Positions 1-55,593 of a DNA stretch of 55,593 nt are shown in pieces. How positions within the stretch are numbered: position 1 is the first letter of the stretch; every line of letters begins with the position of its first letter. Source of the DNA: a virus; the IMG/VR virus record IMGVR_UViG_3300048835_001002, positions 1 through 55,593 of that record; one strand, given 5' to 3'. The position numbers and the translations under genes are program-made. Below the pieces are notes generated by a model, which saw only the letters and a list, made by a program, of their open reading frames with translations, ran no database searches and was not told the DNA's origin.

Positions 1-630
1 CTATCGCAGCACAATACTAAACGTACCTTCAAATTGGAGATAGAAACCGATCCCGTTCCCACCGTTTACTTCAAAAAGCATGGTAGACGTCCCAGATTTA
101 TTCGGGTTCGCGTAGAACAGCGGGTCAACAACATCTTGATTGAAATCCTTGATCGCAGACTTGTTTGCGCAAGTAATTCCAACCGTGAAATAGATTTCCT
201 TAGCATTTGGATATTTCTTGGGCTCGTTTATGACAGTCCAATCTGTCGGCAATCTCCCTCCTTCTGGGCTAAATATTGCCGTGCGATCTGTACCAGCTAC
301 AATGATTGGTACACCCACCCAAGTGATGGCAAATCTTGCAACGAATCTATCGTAGGGCACGATTCCGTCATATCCGAGAATCCTGCATCTTAAAAGTTGA
401 TTTGCATCGACTTTGATAGCAAACTGCCTTGCAGCCCGAACAAAATCATCCGTAAAGTAGGTCGATGGGCGCTGATCAATCAATTGACGAAGTTGAGCAG
501 AGTATTCCGAATCAGATTGATTGAGCGATCTTGCTTTTTCATCGAATTGCTGTAAGTATAACTTTTTGTTTGCGTTAAAATCTGTTTTTTTGGTTCTTGT
601 GACTTGCGAAGCCTTTGCTTTCTTAGCCAT
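1..630 (-). CDS. Hypothetical protein, 209 aa
   Basis: This complete reading frame starts at an ATG at 630 preceded by an AGAGGA ribosome site and ends with TAG at the first base of the window. The first 20 residues are Lys/Thr/Ala-rich and basic (MAKKAKASQ), followed by a helical part and a beta-rich second half. There is no signal peptide or membrane segment, and I recognise no family. It diverges from the lipoprotein gene at 657 with only 26 bases between the two start codons, so at least one promoter must lie inside the other gene. Its base composition is closer to the 48-55 kb cargo region than to the phage structural genes. Function unknown; that it is a gene is likely. Confidence 0.7.
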   Translation of the reverse strand: MAKKAKASQVTRTKKTDFNANKKLYLQQFDEKARSLNQSDSEYSAQLRQLIDQRPSTYFTDDFVRAARQFAIKVDANQLLRCRILGYDGIVPYDRFVARFAITWVGVPIIVAGTDRTAIFSPEGGRLPTDWTVINEPKKYPNAKEIYFTVGITCANKSAIKDFNQDVVDPLFYANPNKSGTSTMLFEVNGGNGIGFYLQFEGTFSIVLR

Positions 631-656
631 TAAATCCTCTTGGATAGGTTGACGAT

Positions 657-1100
657 ATGACTATTAAATTGTACATCATTTCGGCATTGCTTTGTCTATA
701 TTCGTGCGCTGATGACTCGAATAGGGTTTCTATTGAAAAGCCTGGAAGCGGATCACTCGCAAATAGTTCTTCGGAGAAATCTGTCATTATAAATTTCTCT
801 GTTTCTGAAGCTTTGAAACAGAAAAAGAGCCTAAAGGTATACGTAAGCGTATATAGGAACGCGGCTGAAACAGACGAAGTCACTTTTTCCATTTCCGATC
901 CTGTTTCTTTCGACATTTACGCGTCAGCATCATCCCCATCCAAAGCCAGGATCAGCTTTCTACATTTCGAAGACGACACAATAAAGGGCTACACGACTGG
1001 ACGATCTAATAGCAAATGTCCCGATCTTGATTTAAACCCGTTGAAAGGTACGGCCATTGACTTAAAACCTGATCTATTCTGCGAAATGGTGCCTGAATGA
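657..1100 (+). CDS. Putative small lipoprotein
   Basis: The 147-residue product begins with a hydrophobic segment (about residues 4-15) running into a Leu-Tyr-Ser-Cys-Ala-Asp lipobox-like site, so Cys17 is the likely lipidated residue. Tyr at -2 is atypical, but the Ser at -1 and the Asp residues after Cys fit a lipoprotein signal. The mature part is Ser-rich, then a beta-like region with two more Cys near the C-terminus (SKCPDLD and LFCEMVPE). No family was recognised. It is divergent from the gene ending at 1, and probably belongs with the secreted cargo genes at the other end of the window if the molecule is circular. Envelope location is an inference from the signal. Confidence 0.6.
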   Translation: MTIKLYIISALLCLYSCADDSNRVSIEKPGSGSLANSSSEKSVIINFSVSEALKQKKSLKVYVSVYRNAAETDEVTFSISDPVSFDIYASASSPSKARISFLHFEDDTIKGYTTGRSNSKCPDLDLNPLKGTAIDLKPDLFCEMVPE

Positions 1101-1101
1101 T

Positions 1102-1260
1102 ATGAATGAGCGCCAATGTACCAAACTCATGCGACAGGCGGCCTGCGTTGACCCCTGGCTTGGTTCAATGTTAGCCTACCCTGGCAGATACAAGCAAAAC
1201 GACTTGGCTCTGTTGTGTGTGCTTCTTAAGCAAAGACATCAAAGCATTGATAGGCAATGA
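1102..1260 (+). CDS. Possible small ORF, 52 aa
   Basis: An ATG one base after the lipoprotein stop opens a 52-codon frame (MNERQCTKLMRQAAC...) ending in TGA at 1258-1260. No ribosome site is visible and the composition is not distinctive. It may be a real downstream gene of the lipoprotein unit or chance. Confidence 0.25.
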   Translation: MNERQCTKLMRQAACVDPWLGSMLAYPGRYKQNDLALLCVLLKQRHQSIDRQ

Positions 1261-1729
1261 GTTTGCGCTTTTCTTGTTAGCAAACAATGGTGGTGTGTTG
1301 TATATAGGCTTTGATATCCTCGTATACCTTGATTGACAAGGTTTAAGAGACCATGTGATTTTGTAAAGCCTGCTGTGTGTGGGTTTTGTGCTTTTGGGTC
1401 CTCCCAAGCCCCCTTTTGCCAATGGTTGACGATCAACCGCCCTCTCTCGCCAAAATTTAAAAATTTTTTGCGTCAACAGCAACACTCCTGTGGAATGGTC
1501 ACGCCACCCACAAACCTATGCTGCTGAGGGACTACAGCTTCCAATTTTTTCGATTTTCCAGTGTTGCTTCTGTGATTTTTTAGCGCTCGCCGCACGGATT
1601 GGTCAACACAGAAGTGTTTTCAAAACTCAGATTTTCCCAATCGTCAAGCCCAGCGAACACCCAGCTCTGTCCGCAGTTTGCGGACATTGAGTTGCTTCCT
1701 ATGGCTGACCACAATCTGCTATTTCCTTG
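1261..1729. other. Gene-free stretch upstream of the terminase; candidate cos/pac region
   Basis: About 470 bases hold no convincing gene. The short frames on both strands have low-complexity or unlikely translations. The stretch contains runs such as GTGTGTGGGTTTTGTG and ends with a hairpin at 1668-1686. In lambda-type phages the packaging site lies just upstream of the small terminase gene, which is the position seen here. That this is cos or pac is inference from position only; no cos motif is recognisable. Confidence 0.35.
1668..1686. repeat. Perfect hairpin, TGTCCGCA-GTT-TGCGGACA
   Basis: Eight-base perfect arms are separated by three bases, 43 bases upstream of the small terminase start. 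A near-identical element (7-base arms) recurs at 5957-5973 at the end of the portal gene. It could be a protein-binding site or an RNA processing/termination hairpin. There is no T-run after it, so it is not a classic terminator. Confidence 0.5.
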
Positions 1730-2386
1730 ATGCAGCCGAATGGTCGGCGTACTTGGAGAAGTGAGTTTTTGGAAAAGCAGACGGCATCCATCCGCGAGTT
1801 TGCACGGATTGTTGGAGTGAACCAGGCATCGGTAAGCCGCGCCGCGAAAAAAGGCGAACGTCTTTCCGCATCTGTGATTCGTGACAGCGGATCGCCCCGA
1901 ATCATCATCTACGATGGCTGCATCGAGTGGCATCAGAACAAGGATCTGCGCAAAGATCGGAAGATGGTCGATCAGCAGCCAGAGGACGGCGATGATGTCG
2001 AAGAGATGACTCCCGCTGAGTCCAACCGCGTCCTTCGGCACTACGAAGCCCTGCAGGCCAAGTTGAGCTTTGAGAAGGAAGCCGGCAACCTTATCAGCAT
2101 CGACAAATTCAAAACCGAGGCCTTCACCGTGGCTCGCGCCACGCGCGATAGCCTTCTCTACCTGCCAAACGAAAGCGAACGCGAATTCAAGCGACTTCTG
2201 ACCGAGTTCATCCGCAACAATCTCGGTGAGGATCGCATCAAGGACTTCACCAGGGAGCTGAATGATCTCGGCCTCGCGTTCCGTGTCTATCAGAAATCCT
2301 CGATCACGAAAGCGTTGAGGGATATGGTAAGTGAGCGTTTTGGCACCGAGTCACTCCTCAAGGAGGACGATGAAACGGCGACCTGA
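1730..2386 (+). CDS. terS: Terminase small subunit, Nu1-like
   Basis: The 218-residue protein carries an N-terminal helix-turn-helix (about residues 18-60; IREFARIVGVNQASVSR) of the kind lambda Nu1 uses to bind the packaging site. A helical middle and a C-terminal region that would contact the large subunit follow. The start is ATG at 1730; the TTG just before it at 1727 is an equivalent alternative and no strong ribosome site precedes either. Its 3' end overlaps the large subunit start by 17 bases, as expected for a TerS-TerL pair. Role: recognition of the packaging site and loading of the packaging motor. The family call rests on the HTH and on position, and is fairly secure. Confidence 0.85.
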   Translation: MQPNGRRTWRSEFLEKQTASIREFARIVGVNQASVSRAAKKGERLSASVIRDSGSPRIIIYDGCIEWHQNKDLRKDRKMVDQQPEDGDDVEEMTPAESNRVLRHYEALQAKLSFEKEAGNLISIDKFKTEAFTVARATRDSLLYLPNESEREFKRLLTEFIRNNLGEDRIKDFTRELNDLGLAFRVYQKSSITKALRDMVSERFGTESLLKEDDETAT

Positions 2387-4229
2387 TTACCTAAGCCCTC
2401 GCCTTGGCACCACGTTCACGGACTATCACTTCGGAATCCGGCCCAACCCCAACATAACGATTGCCCAGTACGCAGAGAAAAACCTCTATCTCGTCTCCGG
2501 TAAAAACCCCTTCCCAGGCCTCGTTGAATTCTCCCGCACACCCTATCTCTTTGAGATCATGAATGCCCTGATGCCCGACAACGGCATCGAGCGCGTCGTG
2601 CTCATGAAGGGCTGGCAGACTGGTGGAACGCTGACGATTCTCGCCTGGATGCTCTGGGTCATGGGCGCCGCCCCAGCTCCTATGATGATCGTTCAGCCGG
2701 TTTCCGAGCTGCGCGACAAATTCTCAAAGCAGCGCATCAATCCGATCGTTGCCAACTGCCGGGACCTTCGGAATAAGGTGGAAGAGCATCAGAAAAATAT
2801 CGCCGGCAGCAAACGCGAGAAAGACACGCTGATATCAAAGCACTTTCCCGGCGGTCACATCACTCTCTCGACCAGCACATCGGAGTCATCGCTCAGATCA
2901 GAGAGCATCCAGTATCTGGCCTTCGATGAAGTCTCGGCCTACGAAGAGGATTGCGAGGGACACGGCGACCCCTGCGGCATCGCGCTGGGCCGCACCTCGG
3001 CCTATGACGGCCGCAAGAAAGTCTTCTACAACTCAACGCCGACGATCAAGGAACACTGCCGCATCGACCGCGAATACCTCGCCACCGATCGGCGAAAATA
3101 TTTCGTTCCATGTCTCAGCTGCGGCGAAATGCAAATCCTGGTCTGGGCGCAGATCGATCGCTCGACGGACAACCCTGCCTATCTTTGCCTCCGCTGCGGC
3201 TATCGTCATTACGAGCAGGACAAAGCGGAAATGCTGCGGCGCGGCGAGTGGCGAGCAACTGCTGCTGCGGTCGACGGTGCCCGCGGCTACCACCTGCCCG
3301 CCCTCTATGCGCCGCCAGGCATGTGGTCCTGGCGAAACTGCCTTGAGCAGTTCCGGAAGGGTGTCGACAACCAGGTCGAGATGAAAGTCTTTGTGAACAA
3401 CTGCCTTGGAGAGCCCTACGAGGACGACACGATCATCACCCGCGATCCGGAATCTGTTATGAGCCTCTGTGAGGACTATTGGCCCGCAGAACGCCTGCCT
3501 CCTGGAATCGGAATTGTTACGGCCGGCGTTGATACCCACCCTTCCCACGTCGATATCGTCACACGCGGCTGGGGTCGCGGCGGCGAAAGCTGGGTGCTCG
3601 ATCGCTGGATCGAATACGGCGACTCGAACGATGGTGAGCTCTGGGACCGGGTTTATGCCCGGCTGCAAACGACCTACCTTCACAATAATGGCTCTGATGT
3701 CCTGCGGATCGCGGCTTCATGTGTCGATACTGGCGGACATAATACTGGCGCAGTATACGAATTCTGCAGCCATCTATTGCGGCAATTCATTGTTCCCATC
3801 AAAGGGGCCAAAGGGGTGGCCGCGCCGATCGTCGACAGGCCAACCGAAAAATCCGAGGCCGGAGTTTACCTCTTCTCGGTCGGCAAGCTCGCCACACACG
3901 GTCGTCTCTATTCGTCCATCGACAAATCCATCGCCAAATTCAGGGAATTTCAGGAGCGAAAAAAAACAGATCAGACCGCCACGTACCGATCGGCTGACAT
4001 CATTCATTTCCACAAAAGCCTGGGCGAAGCCTTCTTCAAAGAACTGACCGCCCCAAAGAGCATCTGGAAAAAATCAGATGGCAAATACCAGCTCACATAC
4101 GAAACCACAGCCGGCGTAGCCGATCATGCCCACGACTGCCTTCGCTACGCCGACGCAGCACGCGAAATCTTCAGTGTGAATATCGATCAGCGTTGCGACG
4201 AACTCGAAGGCACACTGCCCGCCGCATAA
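2370..4229 (+). CDS. terL: Terminase large subunit, GpA family
   Basis: The 619-residue protein has the lambda gpA layout. A deviant Walker A region (VVLMKGWQTGGT) lies near residue 75, a Walker B-like LAFDEVSAY near 190, and two CxxC pairs (PCLSC and CLRCGYRH) near 250-285. A C-terminal nuclease part follows, with GVDTHPSHVDIV near 385 and a final HDCLRYADAA segment. I chose the ATG at 2370 because AGGAGG lies at 2361-2366; a GTG at 2331 in frame has no ribosome site. It would cut concatemeric DNA and pump it into proheads. The gene is intact and overlaps terS. The lambda-type family agrees with the following gpW, portal, protease and gpD/gpE genes. Confidence 0.95.
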   Translation: MKRRPDYLSPRLGTTFTDYHFGIRPNPNITIAQYAEKNLYLVSGKNPFPGLVEFSRTPYLFEIMNALMPDNGIERVVLMKGWQTGGTLTILAWMLWVMGAAPAPMMIVQPVSELRDKFSKQRINPIVANCRDLRNKVEEHQKNIAGSKREKDTLISKHFPGGHITLSTSTSESSLRSESIQYLAFDEVSAYEEDCEGHGDPCGIALGRTSAYDGRKKVFYNSTPTIKEHCRIDREYLATDRRKYFVPCLSCGEMQILVWAQIDRSTDNPAYLCLRCGYRHYEQDKAEMLRRGEWRATAAAVDGARGYHLPALYAPPGMWSWRNCLEQFRKGVDNQVEMKVFVNNCLGEPYEDDTIITRDPESVMSLCEDYWPAERLPPGIGIVTAGVDTHPSHVDIVTRGWGRGGESWVLDRWIEYGDSNDGELWDRVYARLQTTYLHNNGSDVLRIAASCVDTGGHNTGAVYEFCSHLLRQFIVPIKGAKGVAAPIVDRPTEKSEAGVYLFSVGKLATHGRLYSSIDKSIAKFREFQERKKTDQTATYRSADIIHFHKSLGEAFFKELTAPKSIWKKSDGKYQLTYETTAGVADHAHDCLRYADAAREIFSVNIDQRCDELEGTLPAA

Positions 4230-4250
4230 CCCACACCCACCGGAGCCCCA

Positions 4251-4457
4251 TTGACCCCCGAAGAGGAACTTACGGCCGTGCAAAAGGCCATCGCCACCAT
4301 TCTGGGTGGCGGTCAGGAAGTAGAGATTGAAGTCAATCAGAACCGTCGCCGCATCACCCGCGCAAGCCTCAAGCTTCTCTATGCCCGCGAAAAAGAGCTG
4401 AAAGCCCTGATTCGTCGCCAAAGCGGAGGAGGCATCATCCATGCAATACCTCGTTAA
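4251..4457 (+). CDS. Head-to-tail joining protein, gpW-like
   Basis: This 68-residue protein matches lambda gpW in size and pattern. It has an N-terminal helix with EEELTAVQKAI, a short beta hairpin (VEIEVNQNRRRI) and a second helix (LKLLYAREKELKALI). It starts with TTG at 4251 and its end overlaps the portal ATG at 4441 by 17 bases. gpW caps the portal after DNA packaging and receives the tail connector. The position between TerL and portal is the same as in lambda. Confidence is high from size, position and fold pattern together. Confidence 0.85.
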   Translation: MTPEEELTAVQKAIATILGGGQEVEIEVNQNRRRITRASLKLLYAREKELKALIRRQSGGGIIHAIPR

Positions 4458-5979
4458 GTCCGAAAGACCAACCATCTGGTCACGGGTGCGAAGCGTTTTC
4501 ACACCGTTTTCACAGGTTGATAACGCCTACCGTTCGACGACACGGGAGCCTGGATCCACAAGCGAGTGGAACCCGCCCTCGTCCAATGCCGACGAATCGC
4601 TCCTGCCCGTCCTCGCCACCTTGCGTGATCAATCCCGCGATCTTGACCGTAATGAGAGCATTGCCCGCGGCGCTCTTGAGAACTACATCACGAATGTTGT
4701 CGGCGATGGACTACGGCCGCAATCCCGGATTGATCATGAATTGATTGGGATCACCGAGGAAAAGGCTCGGGAGTTTGAACGTCGAGCGGAAAAGATCTTC
4801 TCGCTCCACATGAGCAGGAACACTGCTGACTGGCACGGTATGTCAAGCTTTGCCACCCTTCAGGCCCAGGCACTAAGATCCAGCATGCTCGACGGTGATT
4901 GCCTCGCCGTTCGGCGCTTTAGAAATCGTCCTGGCGCCATCCTTGGAACTGCCGTCCAGATCATCGAAGCATCCCGAATCCGTACACCGATGGATATCAA
5001 GTCTGACATCGACGTCCGCGAAGGGGTTGAACTCGACAGGACGGGCATGCCGATCGCCTACCACGTTGGCAAAACCGGCGCCGATCGTTTCCTCGGCAGT
5101 GAGACGGTGCGCGTTCCACGCTTTGACTCCCAAGGCACAGCAGCCGCCCTTCACCTCATCCTCCAGCGCCTGCCACGTCAAAGTCGTGGCGAGCCGTTCC
5201 TCGCTCCTGTGATCGACAAATTCAAACAGATTTCAAGGTACAGCGAAGCCGAGATCGATGCGGCCGTCATCAACGCATTCTTCGCGGCATCACTGACAAG
5301 CGAAGTGGGCGGCATCTTTGGCGATCGCTCGAAGGCCCACCTTGCAAACCCTCAGACGAAACCGCCCGAGCGCAAGTACCACAAGTTTGGCCCAGGCACG
5401 ATCCTTGAGCTTTTACCCGGCGAAAAGCTGGAAGGAACGACTCCGGGCCGACCGAACATGAACTTCGACGCTTTTGTGCAGGCCGTCATCAAGCAGATCG
5501 GAATCGGTTTATCCATTCCCTATGAAGTGCTTACGCAGCATTTTTCTTCGAGCTACTCCGCGGCCCGCGCGGCGATCCTTGAGGCCTGGAAGGTCTTCAA
5601 AGTGCGCCGGGCATGGCTTGTGAGCGAATTCTGCCAGCCCGTCTGGGAGTGGGTGATAGCTGATGCCATAGAAAGCGGGCTGCTTGATGCTCCTGGCTTT
5701 GATGACCCGCTGAAGCGTCACGCCTGGCTCTCCGCGCAATGGTGTGGCACCGAGATGGAAGCCATCGATCCCCTGAAGGAAGCCAAGGCCAGCGAAACCG
5801 AAATCGCCATTGGTGTGAAATCGCGCCGCTTCATTGTGGAAAGCCAGGGCCGCGACTTTGACAAACAGATCCAGGAGTATGAGGAGGAGAATAAAATCTT
5901 CTCTGATCCGGCAGCACAAAGCCAGAACATGGGCAACACGAATTCCGGGCAGGGCCGTCCGCAATCTGCGGACAGCTGA
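4441..5979 (+). CDS. Portal protein, lambda GpB family
   Basis: The 512-residue product has hallmarks of the GpB portal family. An N-terminal region has RSTTREPGSTSEWNPP, then DRNESIARGALENYITNVVGDGLRP (positions about 80-110), a central GTGTILELLPGEK-type segment, and PYEVLTQHFSSSYSAARAAILEAWK near residue 360. It forms the dodecameric ring through which DNA enters the head. It starts at ATG 4441 inside the end of the gpW gene. The last codons lie in a small hairpin (5957-5973). The following protease reading frame is open back to the portal stop, which suggests close coupling. Confidence 0.95.
   Translation: MQYLVKSERPTIWSRVRSVFTPFSQVDNAYRSTTREPGSTSEWNPPSSNADESLLPVLATLRDQSRDLDRNESIARGALENYITNVVGDGLRPQSRIDHELIGITEEKAREFERRAEKIFSLHMSRNTADWHGMSSFATLQAQALRSSMLDGDCLAVRRFRNRPGAILGTAVQIIEASRIRTPMDIKSDIDVREGVELDRTGMPIAYHVGKTGADRFLGSETVRVPRFDSQGTAAALHLILQRLPRQSRGEPFLAPVIDKFKQISRYSEAEIDAAVINAFFAASLTSEVGGIFGDRSKAHLANPQTKPPERKYHKFGPGTILELLPGEKLEGTTPGRPNMNFDAFVQAVIKQIGIGLSIPYEVLTQHFSSSYSAARAAILEAWKVFKVRRAWLVSEFCQPVWEWVIADAIESGLLDAPGFDDPLKRHAWLSAQWCGTEMEAIDPLKEAKASETEIAIGVKSRRFIVESQGRDFDKQIQEYEEENKIFSDPAAQSQNMGNTNSGQGRPQSADS
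5957..5973. repeat. Hairpin GTCCGCA-ATC-TGCGGAC at the portal gene end
   Basis: Seven-base perfect arms with a 3-base loop lie four bases before the portal stop codon. They carry the same arms as the hairpin upstream of terS at 1668-1686. It could cause ribosome pausing and affect initiation of the protease frame. Recurrence of the same arms is the only evidence of function. Confidence 0.45.
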
Positions 5980-6164
5980 AACCTTTACAGGGAAAGGCCG
6001 CTCGGGATATTCTTCGCCTTGCCTCTCACGAGAGTCTTCCCGGACTGCTCTTTGCCCACCCCCTCGAAATCACGCCCCCAACCACCCGGAGCCCTTGCCT
6101 GTCTTTTGCTCTCAGCTACATCACAAGCACCCCATGGGCCATCACCGAAGACTCGCTACGGTCC

Positions 6165-7304
6165 ATGATTGCCATTGCGACTGAACACGGATCAATCGAA
6201 GCGCTTGAAAAAGTGCGTGGCACAAGGGCCAAAAACACCGAGCGCGCGACTGTTCGCAGCGGGGTGGGCATCATCCCCATTCGCGGGCCTCTCTTCAAGC
6301 ACGCAAACCTGATGACCGATCACTGCGGCGCCACCTCCTATGAGATGGTGATGCGCGATTTTCATCAAATGCTGGCTTCCTCGGATGTCCGCAGCATAGT
6401 TTTCGATATCGATTCGCCTGGCGGCGAAGCCAACGGAACATCGGAGCTTTCCGATGCGATCTTCGCAGCCCGCGGCCAAAAGCCTACGGCCGCCTATATC
6501 GGCGGAACCGGAGCAAGCGCCGCATACTGGATTGCGAGCGCCTGCGAGAGGGTCTTTGCTGCAGATTCCGCGATCATTGGCAGTATCGGTGTGCAGCTCG
6601 CTCTGCATAACGAAAAAAATGAAGGTGAAATCCGCTTCGTCTCCTCGCAGAGTCCGAATAAAAACCGCGACCCTGCGACTGAGGGAGGCGCAAAGGACAT
6701 TCAGACCATTATCGATGGCCTCGCCGATGTCTTTATTGGAAAAGTCGCCCGAAATCGCGGCGTCGACCGCGCGGCCGTCCTTGAGAAATTCGGTCAAGGT
6801 GCTGTCTTCGTCGCTGCGGATGCAGAGAGTCGCGGCCTTATCGATCAACTTTCAACACTCGAAAGCGTCATCTCAAACCTTGGAGATCATCAATTGGCAT
6901 CCGATCAGCCAATCACTGCTGAATTTATCAAAGAAAGCCACCCGGCCGTAGCCGAGCACTTCATGCAGCTTGGTGCCGAGCGCGCATTGGCCAAAGTCCT
7001 CGCCGACCAGAAGCGCTCGGAATCAATCAAAGGCATGGCCGAGGGCCTCGTTTCAAACGAATTCTGCCAGACCCTGATTTCGAGCGACATGACTGCAGCC
7101 GATGCAGCCCTGGCCATCATTCAGGAGGCAAAGAAAAACCCACATAAGCCAAAAACAAGCCCAAAAGAGTCCTTTGAAAGCCAGCTCGAAGGGCTCGACG
7201 TACCACCCAAAGACCAACCTTCATCCGCATCACTTGCCGAGCAGCAGGACTGCATTCTTGCTCTCGCCCAAAAAGTAGATGGCTTGAAGATTAAAGGATC
7301 GTAA
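6165..7304 (+). CDS. Prohead serine protease, S49 (ClpP/SppA-like) family, lambda gpC type
   Basis: From the ATG at 6165 the 379-residue protein has the S49 core: GIIPIRGPL (about 35), VFDIDSPGGEANG (79-91), and catalytic Ser118 in GGTGASAAYW. GSIGVQLALHNEKN with FVGKVARNRGV-type sequence follows. The C-terminal third probably includes scaffold-like sequence, as in lambda gpC/Nu3. It would trim the prohead. Odd point: the frame is open upstream to the portal stop, and its translation (ITSTPWAITEDSLRSMIAI) looks like genuine S49 N-terminus, yet it contains no ATG, GTG or TTG. The true start may be a CTG at 5976 or another rare codon. 6165 is the conservative start. Confidence 0.9.
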   Translation: MIAIATEHGSIEALEKVRGTRAKNTERATVRSGVGIIPIRGPLFKHANLMTDHCGATSYEMVMRDFHQMLASSDVRSIVFDIDSPGGEANGTSELSDAIFAARGQKPTAAYIGGTGASAAYWIASACERVFAADSAIIGSIGVQLALHNEKNEGEIRFVSSQSPNKNRDPATEGGAKDIQTIIDGLADVFIGKVARNRGVDRAAVLEKFGQGAVFVAADAESRGLIDQLSTLESVISNLGDHQLASDQPITAEFIKESHPAVAEHFMQLGAERALAKVLADQKRSESIKGMAEGLVSNEFCQTLISSDMTAADAALAIIQEAKKNPHKPKTSPKESFESQLEGLDVPPKDQPSSASLAEQQDCILALAQKVDGLKIKGS

Positions 7305-7699
7305 TGGACTTTAACCCTTCCTATCGGGTCGTGGACTCCTACACGCCTCGCCTGATCCATCGCGGCAATTTCCCCACCTACCGCGGATCAGTCACCATTG
7401 AAAGAGGTCAGATTTTAAAGCTGGGCTCTGTGCTTGGCCGCAAAACCACGACCGGAAAATTCGTGCTCTGCAGTAAAACTGCAGACGATGGAACAACGGC
7501 GATCGCTGATGGCAGCGAAAAGCCGGTCTGCATTCTGCAGGTTGACATCGATGCCACGGAGTCCGATAAATTCGCTCCGGTATTTCGCACCGGCGCTTTT
7601 CTCGGACTTGATCTTGTGCTTGGCAAAGGCCACACACTTGCATCCATCGACGACGATCTCAGCCTGCGCTCGATCTATATCGAAAAAGGGGAGGACTGA
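7304..7699 (+). CDS. Head decoration protein, gpD-like
   Basis: The 131-residue protein matches the lambda gpD family. It has GSVTIERGQILKLGSVLGR near residue 30, then KPVCILQVDIDAT and a final SLRSIYIEKGED. gpD trimers stabilise the expanded capsid shell. Its ATG overlaps the last base of the protease stop (TAATG), so translation is coupled. It is five bases before the capsid gene. Order protease-gpD-gpE is exactly lambda-like. Confidence 0.92.
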   Translation: MDFNPSYRVVDSYTPRLIHRGNFPTYRGSVTIERGQILKLGSVLGRKTTTGKFVLCSKTADDGTTAIADGSEKPVCILQVDIDATESDKFAPVFRTGAFLGLDLVLGKGHTLASIDDDLSLRSIYIEKGED

Positions 7700-7704
7700 G
7701 ATAT

Positions 7705-8730
7705 ATGGCTCTTCCCATTTACGGCACCTACTACCTCAATCGCCTGATCACGCGCATCGTGCCAAAGCCCAAGTTCTTTCTTGATCGCTTCTTCCCGACT
7801 GAAGTGCAGTCGACCAAGGAGGATGTCTATTTCGACGAAGCCCCTGGCGTCAAAGCAGGTATCGCTCCCTTCGTGCATCCCCTTGTCGAGGCGCCCATGT
7901 TCCGTGAGCAGGGCTACCGGACCAAATCCCTGCGACCTGCTTACATCAAGGAAAAGACCGGACTCACCCCCGATCGCGGAAACGTCCGCATTGCCGGCGA
8001 AGCGTTCGGCGGTGAACTGACTCCGATGCAGCGCCTTGAACTCATGCTCGCGCGTGATGTTGCCCGTCTTCAGGAACGCTGGCGAAACCGCCTGGAACTC
8101 ATGGCGGCCGAAGTTGTTAAAACCGGGCGACTCACCATCAAAGGTGACGGGATCGATGCTGTACTGGACTTTGAACGCTCGGCAAGCCTCACAAAAAAAC
8201 TCGCTGGTGACAAGGCCTGGACGAACAAGGACCTTCCCATGCGCCAGCATTTTGAAGGGATCCAGCGGGAAGTCGCTTCGCTCAACCTTGGTCAGACGCG
8301 CCCCTATAACGTCATCATGGGACCTGAAGCGTATGACCTCTTCGCTGCGAACAACGAGGTCAAAAGTCTTCTGAATGAAATGATCCGCGGAGCCGACCTG
8401 GAGCTGCAGATCACTCCGGGTATGCAGTCCTTCGAGAGTCTTGTCTATAAAGGCAAGTTCGGCAACGTCCGGCTCTGGGTGTACGAAGCCATGTCCGATG
8501 ACGGCAAGCTCTACATCGAACCCAAGCAGGCCCTTTTTTTCTGCGACAGCATCCAGGGCGTTCAGTTCTTTGGAGCCATCCAGGATCTTGACGCCAACCT
8601 GATGGCACTTAAGACCTTCCTCAAAAGCTGGAAGATCGAGGACCCCAGCCAGCGCATCGTTCTTTTGCAATCGGCGCCCGTCCTTGCCACCTTTGACCCG
8701 AACACGGCGTGCCTTCTCAATGTTGCCTGA
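7705..8730 (+). CDS. Major capsid protein, lambda gpE family
   Basis: The 341-residue product shows the gpE family pattern. It begins LNRLITRIVPKPKFFLDRFFP, with VYFDEAPGVKAGIAPFVHP near 50 and MLARDVARLQERWRNRLELMAAEVV near 120. TPGMQSFESLVYKGKFG sits in the second half. The length equals that of lambda gpE (341 aa). It forms the icosahedral shell with an HK97-type fold. It follows gpD by five bases with weak spacing for its own ribosome site (GGGGAGG ends in the gpD stop region). The next gene starts inside its last codons. Confidence 0.95.
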   Translation: MALPIYGTYYLNRLITRIVPKPKFFLDRFFPTEVQSTKEDVYFDEAPGVKAGIAPFVHPLVEAPMFREQGYRTKSLRPAYIKEKTGLTPDRGNVRIAGEAFGGELTPMQRLELMLARDVARLQERWRNRLELMAAEVVKTGRLTIKGDGIDAVLDFERSASLTKKLAGDKAWTNKDLPMRQHFEGIQREVASLNLGQTRPYNVIMGPEAYDLFAANNEVKSLLNEMIRGADLELQITPGMQSFESLVYKGKFGNVRLWVYEAMSDDGKLYIEPKQALFFCDSIQGVQFFGAIQDLDANLMALKTFLKSWKIEDPSQRIVLLQSAPVLATFDPNTACLLNVA

Positions 8731-9007
8731 AACGGACGAGCTTTTTGAAGCAGAAGGCCAGCCCTTCGTCGGCACGCTGACCTCGTTTGATCTGCCTTCT
8801 GAGGCCGGTACGCCCGGGCTTCTGACCCGGGTCCATCGGCTTCTCGTCATTGACGAGGTATCACACGGACTTTCGGAAAAAGCCATCATCAGGCGATCAG
8901 CAAACGGCGAATCGTTTGAGATCAAAAACCGGATACGCTCCGGTGTCGGGATTACCGAGCTTGATCTCGGGCAAATCGAATCCTCACCTTTTGAGAGAAA
9001 CTTTTGA
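8720..9007 (+). CDS. Probable head-tail connector/joining protein
   Basis: A 95-residue protein starts at an ATG (8720) that overlaps the last codons of the capsid gene. A start further upstream in the same frame would lie entirely within the capsid gene. The sequence is beta-rich, with TLTSFDLPSEAGTPGLL and VGITELDLGQIE. Size and position match the FI/FII-type connector genes that follow gpE in lambda-type heads. The family is not recognisable from motifs alone, so the function is inferred from position. It overlaps the next gene by four bases. Confidence 0.6.
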   Translation: MLPETDELFEAEGQPFVGTLTSFDLPSEAGTPGLLTRVHRLLVIDEVSHGLSEKAIIRRSANGESFEIKNRIRSGVGITELDLGQIESSPFERNF

Positions 9008-9495
9008 ACTCTGATCTTCCGCTGATTCGCATAAGGACCGGAATCGAAAAGTGCCTCGCCGGGGCACTGCCCGATTTCAAGCGGTTCAATGCCCGCGTGA
9101 CCAAGCTTTCGGAAGCGGATCTGCCTTGCCTGAACCTCTACTTTCACAGGGATCGCCTGGTCAGAAACCAGAATCTCCACGATGACAGGGAGGTTCGCTT
9201 TGAAATCGAAGCGTGTTTCAAGGCGCATTCTGATGCAGAGAGTGAGCTTTCGTTAGCCAGAAAGCGCATCGAGGATGCCATCGAAGGAAACCAGGAATTG
9301 CGAAACATCGTATCAGACTGGTCCTTTCACATGGTGGACTTCGCTCACGAAATGGTCGGAAGCGTGCGCGTTGCCGCCCTTGCCATCACCTGCTGCATCG
9401 AGTACATGAGGCCCCGCCTACCGCCGTCGGTCGAGTTCCCAGGCCCACTGCGCGAAGTCTGGATCAACAGGGAGAAGACTCCATGGACGAGTTGA
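9004..9495 (+). CDS. Probable tail-completion/terminator protein
   Basis: The 163-residue protein begins at a TTG overlapping the previous TGA. It has the alpha/beta pattern of minor tail proteins of the gpU/gpZ class. An IRTGIEKCLAGALPDF helix is followed by LPCLNLYFHRDRL, then a charged stretch REVRFEIEACFKAH and a C-terminal domain. In lambda-type heads joined to contractile tails, one protein at this position closes the tail tube at the head side. That job is inferred from position. It overlaps the baseplate V gene by 13 bases. Confidence 0.55.
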   Translation: MNSDLPLIRIRTGIEKCLAGALPDFKRFNARVTKLSEADLPCLNLYFHRDRLVRNQNLHDDREVRFEIEACFKAHSDAESELSLARKRIEDAIEGNQELRNIVSDWSFHMVDFAHEMVGSVRVAALAITCCIEYMRPRLPPSVEFPGPLREVWINREKTPWTS

Positions 9496-10139
9496 CCGCA
9501 GAGCTTCTCGTTGTGGTCCAGGACCTTCAAAGGCGGGTTAATAACCTTCTTCGGCCGGGACGCATAATCGCGGTTGATCCAAAAGCCGAAACCGTTCGCG
9601 TTCGACTTTCCGATGGTGACGGCTCGGAAGGAAGTCTTCCGCTCGATACTCCCTGGATCACGGTGATGCAGGAGCGCGCCGGCGAAACGTCGAGCTGGGA
9701 GTTTCCTGAAATTGGTGAGCAGGTCATGGTGCTATCGCCTGGTGGCGAATTGAGTGGCGGCATGGTCGGACATGCGATTCACTATGCAGACCGCCCATCG
9801 CCATCCACCGATCCCAAAGTGAAGATTCATCGCTTCTCGGATGGCTTCGCGTTCAGCTATGACCAGACCACGCATACGCTTTTGATCTCCCGTCCTTCTG
9901 AGCTGAGCATTGTCATCGATGCCGACAAACTCCAGGTCACAGCCAAAACCATTGAGTTTCAGACTGAAAAAGCGGCCATCCGCAACGCGGCGGGAGACGA
10001 GTTTCTGGGCCTGACCTCGGCAGCTTTCAAATCAGTTCAATCGTCACAGACGGCAACGATGATGGGACCACAACCTCTTCTCCCAGCCGCAAACGAGCTG
10101 CAAGGGATGACCACAAAAATGGACTCATTTGGAGGATAG
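9483..10139 (+). CDS. Baseplate assembly protein V, P2-like (spike)
   Basis: The 218-residue protein carries the gpV pattern. An N-terminal helix (ELLVVVQDLQRRVNNL) leads into an OB-fold (PGRIIAVDPKAETVRVRL), then a conserved TPWITVMQERAGETSSWEFPEIGEQV stretch and a repetitive beta-helix-like C-terminus. P2 gpV forms the membrane-piercing spike at the tip of the tail tube. It is the first gene of the P2-type tail block and overlaps the preceding gene, so the lambda-head and P2-tail modules are fused without a gap. The C-terminal His-rich metal-binding tip of P2 V is not evident. Confidence 0.92.
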   Translation: MDELTAELLVVVQDLQRRVNNLLRPGRIIAVDPKAETVRVRLSDGDGSEGSLPLDTPWITVMQERAGETSSWEFPEIGEQVMVLSPGGELSGGMVGHAIHYADRPSPSTDPKVKIHRFSDGFAFSYDQTTHTLLISRPSELSIVIDADKLQVTAKTIEFQTEKAAIRNAAGDEFLGLTSAAFKSVQSSQTATMMGPQPLLPAANELQGMTTKMDSFGG

Positions 10140-10141
10140 CC

Positions 10142-10327
10142 TTGCCACTCACAGGCACTGAAAGCGCACTGGCCGATGCTCTCCATGCTGCCGCCACAGC
10201 CACCAGCGGTGATGCAAAAGCGGCCTGGAAAAAAGTGGCCGAAATTATCATCAGCCACATTACTGGCAATTCTCTCGTCACCGGGACCACTCCCAATGGC
10301 CCACTGACCAACGGAAAGGTCACATGA
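10142..10327 (+). CDS. Small hypothetical tail-cluster protein
   Basis: A 61-residue protein starts at TTG 10142, two bases after the V gene stop, and overlaps the next gene by four bases. It has an N-terminal helix with Ala repeats (ESALADALHAAATATSG) and a Gly/Thr-rich end. Short proteins of this type occur between V and W genes in contractile-tail phages. I do not recognise the family. Tight packing suggests it is real. Confidence 0.6.
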   Translation: MPLTGTESALADALHAAATATSGDAKAAWKKVAEIIISHITGNSLVTGTTPNGPLTNGKVT

Positions 10328-10635
10328 TCGGAATGGACGAAGTCACCGGCCGGCGCATCGAAGGCGAAGGCTGGCTGAGGCAGGCCGTCCGAAGAGCGAT
10401 ACGAATACCAAAGGGATCGAGGCCGATGGTGAGGTGGTACGGAACAAACTATCTTAAGCATATTGCCGCCCCGATCACGAGCGCATCCCTTCTTGAACTT
10501 ACCGGCGATCTTGCCGACAGCATCGAAGCCACCATCCCCGGCAGCACGCTGCAAACACTGACCGACCAGAAGAACGGCTCAGAAATTCTCATCTCGCTCA
10601 CCATTGGAAAAGAGCAAAAAATCATCGGAGTTTAA
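10324..10635 (+). CDS. Baseplate wedge protein W (gp25-like)
   Basis: The 103-residue protein fits the GPW/gp25 family. It opens GMDEVTGRRIEGEGWLRQAVRRAI, then IPKGSRPMVRWYGTNY, the conserved 'TP.GSR....YG' element, and ends in a beta-rich part. gp25/W proteins form the baseplate wedge and share a lysozyme-like fold without activity. It sits between V and J as in P2. It starts at ATG 10324, overlapping the previous stop. Confidence 0.88.
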   Translation: MIGMDEVTGRRIEGEGWLRQAVRRAIRIPKGSRPMVRWYGTNYLKHIAAPITSASLLELTGDLADSIEATIPGSTLQTLTDQKNGSEILISLTIGKEQKIIGV

Positions 10636-10639
10636 GACC

Positions 10640-11482
10640 TTGGATCTTCCGCAGATTATCGAAACACCGGACTTTCAGGCACAATTCAAAGATGCACTCA
10701 AACGCTTCACTGAATCCTATCGCAAAATCGTCCCGGACTTTGGCGAACCGACCGCCGCCGATCCCATCTATCACATCCTTGTTGAACTCACTCTCAACAA
10801 AGTTATCGGAACCGAGAAGATCAATAGCGCAGCATACGCTCAGCTGGTCAAACTCTCGAACGAGATTGACTTTATCTTCAAAGGAAAAATCCGCCCGGGC
10901 GAAAGTTACGAGGCCTACCGCGACCGCATGCGCGGGACCAAGGATCAAGCTTCCACCGCTGGCACCCCAGCCATGTATAAGGCCCTGACTTTTCTTTACG
11001 GTGAGGCATCCCTTACGGCTGCGGGAGCAACGCGAACGGCTTCCGTCATGGACGCCTACGTGCAGGCTGCAAACGGTGAACTTTTGATTTCCGTGCTCAT
11101 CAACTCGGATGCGGCTGATCTCAAAGCTGCCGTCGTGAATGCACTGACCGATGCGTTTAAAAAGGAAACCGTCAAACCCGCTCTTGATTCCGTAACATTT
11201 ATCGAAGCAAGGGCCGTTCCGTTCTCCATCAATGCCGTGATCTCACTCCAGCCCGGTTACGCCAAAAGCTATCAGACCCGCATCGAGGAGAACTTCAGAA
11301 AGTCTTTTGAAGCTCAGAAAAAGCTTGGATGGGCGCCGACGATGAGCTGGATCGTGCGTGAACTCCATCAGCCTGGTGTCCGCTCGGTCATCCTTCAATC
11401 GCCTGCCACAAACATCCCGGTTCAGGCCGATCGCTACGCGACCATCACGCGGCTGGATCTGACGGTCGAGGAAAGCGCATGA
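10640..11482 (+). CDS. Baseplate assembly protein J, P2-like
   Basis: The 280-residue product has the baseplate J pattern, including SYEAYRDRMRGTKDQASTAGTPAMY near 110 and VVNALTDAFKKETVKP in the middle. A C-terminal half has SWIVRELHQPGVRSVIL. I prefer the TTG at 10640, which has GGAG nine bases upstream and lies after the W stop; a TTG at 10604 lies within W. J forms the baseplate periphery with gpI and gpW. It is slightly shorter than P2 J (302 aa). Confidence 0.9.
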   Translation: MDLPQIIETPDFQAQFKDALKRFTESYRKIVPDFGEPTAADPIYHILVELTLNKVIGTEKINSAAYAQLVKLSNEIDFIFKGKIRPGESYEAYRDRMRGTKDQASTAGTPAMYKALTFLYGEASLTAAGATRTASVMDAYVQAANGELLISVLINSDAADLKAAVVNALTDAFKKETVKPALDSVTFIEARAVPFSINAVISLQPGYAKSYQTRIEENFRKSFEAQKKLGWAPTMSWIVRELHQPGVRSVILQSPATNIPVQADRYATITRLDLTVEESA

Positions 11483-11883
11483 TCGAGACTCATATCCGGC
11501 AATACTACCCCGACTATGATACAGCCCCGATCGTTTCGATACGACTGTCCCAGGATCCTGCAATCCGCAATGCAATTCTCTGGGAATATGGGCTTGATCC
11601 GCTGCTTCCTTTCGCCATTGACCCGGCGCGTATCAACGATGAGATCACTGACTTCATTCGCCTGCGCGGCACCATTGCTTCGATTCGCGCGGCCCTTCGC
11701 TGGGTTGGCTTTCCTGATGCCCGCTTTGTTCGCCTCACCTCTTCCACCTTTGAGGTGGACGCCGGACGCAAACCTACCGATCGGGAACTCCTGGCAATCC
11801 GTGCTGCACTCGCTGTTTCAGTACAGGCACGCGGAACTCTTAAACGCATCTTTAACAAGGACTTTGAAATCAAGTATGGCTGA
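11479..11883 (+). CDS. Tail protein I, P2-like
   Basis: The 134-residue protein matches the phage tail protein I family. It has DPAIRNAILWEYGLDPLLPF near the N-terminus and LRGTIASIRAALRWVGFPDARF in the middle, which is the conserved 'GT...I..ALR..G' element. It links baseplate J to tail fibres in P2. The start ATG overlaps the J stop (ATGA) and its end overlaps the sheath N-terminal ORF by eight bases. No H-type fibre or G-type chaperone gene follows; the next genes are the sheath and the collagen-like protein. Confidence 0.88.
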   Translation: MIETHIRQYYPDYDTAPIVSIRLSQDPAIRNAILWEYGLDPLLPFAIDPARINDEITDFIRLRGTIASIRAALRWVGFPDARFVRLTSSTFEVDAGRKPTDRELLAIRAALAVSVQARGTLKRIFNKDFEIKYG

Positions 11884-12364
11884 TGGATATGTACACGGAA
11901 TTGTAATTAAGGAGGGCTCGGGCGAGGTTCGCACCATACGATCGCCAAGTCCTTCCGTCGTCGGACTCGTAGGAACCGCAGTGGCCGCAGGCACGACTCT
12001 CAAGGCCCTTGTTCCCGAGGTCTTCTTCAAGGAAAACGCAGCTCTTGAAGCTGTCTATCCTTCAGGTTCCAGCGGACCAAAGGGCTCACTCTACCAGGCA
12101 CTCCGCGGAGTCTATGAGCAGACCGATGCAACGGTTGTGGTGGTTCGCGCTCAATCGGACTCCGACGCCGATATCATGGCGGCCATTGAAAAGCTCGAAG
12201 ACGCGGAGGCGTTGACGGGCTTTAAACCCAAGATCCTGGCTGCACCAGGATTTGGCTACGCTTTTCCCGCCGTAATTCAATCGGCCGTGCTGCCTTTGAC
12301 GATACCCATGGCAGTAGCCAGCAACAAAAAGACGAATTCCACAGTTGAGGTGATCAATGGCTGA
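11876..12364 (+). CDS. Tail sheath protein, N-terminal part (split gene)
   Basis: The 162-residue frame is the N-terminal half of a P2 FI-type contractile sheath. It opens MADGYVHGIVIKEGSGEVRT, has SPSVVGLVGTA at about 25-35, an ALRGVYEQTDATVVVVRAQ segment at about 75-95, and the conserved KPKILAAPGFGY at about 118-129. At that point normal sheath sequence breaks off and about 34 unfamiliar residues (AFPAVIQSAVLPLTIP...) lead to TGA at 12362-12364. The rest of the sheath continues in the next frame from 12357. The two pieces together match full-length FI apart from this insert of about 100 bases. Confidence 0.88.
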   Translation: MADGYVHGIVIKEGSGEVRTIRSPSPSVVGLVGTAVAAGTTLKALVPEVFFKENAALEAVYPSGSSGPKGSLYQALRGVYEQTDATVVVVRAQSDSDADIMAAIEKLEDAEALTGFKPKILAAPGFGYAFPAVIQSAVLPLTIPMAVASNKKTNSTVEVING

Positions 12365-13109
12365 TGAAGTGGCGAACCCCATCGCCGTAAAGCTTAAATC
12401 CATGGGAAAGCGCCTCGGCGCAATCGTTTGCCTTGATGGCCCGGATGATTTCGCTGAAGCGGAAAAATTCCGAAAGCTCAACGGCGATGAACGCATTTAT
12501 ATTACATCGCCACGCCTTAATGTATCCGAAGACAATAAGATCGTGAACGTCCCATCCAGCGCGACGGCCGCCGGCATCTTCGCTCTCATTGATTTCTGGC
12601 GATCGCCTTCCAATCAGGAAGTCCAGGGAGCACTCGGCACATCCTTGCCGATCTCGTTTGCTCTCGATGACCCACAGTCCATGGGTCAGCGCCTTAACGC
12701 CATACAGGTGGCGACCTTCGTTCGCCAGGATGGTCTGAGACTCTGGGGTGCTCGCGGCACGGGTGATCAAACCAACCTTGCGACCAACCAGATTCAAAAG
12801 GTGCGGATCCGCGATGCGATACGGGAAGCGATCATCGCATCTCACCGCTGGGCGGTGGCGGCCGGGATTACGAGCAACCTTTTCTCAGCGGTCGCATCAA
12901 GCGTAAATGCCTACCTCGACGAACTCACCCGCCTTGGGGCGATTGCAGGCGGCAAATGCATCCCGGATGGAGATTTCAATACTCCCGGCAATCTCAATGA
13001 TGGCAAGGCGTTCTGGACTTACGACGTCACCCCCACCCCTGTCGTTGAAACCATGACCTTCACTGAAGTTCTCACCCAAAAATATCTGGCTGGAATAGGA
13101 GCAGCCTAA
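12357..13109 (+). CDS. Tail sheath protein, C-terminal part (split gene)
   Basis: The 250-residue frame starts at an ATG (12357) overlapping the stop of the N-terminal piece by eight bases, with GAGG at 12346-12349 as ribosome site. It opens with [20 protein letters not shown], which in other sheaths follows directly on the 'KP+IL.APGF' element. Sheath C-terminal elements are intact: [27 protein letters not shown] and [16 protein letters not shown]. It is in the +1 frame relative to the first piece. Either two coupled polypeptides assemble into one sheath subunit or an unusual recoding or splicing event joins them. Confidence 0.9.
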
Positions 13110-13113
13110 GCTG

Positions 13114-14355
13114 ATGACAAACTCGATTCGTCTGATTTTTCTTTCTGTAGTTGGATTTCTGACTGTGGGCCTGTTCGCGCAGACCACCACCCCGCCCTTC
13201 TCTGACAATGAGCAACCGATTTTCTCCAACACCTACCTGATCGACAACGTGTCGAACAACTCGGTCGGCGGCGATCTCACGCTGCGCATCAATAAAAAAG
13301 CTCCTTTTGATTGCAAGACAAAGGAGGATTGCCCGGCTTCCGTGATCATCTCCAATGCAAATGGCAACGTGAACATGCCGGTCGATGTTAACGTCCGCTC
13401 ACTCTATGTCGGCAAAGCCCTGACGATCGATTCGACTGGTCGCTGGGTTGGTCCGAGCAGCGGACTGCGCGGCGATAAAGGCGACACTGGTCCACAAGGT
13501 CCCATCGGACTTCAAGGCCCAAAGGGGGATGCCGGCCCCATCGGTCCCGCAGGGCCGCAAGGCCTGAAAGGGGATACCGGAGGAACCGGTCCTGTCGGAC
13601 CACAAGGCTTCAAAGGAGACACTGGTGCAACAGGACCGGCTGGTCCTCAAGGCTCCAAAGGAGACACAGGCGCAACAGGACCACAAGGGCCGAGAGGCGA
13701 CACCGGACCCACAGGCGCAACAGGACCACAAGGCTTCAAAGGCGACACTGGTGCAACAGGACCGCAGGGAATCAAGGGTGATACCGGACCCACAGGCGCA
13801 ACAGGACCACAAGGCGCGAAGGGTGACAAGGGAGATCCTGGCGATGGTTGCTGGTATGACGATCAAGCGCAAAGGATCAACTGTGCGGGCGGCACATGGA
13901 TTCCACTTTCCTCCATCAAAGGACCTCAGGGCGATCGCGGAGCGACAGGACCGACTGGACCCACAGGCGCAACAGGACCCTCTGGACCAATCGGACCGGA
14001 GGGGGCAAGGGGACCCGCTGGACCGACTGGACCGACTGGACCACAGGGACCTGCTGGATTTAAGGTATGCCGCACTGTAACGCAGGACGTAGGCCCAAGT
14101 TCCGTGGGCGGAACCAATCCGCAAACGCTTTTTGCTACAGCAGACTGCAATACAACTACAGAACCATCCATTCTCACGGGCGGAAGCTGTTTTGCCTCTA
14201 GCGGAAGGCCATTGCTTCTAAACGTACCGACCATCGATCTTACCATCAACTCAAGCACCGGAAAGCCTTTGTTCAATCGTTGGCAGTGTCGCGGCGAAAG
14301 CACCAACAATACCTCGGGAAGACTCACCGCCACAGCCATCTGCTGCAATAACTGA
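13114..14355 (+). CDS. Secreted collagen-like repeat protein in the tail operon
   Basis: The 413-residue protein has a Sec-type signal peptide ([20 protein letters not shown], cleavage near Ala22-Gln23). A Cys-containing N-domain follows, then about 45 Gly-X-Y triplets at about 118-245. A 28-residue non-collagen break with two Cys ([14 protein letters not shown]) interrupts them, then more triplets at about 272-315 and a Cys-rich C-domain ending CCNN. Collagen stretches are common in phage fibres, but fibres do not normally carry an export signal. Lying between sheath and tube genes, it may be an exported adhesin carried as cargo, or a fibre whose hydrophobic N-terminus anchors it. Dense GAT/GAC GGT/GGA repeats make the DNA internally repetitive. 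Confidence 0.85.
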
Positions 14356-14434
14356 TCTCGACCCCTAATCCTCCGCGGCTGGCTCCCATCAGCCCACCAT
14401 GCCAGCCGCATTCTCCTCTCCCTGGAATCAAATC

Positions 14435-14950
14435 ATGAAATATCCAAAGCACTTGAAAAATTTCAACGTGACGTTCGGCGTGTCGGAGTTTTCCGGCGTC
14501 TGCGAAGAAATCACTCTTCCCAAGATCAAGTACAAAACCGAGGAATGGCGCGGGGCCGGCATGGATGCGCCCATCGAGATTCCGGTTGGACTTGAAAAGC
14601 TTGAATGCACCATGAAGTTTGGTGAACAAACCATCGAAGGCTACCTGTCTGCCGGCGTTGTTCTTTCGGGATTTGTTACCGTAACCATCTTTGGTCATAT
14701 CGCAGCCATCGATGGCACGACGGACAACCTAACCTGCATCCTGCGCGGCTGGATCAAAACAGTCGATCCGGGAACTTTCAAGGCTGGTGATCCCAAATCT
14801 GCAAACCAGACCCTTGAGATGTCCGTCATCAGCTGGGTCATGACACGCGGAGTCATTCCACTGGTAACTATCGATGTTATGCGCGGCATCACGATGCATG
14901 GCCCACTCGACCAGCACGAAGCCGCTCGCAAAGGCCTCAAACTCGCCTGA
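14435..14950 (+). CDS. Major tail tube protein, P2 FII-like
   Basis: The 171-residue product aligns with P2 [18 protein letters not shown] corresponds to the FII start, followed by GVCEEITLPKIKYKTEEWRGAGMDAPIEI. The middle carries the GYLSAGV-type turn, and ITMHGPLDQHEAARKGLKLA matches the FII C-terminus. I chose ATG 14435 over ATG 14399 because the homologous start falls there. It forms the inner tube surrounded by the sheath. It is separated from the sheath gene by the collagen-like gene, which is therefore an insertion into the FI-FII pair. Confidence 0.92.
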   Translation: MKYPKHLKNFNVTFGVSEFSGVCEEITLPKIKYKTEEWRGAGMDAPIEIPVGLEKLECTMKFGEQTIEGYLSAGVVLSGFVTVTIFGHIAAIDGTTDNLTCILRGWIKTVDPGTFKAGDPKSANQTLEMSVISWVMTRGVIPLVTIDVMRGITMHGPLDQHEAARKGLKLA

Positions 14951-14973
14951 TTCTTCCACAGTAAGAGAAAAGA

Positions 14974-15306
14974 ATGGACCTTCCTTTGATTGAGGCCCTT
15001 CACTTTAAGGGCAAAAAGTACGACGCCGTCATACTCTCCGATTACTTCAAAACCCGCCACAAGATGGCTCTAGCGAATAGTGTCAGCAAAACTGAAAGCG
15101 AGCAGCACGAAGCACTGGTCATGTCTTTTTGCGAAAATCTGCCAGCTGAATCCTTCGGCGATATCTCCGCTGACGACATGGACGTGATTTCAGCACACGT
15201 CAATGAAGTTATGGAGAAATACGCCGCGCGTCATGGGCTCATGGAGCAGGTGAGCACTGGAAAAAAGCCGGGGAAGGCACCCAGCGGGAGCCGGCAAAAA
15301 CGCTGA
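14974..15306 (+). CDS. Tail assembly chaperone E, P2-like
   Basis: The 110-residue protein is in the position and size class of P2 gpE, before the tape measure. The hydrophobic helix region (KMALANSVSKTESEQHEALVMSF) and an acidic middle are followed by a basic tail. Near its 3' end is an A-AAA-AAG heptamer in the right phase for a -1 shift into the overlapping E' frame. The stop TGA overlaps an ATG of that frame (TGATG). E and the E-E' fusion bind the tape measure during tail assembly. The frameshift arrangement supports the call. Confidence 0.85.
   Translation: MDLPLIEALHFKGKKYDAVILSDYFKTRHKMALANSVSKTESEQHEALVMSFCENLPAESFGDISADDMDVISAHVNEVMEKYAARHGLMEQVSTGKKPGKAPSGSRQKR
15261..15267 (+). 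promoter_or_regulatory. Programmed -1 frameshift site (A-AAA-AAG) in the E gene
   Basis: The heptamer reads GGA AAA AAG in the E frame, i.e. A-AAA-AAG, the strongest known bacterial slippery sequence. After a one-base slip the frame is open through GCC GGG GAA ... to the ATG at 15306 and on to 15467. A GCCGG/CCGGC stem (15267-15271 with 15291-15295) lies just downstream. This matches the E+E' recoding known in P2. Confidence 0.85.
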
Positions 15307-15467
15307 TGCGAAGCATAGCCATCATGCGCGAACGCTATGGTTTCACGGCCACCGAATGCCTGGAGATGGCCTACGAGGAATTCGATCGCTGGCTCTACGC
15401 ATTGATTGACGATGAGGCAAAACACGGGAGCGAAGATGAAGAAACCTGGGAAGCTGTAAATGACTGA
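15306..15467 (+). CDS. Tail chaperone E' extension (read by -1 frameshift from E)
   Basis: This short frame (53 codons from ATG 15306) reads MRSIAIMRERYGFTATECLE followed by an AYEEFDRWLYALID segment. Its helical, aromatic-rich pattern is typical of the second part of G/T- and E/E'-type tail chaperones. The frame is open back to the slippery site at 15261, so the product is most likely made as an E-E' fusion rather than from the internal ATG. It overlaps the tape measure start at 15460 by eight bases. Confidence 0.8.
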   Translation: MRSIAIMRERYGFTATECLEMAYEEFDRWLYALIDDEAKHGSEDEETWEAVND

Positions 15468-18400
15468 TAGACACGTCAGGGTAAAGATCAAAGCTGCGTT
15501 CGATACGGCCTTCAATGCAACTTTCATGACGGCCGATGAGCGGGTCAAGGGGCTCGAAAAAAGCCTTAAGGGTCTGAAGGCAACGTCAGCCGATATCCAA
15601 AATTACAAAGCGAGTCGGGAGTCCGTGCAAAAGCTGACTTCGGATATTGCTTTCCAATCGGCCGAGCTGCAAAAAGCGACGGACGCGAGGGCGTTAGCAA
15701 CAGCAGCAGCCAAGTCCTTTGGTGATGCCGAGAGGAAGGCCGCAGGATCTGCACAGCAAAGTCTCGCCACATATCGGCTGCGGCGTGAGGCTTACGCGAA
15801 GGAAAAGGAAGCCCAGGAAAAGCTTCTGAATCCCTCCAAGGTTCAAAAAGAACATCTGCGTCAGCTCAAGAGAGAACGCGACGAGGCAAAGAAAGTCCAC
15901 GAATCGGCCACGGCTGAGTTGAAGAAAGCCACCGCCGCTGCCCACGATCACCGCAAAGCTGCGATCCTCGATGGCACCAGCGTGGAACTTTTGACGAGGA
16001 ATGAAAAAAATCTGGCTTCGACGCTCAAAGCCACTGAGTCCCAGCTCAAGAAAAGCGAAGAGAATGCAAAGAAATATGCGGACTCTCTAAGGAAAGCCGG
16101 GGTTAATGTGGATGATCTGGATCAAGCTAAAAAGAAGCTGAACCAGACCATGGCACACCAGAATGCGGCCATCAAAAACCACAACAGAGCCAGAACATTC
16201 TCAGATCGCGCAGAGGATCTGCGCTCGGATGCAACCCGGCATGCGATTGCAGCCGTTGGCTTCGGATATCTTTTCACCAAACCTCTGGCCGCTGCCATCG
16301 CCTTTGAAAAGCAGATGTCGCGTGTCAAGGCCATGGCCGGGGCAACATCGGCTGAGTATAAATTACTGAAAGAGGATGCACGGCGGCTTGGTGCCGAAAC
16401 CGTCTACTCGGCCCTGCAGGTCGCTGAGGCCCAGAACGAACTGGCTACTGCAGGCTTTCGCACAAACGAAATCATTGAGACGATGCCCCACCTGCTCGCC
16501 CTTGCCAATAGCAGCATGACGAGCCTTGCACGAACGGCGGAAATTACGGCATCGGTCCTCCGTGGTTTCAGCATCGATGTCAGTGAAATGGAGCGGGTCG
16601 GTGATGCTCTGACGGCCGCCTATACGTCTTCTGCTTCCAGCCTTGAATCCCTCGGCGAAATGCTCAAGTACGTGGCATCCATCGCCACAGTCACCGGATC
16701 AAGCCTTGAAGAGGTCCTGGGCGCTTCGTCGGTTCTGCACAATAACGCTATCACAGGTTCGATGGCTGGTACGACCATGCGGGCATTTCTTCTTCGACTC
16801 TCTGATCCCCCGCGAGCAACGAAGAAGGTTTTGGAGGACATGAACGTCAAGCTCCAGGACAGCGCCGGCAATATGCGCAACTGGCTCGATATCATCCACG
16901 ATATGAATAAAGCCCTTCTTGGAACAGGCACAGCTCAGCAGGCCGCGGTCTGGAAGAAGGTAGCCGGTGAGGAAGCCGCACCGGGCGTTGCGAAGATAGC
17001 GGAGGCCGAAAAGAGCGGAGCCCTTCAGCTGGAGATTAAGAAATACCGTCTGGCGCCGGCTTTCAACAAGCTCGGCGAGAACCTACTAAGTATGCCTAAT
17101 GCAAAGATCAAGGAACTGGCAGCAAAGATGGGTGTCCAGTTCAATCGAGCGATGTCCGGAGGCGGCCTAATTCAAAACCTTAGCGGGTCATTGAAGGGCC
17201 TCAAAGGAGAAGCCTTCAATAAGCAGATTGCGAGGATTCTTTCAGGTATCGGCATGGCCCCTTCGCTTTCAGACATGAAGACCGTGGAATTCGATGCGAA
17301 AGATCCTAATGCTCAAAAGGCTCTGAAGGTACTTCGCATTAAACCGACGAAAGCTCTCGGCGGCCAGAAATCGAATGAAGAGCTGACACGCGAAGTGCGA
17401 ACTGCGCTTCAAACTCTGCCCATGGAAGAGCAGCTCAAATACATAGAGATCTTTTTTTCAAAGACCCGCCGAGGGATGCGCGAACTCCTCACGGAATTCT
17501 CAAAGAGCGGCAAGGATTCCGATCAGCTCGTGCAGGCTCTCGATGAAACCCAGAACATGAAAAAGACCCGCAAGGCTCTTAGCGAGAATGCTGCCAACGA
17601 TCTGGAGCAAATCTCCGGCGATTTCGGCGACATGATGGTGTCGCTCGGGGACGCATTCCTCCCGGTTCTTAAAGAGATCACGGATGTTATCAAACCGCTT
17701 ACCGAATCTTTTGCAAAATGGATATCGAAGCATCGTGAAGTGGCAAAATGGGTCATGATAACGGTTGGAGGACTTGCTCTTCTTAACGGAGTCCTTGCAG
17801 TCAGCAAATTCGCACTGAGCGGAGTTGTTGATGCCGTCGGCAAAACCTACAAAAGCTTTGGCAAGGACAAACTTCTTGGCAGCATCTCGCGTGGACTGTT
17901 CAGGGGAATGAAACGTGGCGGATCCGGGCTCCTGCGAGGTGCCAAGGTTCTGTCCAAGGCTGGATTAGGTCGGCTTTCAAAGGCAGCCAGAGGCGGCGCG
18001 AAAATCGGTATGAAAGGCATCAGCATGGGCAGCTCTCTTTTGCTGCAGGGTGCTCAGAAGCTGATTGCGATGGGTCCTGCTATTTCAAGCGCCATAGGCG
18101 TTGTGATCACCGGCATTCGCGCGGTCGGAGCGGCTCTTCTTACAACGCCGATCGGTCTGACGATCACAGCCATTTCAGTAGCGCTCTTTTTAGTTTGGAA
18201 AAACTGGGGAGTAATCCAGCCCTGGCTCATCAAAAAATGGCAGGCCTTAAAGGTCTACTTTTTCGACCTTCTCTCGCGGGTCACGAAGGCCGTTAAGTCC
18301 GCTTGGGACTGGATTAAAGAGCACATGAGCTGGCATCCCGTCGTCTACATAGCGAAGAACTGGGAAAAACTCATCGGAATGTTCAAAACGGTTTACGAAA

Positions 18401-18777
18401 AGATCAAGCCCTACATTAGCAAGATCTTTCCAACCGATGATACGGACATCTCCATCACTGGTCCTGAAAAACCAGGATTTCTTTCGCGCATGGTGGATGC
18501 GGCCGACAAAGGCGCGGACGATGCCAAGGATTTTCTTTCGGGTCTATTTGAGTCGCCAGTAAAGGACATCAAATCAGCTGTTCCAACGCTTCCCGGCGAA
18601 GCTCGCAGCGAAGCGGGTTACACCCAGCGCAATGTGATCACCGTCAATGCTAAGATTCACGTTGAATCCGGCCCCAAAGCTCCAATCGAAGTTGCGCAAA
18701 AAATCAAAGCGGAGATTCAGTCGGCGTTTCGCATGACGCCATCATTTGATCTCTTTGATGAACCCATGGTGAGCTGA
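15460..18777 (+). CDS. Tail tape measure protein
   Basis: The 1105-residue protein has a long N-terminal coiled coil (about 15-260, rich in Lys/Glu/Ala heptads). Next comes the phage tail tape measure core (FEKQMSRVKAMAGATSAEY; AQNELATAGFRTNEIIETMP; SLEEVLGASSVLHNNAI) at about 280-460. Hydrophobic segments that could span the host membrane follow at about 760-785 and 865-910. It sets tail length: at about 1.5 angstrom per residue, a tail of roughly 165 nm is expected, longer than P2 (P2 T is 815 aa). It overlaps U by one base (TGATGG). Confidence 0.95.
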   Translation: MTDRHVRVKIKAAFDTAFNATFMTADERVKGLEKSLKGLKATSADIQNYKASRESVQKLTSDIAFQSAELQKATDARALATAAAKSFGDAERKAAGSAQQSLATYRLRREAYAKEKEAQEKLLNPSKVQKEHLRQLKRERDEAKKVHESATAELKKATAAAHDHRKAAILDGTSVELLTRNEKNLASTLKATESQLKKSEENAKKYADSLRKAGVNVDDLDQAKKKLNQTMAHQNAAIKNHNRARTFSDRAEDLRSDATRHAIAAVGFGYLFTKPLAAAIAFEKQMSRVKAMAGATSAEYKLLKEDARRLGAETVYSALQVAEAQNELATAGFRTNEIIETMPHLLALANSSMTSLARTAEITASVLRGFSIDVSEMERVGDALTAAYTSSASSLESLGEMLKYVASIATVTGSSLEEVLGASSVLHNNAITGSMAGTTMRAFLLRLSDPPRATKKVLEDMNVKLQDSAGNMRNWLDIIHDMNKALLGTGTAQQAAVWKKVAGEEAAPGVAKIAEAEKSGALQLEIKKYRLAPAFNKLGENLLSMPNAKIKELAAKMGVQFNRAMSGGGLIQNLSGSLKGLKGEAFNKQIARILSGIGMAPSLSDMKTVEFDAKDPNAQKALKVLRIKPTKALGGQKSNEELTREVRTALQTLPMEEQLKYIEIFFSKTRRGMRELLTEFSKSGKDSDQLVQALDETQNMKKTRKALSENAANDLEQISGDFGDMMVSLGDAFLPVLKEITDVIKPLTESFAKWISKHREVAKWVMITVGGLALLNGVLAVSKFALSGVVDAVGKTYKSFGKDKLLGSISRGLFRGMKRGGSGLLRGAKVLSKAGLGRLSKAARGGAKIGMKGISMGSSLLLQGAQKLIAMGPAISSAIGVVITGIRAVGAALLTTPIGLTITAISVALFLVWKNWGVIQPWLIKKWQALKVYFFDLLSRVTKAVKSAWDWIKEHMSWHPVVYIAKNWEKLIGMFKTVYEKIKPYISKIFPTDDTDISITGPEKPGFLSRMVDAADKGADDAKDFLSGLFESPVKDIKSAVPTLPGEARSEAGYTQRNVITVNAKIHVESGPKAPIEVAQKIKAEIQSAFRMTPSFDLFDEPMVS

Positions 18778-19241
18778 TGGCCATTGATCCCATCCCGCTG
18801 ACAAGAAAAGAAGTTCTGGCAAGACTCGGCGATTTTTCGTTCGAGCTGCTTACACTCGTGCCCGACAAGATTGATCGGGAGACAAGCTATCGCTGGGTTC
18901 GGCAGGAGCCGATCAATGCACCGCCAGTCTTTCAGTACCTCGGTGCCAATCCTCGTGATGAAACCGCCACCGCGCACCAGGATATCTGGACTGTTGTAGG
19001 GGTTTTCTATCCCGAGGTATCCGGCCGCATCGATCACCTTAAAAAGCTGCGTGACATTGCACTTTCAGGAAAGCCGCAGCGCTTCGTCTATGCAGATACT
19101 GTTCTTGGCCAGAACCTTGGTCTTTGCATCATTCATCGTATCAAGGAGTCCCGGACCATCTTTTACGGTGACGGGATTCCGCGCAAAATTGAATTCACTC
19201 TTGAACTGGAAAAATACAGTGCGCTATCGACCGCTTCATGA
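18777..19241 (+). CDS. Tail protein U, P2-like
   Basis: The 154-residue product matches the P2 gpU family, with LARLGDFSFELLTLVPDKIDRE near the start, then YRWVRQEPI and QYLGANPRDETATAHQDIW. GRIDHLKKLRDIALSGKPQRFVY and a LGLCIIHRIKESRTIF segment end it. It starts with the last base of the tape measure stop. U is a tail completion protein. X begins inside its 3' end. Confidence 0.92.
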   Translation: MAIDPIPLTRKEVLARLGDFSFELLTLVPDKIDRETSYRWVRQEPINAPPVFQYLGANPRDETATAHQDIWTVVGVFYPEVSGRIDHLKKLRDIALSGKPQRFVYADTVLGQNLGLCIIHRIKESRTIFYGDGIPRKIEFTLELEKYSALSTAS

Positions 19242-19446
19242 CGGCGAGGAACTGGACCGAATTTGCTGGGACGAATACGGCGAGCTGCCTGGTTCGGTGG
19301 AAGCCGTCCTCAGAGCAAACTGGGATCGCCTCGATCTATTCGACAATCTCGGCCGCATAACTCCATTGGCTTTTCCCACCACCATTTTCCTTCCCGACCT
19401 CGCCCGCCCCACCGACACAACCCAAAGCGTGAGAATTTTTGATTGA
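19219..19446 (+). CDS. Tail protein X, P2-like (LysM-like)
   Basis: From a GTG at 19219 the 75-residue product (VRYRPLHDGEELDRICWDEYG...) matches P2 gpX in size and in the 'G.LD.IC...YG' element, which resembles LysM. A longer frame upstream lies within U and is not coding. X is a tail protein that may touch peptidoglycan. The start overlaps the end of U by 23 bases and its stop overlaps the D start by four bases. Confidence 0.88.
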   Translation: MRYRPLHDGEELDRICWDEYGELPGSVEAVLRANWDRLDLFDNLGRITPLAFPTTIFLPDLARPTDTTQSVRIFD

Positions 19447-20453
19447 TCCCGAATTTCCGTATCACCTCGGGCGGCAAGGACTTGACCAATGCCATCCGAA
19501 CTCGCCTTTTAAAGCTGACGATCCGCGATGAGAAAAAACTGAAGTCCGACTCAATGTCGATTGAGCTGGCAGATGACCCACCGATTGAGCTGCCAGCAGA
19601 CAACCAGGTGTTTGAGGTCGCCATCGGCTACAAGGACGTACTGGTCAATGTCGGAAGCTTTGCAACCAAGCATATCGCCGTATCCGGCCCACCGCGCATT
19701 CTGAAGATCGAAGCTTCGGCGATGAACCAGGCGGCATCGCTCAAGACCCGGCGCGAGCAGTCCTGGGAATCGACGACTCTCGGTGATCTTGTTGCGGCCA
19801 TCGCTCGGCGCAATGGGCTTGCGCCTGCAGTGATCCCGGACCTTAAAGCCATTCCAATCACACATGAGAGCCAGACGGAGTCCGACGCAGCATTCCTTCA
19901 AAGGCTTGGACGCCGCTACGATTTTTTACTCAAAGTGTCAAGTAGACGACTGATTGTAACCCCGCATGACAAGAGCCTCATGGCTTCTGGCGGTGATCTT
20001 CCAAAGATAGAAGTATCAAACCCAATCCGGTACGAGTTTTCAGGCGATCAGGCTAAAAAATATACTGGTGTAAGAGCCTACTGGTATGACTCGCAGGCGG
20101 CAGCGAAACGCTATGTGTTTTTCGGGCGGCAGGGCGTTGTCCTGGAACTCGAATTCAATCAGGTATCGGAAGCCCAGGCTAGAAAGGTTGCCGAAGCTAA
20201 GTTCCGTGAAGTATCCCGGAAGAGCAAGACACTCAAGTTTACGGTACCTGGTAATCTGGATCTCGCCGCTGAGCGGAAGGTTTTGGTCAGCGGTATCCGC
20301 ACTGGGGTTGATGGTGAGTGGATTATCAAGAGTGTCGAGCACACTATTGATGGTTCCGGGTTTCTAAGTAGCGTCGACTGCTCGGAGAGCGGATATAGAG
20401 AAGACTTTCCTGATGACAATGGCACTCCTGAGAGTCCCGATTCTTCTTTATAG
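19443..20453 (+). CDS. Tail protein D (baseplate hub), P2-like
   Basis: The 336-residue product starts at TTG 19443. It has the gpD pattern: RTRLLKLTIRDEKKLKSDSMSI near the N-terminus, then TLGDLVAAIARRNGLAP and a SDAAFLQRLGRRYDFLLKV segment in the middle, with a C-terminal VSGIRTGVDGEWIIKSVEHT. D forms the baseplate hub under the V spike, like T4 gp27. It closes the structural operon. There is no clear terminator before the partition genes. Confidence 0.92.
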   Translation: MIPNFRITSGGKDLTNAIRTRLLKLTIRDEKKLKSDSMSIELADDPPIELPADNQVFEVAIGYKDVLVNVGSFATKHIAVSGPPRILKIEASAMNQAASLKTRREQSWESTTLGDLVAAIARRNGLAPAVIPDLKAIPITHESQTESDAAFLQRLGRRYDFLLKVSSRRLIVTPHDKSLMASGGDLPKIEVSNPIRYEFSGDQAKKYTGVRAYWYDSQAAAKRYVFFGRQGVVLELEFNQVSEAQARKVAEAKFREVSRKSKTLKFTVPGNLDLAAERKVLVSGIRTGVDGEWIIKSVEHTIDGSGFLSSVDCSESGYREDFPDDNGTPESPDSSL

Positions 20454-20523
20454 GAAACGACAGAATTCATATTCCACGCTTTTGGTTCCTTGCGTGATGA
20501 TCCCGACTCATTGCCGAGGAGAG

Positions 20524-20540
20524 TGGGACACCGTGTCCCA
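20524..20540. promoter_or_regulatory. parS-like palindrome upstream of parA
   Basis: TGGGACACCGTGTCCCA is a perfect palindrome of eight-base arms around a central C. The same palindrome with a different central base occurs at 22434 and 22470, and a degenerate copy at 22506. Copies on both sides of parAB point to ParB binding for partition and autoregulation. Confidence 0.75.
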
Positions 20541-20748
20541 TAAATCGGATTATTTTCCTGAAAACGACTCGCTAGGGTTTACTTTAATCAACCCTGATTC
20601 GTCATTAAATTTGATTTTATTTTGTCGCATAGGTGGCACACGAAACTGAAGGCAATGCATTGAGAAGTTGCTGTATAAAAAATAATCATTAAAATAGACT
20701 TTATTTTCGATTGAGAAAGTGGAAAAATCGGATTTATGAGGTGCAGTC

Positions 20749-21630
20749 ATGGCTATTATTTTTGCTTTGTGTAACAAGAAGGGCGGATGCGGCAAAACGA
20801 TGGCAGCAATCAATATTGCAGCTATTCTTGCCTCTCGTGGACATAGAGTTTTGCTGATCGATGCGGACGAACAAGGCAATGCTTCAGCTAATCTTGGCGT
20901 TAAAATGATTGGCAAGAAGCTTGGGAAAACTCTCTACGATGCTCTGATAAAGGAACGACCGCTAGAAGATGTCCTAATCCCAACCGAGTTTCCGAATTTG
21001 GATGTAATCGTTGGCGACTCTCAGTTGAGTACCATCAACATGGAAAAAACTATCGATCCCGGGGCACCGATGCTCTTAAAGGATTGGTTTGAAGCCAACA
21101 ACACCAGTCAATATGACTACATTATTATAGATACAAATCCAGCAATCAATTTGATGTTCTATATCGCTCTAAACGCCTCACATTATTTTATGCTTCCTAT
21201 TTTCCCTGAAGCCGATTCGTTTGATGGCGTTGGAATGATGTTTGAGACTATTCGGAAAATTCAAAAGAAATCCAATAAAATGTTGGGCTTCTTAGGAATG
21301 GTGATGACAAAGAACAAAGAAAAAAGCGGTACCCATAAGCTATTTCGAGGAAAAATCAATTCTTTCTGTGAAAAGCATGGGTACCCCATCCTGGGCAAGA
21401 TCCCCGATTCCGATGCGGTGGCCGCTGCGTCTGCGAATAAAAAGCCTCTTATCCATTACCGGGCTGACCTTCCCGTGACTGAAGCGTATATCGCGCTAGT
21501 CAACACTCTGCTGACAGAGCTTAAACCTCGCAGAGGGAGACCAAAAGCACTTGAAATCCCAACCAAAGATTTTGAAGAATTGGCTACCCATGAAGTAAAC
21601 CCAAATGAGGTGGAGATCAGTTTTGAGTAA
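20749..21630 (+). CDS. parA: ParA partition ATPase
   Basis: The 293-residue protein opens directly with the deviant Walker A box of ParA/Soj (NKKGGCGKTMAAIN, Lys10/Lys11 and Lys16). VLLIDADEQGNASANLGV is the Walker A' region, and YDYIIIDTNPAINLMF the Walker B region. There is no N-terminal HTH, so it is the short (type Ib/Soj-like) class, which leaves autoregulation to ParB. The ATG has GAGGTG seven bases upstream. It is co-transcribed with parB, whose start lies inside its end. It moves plasmid copies apart before division, supporting a plasmid lifestyle of the prophage. Confidence 0.93.
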   Translation: MAIIFALCNKKGGCGKTMAAINIAAILASRGHRVLLIDADEQGNASANLGVKMIGKKLGKTLYDALIKERPLEDVLIPTEFPNLDVIVGDSQLSTINMEKTIDPGAPMLLKDWFEANNTSQYDYIIIDTNPAINLMFYIALNASHYFMLPIFPEADSFDGVGMMFETIRKIQKKSNKMLGFLGMVMTKNKEKSGTHKLFRGKINSFCEKHGYPILGKIPDSDAVAAASANKKPLIHYRADLPVTEAYIALVNTLLTELKPRRGRPKALEIPTKDFEELATHEVNPNEVEISFE

Positions 21631-22468
21631 GGCATCGAACAGGTTTGAAGAAACCGAAGCTGATATTAAATTCAAGGAAGGCCTTTTTAAGCTGTCCAAG
21701 TCTCAAGACGGCGTTAGCTTAGAATTGGCAATTAAACACATAACGCTTGATCAGAATATCCGTGATGCTATCGATCATAACGATCCAGAGTTCAAACAAC
21801 TGGTCGAAAGCATCAAGGAAGTCGGCCTCCTTCAATTGCCTGTCGTTACGGTAGATCTCGATCAAGGGAAGATCCTATGTCTTGGTGGTCATCGTAGGAT
21901 CGAAGCTCTACGCTCATTAGGCAAAGAGAGTGTAAAGGTCGTCTATCGGAACATAGAAGATCGTCCAGTTCAGAAACTGGCTCAGCTGATGGAGAATGTT
22001 GCTCGTCAAAATCTGCAGCCTTTAGAGCTTGCGTCCGCCATTAACAATATTAAGAAGGCGGAAAAGTATACTGCAACTAGACTTGCTGAATTACTTGGCA
22101 AGGAAAGAAAGTATATCGAGAGACTAGTTAAGATTGACAATTGGCCTACTGAAGCCAAGGCATTTGTTAGAGCTAATCCTGGAAAGTTTACTCTTAAAAA
22201 TTTGTTTGCTATCGCCGCTAGAAAAATTGACGACTCTGAAGTTTTGGCCGTTCTTCAAAAAGTCGCTTTCCCAGAACGAAAGGGAGCAGAGGCGAAGCCA
22301 ACTAAACAAGCAAAACTCACATCAGCTTCCGTTGGGGAGTATATTAAATCCAAGCAGCTCTCTAGAAAAGAGCAGGAAGCTATTCTGAATTTTGTTCGTG
22401 AAATGAATCTCTTGCTATCCACAAGTGAAGATATGGGACACGGTGTCCCAACTGAGAACATTGTTTGA
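21623..22468 (+). CDS. parB: ParB centromere-binding protein
   Basis: The 281-residue protein starts at a TTG (21623) with GGTGGAG seven bases upstream; an ATG at 21605 in frame has no ribosome site. The ParB N-domain is clear: LGGHRRIEALRSLG (variant of the CTP-binding GxRR box), then ENVARQNLQPLE. An HTH follows (TATRLAELLGKERKYIERLVKI). The C-terminus reads KQLSRKEQEAILNFVREMNLLL. One copy of the 17-bp palindrome lies within its last codons and two more follow. It would spread from these sites and recruit ParA. Confidence 0.92.
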   Translation: MSKASNRFEETEADIKFKEGLFKLSKSQDGVSLELAIKHITLDQNIRDAIDHNDPEFKQLVESIKEVGLLQLPVVTVDLDQGKILCLGGHRRIEALRSLGKESVKVVYRNIEDRPVQKLAQLMENVARQNLQPLELASAINNIKKAEKYTATRLAELLGKERKYIERLVKIDNWPTEAKAFVRANPGKFTLKNLFAIAARKIDDSEVLAVLQKVAFPERKGAEAKPTKQAKLTSASVGEYIKSKQLSRKEQEAILNFVREMNLLLSTSEDMGHGVPTENIV

Positions 22469-22522
22469 ATGGGACACAGTGTCCCATTCACAATTTCATC
22501 TCGAATGGGGTACGGTATCCCA
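22434..22522. promoter_or_regulatory. parS-like centromere: three 17-bp palindromes
   Basis: Copies lie at 22434-22450 (central G), 22470-22486 (central A) and 22506-22522 (TGGGGTACGGTATCCCA, imperfect). Starts are exactly 36 bases apart in both cases, so the sites sit at equal spacing. The first is within parB, the others just after it. Together with 20524-20540 they frame parAB. Confidence 0.8.
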
Positions 22523-22747
22523 TTTGTATTTAATGGGGATATGCTAAAAAGCAAAAATCCCCTCAGTGGGGGACGTAGGATAAGGGATGCGACAAAAATT
22601 TGAGCTGTGTGGTAGCACTTAAATTATCTCGCTTTCCTCTCTCACGCAAGCCCTCAAGAAGAAAATTAAACTAAAAACCTCTTCCTGTATTTGCTGCTTT
22701 TTAGCAGACGCAGGCAGCTAGGATACCTTGCATCTTGGGAGCCAAGG

Positions 22748-25700
22748 ATGGCTGCGCATATTGCACTTGTCGAACATGCCAGTGAACTGACCGAACTCGC
22801 AGCCGCATGCGGGATCGACTGGTATCAGATCAAGAACCTGACGGCCGGCACGCACCATGATCTCCCCACCATTCATAAGAAGTACAGCAAACGCTGTACC
22901 ATGTGGGTACGCGAGTTCACAGATAAGGGTGGCAGCCCGCAGCTCAGCATCACATTCCACACTCGCAAGCACGGCGGTGTTACACGGAATTGGTATTCAC
23001 GCTCGCCCGGTGGTTTCGCAGGTCAGCTTCCCAAACGGAACGTCAGCCGCGAGGAAGCCGAAAGGAAGCGCCGCAAGGAACGGTTCCTTGCTTACCAGAA
23101 GGGCTGGGACTCCGCGCAAAAAAGCACCGGGTTTCCCTATCTCGACACAAAAGGCATCGCTGGCATCCTTGATCATTTTGAAATGAGGCAGACCTCGGAT
23201 CGCAAGGTCATGGGCAGCGGAAGCCTGACTCCATTCATCTGTTTTCCTCTTTTCAACCGCGACGGACATTACGTTGGACTTCAGCGTATCTATGCTGATG
23301 GAGCGAAAAGGCTCACGGCCGCTGTCATGGAAGGGCAGTACGTCGGTGCGCATTCCATCATCGGCAACCCGGAAACCAGCAAAGCGATCTATATCGGCGA
23401 AGGTTTTGCAACCTGCGCCAGCATTTTTCTGGCCACTGGCTCGGCAGTTGTTTTCGCCTATAGCGCGAGCAACCTCGACCCGGTCTGCGCCTATATCCGC
23501 TCAAAGTATCCCGAACACGAAATTATCATCGCGGCCGACAACGACTGGACACCAAAGGGCAACACCGGGGTGTTCAAGGCTCTGGAAGCCGCGCAGCAAA
23601 ACCGGACCAGAGGCGAGAGCCTTAAGATCATAGTCCCGCCGCTGATTGGTCAGGTTAAGACAGACTTCAATGATATTCATACCTGCCTCGGACTGGATGA
23701 GCTTCGGCAAACCCTGGCCGATCCTGCCAATACTGTGCGGCCGCCGAAGGAACGCGATCAGTTTTTACTGACCCTTCTCAGCCATGCCTATGCGCAGCAG
23801 ATGCCGGCGATTGTGAGAAGATTGGCGGTCATGCTCAAGGTTCCCCACCTCATTTCAGAAGAAGCGCTCCGCGAGCGGATCACCCAGGCCCTCGGCATCC
23901 GGGCTGATCAGCGCATGATCTTCAAGGCCATTCGTTCAGTCGTCATCGCTGGTAAGTACAAGGCCAAAGCCATCGCCGGCATTGATCCGAATAAGGTTCA
24001 GCAGTATCGACAGTTTCAAACGGTGCGAAACGAAGGTGGGCACCTCGTCATTGGTGAGGACGCTGTCCTTGCCGTGATGGAGGAACTAGGAAAAGGCAGA
24101 ACCGTTATCGTCAAATCCCCGATGGGAAGCGGAAAAACGGAGATTCTGATCCGAAAAGCGATGAAGGGCGCAGGGCGTGCAGCCCATATCCTGCCAAGGG
24201 TGTCGGTCGTCAACGATGCCGCAGGTCGGCTTCAGCTTGATCACTACCGCGACATCGACAAATTCCGGGCCTATTTCACCGATCAGATGGTCAGCTGTAT
24301 CAACTCCATGGGAGCCAAGCGCTTCATGGCCGATAATGGTCGCAACTGGTTTGAAAACCTCGACCTCCTCTGCCTTGATGAAGCCAGCCAAGTGCTCCCT
24401 CAGGTGGCCGCGCTTGGAAACCCTCTGCGCCGACGCGCCAACCACCACGCTCTGGTCAACTCCATAAAGACTGCGCGCTCCATTCTGATTGCCGATGCCG
24501 ACGCCAATGACTTTCTGGTGAGTGAGCTGAAACGGATTGATCCTGAGCGCAGCATAACGCTGATTGACATCGGCCATCCACCGGCTGAGCAGAAACGCTG
24601 GCGGGTGGGCGTTACAGACTCCGTTTCCTTCGTCAGAAAAGCGCTTCTTGATGCTGCAACAGATGGCGAGCGTTGTCTATTGGCAACGGATAACAGGCAA
24701 AAAGCCATTGAAATTGAGCGGGCGATTCGCTATCTCAGGCCAGGAGCAAGGGTTTTAAACATTCACAGAGAGCCATCCAAGGCCAATCTTGAAAAGATCC
24801 GCCGCTTCTATGACAATCCAAACGCTGAGTGCCTTAACTGCGATGTGCTGATCTACTCGCCTGCCATCACCTCGGGTGTCTCAATTACAACGCCTCATTT
24901 TACAAAGCACTTTGGAATCTTCACCGGCATTATCAAGGTGAACGATATCATGCAGATGCTTGGCCGCGATCGGACTGCCCAGGAGTGGCTTCTGGCCCTG
25001 GCGCCGCGCAGCTGGGCTGAGCAAAAACTTCGTGCTTCGATTGATCTTGAAAGCGTGGGGGAGTCACCAACGCTCTTTTCCGAACTCAAGTACGCGACCG
25101 ATCGCTATGAAATCGAGGCGCGTGAGAACCTTACTGTCCTGGCCATGAATATCCTCAAGATGAAGGGACACAAGGTTTCCATGCTCGATATCACGTCCTG
25201 GGAAGGGGCGGGGGCTATCGATATGCTGACGATGAATATCGCCAAAGGCATGAAAGAGGAGCGCCTCAGGCGAATCCTTGGCCAGACGGATATCAGCGAA
25301 AACGAGTACCAGAATCTGAAAAGACACTGGATGCCCGACGAAAACGAGGCTGCAGCCATGTATGCCTTTAAAATCCGTCATATCCTCTGTGCCGATCTCA
25401 CCGAGGAAAACGTCGCGTTCATGGATCAGGGTGGGCTCAAAAAAGTCGCCCTTTTTGAAACACTGCTCGGGAACGAAGCCGACCTCAGTCGATTCGATGC
25501 CGAAGAGAAGCAAACGCTTGATCCTTCGCTACGCTATCATGCGGCCGCGAAAAAGGATTTCCTCATGGCTGTGTTCAAGCGTCTCGGCATCTCACTCAAA
25601 ACATTTGTTGGCGAATTTACGCATAAGGAATGCCAGGCTGTGGTTGCCCTCTTTATGGAGCAGGCGGCGAAAGCCAATGCCGTTTTCGACGGAATCATTG

Positions 25701-25915
25701 ATTCTGAGCACCCGCCCCGCTGTGCGACCACGTTCGTCCAGAAGATCTTCCGAAAACTTGGCCTGCGTATTGGCGGCAGAAAATCCAACGGGCGCATGAT
25801 CCGTTACATCGAGCCATCCGATCTCTCCCGTATGCTGACCCTTCGTGAACGCCGCCGGGTCAATGGTCGATCACTTTTCTCCACTGGAATAAAGATAGAA
25901 TCCGAGGCTGCATAG
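22748..25915 (+). CDS. Large TOPRIM-helicase replication protein (UL9/CyRepA-like)
   Basis: The 1055-residue protein starts at ATG 22748, after GGGAGCCAAGG. An N-terminal part of about 200 residues leads to a TOPRIM domain with Glu218 (IYIGEGFATCAS) and Asp264/Asp266 (IIAADNDW). A superfamily 2 helicase follows: Walker A SPMGSGKT (457-464), DEAS-type motif II (LLCLDEASQ), and ITSGVSI and QMLGRDRTA as motifs V and VI. Helicases of this shape occur as herpes UL9-type origin-binding proteins and in replication initiators of some plasmids (CyRepA1). Next to parAB it is the best candidate initiator of plasmid replication. A separate CHC2 primase at 37.5 kb probably serves lytic growth. Confidence 0.8.
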   Translation: MAAHIALVEHASELTELAAACGIDWYQIKNLTAGTHHDLPTIHKKYSKRCTMWVREFTDKGGSPQLSITFHTRKHGGVTRNWYSRSPGGFAGQLPKRNVSREEAERKRRKERFLAYQKGWDSAQKSTGFPYLDTKGIAGILDHFEMRQTSDRKVMGSGSLTPFICFPLFNRDGHYVGLQRIYADGAKRLTAAVMEGQYVGAHSIIGNPETSKAIYIGEGFATCASIFLATGSAVVFAYSASNLDPVCAYIRSKYPEHEIIIAADNDWTPKGNTGVFKALEAAQQNRTRGESLKIIVPPLIGQVKTDFNDIHTCLGLDELRQTLADPANTVRPPKERDQFLLTLLSHAYAQQMPAIVRRLAVMLKVPHLISEEALRERITQALGIRADQRMIFKAIRSVVIAGKYKAKAIAGIDPNKVQQYRQFQTVRNEGGHLVIGEDAVLAVMEELGKGRTVIVKSPMGSGKTEILIRKAMKGAGRAAHILPRVSVVNDAAGRLQLDHYRDIDKFRAYFTDQMVSCINSMGAKRFMADNGRNWFENLDLLCLDEASQVLPQVAALGNPLRRRANHHALVNSIKTARSILIADADANDFLVSELKRIDPERSITLIDIGHPPAEQKRWRVGVTDSVSFVRKALLDAATDGERCLLATDNRQKAIEIERAIRYLRPGARVLNIHREPSKANLEKIRRFYDNPNAECLNCDVLIYSPAITSGVSITTPHFTKHFGIFTGIIKVNDIMQMLGRDRTAQEWLLALAPRSWAEQKLRASIDLESVGESPTLFSELKYATDRYEIEARENLTVLAMNILKMKGHKVSMLDITSWEGAGAIDMLTMNIAKGMKEERLRRILGQTDISENEYQNLKRHWMPDENEAAAMYAFKIRHILCADLTEENVAFMDQGGLKKVALFETLLGNEADLSRFDAEEKQTLDPSLRYHAAAKKDFLMAVFKRLGISLKTFVGEFTHKECQAVVALFMEQAAKANAVFDGIIDSEHPPRCATTFVQKIFRKLGLRIGGRKSNGRMIRYIEPSDLSRMLTLRERRRVNGRSLFSTGIKIESEAA

Positions 25916-25934
25916 CAGGCCCCAGCCACGGTTT

Positions 25935-25961
25935 TCCAGAATCCGGTGTCCGGGTTCTGGA
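25935..25961. terminator. Strong hairpin just after the Rep gene
   Basis: Twelve-base arms (TCCAGAATCCGG and CCGGGTTCTGGA, one G-T mismatch) with a three-base loop start 19 bases after the Rep stop. No T-run follows, so it is either a non-classical terminator or an mRNA-stabilising hairpin. Confidence 0.5.
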
Positions 25962-26160
25962 TCTCTGCGTCCCCTTGCTGCCGGGTGAGCTCGCCTTTGC
26001 CTCCGGAGGCACGGATCTCACTGTCCTTCTGATATAGCGTCCATGGCGACGCATTTTTATGCATCCGATCCATAAGAAAACAGTATAATGCCGAAATAGT
26101 TGAGCTATTTTTGTAGAAAAAGAGCTGAAAATTGAAGAAAGTTTTTCAGGTGCAGTAAGC

Positions 26161-26182
26161 ATTATGCAATCGTCTGCATAAT
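26161..26182. repeat. Operator-like inverted repeat ATTATGCA-n6-TGCATAAT
   Basis: Perfect eight-base arms are separated by ATCGTC, a spacing typical of a dimeric repressor site. It lies between the Rep gene and the acyltransferase-cyclase cassette. Confidence 0.45.
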
Positions 26183-26206
26183 CATATAGTGCTTCGACCG
26201 ATTGAT

Positions 26207-26254
26207 CAGGGAGACTTCACTTTCCATCATATAAAGATAGGCAAAGTCTCCCTG
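26207..26254. repeat. Long stem-loop CAGGGAGACTT / AAGTCTCCCTG
   Basis: Perfect 11-base arms enclose a 26-base AT-rich loop containing TATAAAG. A stem this long and exact outside genes suggests an RNA structure or a binding site flanking a promoter. Confidence 0.5.
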
Positions 26255-26464
26255 GTTCACGGCCGAACCATCTTGCAACGATATCCTCCATGATTACTGT
26301 TTATTCATAATTGTACAATAATCGAACAATATTCATGTGTTACGCGACGAAAGGTTCTTGTAACTCTTCAGATTCATGGCGGATATTATACTCTTACCGA
26401 GAACAGCTGCCGTGGTATGTCTGTTGCTCCTAAGGGCTTAAATAAGCCCATCCAGGAGTCAAAC

Positions 26465-27049
26465 ATGAAATGCAGGGTCATCCGCACTGATGATGAATTG
26501 AAACAGTATGTCGATCGTTTCGCGGAATACTCCGGGATCGTTTATCCGTTTCAATACTTACGCCCAGCAAAAGTATTCGGAATGTTCGACTCCGAAAAGC
26601 TTGTAGGTGGCTTCATTCTTGCTGATGGCGACAATATCCGCTGGATGAAGCAGATTCCCCTCGAAAACAATGAATTTTTCAAATCTGTCGATCCGTCCAT
26701 GCTCGTCGAACTCAACGGGGTTTGGCTCGATGCCTCCCTCCGAAAATCCAACAAGACCATTGATTTCTGGTCATATGTGGCGAAGGAAATCGTTGCTTTT
26801 GGGAAGCCTATTCCCACGTTTGCATACATTACAGAAAGAAAAGGTCTAGCTGAACTCTATCAGCCCATAACTGTAGGGAAAATATTTGCAGGTCAAATGA
26901 CCACATCAGATAAACACCTGACAGTTTGCTATTCCAATCTGTTCAGATTCCGATATTTCAAAGTATTGTATGCTGGTCGTTACGTGACACGATACTTTAG
27001 AGACGGCGGGAAAAGTGAGCAGCACCTCCAAAAAGCAGCTCGAAGCTGA
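26465..27049 (+). CDS. GNAT-like acyltransferase
   Basis: The 194-residue protein starts at ATG 26465 with AGGAGT upstream. Its central beta-strand pattern (VFGMFDSEKLVGGFILADGD at about 36-56, then WLDASLRKSNKTIDFW and a FAYITERKGLAELYQP element) resembles GNAT-fold N-acyltransferases, including the acyl-homoserine-lactone-synthase-like branch. I see no signature that fixes the substrate. It is the first gene of a three-gene unit and overlaps the cyclase gene by 35 bases. The class is an inference from pattern; an acyl-transfer role in making or modifying a small signal is possible. Confidence 0.55.
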   Translation: MKCRVIRTDDELKQYVDRFAEYSGIVYPFQYLRPAKVFGMFDSEKLVGGFILADGDNIRWMKQIPLENNEFFKSVDPSMLVELNGVWLDASLRKSNKTIDFWSYVAKEIVAFGKPIPTFAYITERKGLAELYQPITVGKIFAGQMTTSDKHLTVCYSNLFRFRYFKVLYAGRYVTRYFRDGGKSEQHLQKAARS

Positions 27050-28379
27050 AAAGCTGTACCAACGTTTTCTGAATGCTCAGGCAACCAAAGTAATAGGAAG
27101 CCGATGGGGACTGGTCCTCATCGCAGTCCTGCTGGCTCTTGTAGCGTATGACATTTCCAATTTTAAAAATGATATGGATCGAATTCTGGTCGGGGCGCGC
27201 TTCGCACCCTGTATTATTCTCATACTAATCTCGCTTTTCAAGCAGGAAAGTGTGAGTCCATCCTGGATGGAGAATGCGCCGCACTGGTTCGATTTGATCT
27301 GTGTTTCATATGTCGGCGCCTCCGTGCTCTTGACGATCATATGCCACAAAACTGAATTCCCGCTGGATTCTGCACCGATTCAAATCTCTCTCTTCGCAGC
27401 TTGCATGCTTGGTTTTCATAGCCTCCGCTATATTATGATACGCAACATATTATTTGTCTTTCTGGTCAGTGTCTCAATCGCATTGTTCGATTCTACATCT
27501 CTTCTCATCGCGCAAGCTGCTCAACTTATAGTAGGTGGCGGAGTTGGATCTGTGATCTTTTTGTTAATAACAAATAGTTTGTTTCAAAACCAGTACATCA
27601 TCAGTACTCGGTTAAGCCAGCAGACTTTGGACTTCCAATCCCACCTCGAATCGACAAAATATGACCATCAGAAGACCATGATTTTCGACGGGTTCAAGGA
27701 AGAGGAAACCATGCCTTGCCACACCGGGGAAGCTCTTGTCTTTAAGCTCGATGTCATTGATAGTTCAAAGATACGGGACACCAATTATCCGAGGCATTTT
27801 GAAGCCTTCTGCGAAGAAGCCGAGGCTGAGTTACTGTCACACATGACAGTAGCAAGTTTGGACCCCGTTTTTCTTAGGGGTAGAGGGTATTTTATAAAGA
27901 GTGTCGGTGATGCGGCCATTTTTTCGATAGGAAATCCTGTTGCTGTAGCGAAGCCCTATACCATGCAGGACGCCACTGATTTCCTACTGAAAACAATCGA
28001 CGCAGCGTTCAAAAAGCATATGTCCAGAGTCTCATCAGAAAATCCTATCCTATATTGCATCGGGGTTGCATATGACAACTTGCAAGGTGGTTTCTCAGGT
28101 AAGAGAAAATTCTATGACTTGAACGGCAGAGGGCAGATTCTCGCAGAACGCTATGAGAACCTGCGAAAGAGATTCCAATCCCTATCAATACCTCTTCCGA
28201 ATGGAAATTTTTTAATACTCCAGGATAAAGCAAAGGCCTTCTTTACCAATGAATTTCTTTATACTTTTGAAAAAGTTCATGTAGACGCGATAAGAGATGA
28301 CGAAGCTGCAACCTTCTTTTGGATCGTCCAGCTTCGCAAAGATAAAGTCCGAGTGACATTGCTTGATCAAGTTTCATAG
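27015..28379 (+). CDS. Six-TM membrane protein with class III nucleotide cyclase domain
   Basis: The 454-residue protein starts at GTG 27015. Residues 31-187 hold six hydrophobic helices (about 31-46, 64-78, 92-110, 122-137, 142-158, 166-187) and a linker follows. From about 240 comes a class III cyclase domain: VFKLDVIDSSKI with Asp246, FIKSVGDAAIFSI with Asp299 (both metal Asp retained), and YDLNGRGQILAERYENL in place of the usual N-AAR helix. Substrate-specifying residues are not readable by eye. It would make a cyclic nucleotide in response to something sensed by the membrane part. Flanking acyltransferase and ICMT-type genes overlap or lie close. Confidence 0.78.
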   Translation: MSSTSKKQLEAEKLYQRFLNAQATKVIGSRWGLVLIAVLLALVAYDISNFKNDMDRILVGARFAPCIILILISLFKQESVSPSWMENAPHWFDLICVSYVGASVLLTIICHKTEFPLDSAPIQISLFAACMLGFHSLRYIMIRNILFVFLVSVSIALFDSTSLLIAQAAQLIVGGGVGSVIFLLITNSLFQNQYIISTRLSQQTLDFQSHLESTKYDHQKTMIFDGFKEEETMPCHTGEALVFKLDVIDSSKIRDTNYPRHFEAFCEEAEAELLSHMTVASLDPVFLRGRGYFIKSVGDAAIFSIGNPVAVAKPYTMQDATDFLLKTIDAAFKKHMSRVSSENPILYCIGVAYDNLQGGFSGKRKFYDLNGRGQILAERYENLRKRFQSLSIPLPNGNFLILQDKAKAFFTNEFLYTFEKVHVDAIRDDEAATFFWIVQLRKDKVRVTLLDQVS

Positions 28380-28399
28380 CCGACTTTCGGAGATATCGT

Positions 28400-28966
28400 T
28401 TGGAAAAGATTATGATTGCCTTCAAGATTTTGTTGATTGTCCAGCTGGTAGCCTTCAGAGTGATTTACCGCAGCCAGATTTTTTGGAAGGATAAAAAGAC
28501 AAAATCTGAGAAAGATGTCAGCTGGCTTAAAAATCTTCTTCCTCCCATGCAATTGGGAATTTTCGTTGTTGTCGCATGGGCCATGCAGAGCGAAGGATCT
28601 GCTGTGCTCCTTGCAATTGGCAACTCTATATCGTTCTGCGGGCTGTCACTAATATTTTGGGCCAAAAAAACACTGGGAGAAAACTTCTCTGAGTGTACTG
28701 ATATGTACATTCCCAATTCGATTGTCACTGTAGGGCCTTATAAAGCCATCCGCCATCCGATATATACTGGAAATATTGTGTTTCTGTCAGGCCTGGCGAT
28801 CGCCTGTTCGTCGATCGTGCTTATAGCCATTACCATTTTCTTTGTAATTTTCTACTCAAAATCTGCATCAATTGAAGAGCAGGAACTGCAATTGAAGTAT
28901 CCCGATTATCAAAAGCACATAGAAGTCACTGGACGATTCCTGCCAAAAATCCTCAAAGTCAAATGA
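28400..28966 (+). CDS. Isoprenylcysteine carboxyl methyltransferase (ICMT)-like membrane protein
   Basis: The 188-residue protein starts at TTG 28400 with GGAG seven bases upstream; ATG 28412 is an alternative. It has four to five hydrophobic segments. The ICMT/PEMT signature is at the C-terminus: TVGPYKAIRHPIYTGNI (about 112-128) with a following EEQELQLKYPDYQKHIE (about 157-173), the SAM-binding 'RHP.Y.G' and 'EE..L...F...Y..Y' elements. It would methylate a lipid-like or prenyl acid. It follows the cyclase gene by 20 bases, forming an operon with it. Confidence 0.85.
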   Translation: MEKIMIAFKILLIVQLVAFRVIYRSQIFWKDKKTKSEKDVSWLKNLLPPMQLGIFVVVAWAMQSEGSAVLLAIGNSISFCGLSLIFWAKKTLGENFSECTDMYIPNSIVTVGPYKAIRHPIYTGNIVFLSGLAIACSSIVLIAITIFFVIFYSKSASIEEQELQLKYPDYQKHIEVTGRFLPKILKVK

Positions 28967-29021
28967 CTGTATGAGTCCTGTCAAAGCTCATGTGGGGGCC
29001 ACCAAGAGGGGGCCTAGTCGC

Positions 29022-29194
29022 TCACTCCGTAGTCCAAGCTGGACACATTGATGAGGAAGAGGAACCTTCGTCCGGTCTCTGTTCAATGACCTTTTCTTGG
29101 TGGCGAGACCATTCTTGAGAAGCAGCAGCAGGGTTTTCCGCGATGGACTTTTCGAGCGCCAGCGACTCACTATATGCGGCTTTCGTGGCTTCCA
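29022..29194 (-). pseudogene. Possible remnant of a decayed gene
   Basis: On the minus strand, this segment reads as a protein-like C-terminal tail (LEATKAAYSESLALEKSIAE... ending MCPAWTTE) with no start codon and a stop just upstream. Another frame of the same DNA (28988-29221) has a Ser/Arg/Leu-rich unlikely translation. It may be the broken end of a gene between the cyclase cassette and the response regulator. Confidence 0.3.
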
Positions 29195-29249
29195 GATGGT
29201 ATTAGAAAACCTGGCATCCACAAACGGAGGGAGATTGTAGAGTTTTTAA

Positions 29250-29642
29250 TTATGAGTTTCTGCGCAGAAAAACAGGACGTATTTCAACGGTTTTGATTGC
29301 ACCCGCGATCGTCTCGACAATCGTATCCAAATCGAAAGGCTTGTTTACGAGTGCGTGAACGAATGGCTTTACTTGAGATAAATCAAAATTTTCGTGGTAG
29401 CCGCTGACCAGAATAATGGGTAGATGTGGTCGCAGCTGATGACATGCTTTCGCCAGTTCAACACCATTCATCGTCGGCATACAGAGATCACTAAGAAGAA
29501 GGCTTATTTCTGGGTTTCCTTTCAAACGCTGGATGGCTCTCAGGCCGTCCTCAGCCTTCACAACTGCAAAACCGGACTGCTCCAGATAGTCCGCGATAAA
29601 ATCCCGCACGGTCTGGTCGTCGTCCACAACGAGAATGGCCAT
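29250..29642 (-). CDS. Single-domain response regulator (CheY-like receiver)
   Basis: The 130-residue receiver domain starts at ATG 29642, with AGGGAG as ribosome site; an ATG six codons upstream lacks one. It has the acidic pair (VVDDDQTVRDF), phospho-acceptor Asp in LLSDLCMPTMNG, the Thr/Ser position in IILVSGYHENF and the conserved Lys in LVNKPFDLD. There is no output domain, so it acts by protein-protein contact or as a phosphate sink. No histidine kinase is in the window, so a host kinase must phosphorylate it. It is a chromosomal-type gene carried as cargo. Confidence 0.85.
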   Translation of the reverse strand: MAILVVDDDQTVRDFIADYLEQSGFAVVKAEDGLRAIQRLKGNPEISLLLSDLCMPTMNGVELAKACHQLRPHLPIILVSGYHENFDLSQVKPFVHALVNKPFDLDTIVETIAGAIKTVEIRPVFLRRNS

Positions 29643-29675
29643 GAAAGCACTCCCTGACATTGAATTTGGCTTTAA

Positions 29676-29897
29676 TCATAGCACAATTCCCTGCAGGCCG
29701 GTAGCGTTGTAGTGATCTTCCACCATTGCCAGTGTAATGCCATAATCTGCTGTAGCCTCGTGCCAAGATTGATTTTTTACGGGACGGACCAGGTTATTAG
29801 GAAGCACAAGTCCTGCCTCATTGATGATCGCATTCTCCAGAATTTCATCATGCTCGGGATCAAGGCCGGTTGTTTCTGTGTCCAAAAATATTTGCAT
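29676..29897 (-). CDS. Truncated DnaQ-like 3'-5' exonuclease fragment
   Basis: The 73-residue frame begins with the ExoI motif of DEDD exonucleases (IFLDTETTGLDPEHDEILE). It then diverges and stops where ExoII and ExoIII, about 100 residues on, should follow. Complete enzymes of this family need about 170 residues, so this is probably a remnant or a small protein derived from one. It lies just after the ParB-HTH gene on the same strand, with 16 bases between. Confidence 0.6.
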   Translation of the reverse strand: MQIFLDTETTGLDPEHDEILENAIINEAGLVLPNNLVRPVKNQSWHEATADYGITLAMVEDHYNATGLQGIVL

Positions 29898-29913
29898 AGG
29901 TTACTCCTGAACC

Positions 29914-30789
29914 TCAACCGATCATGCTCCGGCAGGCCGAGCAGAGCGGACGGCCGTGTTTGAATCGGACCACAGAAAGCAGCTTGATCCTGTCGCAGAC
30001 GCCATCCAGAACATCTCCATTCCCCGCACTGATCACCATCAAGCCTTTGGACCAGTCAATGATATTGGCTTTGGCATTGCTCAGCGCCGCGGACACATCC
30101 TCCTCGGTGCGCTTCACATTCTCGCTCTTGGGCGGCTGCACTGTTTCTGTGCCGGGAGCATGGGCAAGGCGCTGGACCTCTGCTTCAAGTTCCTTCACTC
30201 GGCGAAGAGCGGCCGAGAATTTATCCATGGAGAGCTCACCCTGAAGATTGCGCACCTCTGATTCCAGCTGCTCAACCTTTCGCTGCTGCGCCTGGCGGCT
30301 GCTGCGCTCTTCGTTGACCAGCTGCTCCAGCCGCTTCGCCCGGGCTTCTGCTGGCTCTGAGATTTGGAATGGGGATTTTCCTTCAATGACGAGATCGACC
30401 GCTGCAGCAAGTGTCATGCGGGATTTGAGAACCCGGCGCCGTCCGTCGCTCGTCACCCGCCCCTGGTCTTTGAAGGTGGTGCGAGCCAGACGCATAAGCA
30501 TGCGCAAAGGAAAACGGTCTTCATGGATCAGGATTTTCGCGCGGATCTGCGTCGGCCATGCCGCAGCCTTGATCATACGCGAGACGGTTGCCTGGCTGAC
30601 ACCGAGAGCCTGGCCCATCATGGGCTGTGCATGTCCGGCTTTGTCGAGCAGCAGGAGTCGGTCGCCCAGATCGAACCACTCCTCGGCCGTGGCCGGCGGC
30701 TTCAGTCCTATCAGCTGGGACGGCACCACGCGGAGTTTGGGCGGTCTTCCACGCCCTTTGCTTGTCTCCAGGGCGACAAAACTGGCCAT
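29914..30789 (-). CDS. ParB/KorB-type HTH protein with AT-hook and coiled coil
   Basis: The 291-residue protein has an AT-hook-like KGRGRPPKLR near residue 10. A ParB-type HTH follows at about 35-75 (LLLLDKAGHAQPMMGQALGV then SQATVSRMI), then the usual helical extension. A long coiled coil runs at about 150-215, and the tail carries a CSAC pair. It lacks the N-terminal CTP-binding ParB domain, so it is not a second complete ParB. It may silence or regulate genes, or act in partition. The gene-free stretch upstream (30790-31160) holds several palindromes that could be its operators. Confidence 0.7.
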   Translation of the reverse strand: MASFVALETSKGRGRPPKLRVVPSQLIGLKPPATAEEWFDLGDRLLLLDKAGHAQPMMGQALGVSQATVSRMIKAAAWPTQIRAKILIHEDRFPLRMLMRLARTTFKDQGRVTSDGRRRVLKSRMTLAAAVDLVIEGKSPFQISEPAEARAKRLEQLVNEERSSRQAQQRKVEQLESEVRNLQGELSMDKFSAALRRVKELEAEVQRLAHAPGTETVQPPKSENVKRTEEDVSAALSNAKANIIDWSKGLMVISAGNGDVLDGVCDRIKLLSVVRFKHGRPLCSACRSMIG

Positions 30790-30974
30790 GTTTGTGTCTC
30801 CTGTTTTTATTCCGGGAATGAAAAATCCTATCAGCCCAATATAGATCAGATATATCTGGAATAGGAATCCACATTCTTTCTCATCGCCCTTAAATATTCA
30901 AAATAAGATCAGGCCAGTATGGCCGGAAAACGACCCCTGCGAGGGTCATCCTCTGTTTTTTTCAATGATTCCTG

Positions 30975-30989
30975 ATAGATAAAATCTAT
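30975..30989. promoter_or_regulatory. Palindrome ATAGAT-AAA-ATCTAT
   Basis: Perfect six-base arms around AAA. A second palindrome with the same GATAAAATC core lies at 31092-31102, about 117 bases away. They probably form an operator pair for the ParB-HTH protein or the AbrB antitoxin. Confidence 0.5.
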
Positions 30990-31088
30990 GAGCGGTAAGC
31001 GTCCAATATACTACTGTATTTTGATCGCCTGTTTTTTGAGCAATCGCCACCCTATTGCTTCCATTGATCCGATATGGTATCTATCCAT

Positions 31089-31097
31089 TGTGGATAA
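31089..31097 (-). promoter_or_regulatory. Perfect DnaA box
   Basis: TGTGGATAA on the plus strand is TTATCCACA on the minus strand, an exact DnaA-box consensus. It overlaps the GGATAAAATCC palindrome. A single box may be chance, but another exact one lies at 36669-36677, also outside convincing genes. Confidence 0.45.
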
Positions 31098-31160
31098 AAT
31101 CCTTAAAGGTGAAATGGATTTGTTCCGATAGGTGACTGAATCTCAGAGGAGGCATGCCCA

Positions 31161-31430
31161 ATGACGGCCGTGAAGAAAGTGGACCCGCAGGGGCGCCTGA
31201 CGATTCCCGAACTGTCGGGGGCCCAGGTGATTATTGAAGCGATCAGCGAGCATGAGTTCCGCGTGCGCCGGGTTGAAGTAATTCCGGCTGAGGAAGCGTG
31301 GCTTTTCAAAAATCCAACAGCGACTGCTGCGGTGCAGGCCGGTCTTGCGGATGCCATCGCCGGGAAATTCGCGGATGACCCCCGCACAGGCAAGGACTAC
31401 AGCTGGCTGGATGATATAGAAGATGAGTGA
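31161..31430 (+). CDS. AbrB-like antitoxin
   Basis: The 89-residue protein begins with a swapped-hairpin AbrB-type pattern (VKKVDPQGRLTIPELSG) that binds DNA. An acidic C-terminal part (FKNPTATAAVQAGLADAI, DDPRTGKDYSWLDDIEDE) would wrap the toxin. GAGGAGG lies eight bases before the ATG. The RelE-like toxin gene starts inside its last codons, the usual antitoxin-toxin arrangement. It would repress its own promoter, perhaps at the GATAAAATC palindromes upstream. Confidence 0.75.
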   Translation: MTAVKKVDPQGRLTIPELSGAQVIIEAISEHEFRVRRVEVIPAEEAWLFKNPTATAAVQAGLADAIAGKFADDPRTGKDYSWLDDIEDE

Positions 31431-31773
31431 ATTCACCCTCAAGTGGACCCCGGCGGCGCGGCAGACTTTTGTTGATCTTGAACAGCGGGCACTTCAGGCG
31501 TATGAAAGCAGACAGCAGACCGGCAAAAGTCAGTCAGCGGTTGAAGGTCTATTCAAGCAGATCAAGAAAACAGTGGATCTTTTGGGAGCAAATCCCAGAC
31601 ATCCTGGCCTTAAAACGCATGAATATTCGTCCATCCCCAATCCTCTGCGGAAAGGGGAAAAGGTGTTTGAAGCCTATGCCCAGAACAATACTCCAGGAGC
31701 CTACCGGGTCTTTTGGTGCTACGGTCCTGACAAGTCGGAGATCACCATCATTGCCATCACTCCCCATCCATGA
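31423..31773 (+). CDS. RelE/ParE-superfamily toxin
   Basis: The 116-residue protein has the RelE fold pattern: an opening LKWTPAARQTFVDLE helix, LLGANPRHPGLKTHEY in the middle, and a C-terminal sheet YRVFWCYGPDKSEITIIAITPHP. It overlaps the antitoxin by eight bases. Members of this superfamily cut ribosome-bound mRNA or poison gyrase; which one applies cannot be told here. Loss of the plasmid would release it, so it should stabilise the phage-plasmid. Confidence 0.78.
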   Translation: MSEFTLKWTPAARQTFVDLEQRALQAYESRQQTGKSQSAVEGLFKQIKKTVDLLGANPRHPGLKTHEYSSIPNPLRKGEKVFEAYAQNNTPGAYRVFWCYGPDKSEITIIAITPHP

Positions 31774-31782
31774 GCATCCTTG

Positions 31783-32952
31783 ATGTCCGACGAGAATCTG
31801 GAAAACCCGCGCTTTGAAAAATTCGTCCACGAGATGATTGCGAGTTCAGATCACGGAGTGAACCTGAACTTTCTCCTGGGAGTCGAACCCCTTCTCGTTC
31901 CGATTCGAGAGAAGCGACGATATACCTACGGCGATTGTCTGCGGGTTGCCGAGAGGCATGAGGCGGCCATGGCAGATTTTCGCGGCATCAAACGATACCG
32001 AAAGGGTGACATAGCAGCCCAGGTGGCGAATGGCCTCATGATGTTCATGGAGTCGGCGGAAATGGGAGTGATCAATAGGAACATCAACTACTGTGCAGCC
32101 CGATGCATCGAAGGCGGCTTCGCTCCGGTTTACGTTCTCGGGAAAAATTTCTTCGATGATCTTTCGGATTCGGATGTTGGTGATGTGACCGTCTCGGTTC
32201 TCCCCGAATCATTCCGCGGTGTCCTGAAATTTCCAAAACCACTCCTTGATCAGGATGGCTATCAATTCGACGAAGTGATGGTGGTCATTGACAAGGCCGA
32301 TCTGGTCGAGAAGGTCGTTGGCATCACCAAAGGATCGATCACACTGCGTGACCGGGTCCTTCGAGGTGATGATATTGACGACTATTATCTGGGCATGTGC
32401 TGGCACGCGAAGGGGCCTGTCGGTCTTCAGCCAGGCGAGAGTAAACCCCGGGCCAAGATCGATGCCGGATACTTCTCCACCTTCCTTCCGAAAGATAAAA
32501 GCATCAAGATCGCTGAGCTTTTCGATCGCCACCAGTACCGAACGCTTGGTGCGCATAATATCGGTACGTTGGATATGATTTTTGAAGCCAGCAGATCTGA
32601 GCTGAACGACGGCTATACGAAGTCAATGAATTCTCTCTTTGCAGCCCTGGTCTACGTGCTTTCAGGCCGACCTGATTTGCGCTTTTACAAGAATCCAGTG
32701 CGGACACAGTCGCCGCAGTCCAGGACTCCCATCAAAGCCGACAAGCATTTGTCGTCGGCCGTCGATATCCATCTGGTCAATTACAGTTGGAAAAAAGATC
32801 CGGTCCATAAGAAAGGGGTCTGGCGGGTGAAGTGGCACAAGCGCCTTCAGCCCTATGGTCCTGATAAAAAGCTGACGAAGCTGGTCTATATCCAGCAACA
32901 TTGGCGAGAGCGATCGGCGCTCAAAGGTTCCTTAAATCCACCAGCCGAGTAA
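31783..32952 (+). CDS. Hypothetical protein, 389 aa, with a W..H.R.QPYG...I..HW C-terminal motif
   Basis: ATG 31783 (TTG 31780 is equivalent) opens a long soluble protein with no membrane segment. The C-terminal part reads WRVKWHKRLQPYGP followed by VYIQQHWRERS. Similar endings are known from phage and plasmid proteins, including the AcrVA2 anti-CRISPR family as I recall it, but I cannot test this and the N-terminal 300 residues show nothing diagnostic. It starts ten bases after the toxin stop and may be part of that unit. Function unknown; anti-defence or mobile-element regulation are options. Confidence 0.7.
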   Translation: MSDENLENPRFEKFVHEMIASSDHGVNLNFLLGVEPLLVPIREKRRYTYGDCLRVAERHEAAMADFRGIKRYRKGDIAAQVANGLMMFMESAEMGVINRNINYCAARCIEGGFAPVYVLGKNFFDDLSDSDVGDVTVSVLPESFRGVLKFPKPLLDQDGYQFDEVMVVIDKADLVEKVVGITKGSITLRDRVLRGDDIDDYYLGMCWHAKGPVGLQPGESKPRAKIDAGYFSTFLPKDKSIKIAELFDRHQYRTLGAHNIGTLDMIFEASRSELNDGYTKSMNSLFAALVYVLSGRPDLRFYKNPVRTQSPQSRTPIKADKHLSSAVDIHLVNYSWKKDPVHKKGVWRVKWHKRLQPYGPDKKLTKLVYIQQHWRERSALKGSLNPPAE

Positions 32953-33153
32953 AGATCCAGTAGGCTCGCCCGTCCCAATGCGCAGCAACATATACGCTGC
33001 GAAAGCATAGTGGAAAGGCAAGGGGAGTCGGGGGGATGTCCCGCTGCCTCGGGAATTCCCTACGGAGTCCGAACCTGGATTTAATCGGTTGGTAGTCCGA
33101 CTATCAATTCCTGTGGAGGTATCACAAAGCCCGGTGCTGGGAGGAACCTTTGC

Positions 33154-33801
33154 ATGGAAATCCGCTTTGAAAAGACCGCTGAAAAGTTTGTCGGTCTATG
33201 TGCAATTGCCCTCGGTATTATGTTTCTCTATGTCCCACTTTTTGATTTCCTCCAGAATGAGTCGCGCCAAAAAGAATTGTCAGAAAATGAAAAAGCTGAT
33301 ATCCGGTCGATCCATGAAAGCCAGAATCCGGCGGCTCTGACCGAGGCCGTAAACAGACTCATGGCCAGGTCCGATATCTCGCGGATCCATGTGCTAAAAG
33401 GTGAATACGAATACCCTGCTTTTGAGATAAAACTCGGGAAGAACTCGCGCCCCGGCGAGATCGAGCGTCATGTAAACCAAAACGAGAAAGGATTTTGGAT
33501 TTACATTGGCTACAACACATCGCTGAAACCTTCCATCAGTCCTGAACGGGAGATAAAAGAAACCATAAAAGCACTGGGCTCAGCGGTTGGGGGTATGTTC
33601 TTCGTTGTAATTGGGCTTATGAATCTCGCCGGTGTTTCTTCCAAATCTGAACAAAGGCTCGATAAAAAGAGGCCAACCCCCTCGTCTCCTTTAACGCCGG
33701 AACCAAAACAGGTCGCCCCAGAGAGAGTGGTGCCTGATCCCATCAAATATGGTGAACTAAAGCTTGTGAAAAGCGGGAATGAAAAGGCCCGCCCAGCATG
33801 A
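33154..33801 (+). CDS. Two-TM membrane protein
   Basis: The 215-residue protein has TM helices at about 12-32 (VGLCAIALGIMFLYVPLFDFL) and about 138-158 (GGMFFVVIGLMNLAGV). A soluble domain of about 100 residues lies between them, and a Pro-rich tail follows. GGGAGGA lies eight bases before the ATG. With both ends cytoplasmic, the middle domain would be periplasmic. Function unknown. It converges on the gene ending at 33871. Confidence 0.7.
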   Translation: MEIRFEKTAEKFVGLCAIALGIMFLYVPLFDFLQNESRQKELSENEKADIRSIHESQNPAALTEAVNRLMARSDISRIHVLKGEYEYPAFEIKLGKNSRPGEIERHVNQNEKGFWIYIGYNTSLKPSISPEREIKETIKALGSAVGGMFFVVIGLMNLAGVSSKSEQRLDKKRPTPSSPLTPEPKQVAPERVVPDPIKYGELKLVKSGNEKARPA

Positions 33802-33835
33802 TTTGCAGTGGTCCGGAGTATCGAACCCTCTTATA

Positions 33836-33857
33836 AGGAGCCGAAGATTTGGCTCCT
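33836..33857. terminator. Hairpin between convergent genes
   Basis: AGGAGCC and GGCTCCT arms with an eight-base loop lie in the 69-base gap between two converging genes. There is no T-run on either side, so termination is inferred from position. Confidence 0.4.
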
Positions 33858-33870
33858 ATCCTGTATGTCT

Positions 33871-34959
33871 TCAAGCTTTCTTGCGCATGGCCAGCAGCAG
33901 TCCAATGGACTGATCAACGACCGCTGTTTCATCGGGACCGAGTCCCGCAAGCTTTGCGCTAATTGAGTCGGTCTTGACCGAAACCCCTCTCAGTTCACGC
34001 TCAAGCGTTGTGGGAATGCCACAGACTTTCTCCCGCAGCTCGTTGATCTCTTCTTTGATCGCTCTGATCTCAACTTTAATCTCTGAAACGGTTTGAGAGA
34101 ACATGGCGATGATCTGCTTTTGCTGATCAAGCAGCGTTGTCATGGAATCCAGCAATAGATCGCTGGCAGGGTCATTTACAGCTTGCGTTACTTTTAGTGC
34201 GGGTTCAGGCGTTTCTTTGATAGGAGCCAGCTGAATGACAGTATCATCTTTTTCAGGTGCTTTGATTGGGGTGACAACGGCAGGATTGTTCATTTTCATC
34301 ACGACGTTCTCCGGGCAGGGTAGTTTGTGTTGAACCATGGCTTCGTATGCGCTCAGAGGAATTCCATTGAAGATAGTAACGCCACGCGATACGTCCTCCA
34401 GAAATCCTGAATTACGTCCACCATGCCATGCGCCGCTGAGTGCAGACTCCTGACCTTTTACAAGGAAGCGATCGAAGAACCTGGAAACATCCTTAAACTT
34501 GACCGTGTCGCCAACGGTTTTGAAATTGGCCAGAAGCCACCAAAGGCGAACAGATATTGGCACTGCGGAGCCGCTCCTCGGGCTTTCAGAGGGAATCTCC
34601 CGCAGCCTCATGAGGACATCGCTGCCACCAAAGACCTTTGATTCAAACTCCTCTTTGATGCCTGATACTCCTGACCCAGCAATAAATACGGGCTTTCCTG
34701 AGTAGAGTTCCCGAACCCGATGAAACATAAAGTGACTGGCGACCGTGGTAACAATGATAGCTGCATCGTGTCTTGTGGAGATGACTTTCGTGGGGGAGGC
34801 TTCTTCGAGATGTTCCGCTTTGAGCCAAAGGTCTTCGCAGTAGCGTATGAACTGATTGTCACTGGTCTTAAGGCCGGCGATCAGCACTGACCTTATCGAG
34901 CGCTGCTGATTCGCCTTTGGATCGGCGGCCCGCCAATCCTGACTTTGAGGGTGATTCAT
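33871..34959 (-). CDS. DUF2325-like protein with C-terminal coiled coil
   Basis: The 362-residue protein has an N-terminal domain (about 22-110) with the shape of DUF2325: IRSVLIAGLKTSDNQFIRYCE, DAAIIVTTVASHFMFHRVRE and KPVFIAGSGVSGIKEEF. A linker follows, then a coiled coil at about 275-330 (QKQIIAMFSQTVSEIKVEIR). DUF2325 proteins are of unknown function and often sit near plasmid or phage genes. The coiled coil suggests oligomers or a partner. Upstream is the candidate origin region. Confidence 0.6.
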   Translation of the reverse strand: MNHPQSQDWRAADPKANQQRSIRSVLIAGLKTSDNQFIRYCEDLWLKAEHLEEASPTKVISTRHDAAIIVTTVASHFMFHRVRELYSGKPVFIAGSGVSGIKEEFESKVFGGSDVLMRLREIPSESPRSGSAVPISVRLWWLLANFKTVGDTVKFKDVSRFFDRFLVKGQESALSGAWHGGRNSGFLEDVSRGVTIFNGIPLSAYEAMVQHKLPCPENVVMKMNNPAVVTPIKAPEKDDTVIQLAPIKETPEPALKVTQAVNDPASDLLLDSMTTLLDQQKQIIAMFSQTVSEIKVEIRAIKEEINELREKVCGIPTTLERELRGVSVKTDSISAKLAGLGPDETAVVDQSIGLLLAMRKKA

Positions 34960-35128
34960 TTGTTGTCCTTTTTAGACTGGTAAGTTGAAAAGCGGATGAT
35001 GCGATAGAAGGCTTCAAACGCTATTTCGAGGATTAGTGGAGTGATCGTGAGAAATTCAAGAGTGAACCCGTGGCGGCGAACAAAAACCGTTTTCAAACTT
35101 TCCGCTCACCGGATCGGTTCAAGCCGTA

Positions 35129-35150
35129 TATTGATAATCCATTATCAATA
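35129..35150. repeat. 22-bp palindrome TATTGATAAT-CC-ATTATCAATA
   Basis: Ten-base perfect arms around CC. Its AT-rich symmetric form is typical of a repressor or architectural-protein site, or of a replication or recombination element. Confidence 0.6.
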
Positions 35151-35262
35151 AAAAGAGCACTTCGTCCTCTGAAGATGAGATCATTTTCTTTTGGCATTGC
35201 TTCTGATGGCGATGCCTTCCTGGTCGGAAGAGTGGTGCGGAGTATCCATAGTTACCTCGGAT

Positions 35263-35317
35263 AGATCCTGCAGAGATCCTATAGTTTCTCTGCAGAAATC
35301 CTATAGAGATCCTATAG
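35263..35317 (+). repeat. Tandem 11-bp repeats (AGATCCTATAG), five units
   Basis: Units at 35263, 35274, 35296 and 35307 read AGATCCTGCAG, AGATCCTATAG, AAATCCTATAG and AGATCCTATAG. The unit at 35285 is degenerate (TTTCTCTGCAG) but keeps the phase. The exact 11-bp period is one helical turn, so bound proteins would line up on one face of the DNA. Iterons or a regulator array are the likely uses. Confidence 0.7.
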
Positions 35318-35595
35318 TATTCGGTTTTAAAATCCTAAAACTCCTGCCATTCGTCAGAGAGCAAACGGCAGCTTCATTTCATTCGTGAGTTCGTCCGACT
35401 TGCTTGCCGTGATCCTTCAAAAAGGTGTCATTTACTAGGAAATGTATTTTGAAAAATACCAAACAAAATAAATACATCCAGTCAAAAATTGGCAAAATTA
35501 AAGACACATTATTGTTAATAATATTATGTGTTTATATCACATATACGCTGCCTAACATCGTGGTGTAATGCTCGCGCATCGCCGATGATGCAAAG

Positions 35596-35853
35596 ATGAA
35601 AAAGAAAACGTCGGCCCGCGAAGCAAAACGAACAAGCCTTAAGAATTTAAAGGAGCGTGTGGGACGCAACGTCCGGCGAATGCGGCGAGCCTTGGGTCTT
35701 ACTCAGGAGCAGCTGGCTGATATGCACGGACTGAATCTTAGGTCGCTTCAGTCCATTGAAGCAGGGGCTACTGACTTTAAGCTTTCATCGCTTTGGCGAT
35801 TGGCCCGAGCCTTTGGCGTTGACGTTGAAGAGCTTATCAAAGATTCGCGCTGA
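35596..35853 (+). CDS. Xre-family HTH regulator
   Basis: The 85-residue protein has a basic N-terminal tail and a Cro/CI-type HTH: GRNVRRMRRALGLTQEQLAD, then LNLRSLQSIEAGATDF and LWRLARAFGVDVEELI. It lies directly after the repeat array and AT-rich stretch, which it may control. It could be the lysogeny or copy-control repressor. No clear ribosome site precedes the ATG. Confidence 0.85.
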   Translation: MKKKTSAREAKRTSLKNLKERVGRNVRRMRRALGLTQEQLADMHGLNLRSLQSIEAGATDFKLSSLWRLARAFGVDVEELIKDSR

Positions 35854-35894
35854 AATAGGTGTTAGGATTGGCTTTTCCGGGAATGAGACTTTGT

Positions 35895-36089
35895 TCAAAC
35901 TGTTCGTTTTCGCTCTCCGTTCGTTACGTGGGACCACTCACCTATAAGTTTGTCAAGCTCGATGATGGTCTGCATTGTGACCACCCATTGCCCATGCTGC
36001 CAAAGCTTTCCGGGCTCAGGCTGATCAAGTTCATTGAGTTCTCGTGCGAATGATTGCCTTATGCTGATCAAATCATATAGCGTGTGCAT
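35895..36089 (-). CDS. Small hypothetical protein, 64 aa
   Basis: The minus-strand ATG at 36089 is preceded by a perfect AAGGAGGT ribosome site six bases away, the best in the window, which makes this short frame credible. The product is helical (MHTLYDLISIRQSFARELNE...) with an EWSHVTNGERKRTV end. Function unknown. It converges on the Xre gene. Confidence 0.6.
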   Translation of the reverse strand: MHTLYDLISIRQSFARELNELDQPEPGKLWQHGQWVVTMQTIIELDKLIGEWSHVTNGERKRTV

Positions 36090-36527
36090 CGGCTTACCTC
36101 CTTAACGCGCGCTTAGCCAACACTGTGTAAAATAAGCTCCCCTTAAGTACACTCATCAGTAAATATAGACCAAATTTGCAGCGATTTATTGCGAATTTCC
36201 GCTTTCCATTCCGCGATGTTAACAACTTATATAAGTTCAGGTGAGCAATGTTTAACAAATGTTGAACATCCTGAAGCGGACACCAGTTCTTGGGTTTGGA
36301 GTTGACGCGCAGAGACAACAAATCCATAATCCTTATTGCAGCCAGGCTGTAAAAAAAGATTTCGACACGAACCACTGCCTTGCCAACCACGATTTTTTTT
36401 CCGCCAAACACCCCTGGAGTTCAATTTTTCATCTTCCACGGTCTAACACTTTTAGATAGTCTCTGCGGAATGTCTCCTACTCACGTCAGTCAATTGACAG
36501 GAGCGAGGATGAGCGGAGGGATGCTGA

Positions 36528-36608
36528 ATGGAATCTGGAATGGCTCTTGATTATGAAAACGATCGTTCTGCGGTTTTGCTGCAGCTCACTTATAAGGAGT
36601 GGAAGTGA
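36528..36608 (+). CDS. Possible mini-ORF, 26 aa
   Basis: An ATG after GGAGGG (seven bases) encodes MESGMALDYENDRSAVLLQL followed by TYKEWK. It overlaps the next mini-ORF by four bases (GTGA). The ribosome site is good but the length is too short for certainty. Confidence 0.3.
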   Translation: MESGMALDYENDRSAVLLQLTYKEWK

Positions 36609-36685
36609 GGCCAAAAAGAAGGGGGTATTGCGGCTGGTGGAACAGCCGCAAAACCTGTCTGGGACGGGTTATCCACAGAACTTAA
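36605..36685 (+). CDS. Possible mini-ORF, 26 aa, basic
   Basis: A GTG preceded by AAGGAG encodes a basic 26-residue peptide (MRPKRRGYCGWWNSRKTCLG...). It overlaps the preceding mini-ORF and contains the DnaA box. Real coding is uncertain. Confidence 0.25.
   Translation: MRPKRRGYCGWWNSRKTCLGRVIHRT
36669..36677 (+). promoter_or_regulatory. Perfect DnaA box
   Basis: TTATCCACA is the exact DnaA consensus and lies in the gene-poor region before the primase. No cluster of further boxes is visible, so an origin role is only possible. Confidence 0.45.
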
Positions 36686-37466
36686 GAAAGACTTACCAGT
36701 CTGCTGTTCTGTATGACCCGTCCTGGGCTTCTCTGGCAATTAAAAAAAATCATTTAGATGAACATTTGTTTTCGGATGACTGAATTTTTATTCGTGACGA
36801 GTAAAAAGAGCCTTTTCCTGTACGGCCTTTGAACCATGTCCATCCAGGGTTCCGTTGGTCAGTCTATCACGATCAGGTTCTCTAAACTCCATCACACTGT
36901 CATCGAAACGCAGAACCACGCGGCACATCCCCAGCCCTTATACGGTCGACAGTTATTCGTCCGATTGCGGCTGACGGCAGATGCCCAATTTTTCGGGGCG
37001 TTAGGAATACGTTGCTTTTCAGTTGATGGGCGTGACTGCAAAAGATCCTTAAGCGATGGAGCTTGCAGTCTGACAGGGCTCTTCAATTGAGCGGGCCAGA
37101 GGGATTGATTACCCCTTGGATACTTTTAGGTTACGAACTTTTACTCGCTCAGTTGAGTGGCTTTTTTGTGGCCACTTTTCGGAGTGAGGTGCGATTTTAA
37201 TCCAAAATATTTTTGAATTTCTGGGAGGTTATGCCGAGGCCCTGATGCGGCCAGATTCCGATCCTGGTTTTTGACATCAATATTTTTTTGCACGCAAAAA
37301 GCGTGTGCCGTAATGGCTCTTTACCCATAGAGAGATATATGGAGAGGGAGGTATTTTCTTAAAACGTGGTTTTAAGACAAACGCGGCAAATCAAGGCCCT
37401 GGAGGGAGGCGAAGCCTTGGCTTCGCTGCCCATGAATGAAAAGCAGCCAATTGGAGAACGAGCTGA

Positions 37467-39917
37467 ATGCGGATTCCGGAAGAAACCAAAAAAACCATCA
37501 AGGCGCTCTTGCCACCAGAGAAGCTGGCCGCCATGCTCGGCATTAGCGTAAAAAATTCCATGCTGCTTTGCCCCTTTCACGAGGACACAACGCCGAGCAT
37601 GAGCTGCAAGCGCGCCAAGTTCCGTTGTTTTGCCTGTGGAAAAAGTGCTGACGTGATTGAGTTTTATGAGAAGTATCGTGGGCTCGATTTTGTTGACGCC
37701 GTCCGCGATCTTGCAGCCCATGTCGGAGTCGACATCTCTGATCCGCAACCGAAGAAGTCAGACCGGAAAAAGACTGACTCGAAGGACGGTGCATATTCGT
37801 TCGGTTCGATCGAGGAGGCCCGCCGCTATTATTCAGCTCGCCCGGGCTACCGGTTGATTGCAGATCATGGGTGGTCAAATGATGACGGCACTCCCAACAA
37901 GCACGTCTTTCGGCTTTATCCTCTTGACCCCTTCGAGCGCAAGCAGTTTCCAACCGTTTTTCCGTCTGACGGCCGCTGGGTTAATAAAAAACCTGGGAGC
38001 CACCAACGCCCGCAGCCTTATCTCTGGGGCTCATGTCAGGACGGGGCCGAGGTGTTCATCTTTGAAGGCGAATGTGATGTCGAAGCTGCACAACACGAAG
38101 GATTTCCCGGCACTACAACGGGCAACTGCCACAGCTGGCATCCAGACTATGCACGGTATTTTCGTGGCAAGTACGTTGTGATTGTTCCTGACTGCGACGA
38201 ACATGGGGCGCGATACGCCGATGCCATTGCCGAGTCGCTCCGCTCTGTCTGCCTCGGCCTCAAGATAATCGACCTTGGTGGCTCGGACGGGTTCGACTTC
38301 AGAGACTGGCTAAAAGCCGGTGGGACGGCCGAAGTATTTCGGAAGCTCGTGGATGCGGCTCCAGACATTCTCCTCGCCTGGAACGCCCCCAAGGCGTCCT
38401 GGGATGGATTTGAACGCATACCCTATTTCGATTCCGATGAGATGCTCCACTGGTCGATCCGCTACTGGATCGAATACCTGGCGGCCGACCTTCAGGCACC
38501 TATTGATGCCATCGCCGCCGGGGTCATCACAGCTCTCTCGACTGTTATCGGCGCGAAGGTCTTTCTTTACCCCAAGGTCCATAGCACGACATGGCGCGCC
38601 TATGCCTGCATCTGGTATTTGCTGGTGGCGCCGGCCGGTGACAAGAAGACGGCAATTCAAAAAGCGTCGCTCGCCATGGCCTTTTTGCTCGATAAGGAAC
38701 TCTCGCGCCTGAATGTGGAAGCGGCTGCTCTGCGAGATGCCGAGGAGTCAACCCTGAAAATCGAGCGACGCCAACTGGAGGCGCAGTTGGCTGTGGCCAT
38801 TGAAAAGGGTAACGATGTGCAGCTTCTTCAGGAGCAGCTGACCCGGAAAGCGGCCCGGCTTCTGGCTCTTTCCAAGGAGGGCGACCGAAGCCTCATCGTC
38901 CAGGACGTGACCCCGGAAAAGCTGAAGGAGCTTCTGGTTCAAAATCCAAACGGTCTTCTCCAGTATAACGATGAGTTCGGTGGCTTCTGGCGCAATCTTG
39001 CCAAGGGCGCTCACACGGATTCGCGCTCGGTTTACCTTGAAGCCTGGAACGGCGGCGAAATCAAGGTCCAGCGCAAGAAGGGATCGTATTCCGGCTGGTC
39101 GATTCTCTCCTTTGTCAGCAGCACCCAGCCTGATTGGCTCAAAACTGTCATCGATGAAATCGTCGCTGGCACTGACCAAAACGATGGGCTCATTGCCCGC
39201 TTTGGTTTGATCGTCGCACACGACCGCCCCATCGGAACTTTCAAGTGGCACGATGCCCCCTTCAACCCAAAGGGCAAGGACCTTTTCGAGGAGATCTTTC
39301 GCCGGCTTTGGGAACTTAAGGTTCCTGAGGACCAAAGGGCCTTGCGCTTTGATCCAGAGGCCCAGGAGTTTGTCGTCCAGTGGATGGAGGAGCATCACAA
39401 TTTCTGGCGGGACAGCAAGGACCGCCCGGCCATGCGCAGCCACATGGATAAGCAGACAAGCCTTTTTTGCTCTCTCTCGATTATCTTTCACATGCTCTTC
39501 TGTTTTGAGGCAGAGGAAATCACTGACGAAAATAGCAGCTTCAGTCGGGAAATCTCCATCCATTCCGCTCGCATGGCAGCCAGCTGGTGCCGTTACATAG
39601 GCTATCACGTGCGCAAGGTCTACGAGCCAAAGCAAGGCTACTGGGACCCCTCGGTTCGCTCATTTGCGGCTCAGGTACTGGCTGGCAGGATAGTCGACGG
39701 CATGTCGCGTTCGGAAATTCTTGCGAAGAGGTTTCAGCATCTGAAGACAGCGAAAGACCTTGATAGCGCCATCCAGGGATTGCGCGAACTGAATCTCGTG
39801 CAGGAGACGGAGACTTTTCAGCCCGGTGGCGTGCGCACGCAAAAGGTTATTCGCATCAACCCGGCATCGCTGGAACGCTCCGATCCAATTGCTGTCAAGG
39901 ATGATAAAAATACATGA
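37467..39917 (+). CDS. CHC2-TOPRIM primase with DUF3987 helicase-like part
   Basis: The 816-residue protein has a DnaG-type zinc finger (Cys35, His38, Cys54, Cys57 in LLCPFHEDTTPSM and FRCFACGKSADVI). A TOPRIM domain follows with Glu200 (FIFEGECDVEAAQ) and Asp242/Asp244 (VVIVPDCDEHGAR). From about 320 on comes a DUF3987-type ATPase-like domain with an altered Walker A (APAGDKKTA, 388-396). It would prime, and perhaps unwind, DNA in phage replication. It heads the rightward early operon and is the second primase of the window, beside the TOPRIM-helicase at 22.7 kb. GGAG lies about ten bases before the ATG. Confidence 0.9.
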   Translation: MRIPEETKKTIKALLPPEKLAAMLGISVKNSMLLCPFHEDTTPSMSCKRAKFRCFACGKSADVIEFYEKYRGLDFVDAVRDLAAHVGVDISDPQPKKSDRKKTDSKDGAYSFGSIEEARRYYSARPGYRLIADHGWSNDDGTPNKHVFRLYPLDPFERKQFPTVFPSDGRWVNKKPGSHQRPQPYLWGSCQDGAEVFIFEGECDVEAAQHEGFPGTTTGNCHSWHPDYARYFRGKYVVIVPDCDEHGARYADAIAESLRSVCLGLKIIDLGGSDGFDFRDWLKAGGTAEVFRKLVDAAPDILLAWNAPKASWDGFERIPYFDSDEMLHWSIRYWIEYLAADLQAPIDAIAAGVITALSTVIGAKVFLYPKVHSTTWRAYACIWYLLVAPAGDKKTAIQKASLAMAFLLDKELSRLNVEAAALRDAEESTLKIERRQLEAQLAVAIEKGNDVQLLQEQLTRKAARLLALSKEGDRSLIVQDVTPEKLKELLVQNPNGLLQYNDEFGGFWRNLAKGAHTDSRSVYLEAWNGGEIKVQRKKGSYSGWSILSFVSSTQPDWLKTVIDEIVAGTDQNDGLIARFGLIVAHDRPIGTFKWHDAPFNPKGKDLFEEIFRRLWELKVPEDQRALRFDPEAQEFVVQWMEEHHNFWRDSKDRPAMRSHMDKQTSLFCSLSIIFHMLFCFEAEEITDENSSFSREISIHSARMAASWCRYIGYHVRKVYEPKQGYWDPSVRSFAAQVLAGRIVDGMSRSEILAKRFQHLKTAKDLDSAIQGLRELNLVQETETFQPGGVRTQKVIRINPASLERSDPIAVKDDKNT

Positions 39918-40002
39918 ATTAAAGCCCTTTCGTGCAATATTTATATCAAGTTTTTGTCTGAACAATTGGAACAGCCCGTCCGATTCAAATGGAGATAGCG
40001 TA

Positions 40003-40110
40003 ATGTCTGACTTTGATATTCCCAAGGAAAAGCCGCTTTCCGATGAACCCTTTCAGGGATACCCACCCCCCGGCGATCTGCCGATCGTCAAGATTGGAGT
40101 CCTCTTATGA
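40003..40110 (+). CDS. Small protein, 35 aa
   Basis: ATG 40003 with GGAGAT upstream encodes MSDFDIPKEKPLSDEPFQGY followed by a Pro-rich end. The stop overlaps the next ATG by four bases (ATGA), a sign of real translation. Acidic and Pro-rich with no structure expected. Function unknown. Confidence 0.5.
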   Translation: MSDFDIPKEKPLSDEPFQGYPPPGDLPIVKIGVLL

Positions 40111-40400
40111 TGTTCTGTTCCGTATGCAGGGAGGAGGTTCCAGGGTGGCTACACGACTGCTATCTGGAGCTTGATTGCCGCGAGCATGGGCTTCAAAAGT
40201 GGGAAGTTGTGCGTGGGTCTTCTCCCGTTGAGGCAGCGATCACCTATGCAGAGCTGCTGGATAAGCGTCAGGGCTGCGACCCAAGGAACCGGATTATTGA
40301 TGCAGCATTTATAGCGGATGAAGAAGACTTCTATGTTTACGAGATCCGGTTTGATGGCGAGGAATACCTGGCCATTCCAAAGTTTAAGCCGGACACCTGA
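40107..40400 (+). CDS. Hypothetical protein, 97 aa, N-terminal CxxC
   Basis: Starts in overlap with the preceding small gene. The N-terminus has CSVC, then Cys18 and a CREHG, which could bind zinc (FCSVCREEVPGWLHDC). The rest is acidic with beta strands (DFYVYEIRFDGEEYLAI). No family recognised. It belongs to the early operon after the primase. Confidence 0.65.
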   Translation: MMFCSVCREEVPGWLHDCYLELDCREHGLQKWEVVRGSSPVEAAITYAELLDKRQGCDPRNRIIDAAFIADEEDFYVYEIRFDGEEYLAIPKFKPDT

Positions 40401-40439
40401 GTCTACAGTTTTCCAATCAACCAGCAAGGGGGCTTTACC

Positions 40440-40700
40440 ATGTCCATGTTTGCCGAACTGATCAAAGAGTGGATGAGCGGACACCCATCACGCTCTCCCG
40501 CAGCGCTCCATCGCGTTACCGGAGTCTCGAAGCCTCAGATTGGGCGCATCCTGAAGGGGAAGACGCCAACCATCGATGAGGCTCTGCGGCTTGGGGCAGT
40601 GCTTCCGGCCGGGAAGGTTCTGAAGTTCATGAACGAGCACTACCCTTGCTGGCAGATTTTCATTTCCAAGGTGATGTCAACCGGGAACGTCGCCGCCTGA
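40440..40700 (+). CDS. Small HTH regulator
   Basis: The 86-residue protein has a Cro-like HTH at about 20-60 (SPAALHRVTGVSKPQIGRIL, then PTIDEALRLGAVLPAGKVL). An AAGGGGG-type ribosome site precedes the ATG. It is likely a local repressor or activator of the early operon. Hairpins follow its gene. Confidence 0.7.
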   Translation: MSMFAELIKEWMSGHPSRSPAALHRVTGVSKPQIGRILKGKTPTIDEALRLGAVLPAGKVLKFMNEHYPCWQIFISKVMSTGNVAA

Positions 40701-40765
40701 AATTTGAGTAACTGGCAGTTACTAAATCGACTTTCACGTCAGCGATTTTCTTTGAATCCAAAAAA

Positions 40766-40855
40766 CGGGAACTGTATATTCCCGAATGTGGGCGACGCCG
40801 AAAACTTGAGCCGGCGGCCGCTTCAGGGCCTCCCCTTTGAGTCTGTTTGGGGAGG
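40766..40855 (+). ncRNA. Leader-like run of two RNA hairpins
   Basis: CGGGAA/TTCCCG (40766-40771 with 40779-40784) and CCTCCCC/GGGGAGG (40829-40835 with 40849-40855) form two hairpins between the HTH gene and the terminator at 40942-40981. A structured leader or attenuator RNA is possible. The frame 40704-40943 across it looks non-coding. Confidence 0.35.
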
Positions 40856-40890
40856 TCCTTTCCGCAAGGTTGCTAATGAAGGAGAAACCA

Positions 40891-40995
40891 GTGAACAAGC
40901 TGAACGACAAAAAACTGGAGCCCCGCGTGGGCACCTTTCTTAGCACCTGGCGTCCCGGGGAGATTCCCCGGGGTGCTTTTTATCCCGAGGACTGA
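40891..40995 (+). CDS. Possible small protein, 34 aa, over a terminator
   Basis: GTG 40891 has AAGGAG six bases upstream (ATG 40876 is in frame). It encodes MNKLNDKKLEPRVGTFLSTW followed by RPGEIPRGAFYPED. Its end overlaps an intrinsic-terminator hairpin and a following ATG (TGATG). The good ribosome site and the terminator conflict, so it may be a leader peptide. Confidence 0.4.
   Translation: MNKLNDKKLEPRVGTFLSTWRPGEIPRGAFYPED
40942..40981 (+). terminator. Intrinsic terminator
   Basis: CCCGGGGA-GAT-TCCCCGGG (eight-base perfect arms, 40954-40972) is enclosed by AGCAC/GTGCT (40942-40946 with 40973-40977) and followed by TTTTT (40977-40981). This is the strongest terminator-like structure in the window and lies between the early HTH gene and the recombination genes. 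Confidence 0.7.
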
Positions 40996-41053
40996 TGCGC
41001 TACTTCATTATCTTTTCTGAAAGCATCCCTGTCCCTCGGAACATGGACCATGG

Positions 41054-41278
41054 ATGCATCACTACCGCGTTACTATCCCCTACATTGATGCTGTCGATGA
41101 ACCCATCGAAGCCGAATCCGCAGCGCGAGCCGCGCTCAAACTTCTAAACAACCAGCGAGTCCTTGAGTTGATCGAAACGGGCGACGAGATCGAAGCCGTT
41201 GTCGAGACTGACCTCGGGACCAAGTTCGTGTTCAACGCCACCGCAAACATTTCCTTTCACCTCCAGAGGGTCGGCTGA
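41054..41278 (+). CDS. Small hypothetical protein, 74 aa
   Basis: ATG 41054 encodes a 74-residue acidic alpha/beta protein (VTIPYIDAVDEPIEAESAAR...). Its stop overlaps the next ATG (TGATG), so it is coupled to the RecE-like exonuclease. Function unknown; possibly an accessory to recombination. Confidence 0.65.
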   Translation: MHHYRVTIPYIDAVDEPIEAESAARAALKLLNNQRVLELIETGDEIEAVVETDLGTKFVFNATANISFHLQRVG

Positions 41279-42150
41279 TGCAGCCCGGTATTTATCCGGA
41301 TCTCGACATTGCGAAGTATCACAAGGGCGTCGGCGTATCGAAGACGAGCCTCTGCAAGCTCGATCGCGCTCCGAAGGTCTTTCGTGACTATCTCGATAAT
41401 CCAGGCTCCGGGAAAAAGTCCCGCTCGCTAACGACGGGCAGCATTTTTCATCTGGCCATGGAGGGTGCCTTTGAGCGTGATTGTCGCGTGAGCCCCGAGG
41501 TTCCTGACAAACGCTCTAAGGAATGGAAGGATTTCGTGAAGGCGCATCCGAACCATTTCTGCGTGACGCCGGCTGAGGCCCAGACTGTCATGAACATGCG
41601 CTCGGCCATGCTCGCATCCGAGGCTGCCCGCGAATATCTCACCCGCCCGGGGCGCTTTGAGGTGTCCTACTATTGGCTGCATATGCTCACGGGCACTCTT
41701 TGCAAGTGCCGACCGGATTGGATCTCGGCCGACCAGTCGGTCGTGATCGATTTCAAGACGGCGGCCGACGTGACAGAAGAGCGCTTCGTCCGCGATGCCT
41801 TGCGCTATCACTACCATGTTTCTGCGGCCCTTACGGTTGATGGGATACATACCATAACCGGAATCCGCCCCCGATACATCTTCCTCGCCATTGAACCCCA
41901 TTCGCCCCACCTCACCTCCGCCTTTGAGGCTACGGCGGACGATCTGCGGCTAGGACGCAGCTTCATCCGTCGTAACCTCGCCCTCCTGAGGCGCTGCGAA
42001 GAAAACGGGGCTTGGCCGGGACTCTCCGAAGAAATCCGGGCGCTGGATGTCCAGCGCTTCCTCCGAAATACCGCTGATCAGGATCTCGACGACGATAACG
42101 ACGTCGATGCTGACGTCAGTGATCAGTTGCCAGCCAACTACTGGGAGTAA
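41278..42150 (+). CDS. RecE/ExoVIII-like PD-(D/E)XK exonuclease
   Basis: The 290-residue protein starts in overlap with the preceding gene. It has the RecE-type core: GVSKTSLCKLDRAPKVFRDY near the start, then LTTGSIFHLAMEG (30-60 residues on). The active site is in PDWISADQSVVIDFKTAADV at about 145-165 (Asp and the ExK-like D-F-K). An RYHYHVSAAL helix (about 182-191) has the Tyr/His pattern of this family. It resects 5' strands to give 3' tails for the Sak4-like ATPase that follows. Confidence 0.88.
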   Translation: MQPGIYPDLDIAKYHKGVGVSKTSLCKLDRAPKVFRDYLDNPGSGKKSRSLTTGSIFHLAMEGAFERDCRVSPEVPDKRSKEWKDFVKAHPNHFCVTPAEAQTVMNMRSAMLASEAAREYLTRPGRFEVSYYWLHMLTGTLCKCRPDWISADQSVVIDFKTAADVTEERFVRDALRYHYHVSAALTVDGIHTITGIRPRYIFLAIEPHSPHLTSAFEATADDLRLGRSFIRRNLALLRRCEENGAWPGLSEEIRALDVQRFLRNTADQDLDDDNDVDADVSDQLPANYWE

Positions 42151-42156
42151 TCCGAA

Positions 42157-43098
42157 TTGAGTTTGAAACTGCGGGCTGCTGAACGAAAAAAGGTTTTCGT
42201 CAAGGCTGGCCTGACCGCTCCAAGCGGCCATGGAAAAACCTTCTCCGCGCTCCTGATCGGGCGCGGCCTCGCCAGCGCCTGGCAGAAGGTCTGTATCATC
42301 GACAGTGAAGGCTCCGGCGACAAGTATGCCGGCCACAGGGCGCTGGGGCCATACCAGGTGATCAACCTCTTTGAAAACGAGCGCGATCCCGATCGCTTCT
42401 CGCCGGCCCGCTGGGTCGATGCGATCCATATCGCCGAAGAGAACGGCATGGAGGTCGTCATCCTCGATTCGGCCAGCCATGAATGGCAGTGGTGCCTTGA
42501 ACTGAAAGAGAAGATGGGCAAGTCCATCCACGACTGGAAGCTGATCACGCCGCACCACAATAAGTTCATCCGCGCCGTCAACCAATGCAAGATGCACGTC
42601 ATCGTCTGCACCCGCCGCAAGGTCGAGTACATACTCCACGAATCAGGCGGAAAAAAGACGGTGGAAAAGGCCGGTATGAAATCCGAGATGCGCGAAGGCT
42701 TCGAGTATGAACTCGACGTGAATATCAGCCTTGATCGCGGCCACCTGGCAACGATCGAAAAGGATCGCGCCGGCATCTTCCACGATCGGGCTCCGTTCGT
42801 GCCGACACAGTTCACAGGCCGCGAGCTACTCGCGTGGTCACGCGCCGAGGATTTAAAGCCGGAAAGCGAGCGGCAATCCGTGACGAGCAACGCGCCGATC
42901 TCGATTCACGATCCGCGGATCCACGAGTGGATTCAAAAGCAGCTTGATCAGCTCAAAGTGCCGGAATCGGAGTGGCCGGCGATCATGAAAATGCTCCACG
43001 GCTGTCCGCGAAATGAGCTGCGGTCACGCCTGGATGAGGCGGCCGCTGCGCTGGTCCTTCCTGTGGATGGAAGTAATGTCTTTGAGGTTCCTTCATGA
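42157..43098 (+). CDS. Sak4-like RecA-fold ATPase (AAA_24)
   Basis: The 313-residue protein starts at TTG 42157. It has Walker A GLTAPSGHGKTFSALLI at about 18-34, a conserved IIDSEGSGDKYAGHR (about 47-60) and Walker B VVILDSASHEW near 100. These phage ATPases act as single-strand annealing or recombinase proteins and work with SSB. It lies between the exonuclease and, two genes on, ssb, giving a complete phage recombination set. It overlaps the small TM gene by four bases. Confidence 0.85.
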   Translation: MSLKLRAAERKKVFVKAGLTAPSGHGKTFSALLIGRGLASAWQKVCIIDSEGSGDKYAGHRALGPYQVINLFENERDPDRFSPARWVDAIHIAEENGMEVVILDSASHEWQWCLELKEKMGKSIHDWKLITPHHNKFIRAVNQCKMHVIVCTRRKVEYILHESGGKKTVEKAGMKSEMREGFEYELDVNISLDRGHLATIEKDRAGIFHDRAPFVPTQFTGRELLAWSRAEDLKPESERQSVTSNAPISIHDPRIHEWIQKQLDQLKVPESEWPAIMKMLHGCPRNELRSRLDEAAAALVLPVDGSNVFEVPS

Positions 43099-43193
43099 GT
43101 TTCCTTGTTTTTCTCTGCCTTTTCCCCTTCGCCATCTTTGCAGCCGGATTTTTCTTTGGCTCGCTTTTCACACGGAGTGATCTCAATAAATGA
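43095..43193 (+). CDS. Small one-TM protein, 32 aa
   Basis: ATG 43095 overlaps the preceding stop (ATGA) and its own stop overlaps the next ATG (AAATGATG). It encodes MSFLVFLCLFPFAIFAAGFF followed by FGSLFTRSDLNK: one hydrophobic helix and a short basic/acidic tail. Position between the ATPase and the Tad2-like gene with overlaps on both sides suggests it is translated. Function unknown. Confidence 0.55.
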   Translation: MSFLVFLCLFPFAIFAAGFFFGSLFTRSDLNK

Positions 43194-43831
43194 TGCGTAC
43201 CAATCCCGCCGACCGTGACCCTCTTTCAGTTCACGGCCACCTCTCCCGCATTCTCTGTCTTCTTGCTGATGATGATGACAAGGTGTTCAATCGCTCACTG
43301 TCCTGGGCACTCACTGCCGCTGAGTCCGGCGCCCGCGTGAAGCGCAAGGGCTGGCCCGAAGGACAGTATCTCATCATGCACCAGGGTATTCCGGACGGCT
43401 CGCGCGGACGTCTTAACCTGACTCCGTCCCTCCTCCGTGCCACGGCGATCTTCCCAGGCAAAAAGCGGCTGATTCTCGTCAAAGACGGCCAGGCCTCGAT
43501 CTTCTGCGGCAGCGCCCTGCTCGATGAAGGCGAGATCGCGGCTGATTGGGGTTATGCCGAGGTTAGCCGCAGCTTTCAGTGGGCCTATGATCAGATGAAA
43601 GCAGGCAAGCGTGTGCGGCGCCGCTGTTGGCCAGAGAGCAGCTTTCTATGTGTGGCAAAGGGGTTTGAGATCGAACGCCTGAAATGCGGCCGCTCGCTAA
43701 GCGACACGCTTCGGAAAAAGGTCGCGGTCGACCCGACGGTTACGGTGCTTGCGCTTGTTCAGGAGGGAATGATCAGCGAACTCCACGATTATCCACTGTC
43801 GAGCTGCGACTGGAAACTGGTGAACCCATGA
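43190..43831 (+). CDS. Tandem DUF2829 (Tad2-like) protein
   Basis: The 213-residue protein has two copies of the DUF2829/Tad2 fold pattern. Domain 1 (about 33-117): FNRSLSWALTAAESGARVKR, then KGWPEGQYLIMHQG, and ends IAADWGY. Domain 2 (about 128-211): FQWAYDQMKAGKRVRRRCWP, then LCVAKG and a final SSCDWKLV. The hallmarks are 'aL..l..Gk+v.R..W' and a closing DW. Tad2 proteins sequester Thoeris signal molecules as tetramers. A two-domain version would be a fused dimer. Ligand residues are not checked by eye, so an anti-defence role is inference from the family. Confidence 0.8.
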   Translation: MMRTNPADRDPLSVHGHLSRILCLLADDDDKVFNRSLSWALTAAESGARVKRKGWPEGQYLIMHQGIPDGSRGRLNLTPSLLRATAIFPGKKRLILVKDGQASIFCGSALLDEGEIAADWGYAEVSRSFQWAYDQMKAGKRVRRRCWPESSFLCVAKGFEIERLKCGRSLSDTLRKKVAVDPTVTVLALVQEGMISELHDYPLSSCDWKLVNP

Positions 43832-44259
43832 GCAGCATAAACTCTGTTATTCTCGTCGGCCGCCTCGGCCGCGATCCTGAGCTTAAGCATACGCAGGGCG
43901 GTCACGCCTTTACGCGCCTTGGTCTTGCAACAAGCGAAGGCTGGACGGATGACGAGGGCCAGCGTCAGGAAAAAACCGAATGGCACCAGGTCATGGTCTG
44001 GAAAAAGCCGGCCGAGTATGTCGCCAAATATGGAAAAAAAGGCTCGCTTCTCTTTGTCCGCGGTCATCTGGAAACGCACTCCTGGGAAGACCAAGCCGGG
44101 GTGAAACGATACCAGACGGATATTGTTGCAGAGAAGCTGAAGCTTATCGACTGGCAGCGCGAGGAAAGTCCAGGGGCTGATGCACGACCGCGCGGCGGAA
44201 AGCCTGTCAACATTCAGGGCGAGTTCGGAAGCGCTGACAATGGAGAAATTCCATTCTGA
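43828..44259 (+). CDS. ssb: Single-stranded DNA-binding protein
   Basis: The 143-residue protein starts at ATG 43828, which overlaps the previous stop. It has the SSB OB-fold (MSSINSVILVGRLGRDPELK; then RLGLATSEGWTDDEG; WHQVMVWKKPAEYVAKYGKKG; LLFVRGHLETHSW). A short linker and the conserved acidic tip GEIPF at the C-terminus recruit partner proteins. It works with the RecE-like exonuclease and the Sak4-like ATPase. Another frame upstream in the Tad2-like gene is not coding. Confidence 0.95.
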   Translation: MSSINSVILVGRLGRDPELKHTQGGHAFTRLGLATSEGWTDDEGQRQEKTEWHQVMVWKKPAEYVAKYGKKGSLLFVRGHLETHSWEDQAGVKRYQTDIVAEKLKLIDWQREESPGADARPRGGKPVNIQGEFGSADNGEIPF

Positions 44260-44888
44260 TGGTGCCCAGCCGACGCTTCCCGGCCGGACACCCTAAATCC
44301 CATGAGGGTGACAAGTCCATCAAGTTTATCATACCGATTGAGCCGGCAGGCAAGAAAGAGGCCCGGCGAAACCTGAACGGCCAGGTATTCAAGCATCCCG
44401 ATACCCGGCGCCTGATGAAGTCCATCGCTGCTTTCGTCCAGAGACTATATTCCGGCAAACCAATTGATGGTCCGCTTCGTGTCCGTATCCGCGCATTCAG
44501 AACAAGGCCTAAATCAAAGCGAAGGGAGATCTATGCCGACACCAAACCTGACGCTGACAATCTTCAAAAGCTGATTGGCGACGCACTGGAAGGCATACTC
44601 TGGACCAACGATTCCCGCATTGTCGATGTCAGGTGTCTGAAGCTGTTCGCGCCGAGAGGAATATCTGGATGGATCGAAATCACGGTCGACGAGATCCAGC
44701 AAAGAAGCCTGAGAAGCCATTGGCTTCATCAGAAGTATTGGAGAAACCATGGATCTGAATCAGGAGACGCTGCAGTCTCTCGCCGTCGGCGCATCGGGCG
44801 GCATTCCGCTCACGCTGCTGCTCTTAAGTTCCGTCCGCTCACTCAAGGACAGCTTCAACAATCTGTCGACCCGCCTTTTGAAGCTTGA
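44259..44888 (+). CDS. rusA: RusA-like Holliday junction resolvase, extended C-terminus
   Basis: The 209-residue product starts at ATG 44259 in overlap with the ssb stop (TGATG). The RusA signature KPDADNLQKLIGDALEGILW with NDSRIVDV is at about 90-125; the acidic cluster is the metal site. The usual RusA length is about 120-140 residues. Here the frame continues about 50 residues with a basic, low-complexity tail (SRRRRIGRHSAHAAALKF) that overlaps the next gene by 140 bases, so an original stop near 44740 was probably lost. Confidence 0.88.
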   Translation: MVPSRRFPAGHPKSHEGDKSIKFIIPIEPAGKKEARRNLNGQVFKHPDTRRLMKSIAAFVQRLYSGKPIDGPLRVRIRAFRTRPKSKRREIYADTKPDADNLQKLIGDALEGILWTNDSRIVDVRCLKLFAPRGISGWIEITVDEIQQRSLRSHWLHQKYWRNHGSESGDAAVSRRRRIGRHSAHAAALKFRPLTQGQLQQSVDPPFEA

Positions 44889-44988
44889 AGTTATTTTCGA
44901 GGCGACCTGCCGCGATGCCGTTCAAAAGCTGACATCGCGTGTGGAAGATCTCGAAACCGAAATTGAAAAACTAAAGGATAAGACATGA
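44749..44988 (+). CDS. Small protein with hydrophobic segment and coiled coil
   Basis: ATG 44749 encodes 79 residues: a short hydrophobic stretch at about 14-28 (ASGGIPLTLLLLSSV) and a C-terminal coiled coil (LTSRVEDLETEIEKLKDK). The start lies inside the end of the rusA frame, in a different phase. It might be a lysis accessory such as a holin regulator, but nothing is diagnostic. The stop overlaps the next ATG. Confidence 0.6.
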   Translation: MDLNQETLQSLAVGASGGIPLTLLLLSSVRSLKDSFNNLSTRLLKLEVIFEATCRDAVQKLTSRVEDLETEIEKLKDKT

Positions 44989-45305
44989 GATTGACGTTTG
45001 ACCAGATTGCTGAGGAGGCGAAAGCCTACGCGAACCTGACTTCTGACCAGCTCGATGGCATGGCGACGGAGACGCTTCACGAGCAGCTCTCGCTTCGCCT
45101 TGTCGCCGAGGAGGAAGTGGGCGCCAGCAAACGGGCGCTCGCAGGTTCCGCCAATGAGCTTTTAAAGCGCATCCGCGCTGATGTCCTCTGCATCAATCGG
45201 GAGATCCGCCGCCGCCACGCGGCCGAAAAAGAGGAGAAAGCACAGAGTGAAAGGCTGAATCTTGAAGCTCTGCCTGAGCCTGTTGAAGTTGAAGCGGTCG
45301 GCTGA
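44985..45305 (+). CDS. Hypothetical helical protein, 106 aa
   Basis: Starts in overlap with the preceding gene. Mostly helical and charged (QIAEEAKAYANLTSDQLDGM..., REIRRRHAAEKEEKAQSERL) with an acidic end. No family recognised. Possibly part of the lysis cassette by position. Confidence 0.6.
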   Translation: MRLTFDQIAEEAKAYANLTSDQLDGMATETLHEQLSLRLVAEEEVGASKRALAGSANELLKRIRADVLCINREIRRRHAAEKEEKAQSERLNLEALPEPVEVEAVG

Positions 45306-45343
45306 TAGTCAGGCGATCCGTGTTGTACGAATTGGAGTTTTGA

Positions 45344-45628
45344 ATGTCTGCAGTTAAAGAAAAAGAGTTCGCTGATGTGCTGCTGCTTGTCGTGGCCATC
45401 GCAAAGTTTGTGAAGCGGGAGCTGGCTGGCGATGGTCTTCAGACCACCGATCTGATCAAACTCGCTGCTTCGCGTGAGTTCCAGTCGCGCTTCGTTGAGG
45501 CGATCGCAGGCGTGGGCGACATCCCAAAGGAGTTTTCGGGAATTACTGCCCTGGACGGCGTTGATCTGGCCATTTTTGCGCTGACAGCAGCCCGCGAAGT
45601 GATGTCAGATCAGGAGCGCGCGGCCTAA
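45344..45628 (+). CDS. Hypothetical protein, 94 aa
   Basis: An ATG with TTGGAG-type ribosome site encodes a helical protein with one hydrophobic stretch (ADVLLLVVAIAKFV) near the N-terminus. Its stop overlaps the endolysin ATG by one base (TAATG). The position just before the endolysin suggests a lysis or regulatory role, not proven. Confidence 0.6.
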   Translation: MSAVKEKEFADVLLLVVAIAKFVKRELAGDGLQTTDLIKLAASREFQSRFVEAIAGVGDIPKEFSGITALDGVDLAIFALTAAREVMSDQERAA

Positions 45629-46125
45629 TGGACTTCCAGGCAGCCGTCAGGCTGGTCCTGGAGTTTGAAGGTGGGGGACGGGTTGTCTCCCACCCGAAAG
45701 ACCCGGGCGGGCTGACCAAATACGGAATTTCTCTCAAAGCGCATCCCGAACTCGGGCCAGCAGGGATCCGCAGCCTCACGGAAGAAGCCGCTATCGGTAT
45801 CTATCGGAAGGACTACTGGGAGGCGCTTGGGCTCAATCGCTTTCCACCAGAGCTGGCGCTCCCGCTCTTCGATGCTGCGGTCAACCTTGGGGTTGCGAAT
45901 GCCGCGAGAGTCTTTCAGAAGGCTTTGGGCCGTCTGGGCAGGGACCTTGTGGTCGATGGAGTTCTTGGTCCAAAGACGGTCGCAGCGTCGAAGCGTTATC
46001 CGCCACGCACTCTGCTCTCTGTCTTTCTCACCGAGCGGTTGGCTTACTATCGTAGGCTTGAAGCGTATGAAACATTTGGCTTTGGCTGGGATCGGCGTAT
46101 AATTGAGATCGCATTGGCTACATGA
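45628..46125 (+). CDS. Endolysin, GH108 family
   Basis: The 165-residue protein has the GH108 muramidase pattern: catalytic Glu14 in LVLEFEGGG, HPKDPGGLTKYGIS at about 21-35, YRKDYWEALGLNRFP at about 53-67, and a peptidoglycan-binding-like VVDGVLGPKTV at about 107-117. No signal peptide, so it needs a holin to cross the membrane. It cleaves the glycan strand and releases phage. It starts in overlap with the previous gene and is followed by the holin candidate. Confidence 0.92.
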   Translation: MDFQAAVRLVLEFEGGGRVVSHPKDPGGLTKYGISLKAHPELGPAGIRSLTEEAAIGIYRKDYWEALGLNRFPPELALPLFDAAVNLGVANAARVFQKALGRLGRDLVVDGVLGPKTVAASKRYPPRTLLSVFLTERLAYYRRLEAYETFGFGWDRRIIEIALAT

Positions 46126-46132
46126 GGTCCGA

Positions 46133-46321
46133 ATGAACTCCGAATTGAAAAATCGCCTATTTGCCAGCGTGATCCAGGGTACCAAACCTGCTCCCATCGG
46201 CTTTCGCCAGCGAAAACGTTCACTGCTCTCTCTGGGCGGCATGATTACGGCCGTGGTCATGGCCATGGCGTTTATGGGGCTTTTCATGCTGCTCCTTTCC
46301 AAACTCCGGCCCCTGTTCTGA
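46133..46321 (+). CDS. Holin candidate, one TM helix
   Basis: ATG 46133 with GAGGT upstream encodes 62 residues: a basic N-terminus (RQRKRSLLS), one TM helix at about 35-56 (GGMITAVVMAMAFMGLFMLL) and a short basic tail. Size and position next to the endolysin suit a single-TM holin. An upstream ATG at 46103 lies in the endolysin gene and is unlikely. Confidence 0.55.
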   Translation: MNSELKNRLFASVIQGTKPAPIGFRQRKRSLLSLGGMITAVVMAMAFMGLFMLLLSKLRPLF

Positions 46322-46328
46322 GGTGTCC

Positions 46329-46565
46329 ATGGCCCATCCAGGCCAGCTTCTGAAGTCCATCCGATTGAAGCATCGTCTGTCCATCCGAGATCTTGAACGC
46401 CTATCGGGGTATTCCCGTGGCTACATTCAGGATATCGAATCAAGCCGCCGCGTTCCCCGGATCTTCGCCGTGCGCTGCATTGCTGATGCGGTCACGGCTG
46501 ACGTTAAAGAGCGCACGCAACTGGTCCAGGCCTTCGCCGATGATCTGATGGGGGCTGTATGCTGA
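46329..46565 (+). CDS. Small Xre-family HTH regulator
   Basis: The 78-residue protein is nearly only an HTH: LLKSIRLKHRLSIRDLERLS followed by GYSRGYIQDIESSRRVP and AVRCIADAV. ATG 46329 has GAGG five bases upstream. Its end overlaps the next gene by seven bases. It may control late genes or the methyltransferase. Confidence 0.8.
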   Translation: MAHPGQLLKSIRLKHRLSIRDLERLSGYSRGYIQDIESSRRVPRIFAVRCIADAVTADVKERTQLVQAFADDLMGAVC

Positions 46566-47137
46566 CCATTGCGGTAGCGGATGATGGCGATGGTTGGGTT
46601 AGGGAAAATTTCAGGAGCGAATCTCGCCGCGTTGCAGATGCTTTGAATCGGACTGCTGCGCTCGCGGTGGAAGAGATCCGGGCAGAGATGCCGCTGAAGT
46701 TCACCCTCCGAAACAGCTGGGTTCAAAAGGGTGTACGCTGGAATCGTGCGAATGCGAATGATCTCGAAGCCGAAGTCTACGACATCGACCCTTACATGCA
46801 AAAGCATGAGGACGGGCAGCACTATGAGCCGCAAGGCCATGTAGCGATTCCTTCGGCAGCAAGACCCACCAAGGGTTCCTCGATTCCGCGGAGCATGCTC
46901 CCCAATGCTCTTCGCGGCCGTTCCGATGTTTTTCGCTTCGATTTCTCAAAAAACTCCAGCTATAAGCCCTATCCGCTCAATGGGATTTTTCAGCGCGTTG
47001 GTGGCGGCAAATACTTCAAGGTTCTTTATCTCCTCAAGGACCAGAAGGATACGCGCTCCACCTGGAACTTCGCTGAAACTGTGGAGCGGGCTGTCGACAC
47101 TCACTTTCGCGGCAGCTTCGCCTCGGATTCAGATTAG
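46559..47137 (+). CDS. Phage hypothetical protein, possible minor structural protein
   Basis: The 192-residue protein has an N-terminal helix with ALNRTAALAVEEIRAEMPLKF and then LRNSWVQKGVRWNRANANDL, a pattern seen in tail-completion or morphogenesis proteins. The C-terminal part is beta-rich. It overlaps the HTH gene and is followed by the methyltransferase. The role is not certain; structural by resemblance only. Confidence 0.55.
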   Translation: MLTIAVADDGDGWVRENFRSESRRVADALNRTAALAVEEIRAEMPLKFTLRNSWVQKGVRWNRANANDLEAEVYDIDPYMQKHEDGQHYEPQGHVAIPSAARPTKGSSIPRSMLPNALRGRSDVFRFDFSKNSSYKPYPLNGIFQRVGGGKYFKVLYLLKDQKDTRSTWNFAETVERAVDTHFRGSFASDSD

Positions 47138-47161
47138 AAATTTTTGGAGATCATCAGGAGA

Positions 47162-48037
47162 ATGCTAATTGGCTTGGATCTTTTTTCGGGCTATGGCGGC
47201 ATCTCACTCGGACTCGCCGAGTGGGTCCGTCCCGCCCTTTACTGCGAAATCGAGCGTTACCCCCAGTCCATCCTGCTCTCCCGCATGGCCGATGGACAGC
47301 TGGCCCGGGCACCGATCTGGGACGACATCCGAACACTCAGCGGCCGCGGATGGCGAGGTGCGATCGACATCGTCTACGGCGGCTTTCCTTGCCAGGACAT
47401 CTCTCTTGCAGGAACTGGCCGCGGTCTGGACGGCGAGCGCTCGGGACTTTTCTTTGAAATCGTGCGGCTGGCCGAGGAAATCGAGCCCACGTTCGTATTT
47501 CTCGAAAACGTGCCCGCGATCCGGACTCGCGGTTTGGAGCGGGTTGTCGGGGAATTTTCCCGCCTCGGGTATGACTGTCGGTGGCGAACTCTTTCCGCTC
47601 AAGCTGTCGGAGCCCCGCACGTCCGAAACCGCTGGTTCCTGCTTGCTGCCCACCCCGACCGCCTCAAACGCTGGCACCAATCGCTCGCCAGGCAGCAGCA
47701 ATGTGCGTCCTTCGCTCCACCACATGGCGAGGCACAACCTGTGGCCGACGCCGACCGTTCACGGGAATTATCAGAACAAGCAGCAGGGCGGATCGCAGCT
47801 GATCGGACTGGCGACAGCGGTACGTCTCTGGCCGACGCCGCTCGCGCGGGACTGGAAGTATCCGGGCGGAAACCGAAAGACCATTCCGCTCAGTGGGCGC
47901 GTTGGTGGTCCTCTGAATCCGGAATTCGTAGAATGGCTCATGGGTGTTCCAATCGGGTGGACCGAATCAAAGCCCTGGGCAATGGGGTTGTGCCGGCGCA
48001 AGTCCGCGAAGCTTTCCGCAGCATGATTTTTGGATAA
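47162..48037 (+). CDS. C5 cytosine DNA methyltransferase
   Basis: The 291-residue protein starts at ATG 47162 (TTG 47144 possible). All C5-MTase motifs are present: motif I GLDLFSGYGGISLGL, motif IV GGFPCQDIS with catalytic Cys77, motif VI FVFLENV with Glu115, motif VIII GAPHVRNRWFLLA, motif X NRVDRIKALGNGVVPAQV. No restriction partner is present, so it is a phage self-protection or orphan MTase. Odd: in a second frame the same DNA encodes another well-known MTase-type C-terminus (see findings). No match between frames is needed to explain the intact gene. Confidence 0.92.
   Translation: MLIGLDLFSGYGGISLGLAEWVRPALYCEIERYPQSILLSRMADGQLARAPIWDDIRTLSGRGWRGAIDIVYGGFPCQDISLAGTGRGLDGERSGLFFEIVRLAEEIEPTFVFLENVPAIRTRGLERVVGEFSRLGYDCRWRTLSAQAVGAPHVRNRWFLLAAHPDRLKRWHQSLARQQQCASFAPPHGEAQPVADADRSRELSEQAAGRIAADRTGDSGTSLADAARAGLEVSGRKPKDHSAQWARWWSSESGIRRMAHGCSNRVDRIKALGNGVVPAQVREAFRSMIFG

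Positions 48038-55593: not shown

Follow-up and report, generated by a model that had tools for sequence, protein, structure and literature searches.

A phage-plasmid genome in the IMG/VR collection carries, directly past the 3′ end of its repA gene, a compact cassette of three genes. They encode an orphan protein, a protein with six predicted transmembrane spans and homology to class III nucleotide cyclases, and a membrane methyltransferase of the ICMT/PEMT family. The three genes are maintained together, and they occupy a cargo locus that in a sister phage holds the phage-defence nuclease SNIPE. The explanation that we prefer, with a probability of roughly 0.4, is that the cassette is prophage cargo that alters the host through a lipid- or membrane-sensing cyclase and a membrane methyltransferase, and that its likeliest benefit would be resistance to competing phages. 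Two of the three parts fall within known families, and their combination, like the cyclase subfamily itself, appears to be undescribed. Our literature searches yielded no paper with this gene set, nor one that describes a phage-encoded adenylate cyclase by name.

Organization and conservation of the cassette

The analysis covers the whole of a 55,593-nucleotide stretch (record IMGVR_UViG_3300048835_001002), referred to here as the window. Features of the cassette and its surroundings are collected in Table 1. Gene 2 begins at a GTG codon inside the end of gene 1, such that the two genes overlap by 35 nucleotides, and 20 nucleotides separate gene 2 from gene 3. The GC content of the cassette is 0.42-0.45, compared with 0.54 for the upstream repA. 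Gene order, overlap and gap are all the same in a sister lineage, L002, whose DNA is ∼84% identical to that of the window and whose proteins are 93% (gene 1), 85% (gene 2) and 88% (gene 3) identical to their counterparts. A further IMG/VR record, L003, is identical to L002 over 17,362 bp, and the two are counted as one lineage.

Table 1. Features of the cassette, its flanks and the corresponding locus in sister phages (window coordinates unless a sister record is named)
Feature	Coordinates	Strand	Description
Inverted repeat	26207..26254		11-bp arms CAGGGAGACTT / AAGTCTCCCTG, 26-nt spacer; ∼300 bp past the end of repA
Leader block	26289..26352	+	ATGATTAC..TTTATTCA..TTGTA.AAT.AT..AACAATATT..TGTTACGCG; conserved in the sister lineage (alignment)
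Gene 1	26465..27049	+	194-aa orphan protein; ATG start, AGGAG ahead of the ATG
Gene 2	27015..28379	+	putative class III nucleotide cyclase with membrane spans, 454 aa; GTG start
Transmembrane region of gene 2	27090..27572	+	six predicted spans with short loops; residues 26-186
Cyclase homology domain of gene 2	27735..28169	+	residues 241-385
Gene 3	28400..28966	+	188-aa ICMT/PEMT-family membrane methyltransferase (by sequence); TTG start, GGAG ∼8 nt upstream
HTH/ParB-like regulator	29914..30789	-	right border of the hotspot; conserved in the three sisters; weak HTH/ParB_C matches
ATP-grasp ligase gene	L002:5753-7057	-	divergent from the cassette; absent from the window
L015 cargo	L015:13556-17926		SNIPE/PD-lambda-1 and three unknown genes, one for a 339-aa protein and two that are small and secreted/lipoprotein-like

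Between the window and this sister, Nei-Gojobori estimates of dN/dS are 0.056 for gene 1, 0.090 for gene 2 and 0.133 for gene 3. For comparison, the values for RepA and for the regulator on the right-hand side are 0.087 and 0.068. Synonymous divergence in this comparison is ∼0.5-0.9, and stop codons are absent from all three genes. Both parts of gene 2 are constrained, with a dN/dS of 0.088 for the membrane part and 0.068 for the catalytic part. Because order, overlap and gap are kept and dN/dS is low, all three are real genes that have been maintained together. These sequence comparisons argue that they form one conserved, actively maintained unit, in agreement with a first-pass annotation that had called them a unit from their overlap and close spacing. 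That annotation also made its reading depend on the three genes being found together elsewhere. They are, but in one other, closely related lineage only.

The cassette is thus known from two lineages. No relatives of genes 1 and 2 were returned by tblastn among 72,556 plasmids or 50,697 phages, nor by two scans of contigs from cellular genomes, which used one or two short peptide patterns and had low sensitivity. Three pattern scans, one of these two among them, in which artificial filler rows in the alignment steered the choice of pattern, yielded the known sisters or nothing. PADLOC matches none of the three proteins. Ahead of gene 1, the conserved leader block is a possible promoter or operator, and the search for a consensus sigma-70 promoter gave no match better than chance.

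The encoded proteins

Gene 2 has no match in Pfam, NCBIfam, PADLOC or PHROGs, and the Pfam profile for class III catalytic domains, Guanylate_cyc (PF00211), does not find it even at E ≤ 10. Its homology to class III cyclases is evident from comparisons of structure models and profiles. The AlphaFold model of the protein was built from two sequences and is of low confidence (mean pLDDT 36). With this low-confidence model as the query, the best 15 PDB matches returned by Foldseek are all class III adenylyl or guanylyl cyclases, including AC5 (the best, E 2.7e-4), Pseudomonas aeruginosa CyaB (2.8e-4), sGC and GC-A; Foldseek against viral models returned no cyclase. A profile HMM trained on 15 class III cyclases from plasmids assigns 12.8 and 17.5 bits to the catalytic domains from the two phage lineages, and no more than 3.1 bits to any of 300 shuffles or to any other open reading frame of the window. 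Alignment with class III cyclases by hhalign gives 92.5% and a score of 47, compared with 17.6 or less for 60 column shuffles. Taken with the predicted hydrophobic spans at residues 26-44, 57-75, 92-110, 119-137, 140-158 and 168-186, with which the helices of the AlphaFold model agree, these sequence and model comparisons identify gene 2 as a divergent membrane class III cyclase.

Most of the residues expected of an adenylate-type enzyme can be located. In the hhalign alignment, D246 (in KLDVIDSS) and D299 (in KSVGDA) fall on the metal-binding Asp residues of the family, and both are identical in L002. K295, four residues before D299, aligns to the Lys that determines specificity in the family, and we take D368, in YDLNG, to be the adenine-binding Asp of the YDIWG sequence of mammalian adenylyl cyclases. 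The catalytic Arg is retained as R379, and the position of the transition-state Asn is filled by I375, so the activity of gene 2 may be low or altered. On these residues, gene 2 is predicted to be an adenylate-type enzyme whose product would be cAMP. Direct autoregulation by cAMP-CRP was rejected because CRP-like sites are not enriched and stand below chance (11 seen versus 20.7 expected).

The closest architectural parallel is with the Rv1625c-type six-TM adenylyl cyclases of Mycobacterium tuberculosis, which likewise join six short-loop spans to one class III domain and have in common with gene 2 the metal Asp pair, the adenine-type Lys/Asp and the Arg. They differ from gene 2, which is missed by the Pfam cyclase profile, carries Ile in place of the transition-state Asn, and shares a phage-borne operon with a methyltransferase gene. 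The quorum-sensing receptors CqsS and LqsS have the same minimal six-span sensor, a likeness of design, but there the sensors are linked to histidine kinases. Sensing of a lipid-like ligand by a six-TM cyclase would have good precedent by analogy. A CqsS anchor makes the Rv1625c cyclase respond to the autoinducer CAI-1 (PMC4821796), C18 mono-unsaturated fatty acids inhibit Rv1625c through its membrane domain (PMC12505454), and the membrane domains of mammalian cyclases respond to lipids (PMC11606603).

Gene 3 can be placed by sequence in the ICMT/PEMT family of membrane methyltransferases. It matches the Pfam families PEMT (1.6e-11; 45 bits, cut-off 25) and ICMT (2.2e-9; 38 bits, cut-off 24) as well as the solved ICMT structure 4a2n (4.1e-9). 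With this ICMT, LmtA, MddA and phospholipid methyltransferases it shares the GPYxxxRHPxY motif, present as GPYKAIRHPIY at residues 112-122, and the EE motif, at residues 159-160. It departs from the family in being only 27-35% identical to its best plasmid-borne relatives and in scoring far below the cut-off of the NCBIfam model isopcys_mtase (NF040696; 55 bits, cut-off 160), so that it does not qualify as a true protein-S-isoprenylcysteine methyltransferase. Members of the superfamily include phospholipid, lipid A-phosphate and methanethiol methyltransferases. The descriptions given in the first-pass annotation, of gene 2 as a six-TM nucleotide cyclase with both metal Asp residues kept and of gene 3 as an ICMT-type methyltransferase, therefore stand.

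Its description of gene 1 as a GNAT-like acyltransferase was not confirmed. Scans with Pfam, NCBIfam, PADLOC and PHROG give no match, and Acetyltransf_1 (PF00583) gives none at E ≤ 10. Against seven Escherichia coli GNATs, gene 1 scores 11.9 in hhalign, below the maxima for shuffles (17.9) and unrelated controls (19.6), although its query consists of two near-identical rows and a very remote GNAT could escape; as a positive control, each E. coli GNAT scores 34-83 when left out in turn. The AF2 model of gene 1 is very poor (pLDDT 32), and Foldseek with that model returns no GNAT. The acetyl-CoA pyrophosphate loop (R/Q-x-x-G-x-G/A) is also absent, the candidate stretch being LDASLRKSNKTIDFW. With family scans, controlled profile alignments and Foldseek with the pLDDT 32 model all negative, gene 1 is best regarded as coding for an orphan protein, and its identity as a GNAT is not supported. 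Since it is not supported as an acyltransferase, the earlier idea that genes 1 and 3 make a methylated acyl signal lacks the first enzyme of the proposed synthesis.

A cargo hotspot downstream of repA

The window encodes ParA, ParB, a terminase, a portal protein, a tape measure protein, tail proteins and a CyRepA1-type RepA, and the earlier placement of the cassette in the accessory region of a phage-plasmid is upheld by these genes. Among named phages, the nearest relatives of RepA are those of Halomonas phage phiHAP-1, Vibrio phage VP882 and Yersinia phage PY54. The window carries two unlike replication-type proteins, this RepA (22691-25915) and a protein that combines DUF3987 with a CHC2 zinc finger (37467-39917). 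Elsewhere, a gene at 43190-43831 encodes a Thoeris anti-defence 2 (Tad2)-like domain (PF11195, 1.2e-10) and is possibly a counter-defence gene. A low-GC run of four genes at 49320-55350, outside the coverage of the L002 contig, ends with a gene for an 852-aa protein that has a weak, below-cut-off C-terminal match to EndoU-like domains (0.0012); besides this weak match, the run has no convincing family match.

Alignments of the window, L002 and a third sister phage, L015 (IMGVR_UViG_3300048592_001279), all break at the inverted repeat, which forms the left edge of a variable region. The RepA of L015 is 92% identical to that of the window, and its DNA is 89% identical up to the break. L015 matches the window as far as base 26252, at the inverted repeat, and then again from base 29921, where the right-hand regulator gene ends; we read this regulator as KorB-like. 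In the slot, L015 encodes a protein with DUF4041 and GIY-YIG type domains that matches the PADLOC model PD-Lambda-1 at 1.3e-113. PD-lambda-1, since renamed SNIPE, is a membrane-bound nuclease and cleaves the DNA of phages as it is being injected (PMC13190303). It is unrelated to the cassette proteins and shares with them its location alone. The L002 alignment breaks at the same left edge, and in this lineage the ATP-grasp gene lies as an extra gene between that edge and the cassette. Because three phages have the same left edge and different cargo between the edges, the locus after repA is a cargo hotspot, and one of its occupants comes from a proven phage-defence family.

Two further genes lie between the cassette and the right border in the window. 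One encodes a stand-alone response-regulator receiver domain with no output domain (29250-29660, minus strand); L015 has another such gene at a different locus (L015:21183-21542, minus strand). The second is the remnant of a DnaQ-like exonuclease gene (29676-29897, minus strand) that is intact in L002 (9978-11180), where it encodes 400 aa.

Among related linear plasmid phages, the stretch that follows repA is a documented location for variable modules, which control lysis by a route independent of SOS (PMC10432266). The VP882-type repA-telN modules resemble the present arrangement in having a related RepA with a variable module directly after its gene. They differ in that the cassette has neither TelN nor a pair consisting of a transcription factor and a small protein. 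The TelN protelomerase (PF16684) is absent from the window, L002 and L015 records, which are possibly incomplete. A repeat of the VP882 arrangement was rejected on this absence from the three possibly incomplete records, and the locus is therefore not strictly the same as the repA-telN locus.

Possible roles of the cassette

According to our preferred explanation, the cassette would be prophage cargo that entered a CyRepA1-type phage-plasmid immediately behind repA. The six-span domain of gene 2 would sense either a lipophilic ligand or an altered state of the membrane, upon which the class III domain would make a cyclic nucleotide, predicted to be cAMP. Gene 3 would methylate a lipid or a small lipophilic, thiol or carboxyl molecule, and this methylation might make or tune the ligand of gene 2, or might itself be the output on the membrane. 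The product of gene 1, probably co-translated with the cyclase, is perhaps its partner or regulator. No phage receptor for cyclic nucleotides was found, so the message would be read by host proteins, such as those of the CRP type, or would stay local. Resistance of the lysogen to competing phages seems the most likely benefit, given that a sister phage has SNIPE in this slot. Defence is thus the leading guess, and the position of SNIPE is suggestive only, because just two lineages are involved and because the cargo of the locus in L002 includes an ATP-grasp gene, which is not known for defence. We also entertain, as possible and more tentatively, that the cassette is a prophage-encoded immune or communication system of a new kind, in which a lipid-sensing six-span cyclase, the methyltransferase and the orphan protein together turn membrane chemistry into a cAMP signal. 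That chemistry would be either phage entry or a methylated lipid signal, and the cAMP produced would protect the lysogen or set the timing of lysis.

Other explanations were weighed. The cassette might be a module for lysis-lysogeny decisions or communication. Its cyclase would sense a lipophilic signal that genes 1 and 3 perhaps make or methylate, and induction would be timed through host cAMP signalling, in the manner of the sensory modules next to repA in VP882-type linear plasmid phages. The kinship of RepA with the phiHAP-1, VP882 and PY54 proteins, the lysis-controlling modules that related phages carry in the interval where the cassette lies, and the response of chimeras between CqsS and a six-span cyclase to CAI-1 all speak for this reading. 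We nonetheless consider it doubtful: TelN is missing from the window and its sisters, the known modules comprise the two-protein pair that the cassette lacks, no acyl synthase was identified, and SNIPE occupies the same place in a sister phage. Its positional support from modules adjacent to repA is weaker than that for defence. Metabolic or surface conversion of the lysogen, unrelated to phage competition, seems unlikely. Here the physiology of the host in its niche would change because the cyclase raises its cAMP and the methyltransferase modifies a membrane lipid or a thiol compound. The substrates known for the ICMT/PEMT superfamily are consistent with such a role, and the ATP-grasp ligase gene adjoining the cassette in L002 suggests small-molecule chemistry. 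However, metabolic cargo usually comes from host genes that have close relatives in cells, and none turned up in plasmids, in phages or, at limited sensitivity, in genomes.

Pycsar systems, which pair PycC with PycTM or PycTIR, share with the cassette a class III cyclase on a mobile element and a possible role in defence. If gene 1 or gene 3 were a death effector that the cyclic nucleotide activates, the cassette might be a divergent Pycsar-like system or another defence based on cyclic nucleotides. The class III cyclase, its place in a defence-bearing hotspot and its two neighbours, of which one is a membrane protein, would fit this reading. We judge it improbable. The Pycsar effector is an adjacent protein in which a CNBD is joined to TM or TIR; genes 1 and 3 contain no such domain and are neither PycTM nor PycTIR, and a search of the window and of the L002 and L015 records for CNBD (PF00027) gave nothing at E ≤ 1. 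The cassette differs also in its six-span sensor and added methyltransferase. By sequence, moreover, gene 2 has the K295/D368 adenylate pair instead of the pyrimidine-type residues of PycC, for which the sets F/R/Q, Y/D/R and F/K/F are described (PMC11224242). Membership in Pycsar proper is ruled out by the missing CNBD and the adenylate-type residues, with no PADLOC match, and the earlier view that the cassette is distinct from Pycsar is upheld. Least probable is a decaying or inactive block kept by chance. The replacement of Asn by Ile in the cyclase and the truncated DnaQ-like gene next door would be expected of such a block, but strong purifying selection on all three genes over a dS of 0.5-0.9, with no stops, largely refutes it.

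Membrane adenylate cyclases have recently been shown to be lipid receptors, and to our knowledge few of their natural ligands, above all those of bacterial enzymes, have been identified. The present cassette may be a hitherto undescribed system of defence or signalling. It brings such a cyclase and a membrane methyltransferase together on one small mobile element, and its ligand and purpose are testable from a 2.5-kb clone. If it blocks phages, defence signalling would extend to an adenylate-type class III cyclase that acts without a Pycsar effector. If it instead sets the timing of lysis, it would represent a new kind of phage sensing. In either case, the hotspot that holds SNIPE in one sister and the cassette in the others is a place to seek further undescribed cargo.
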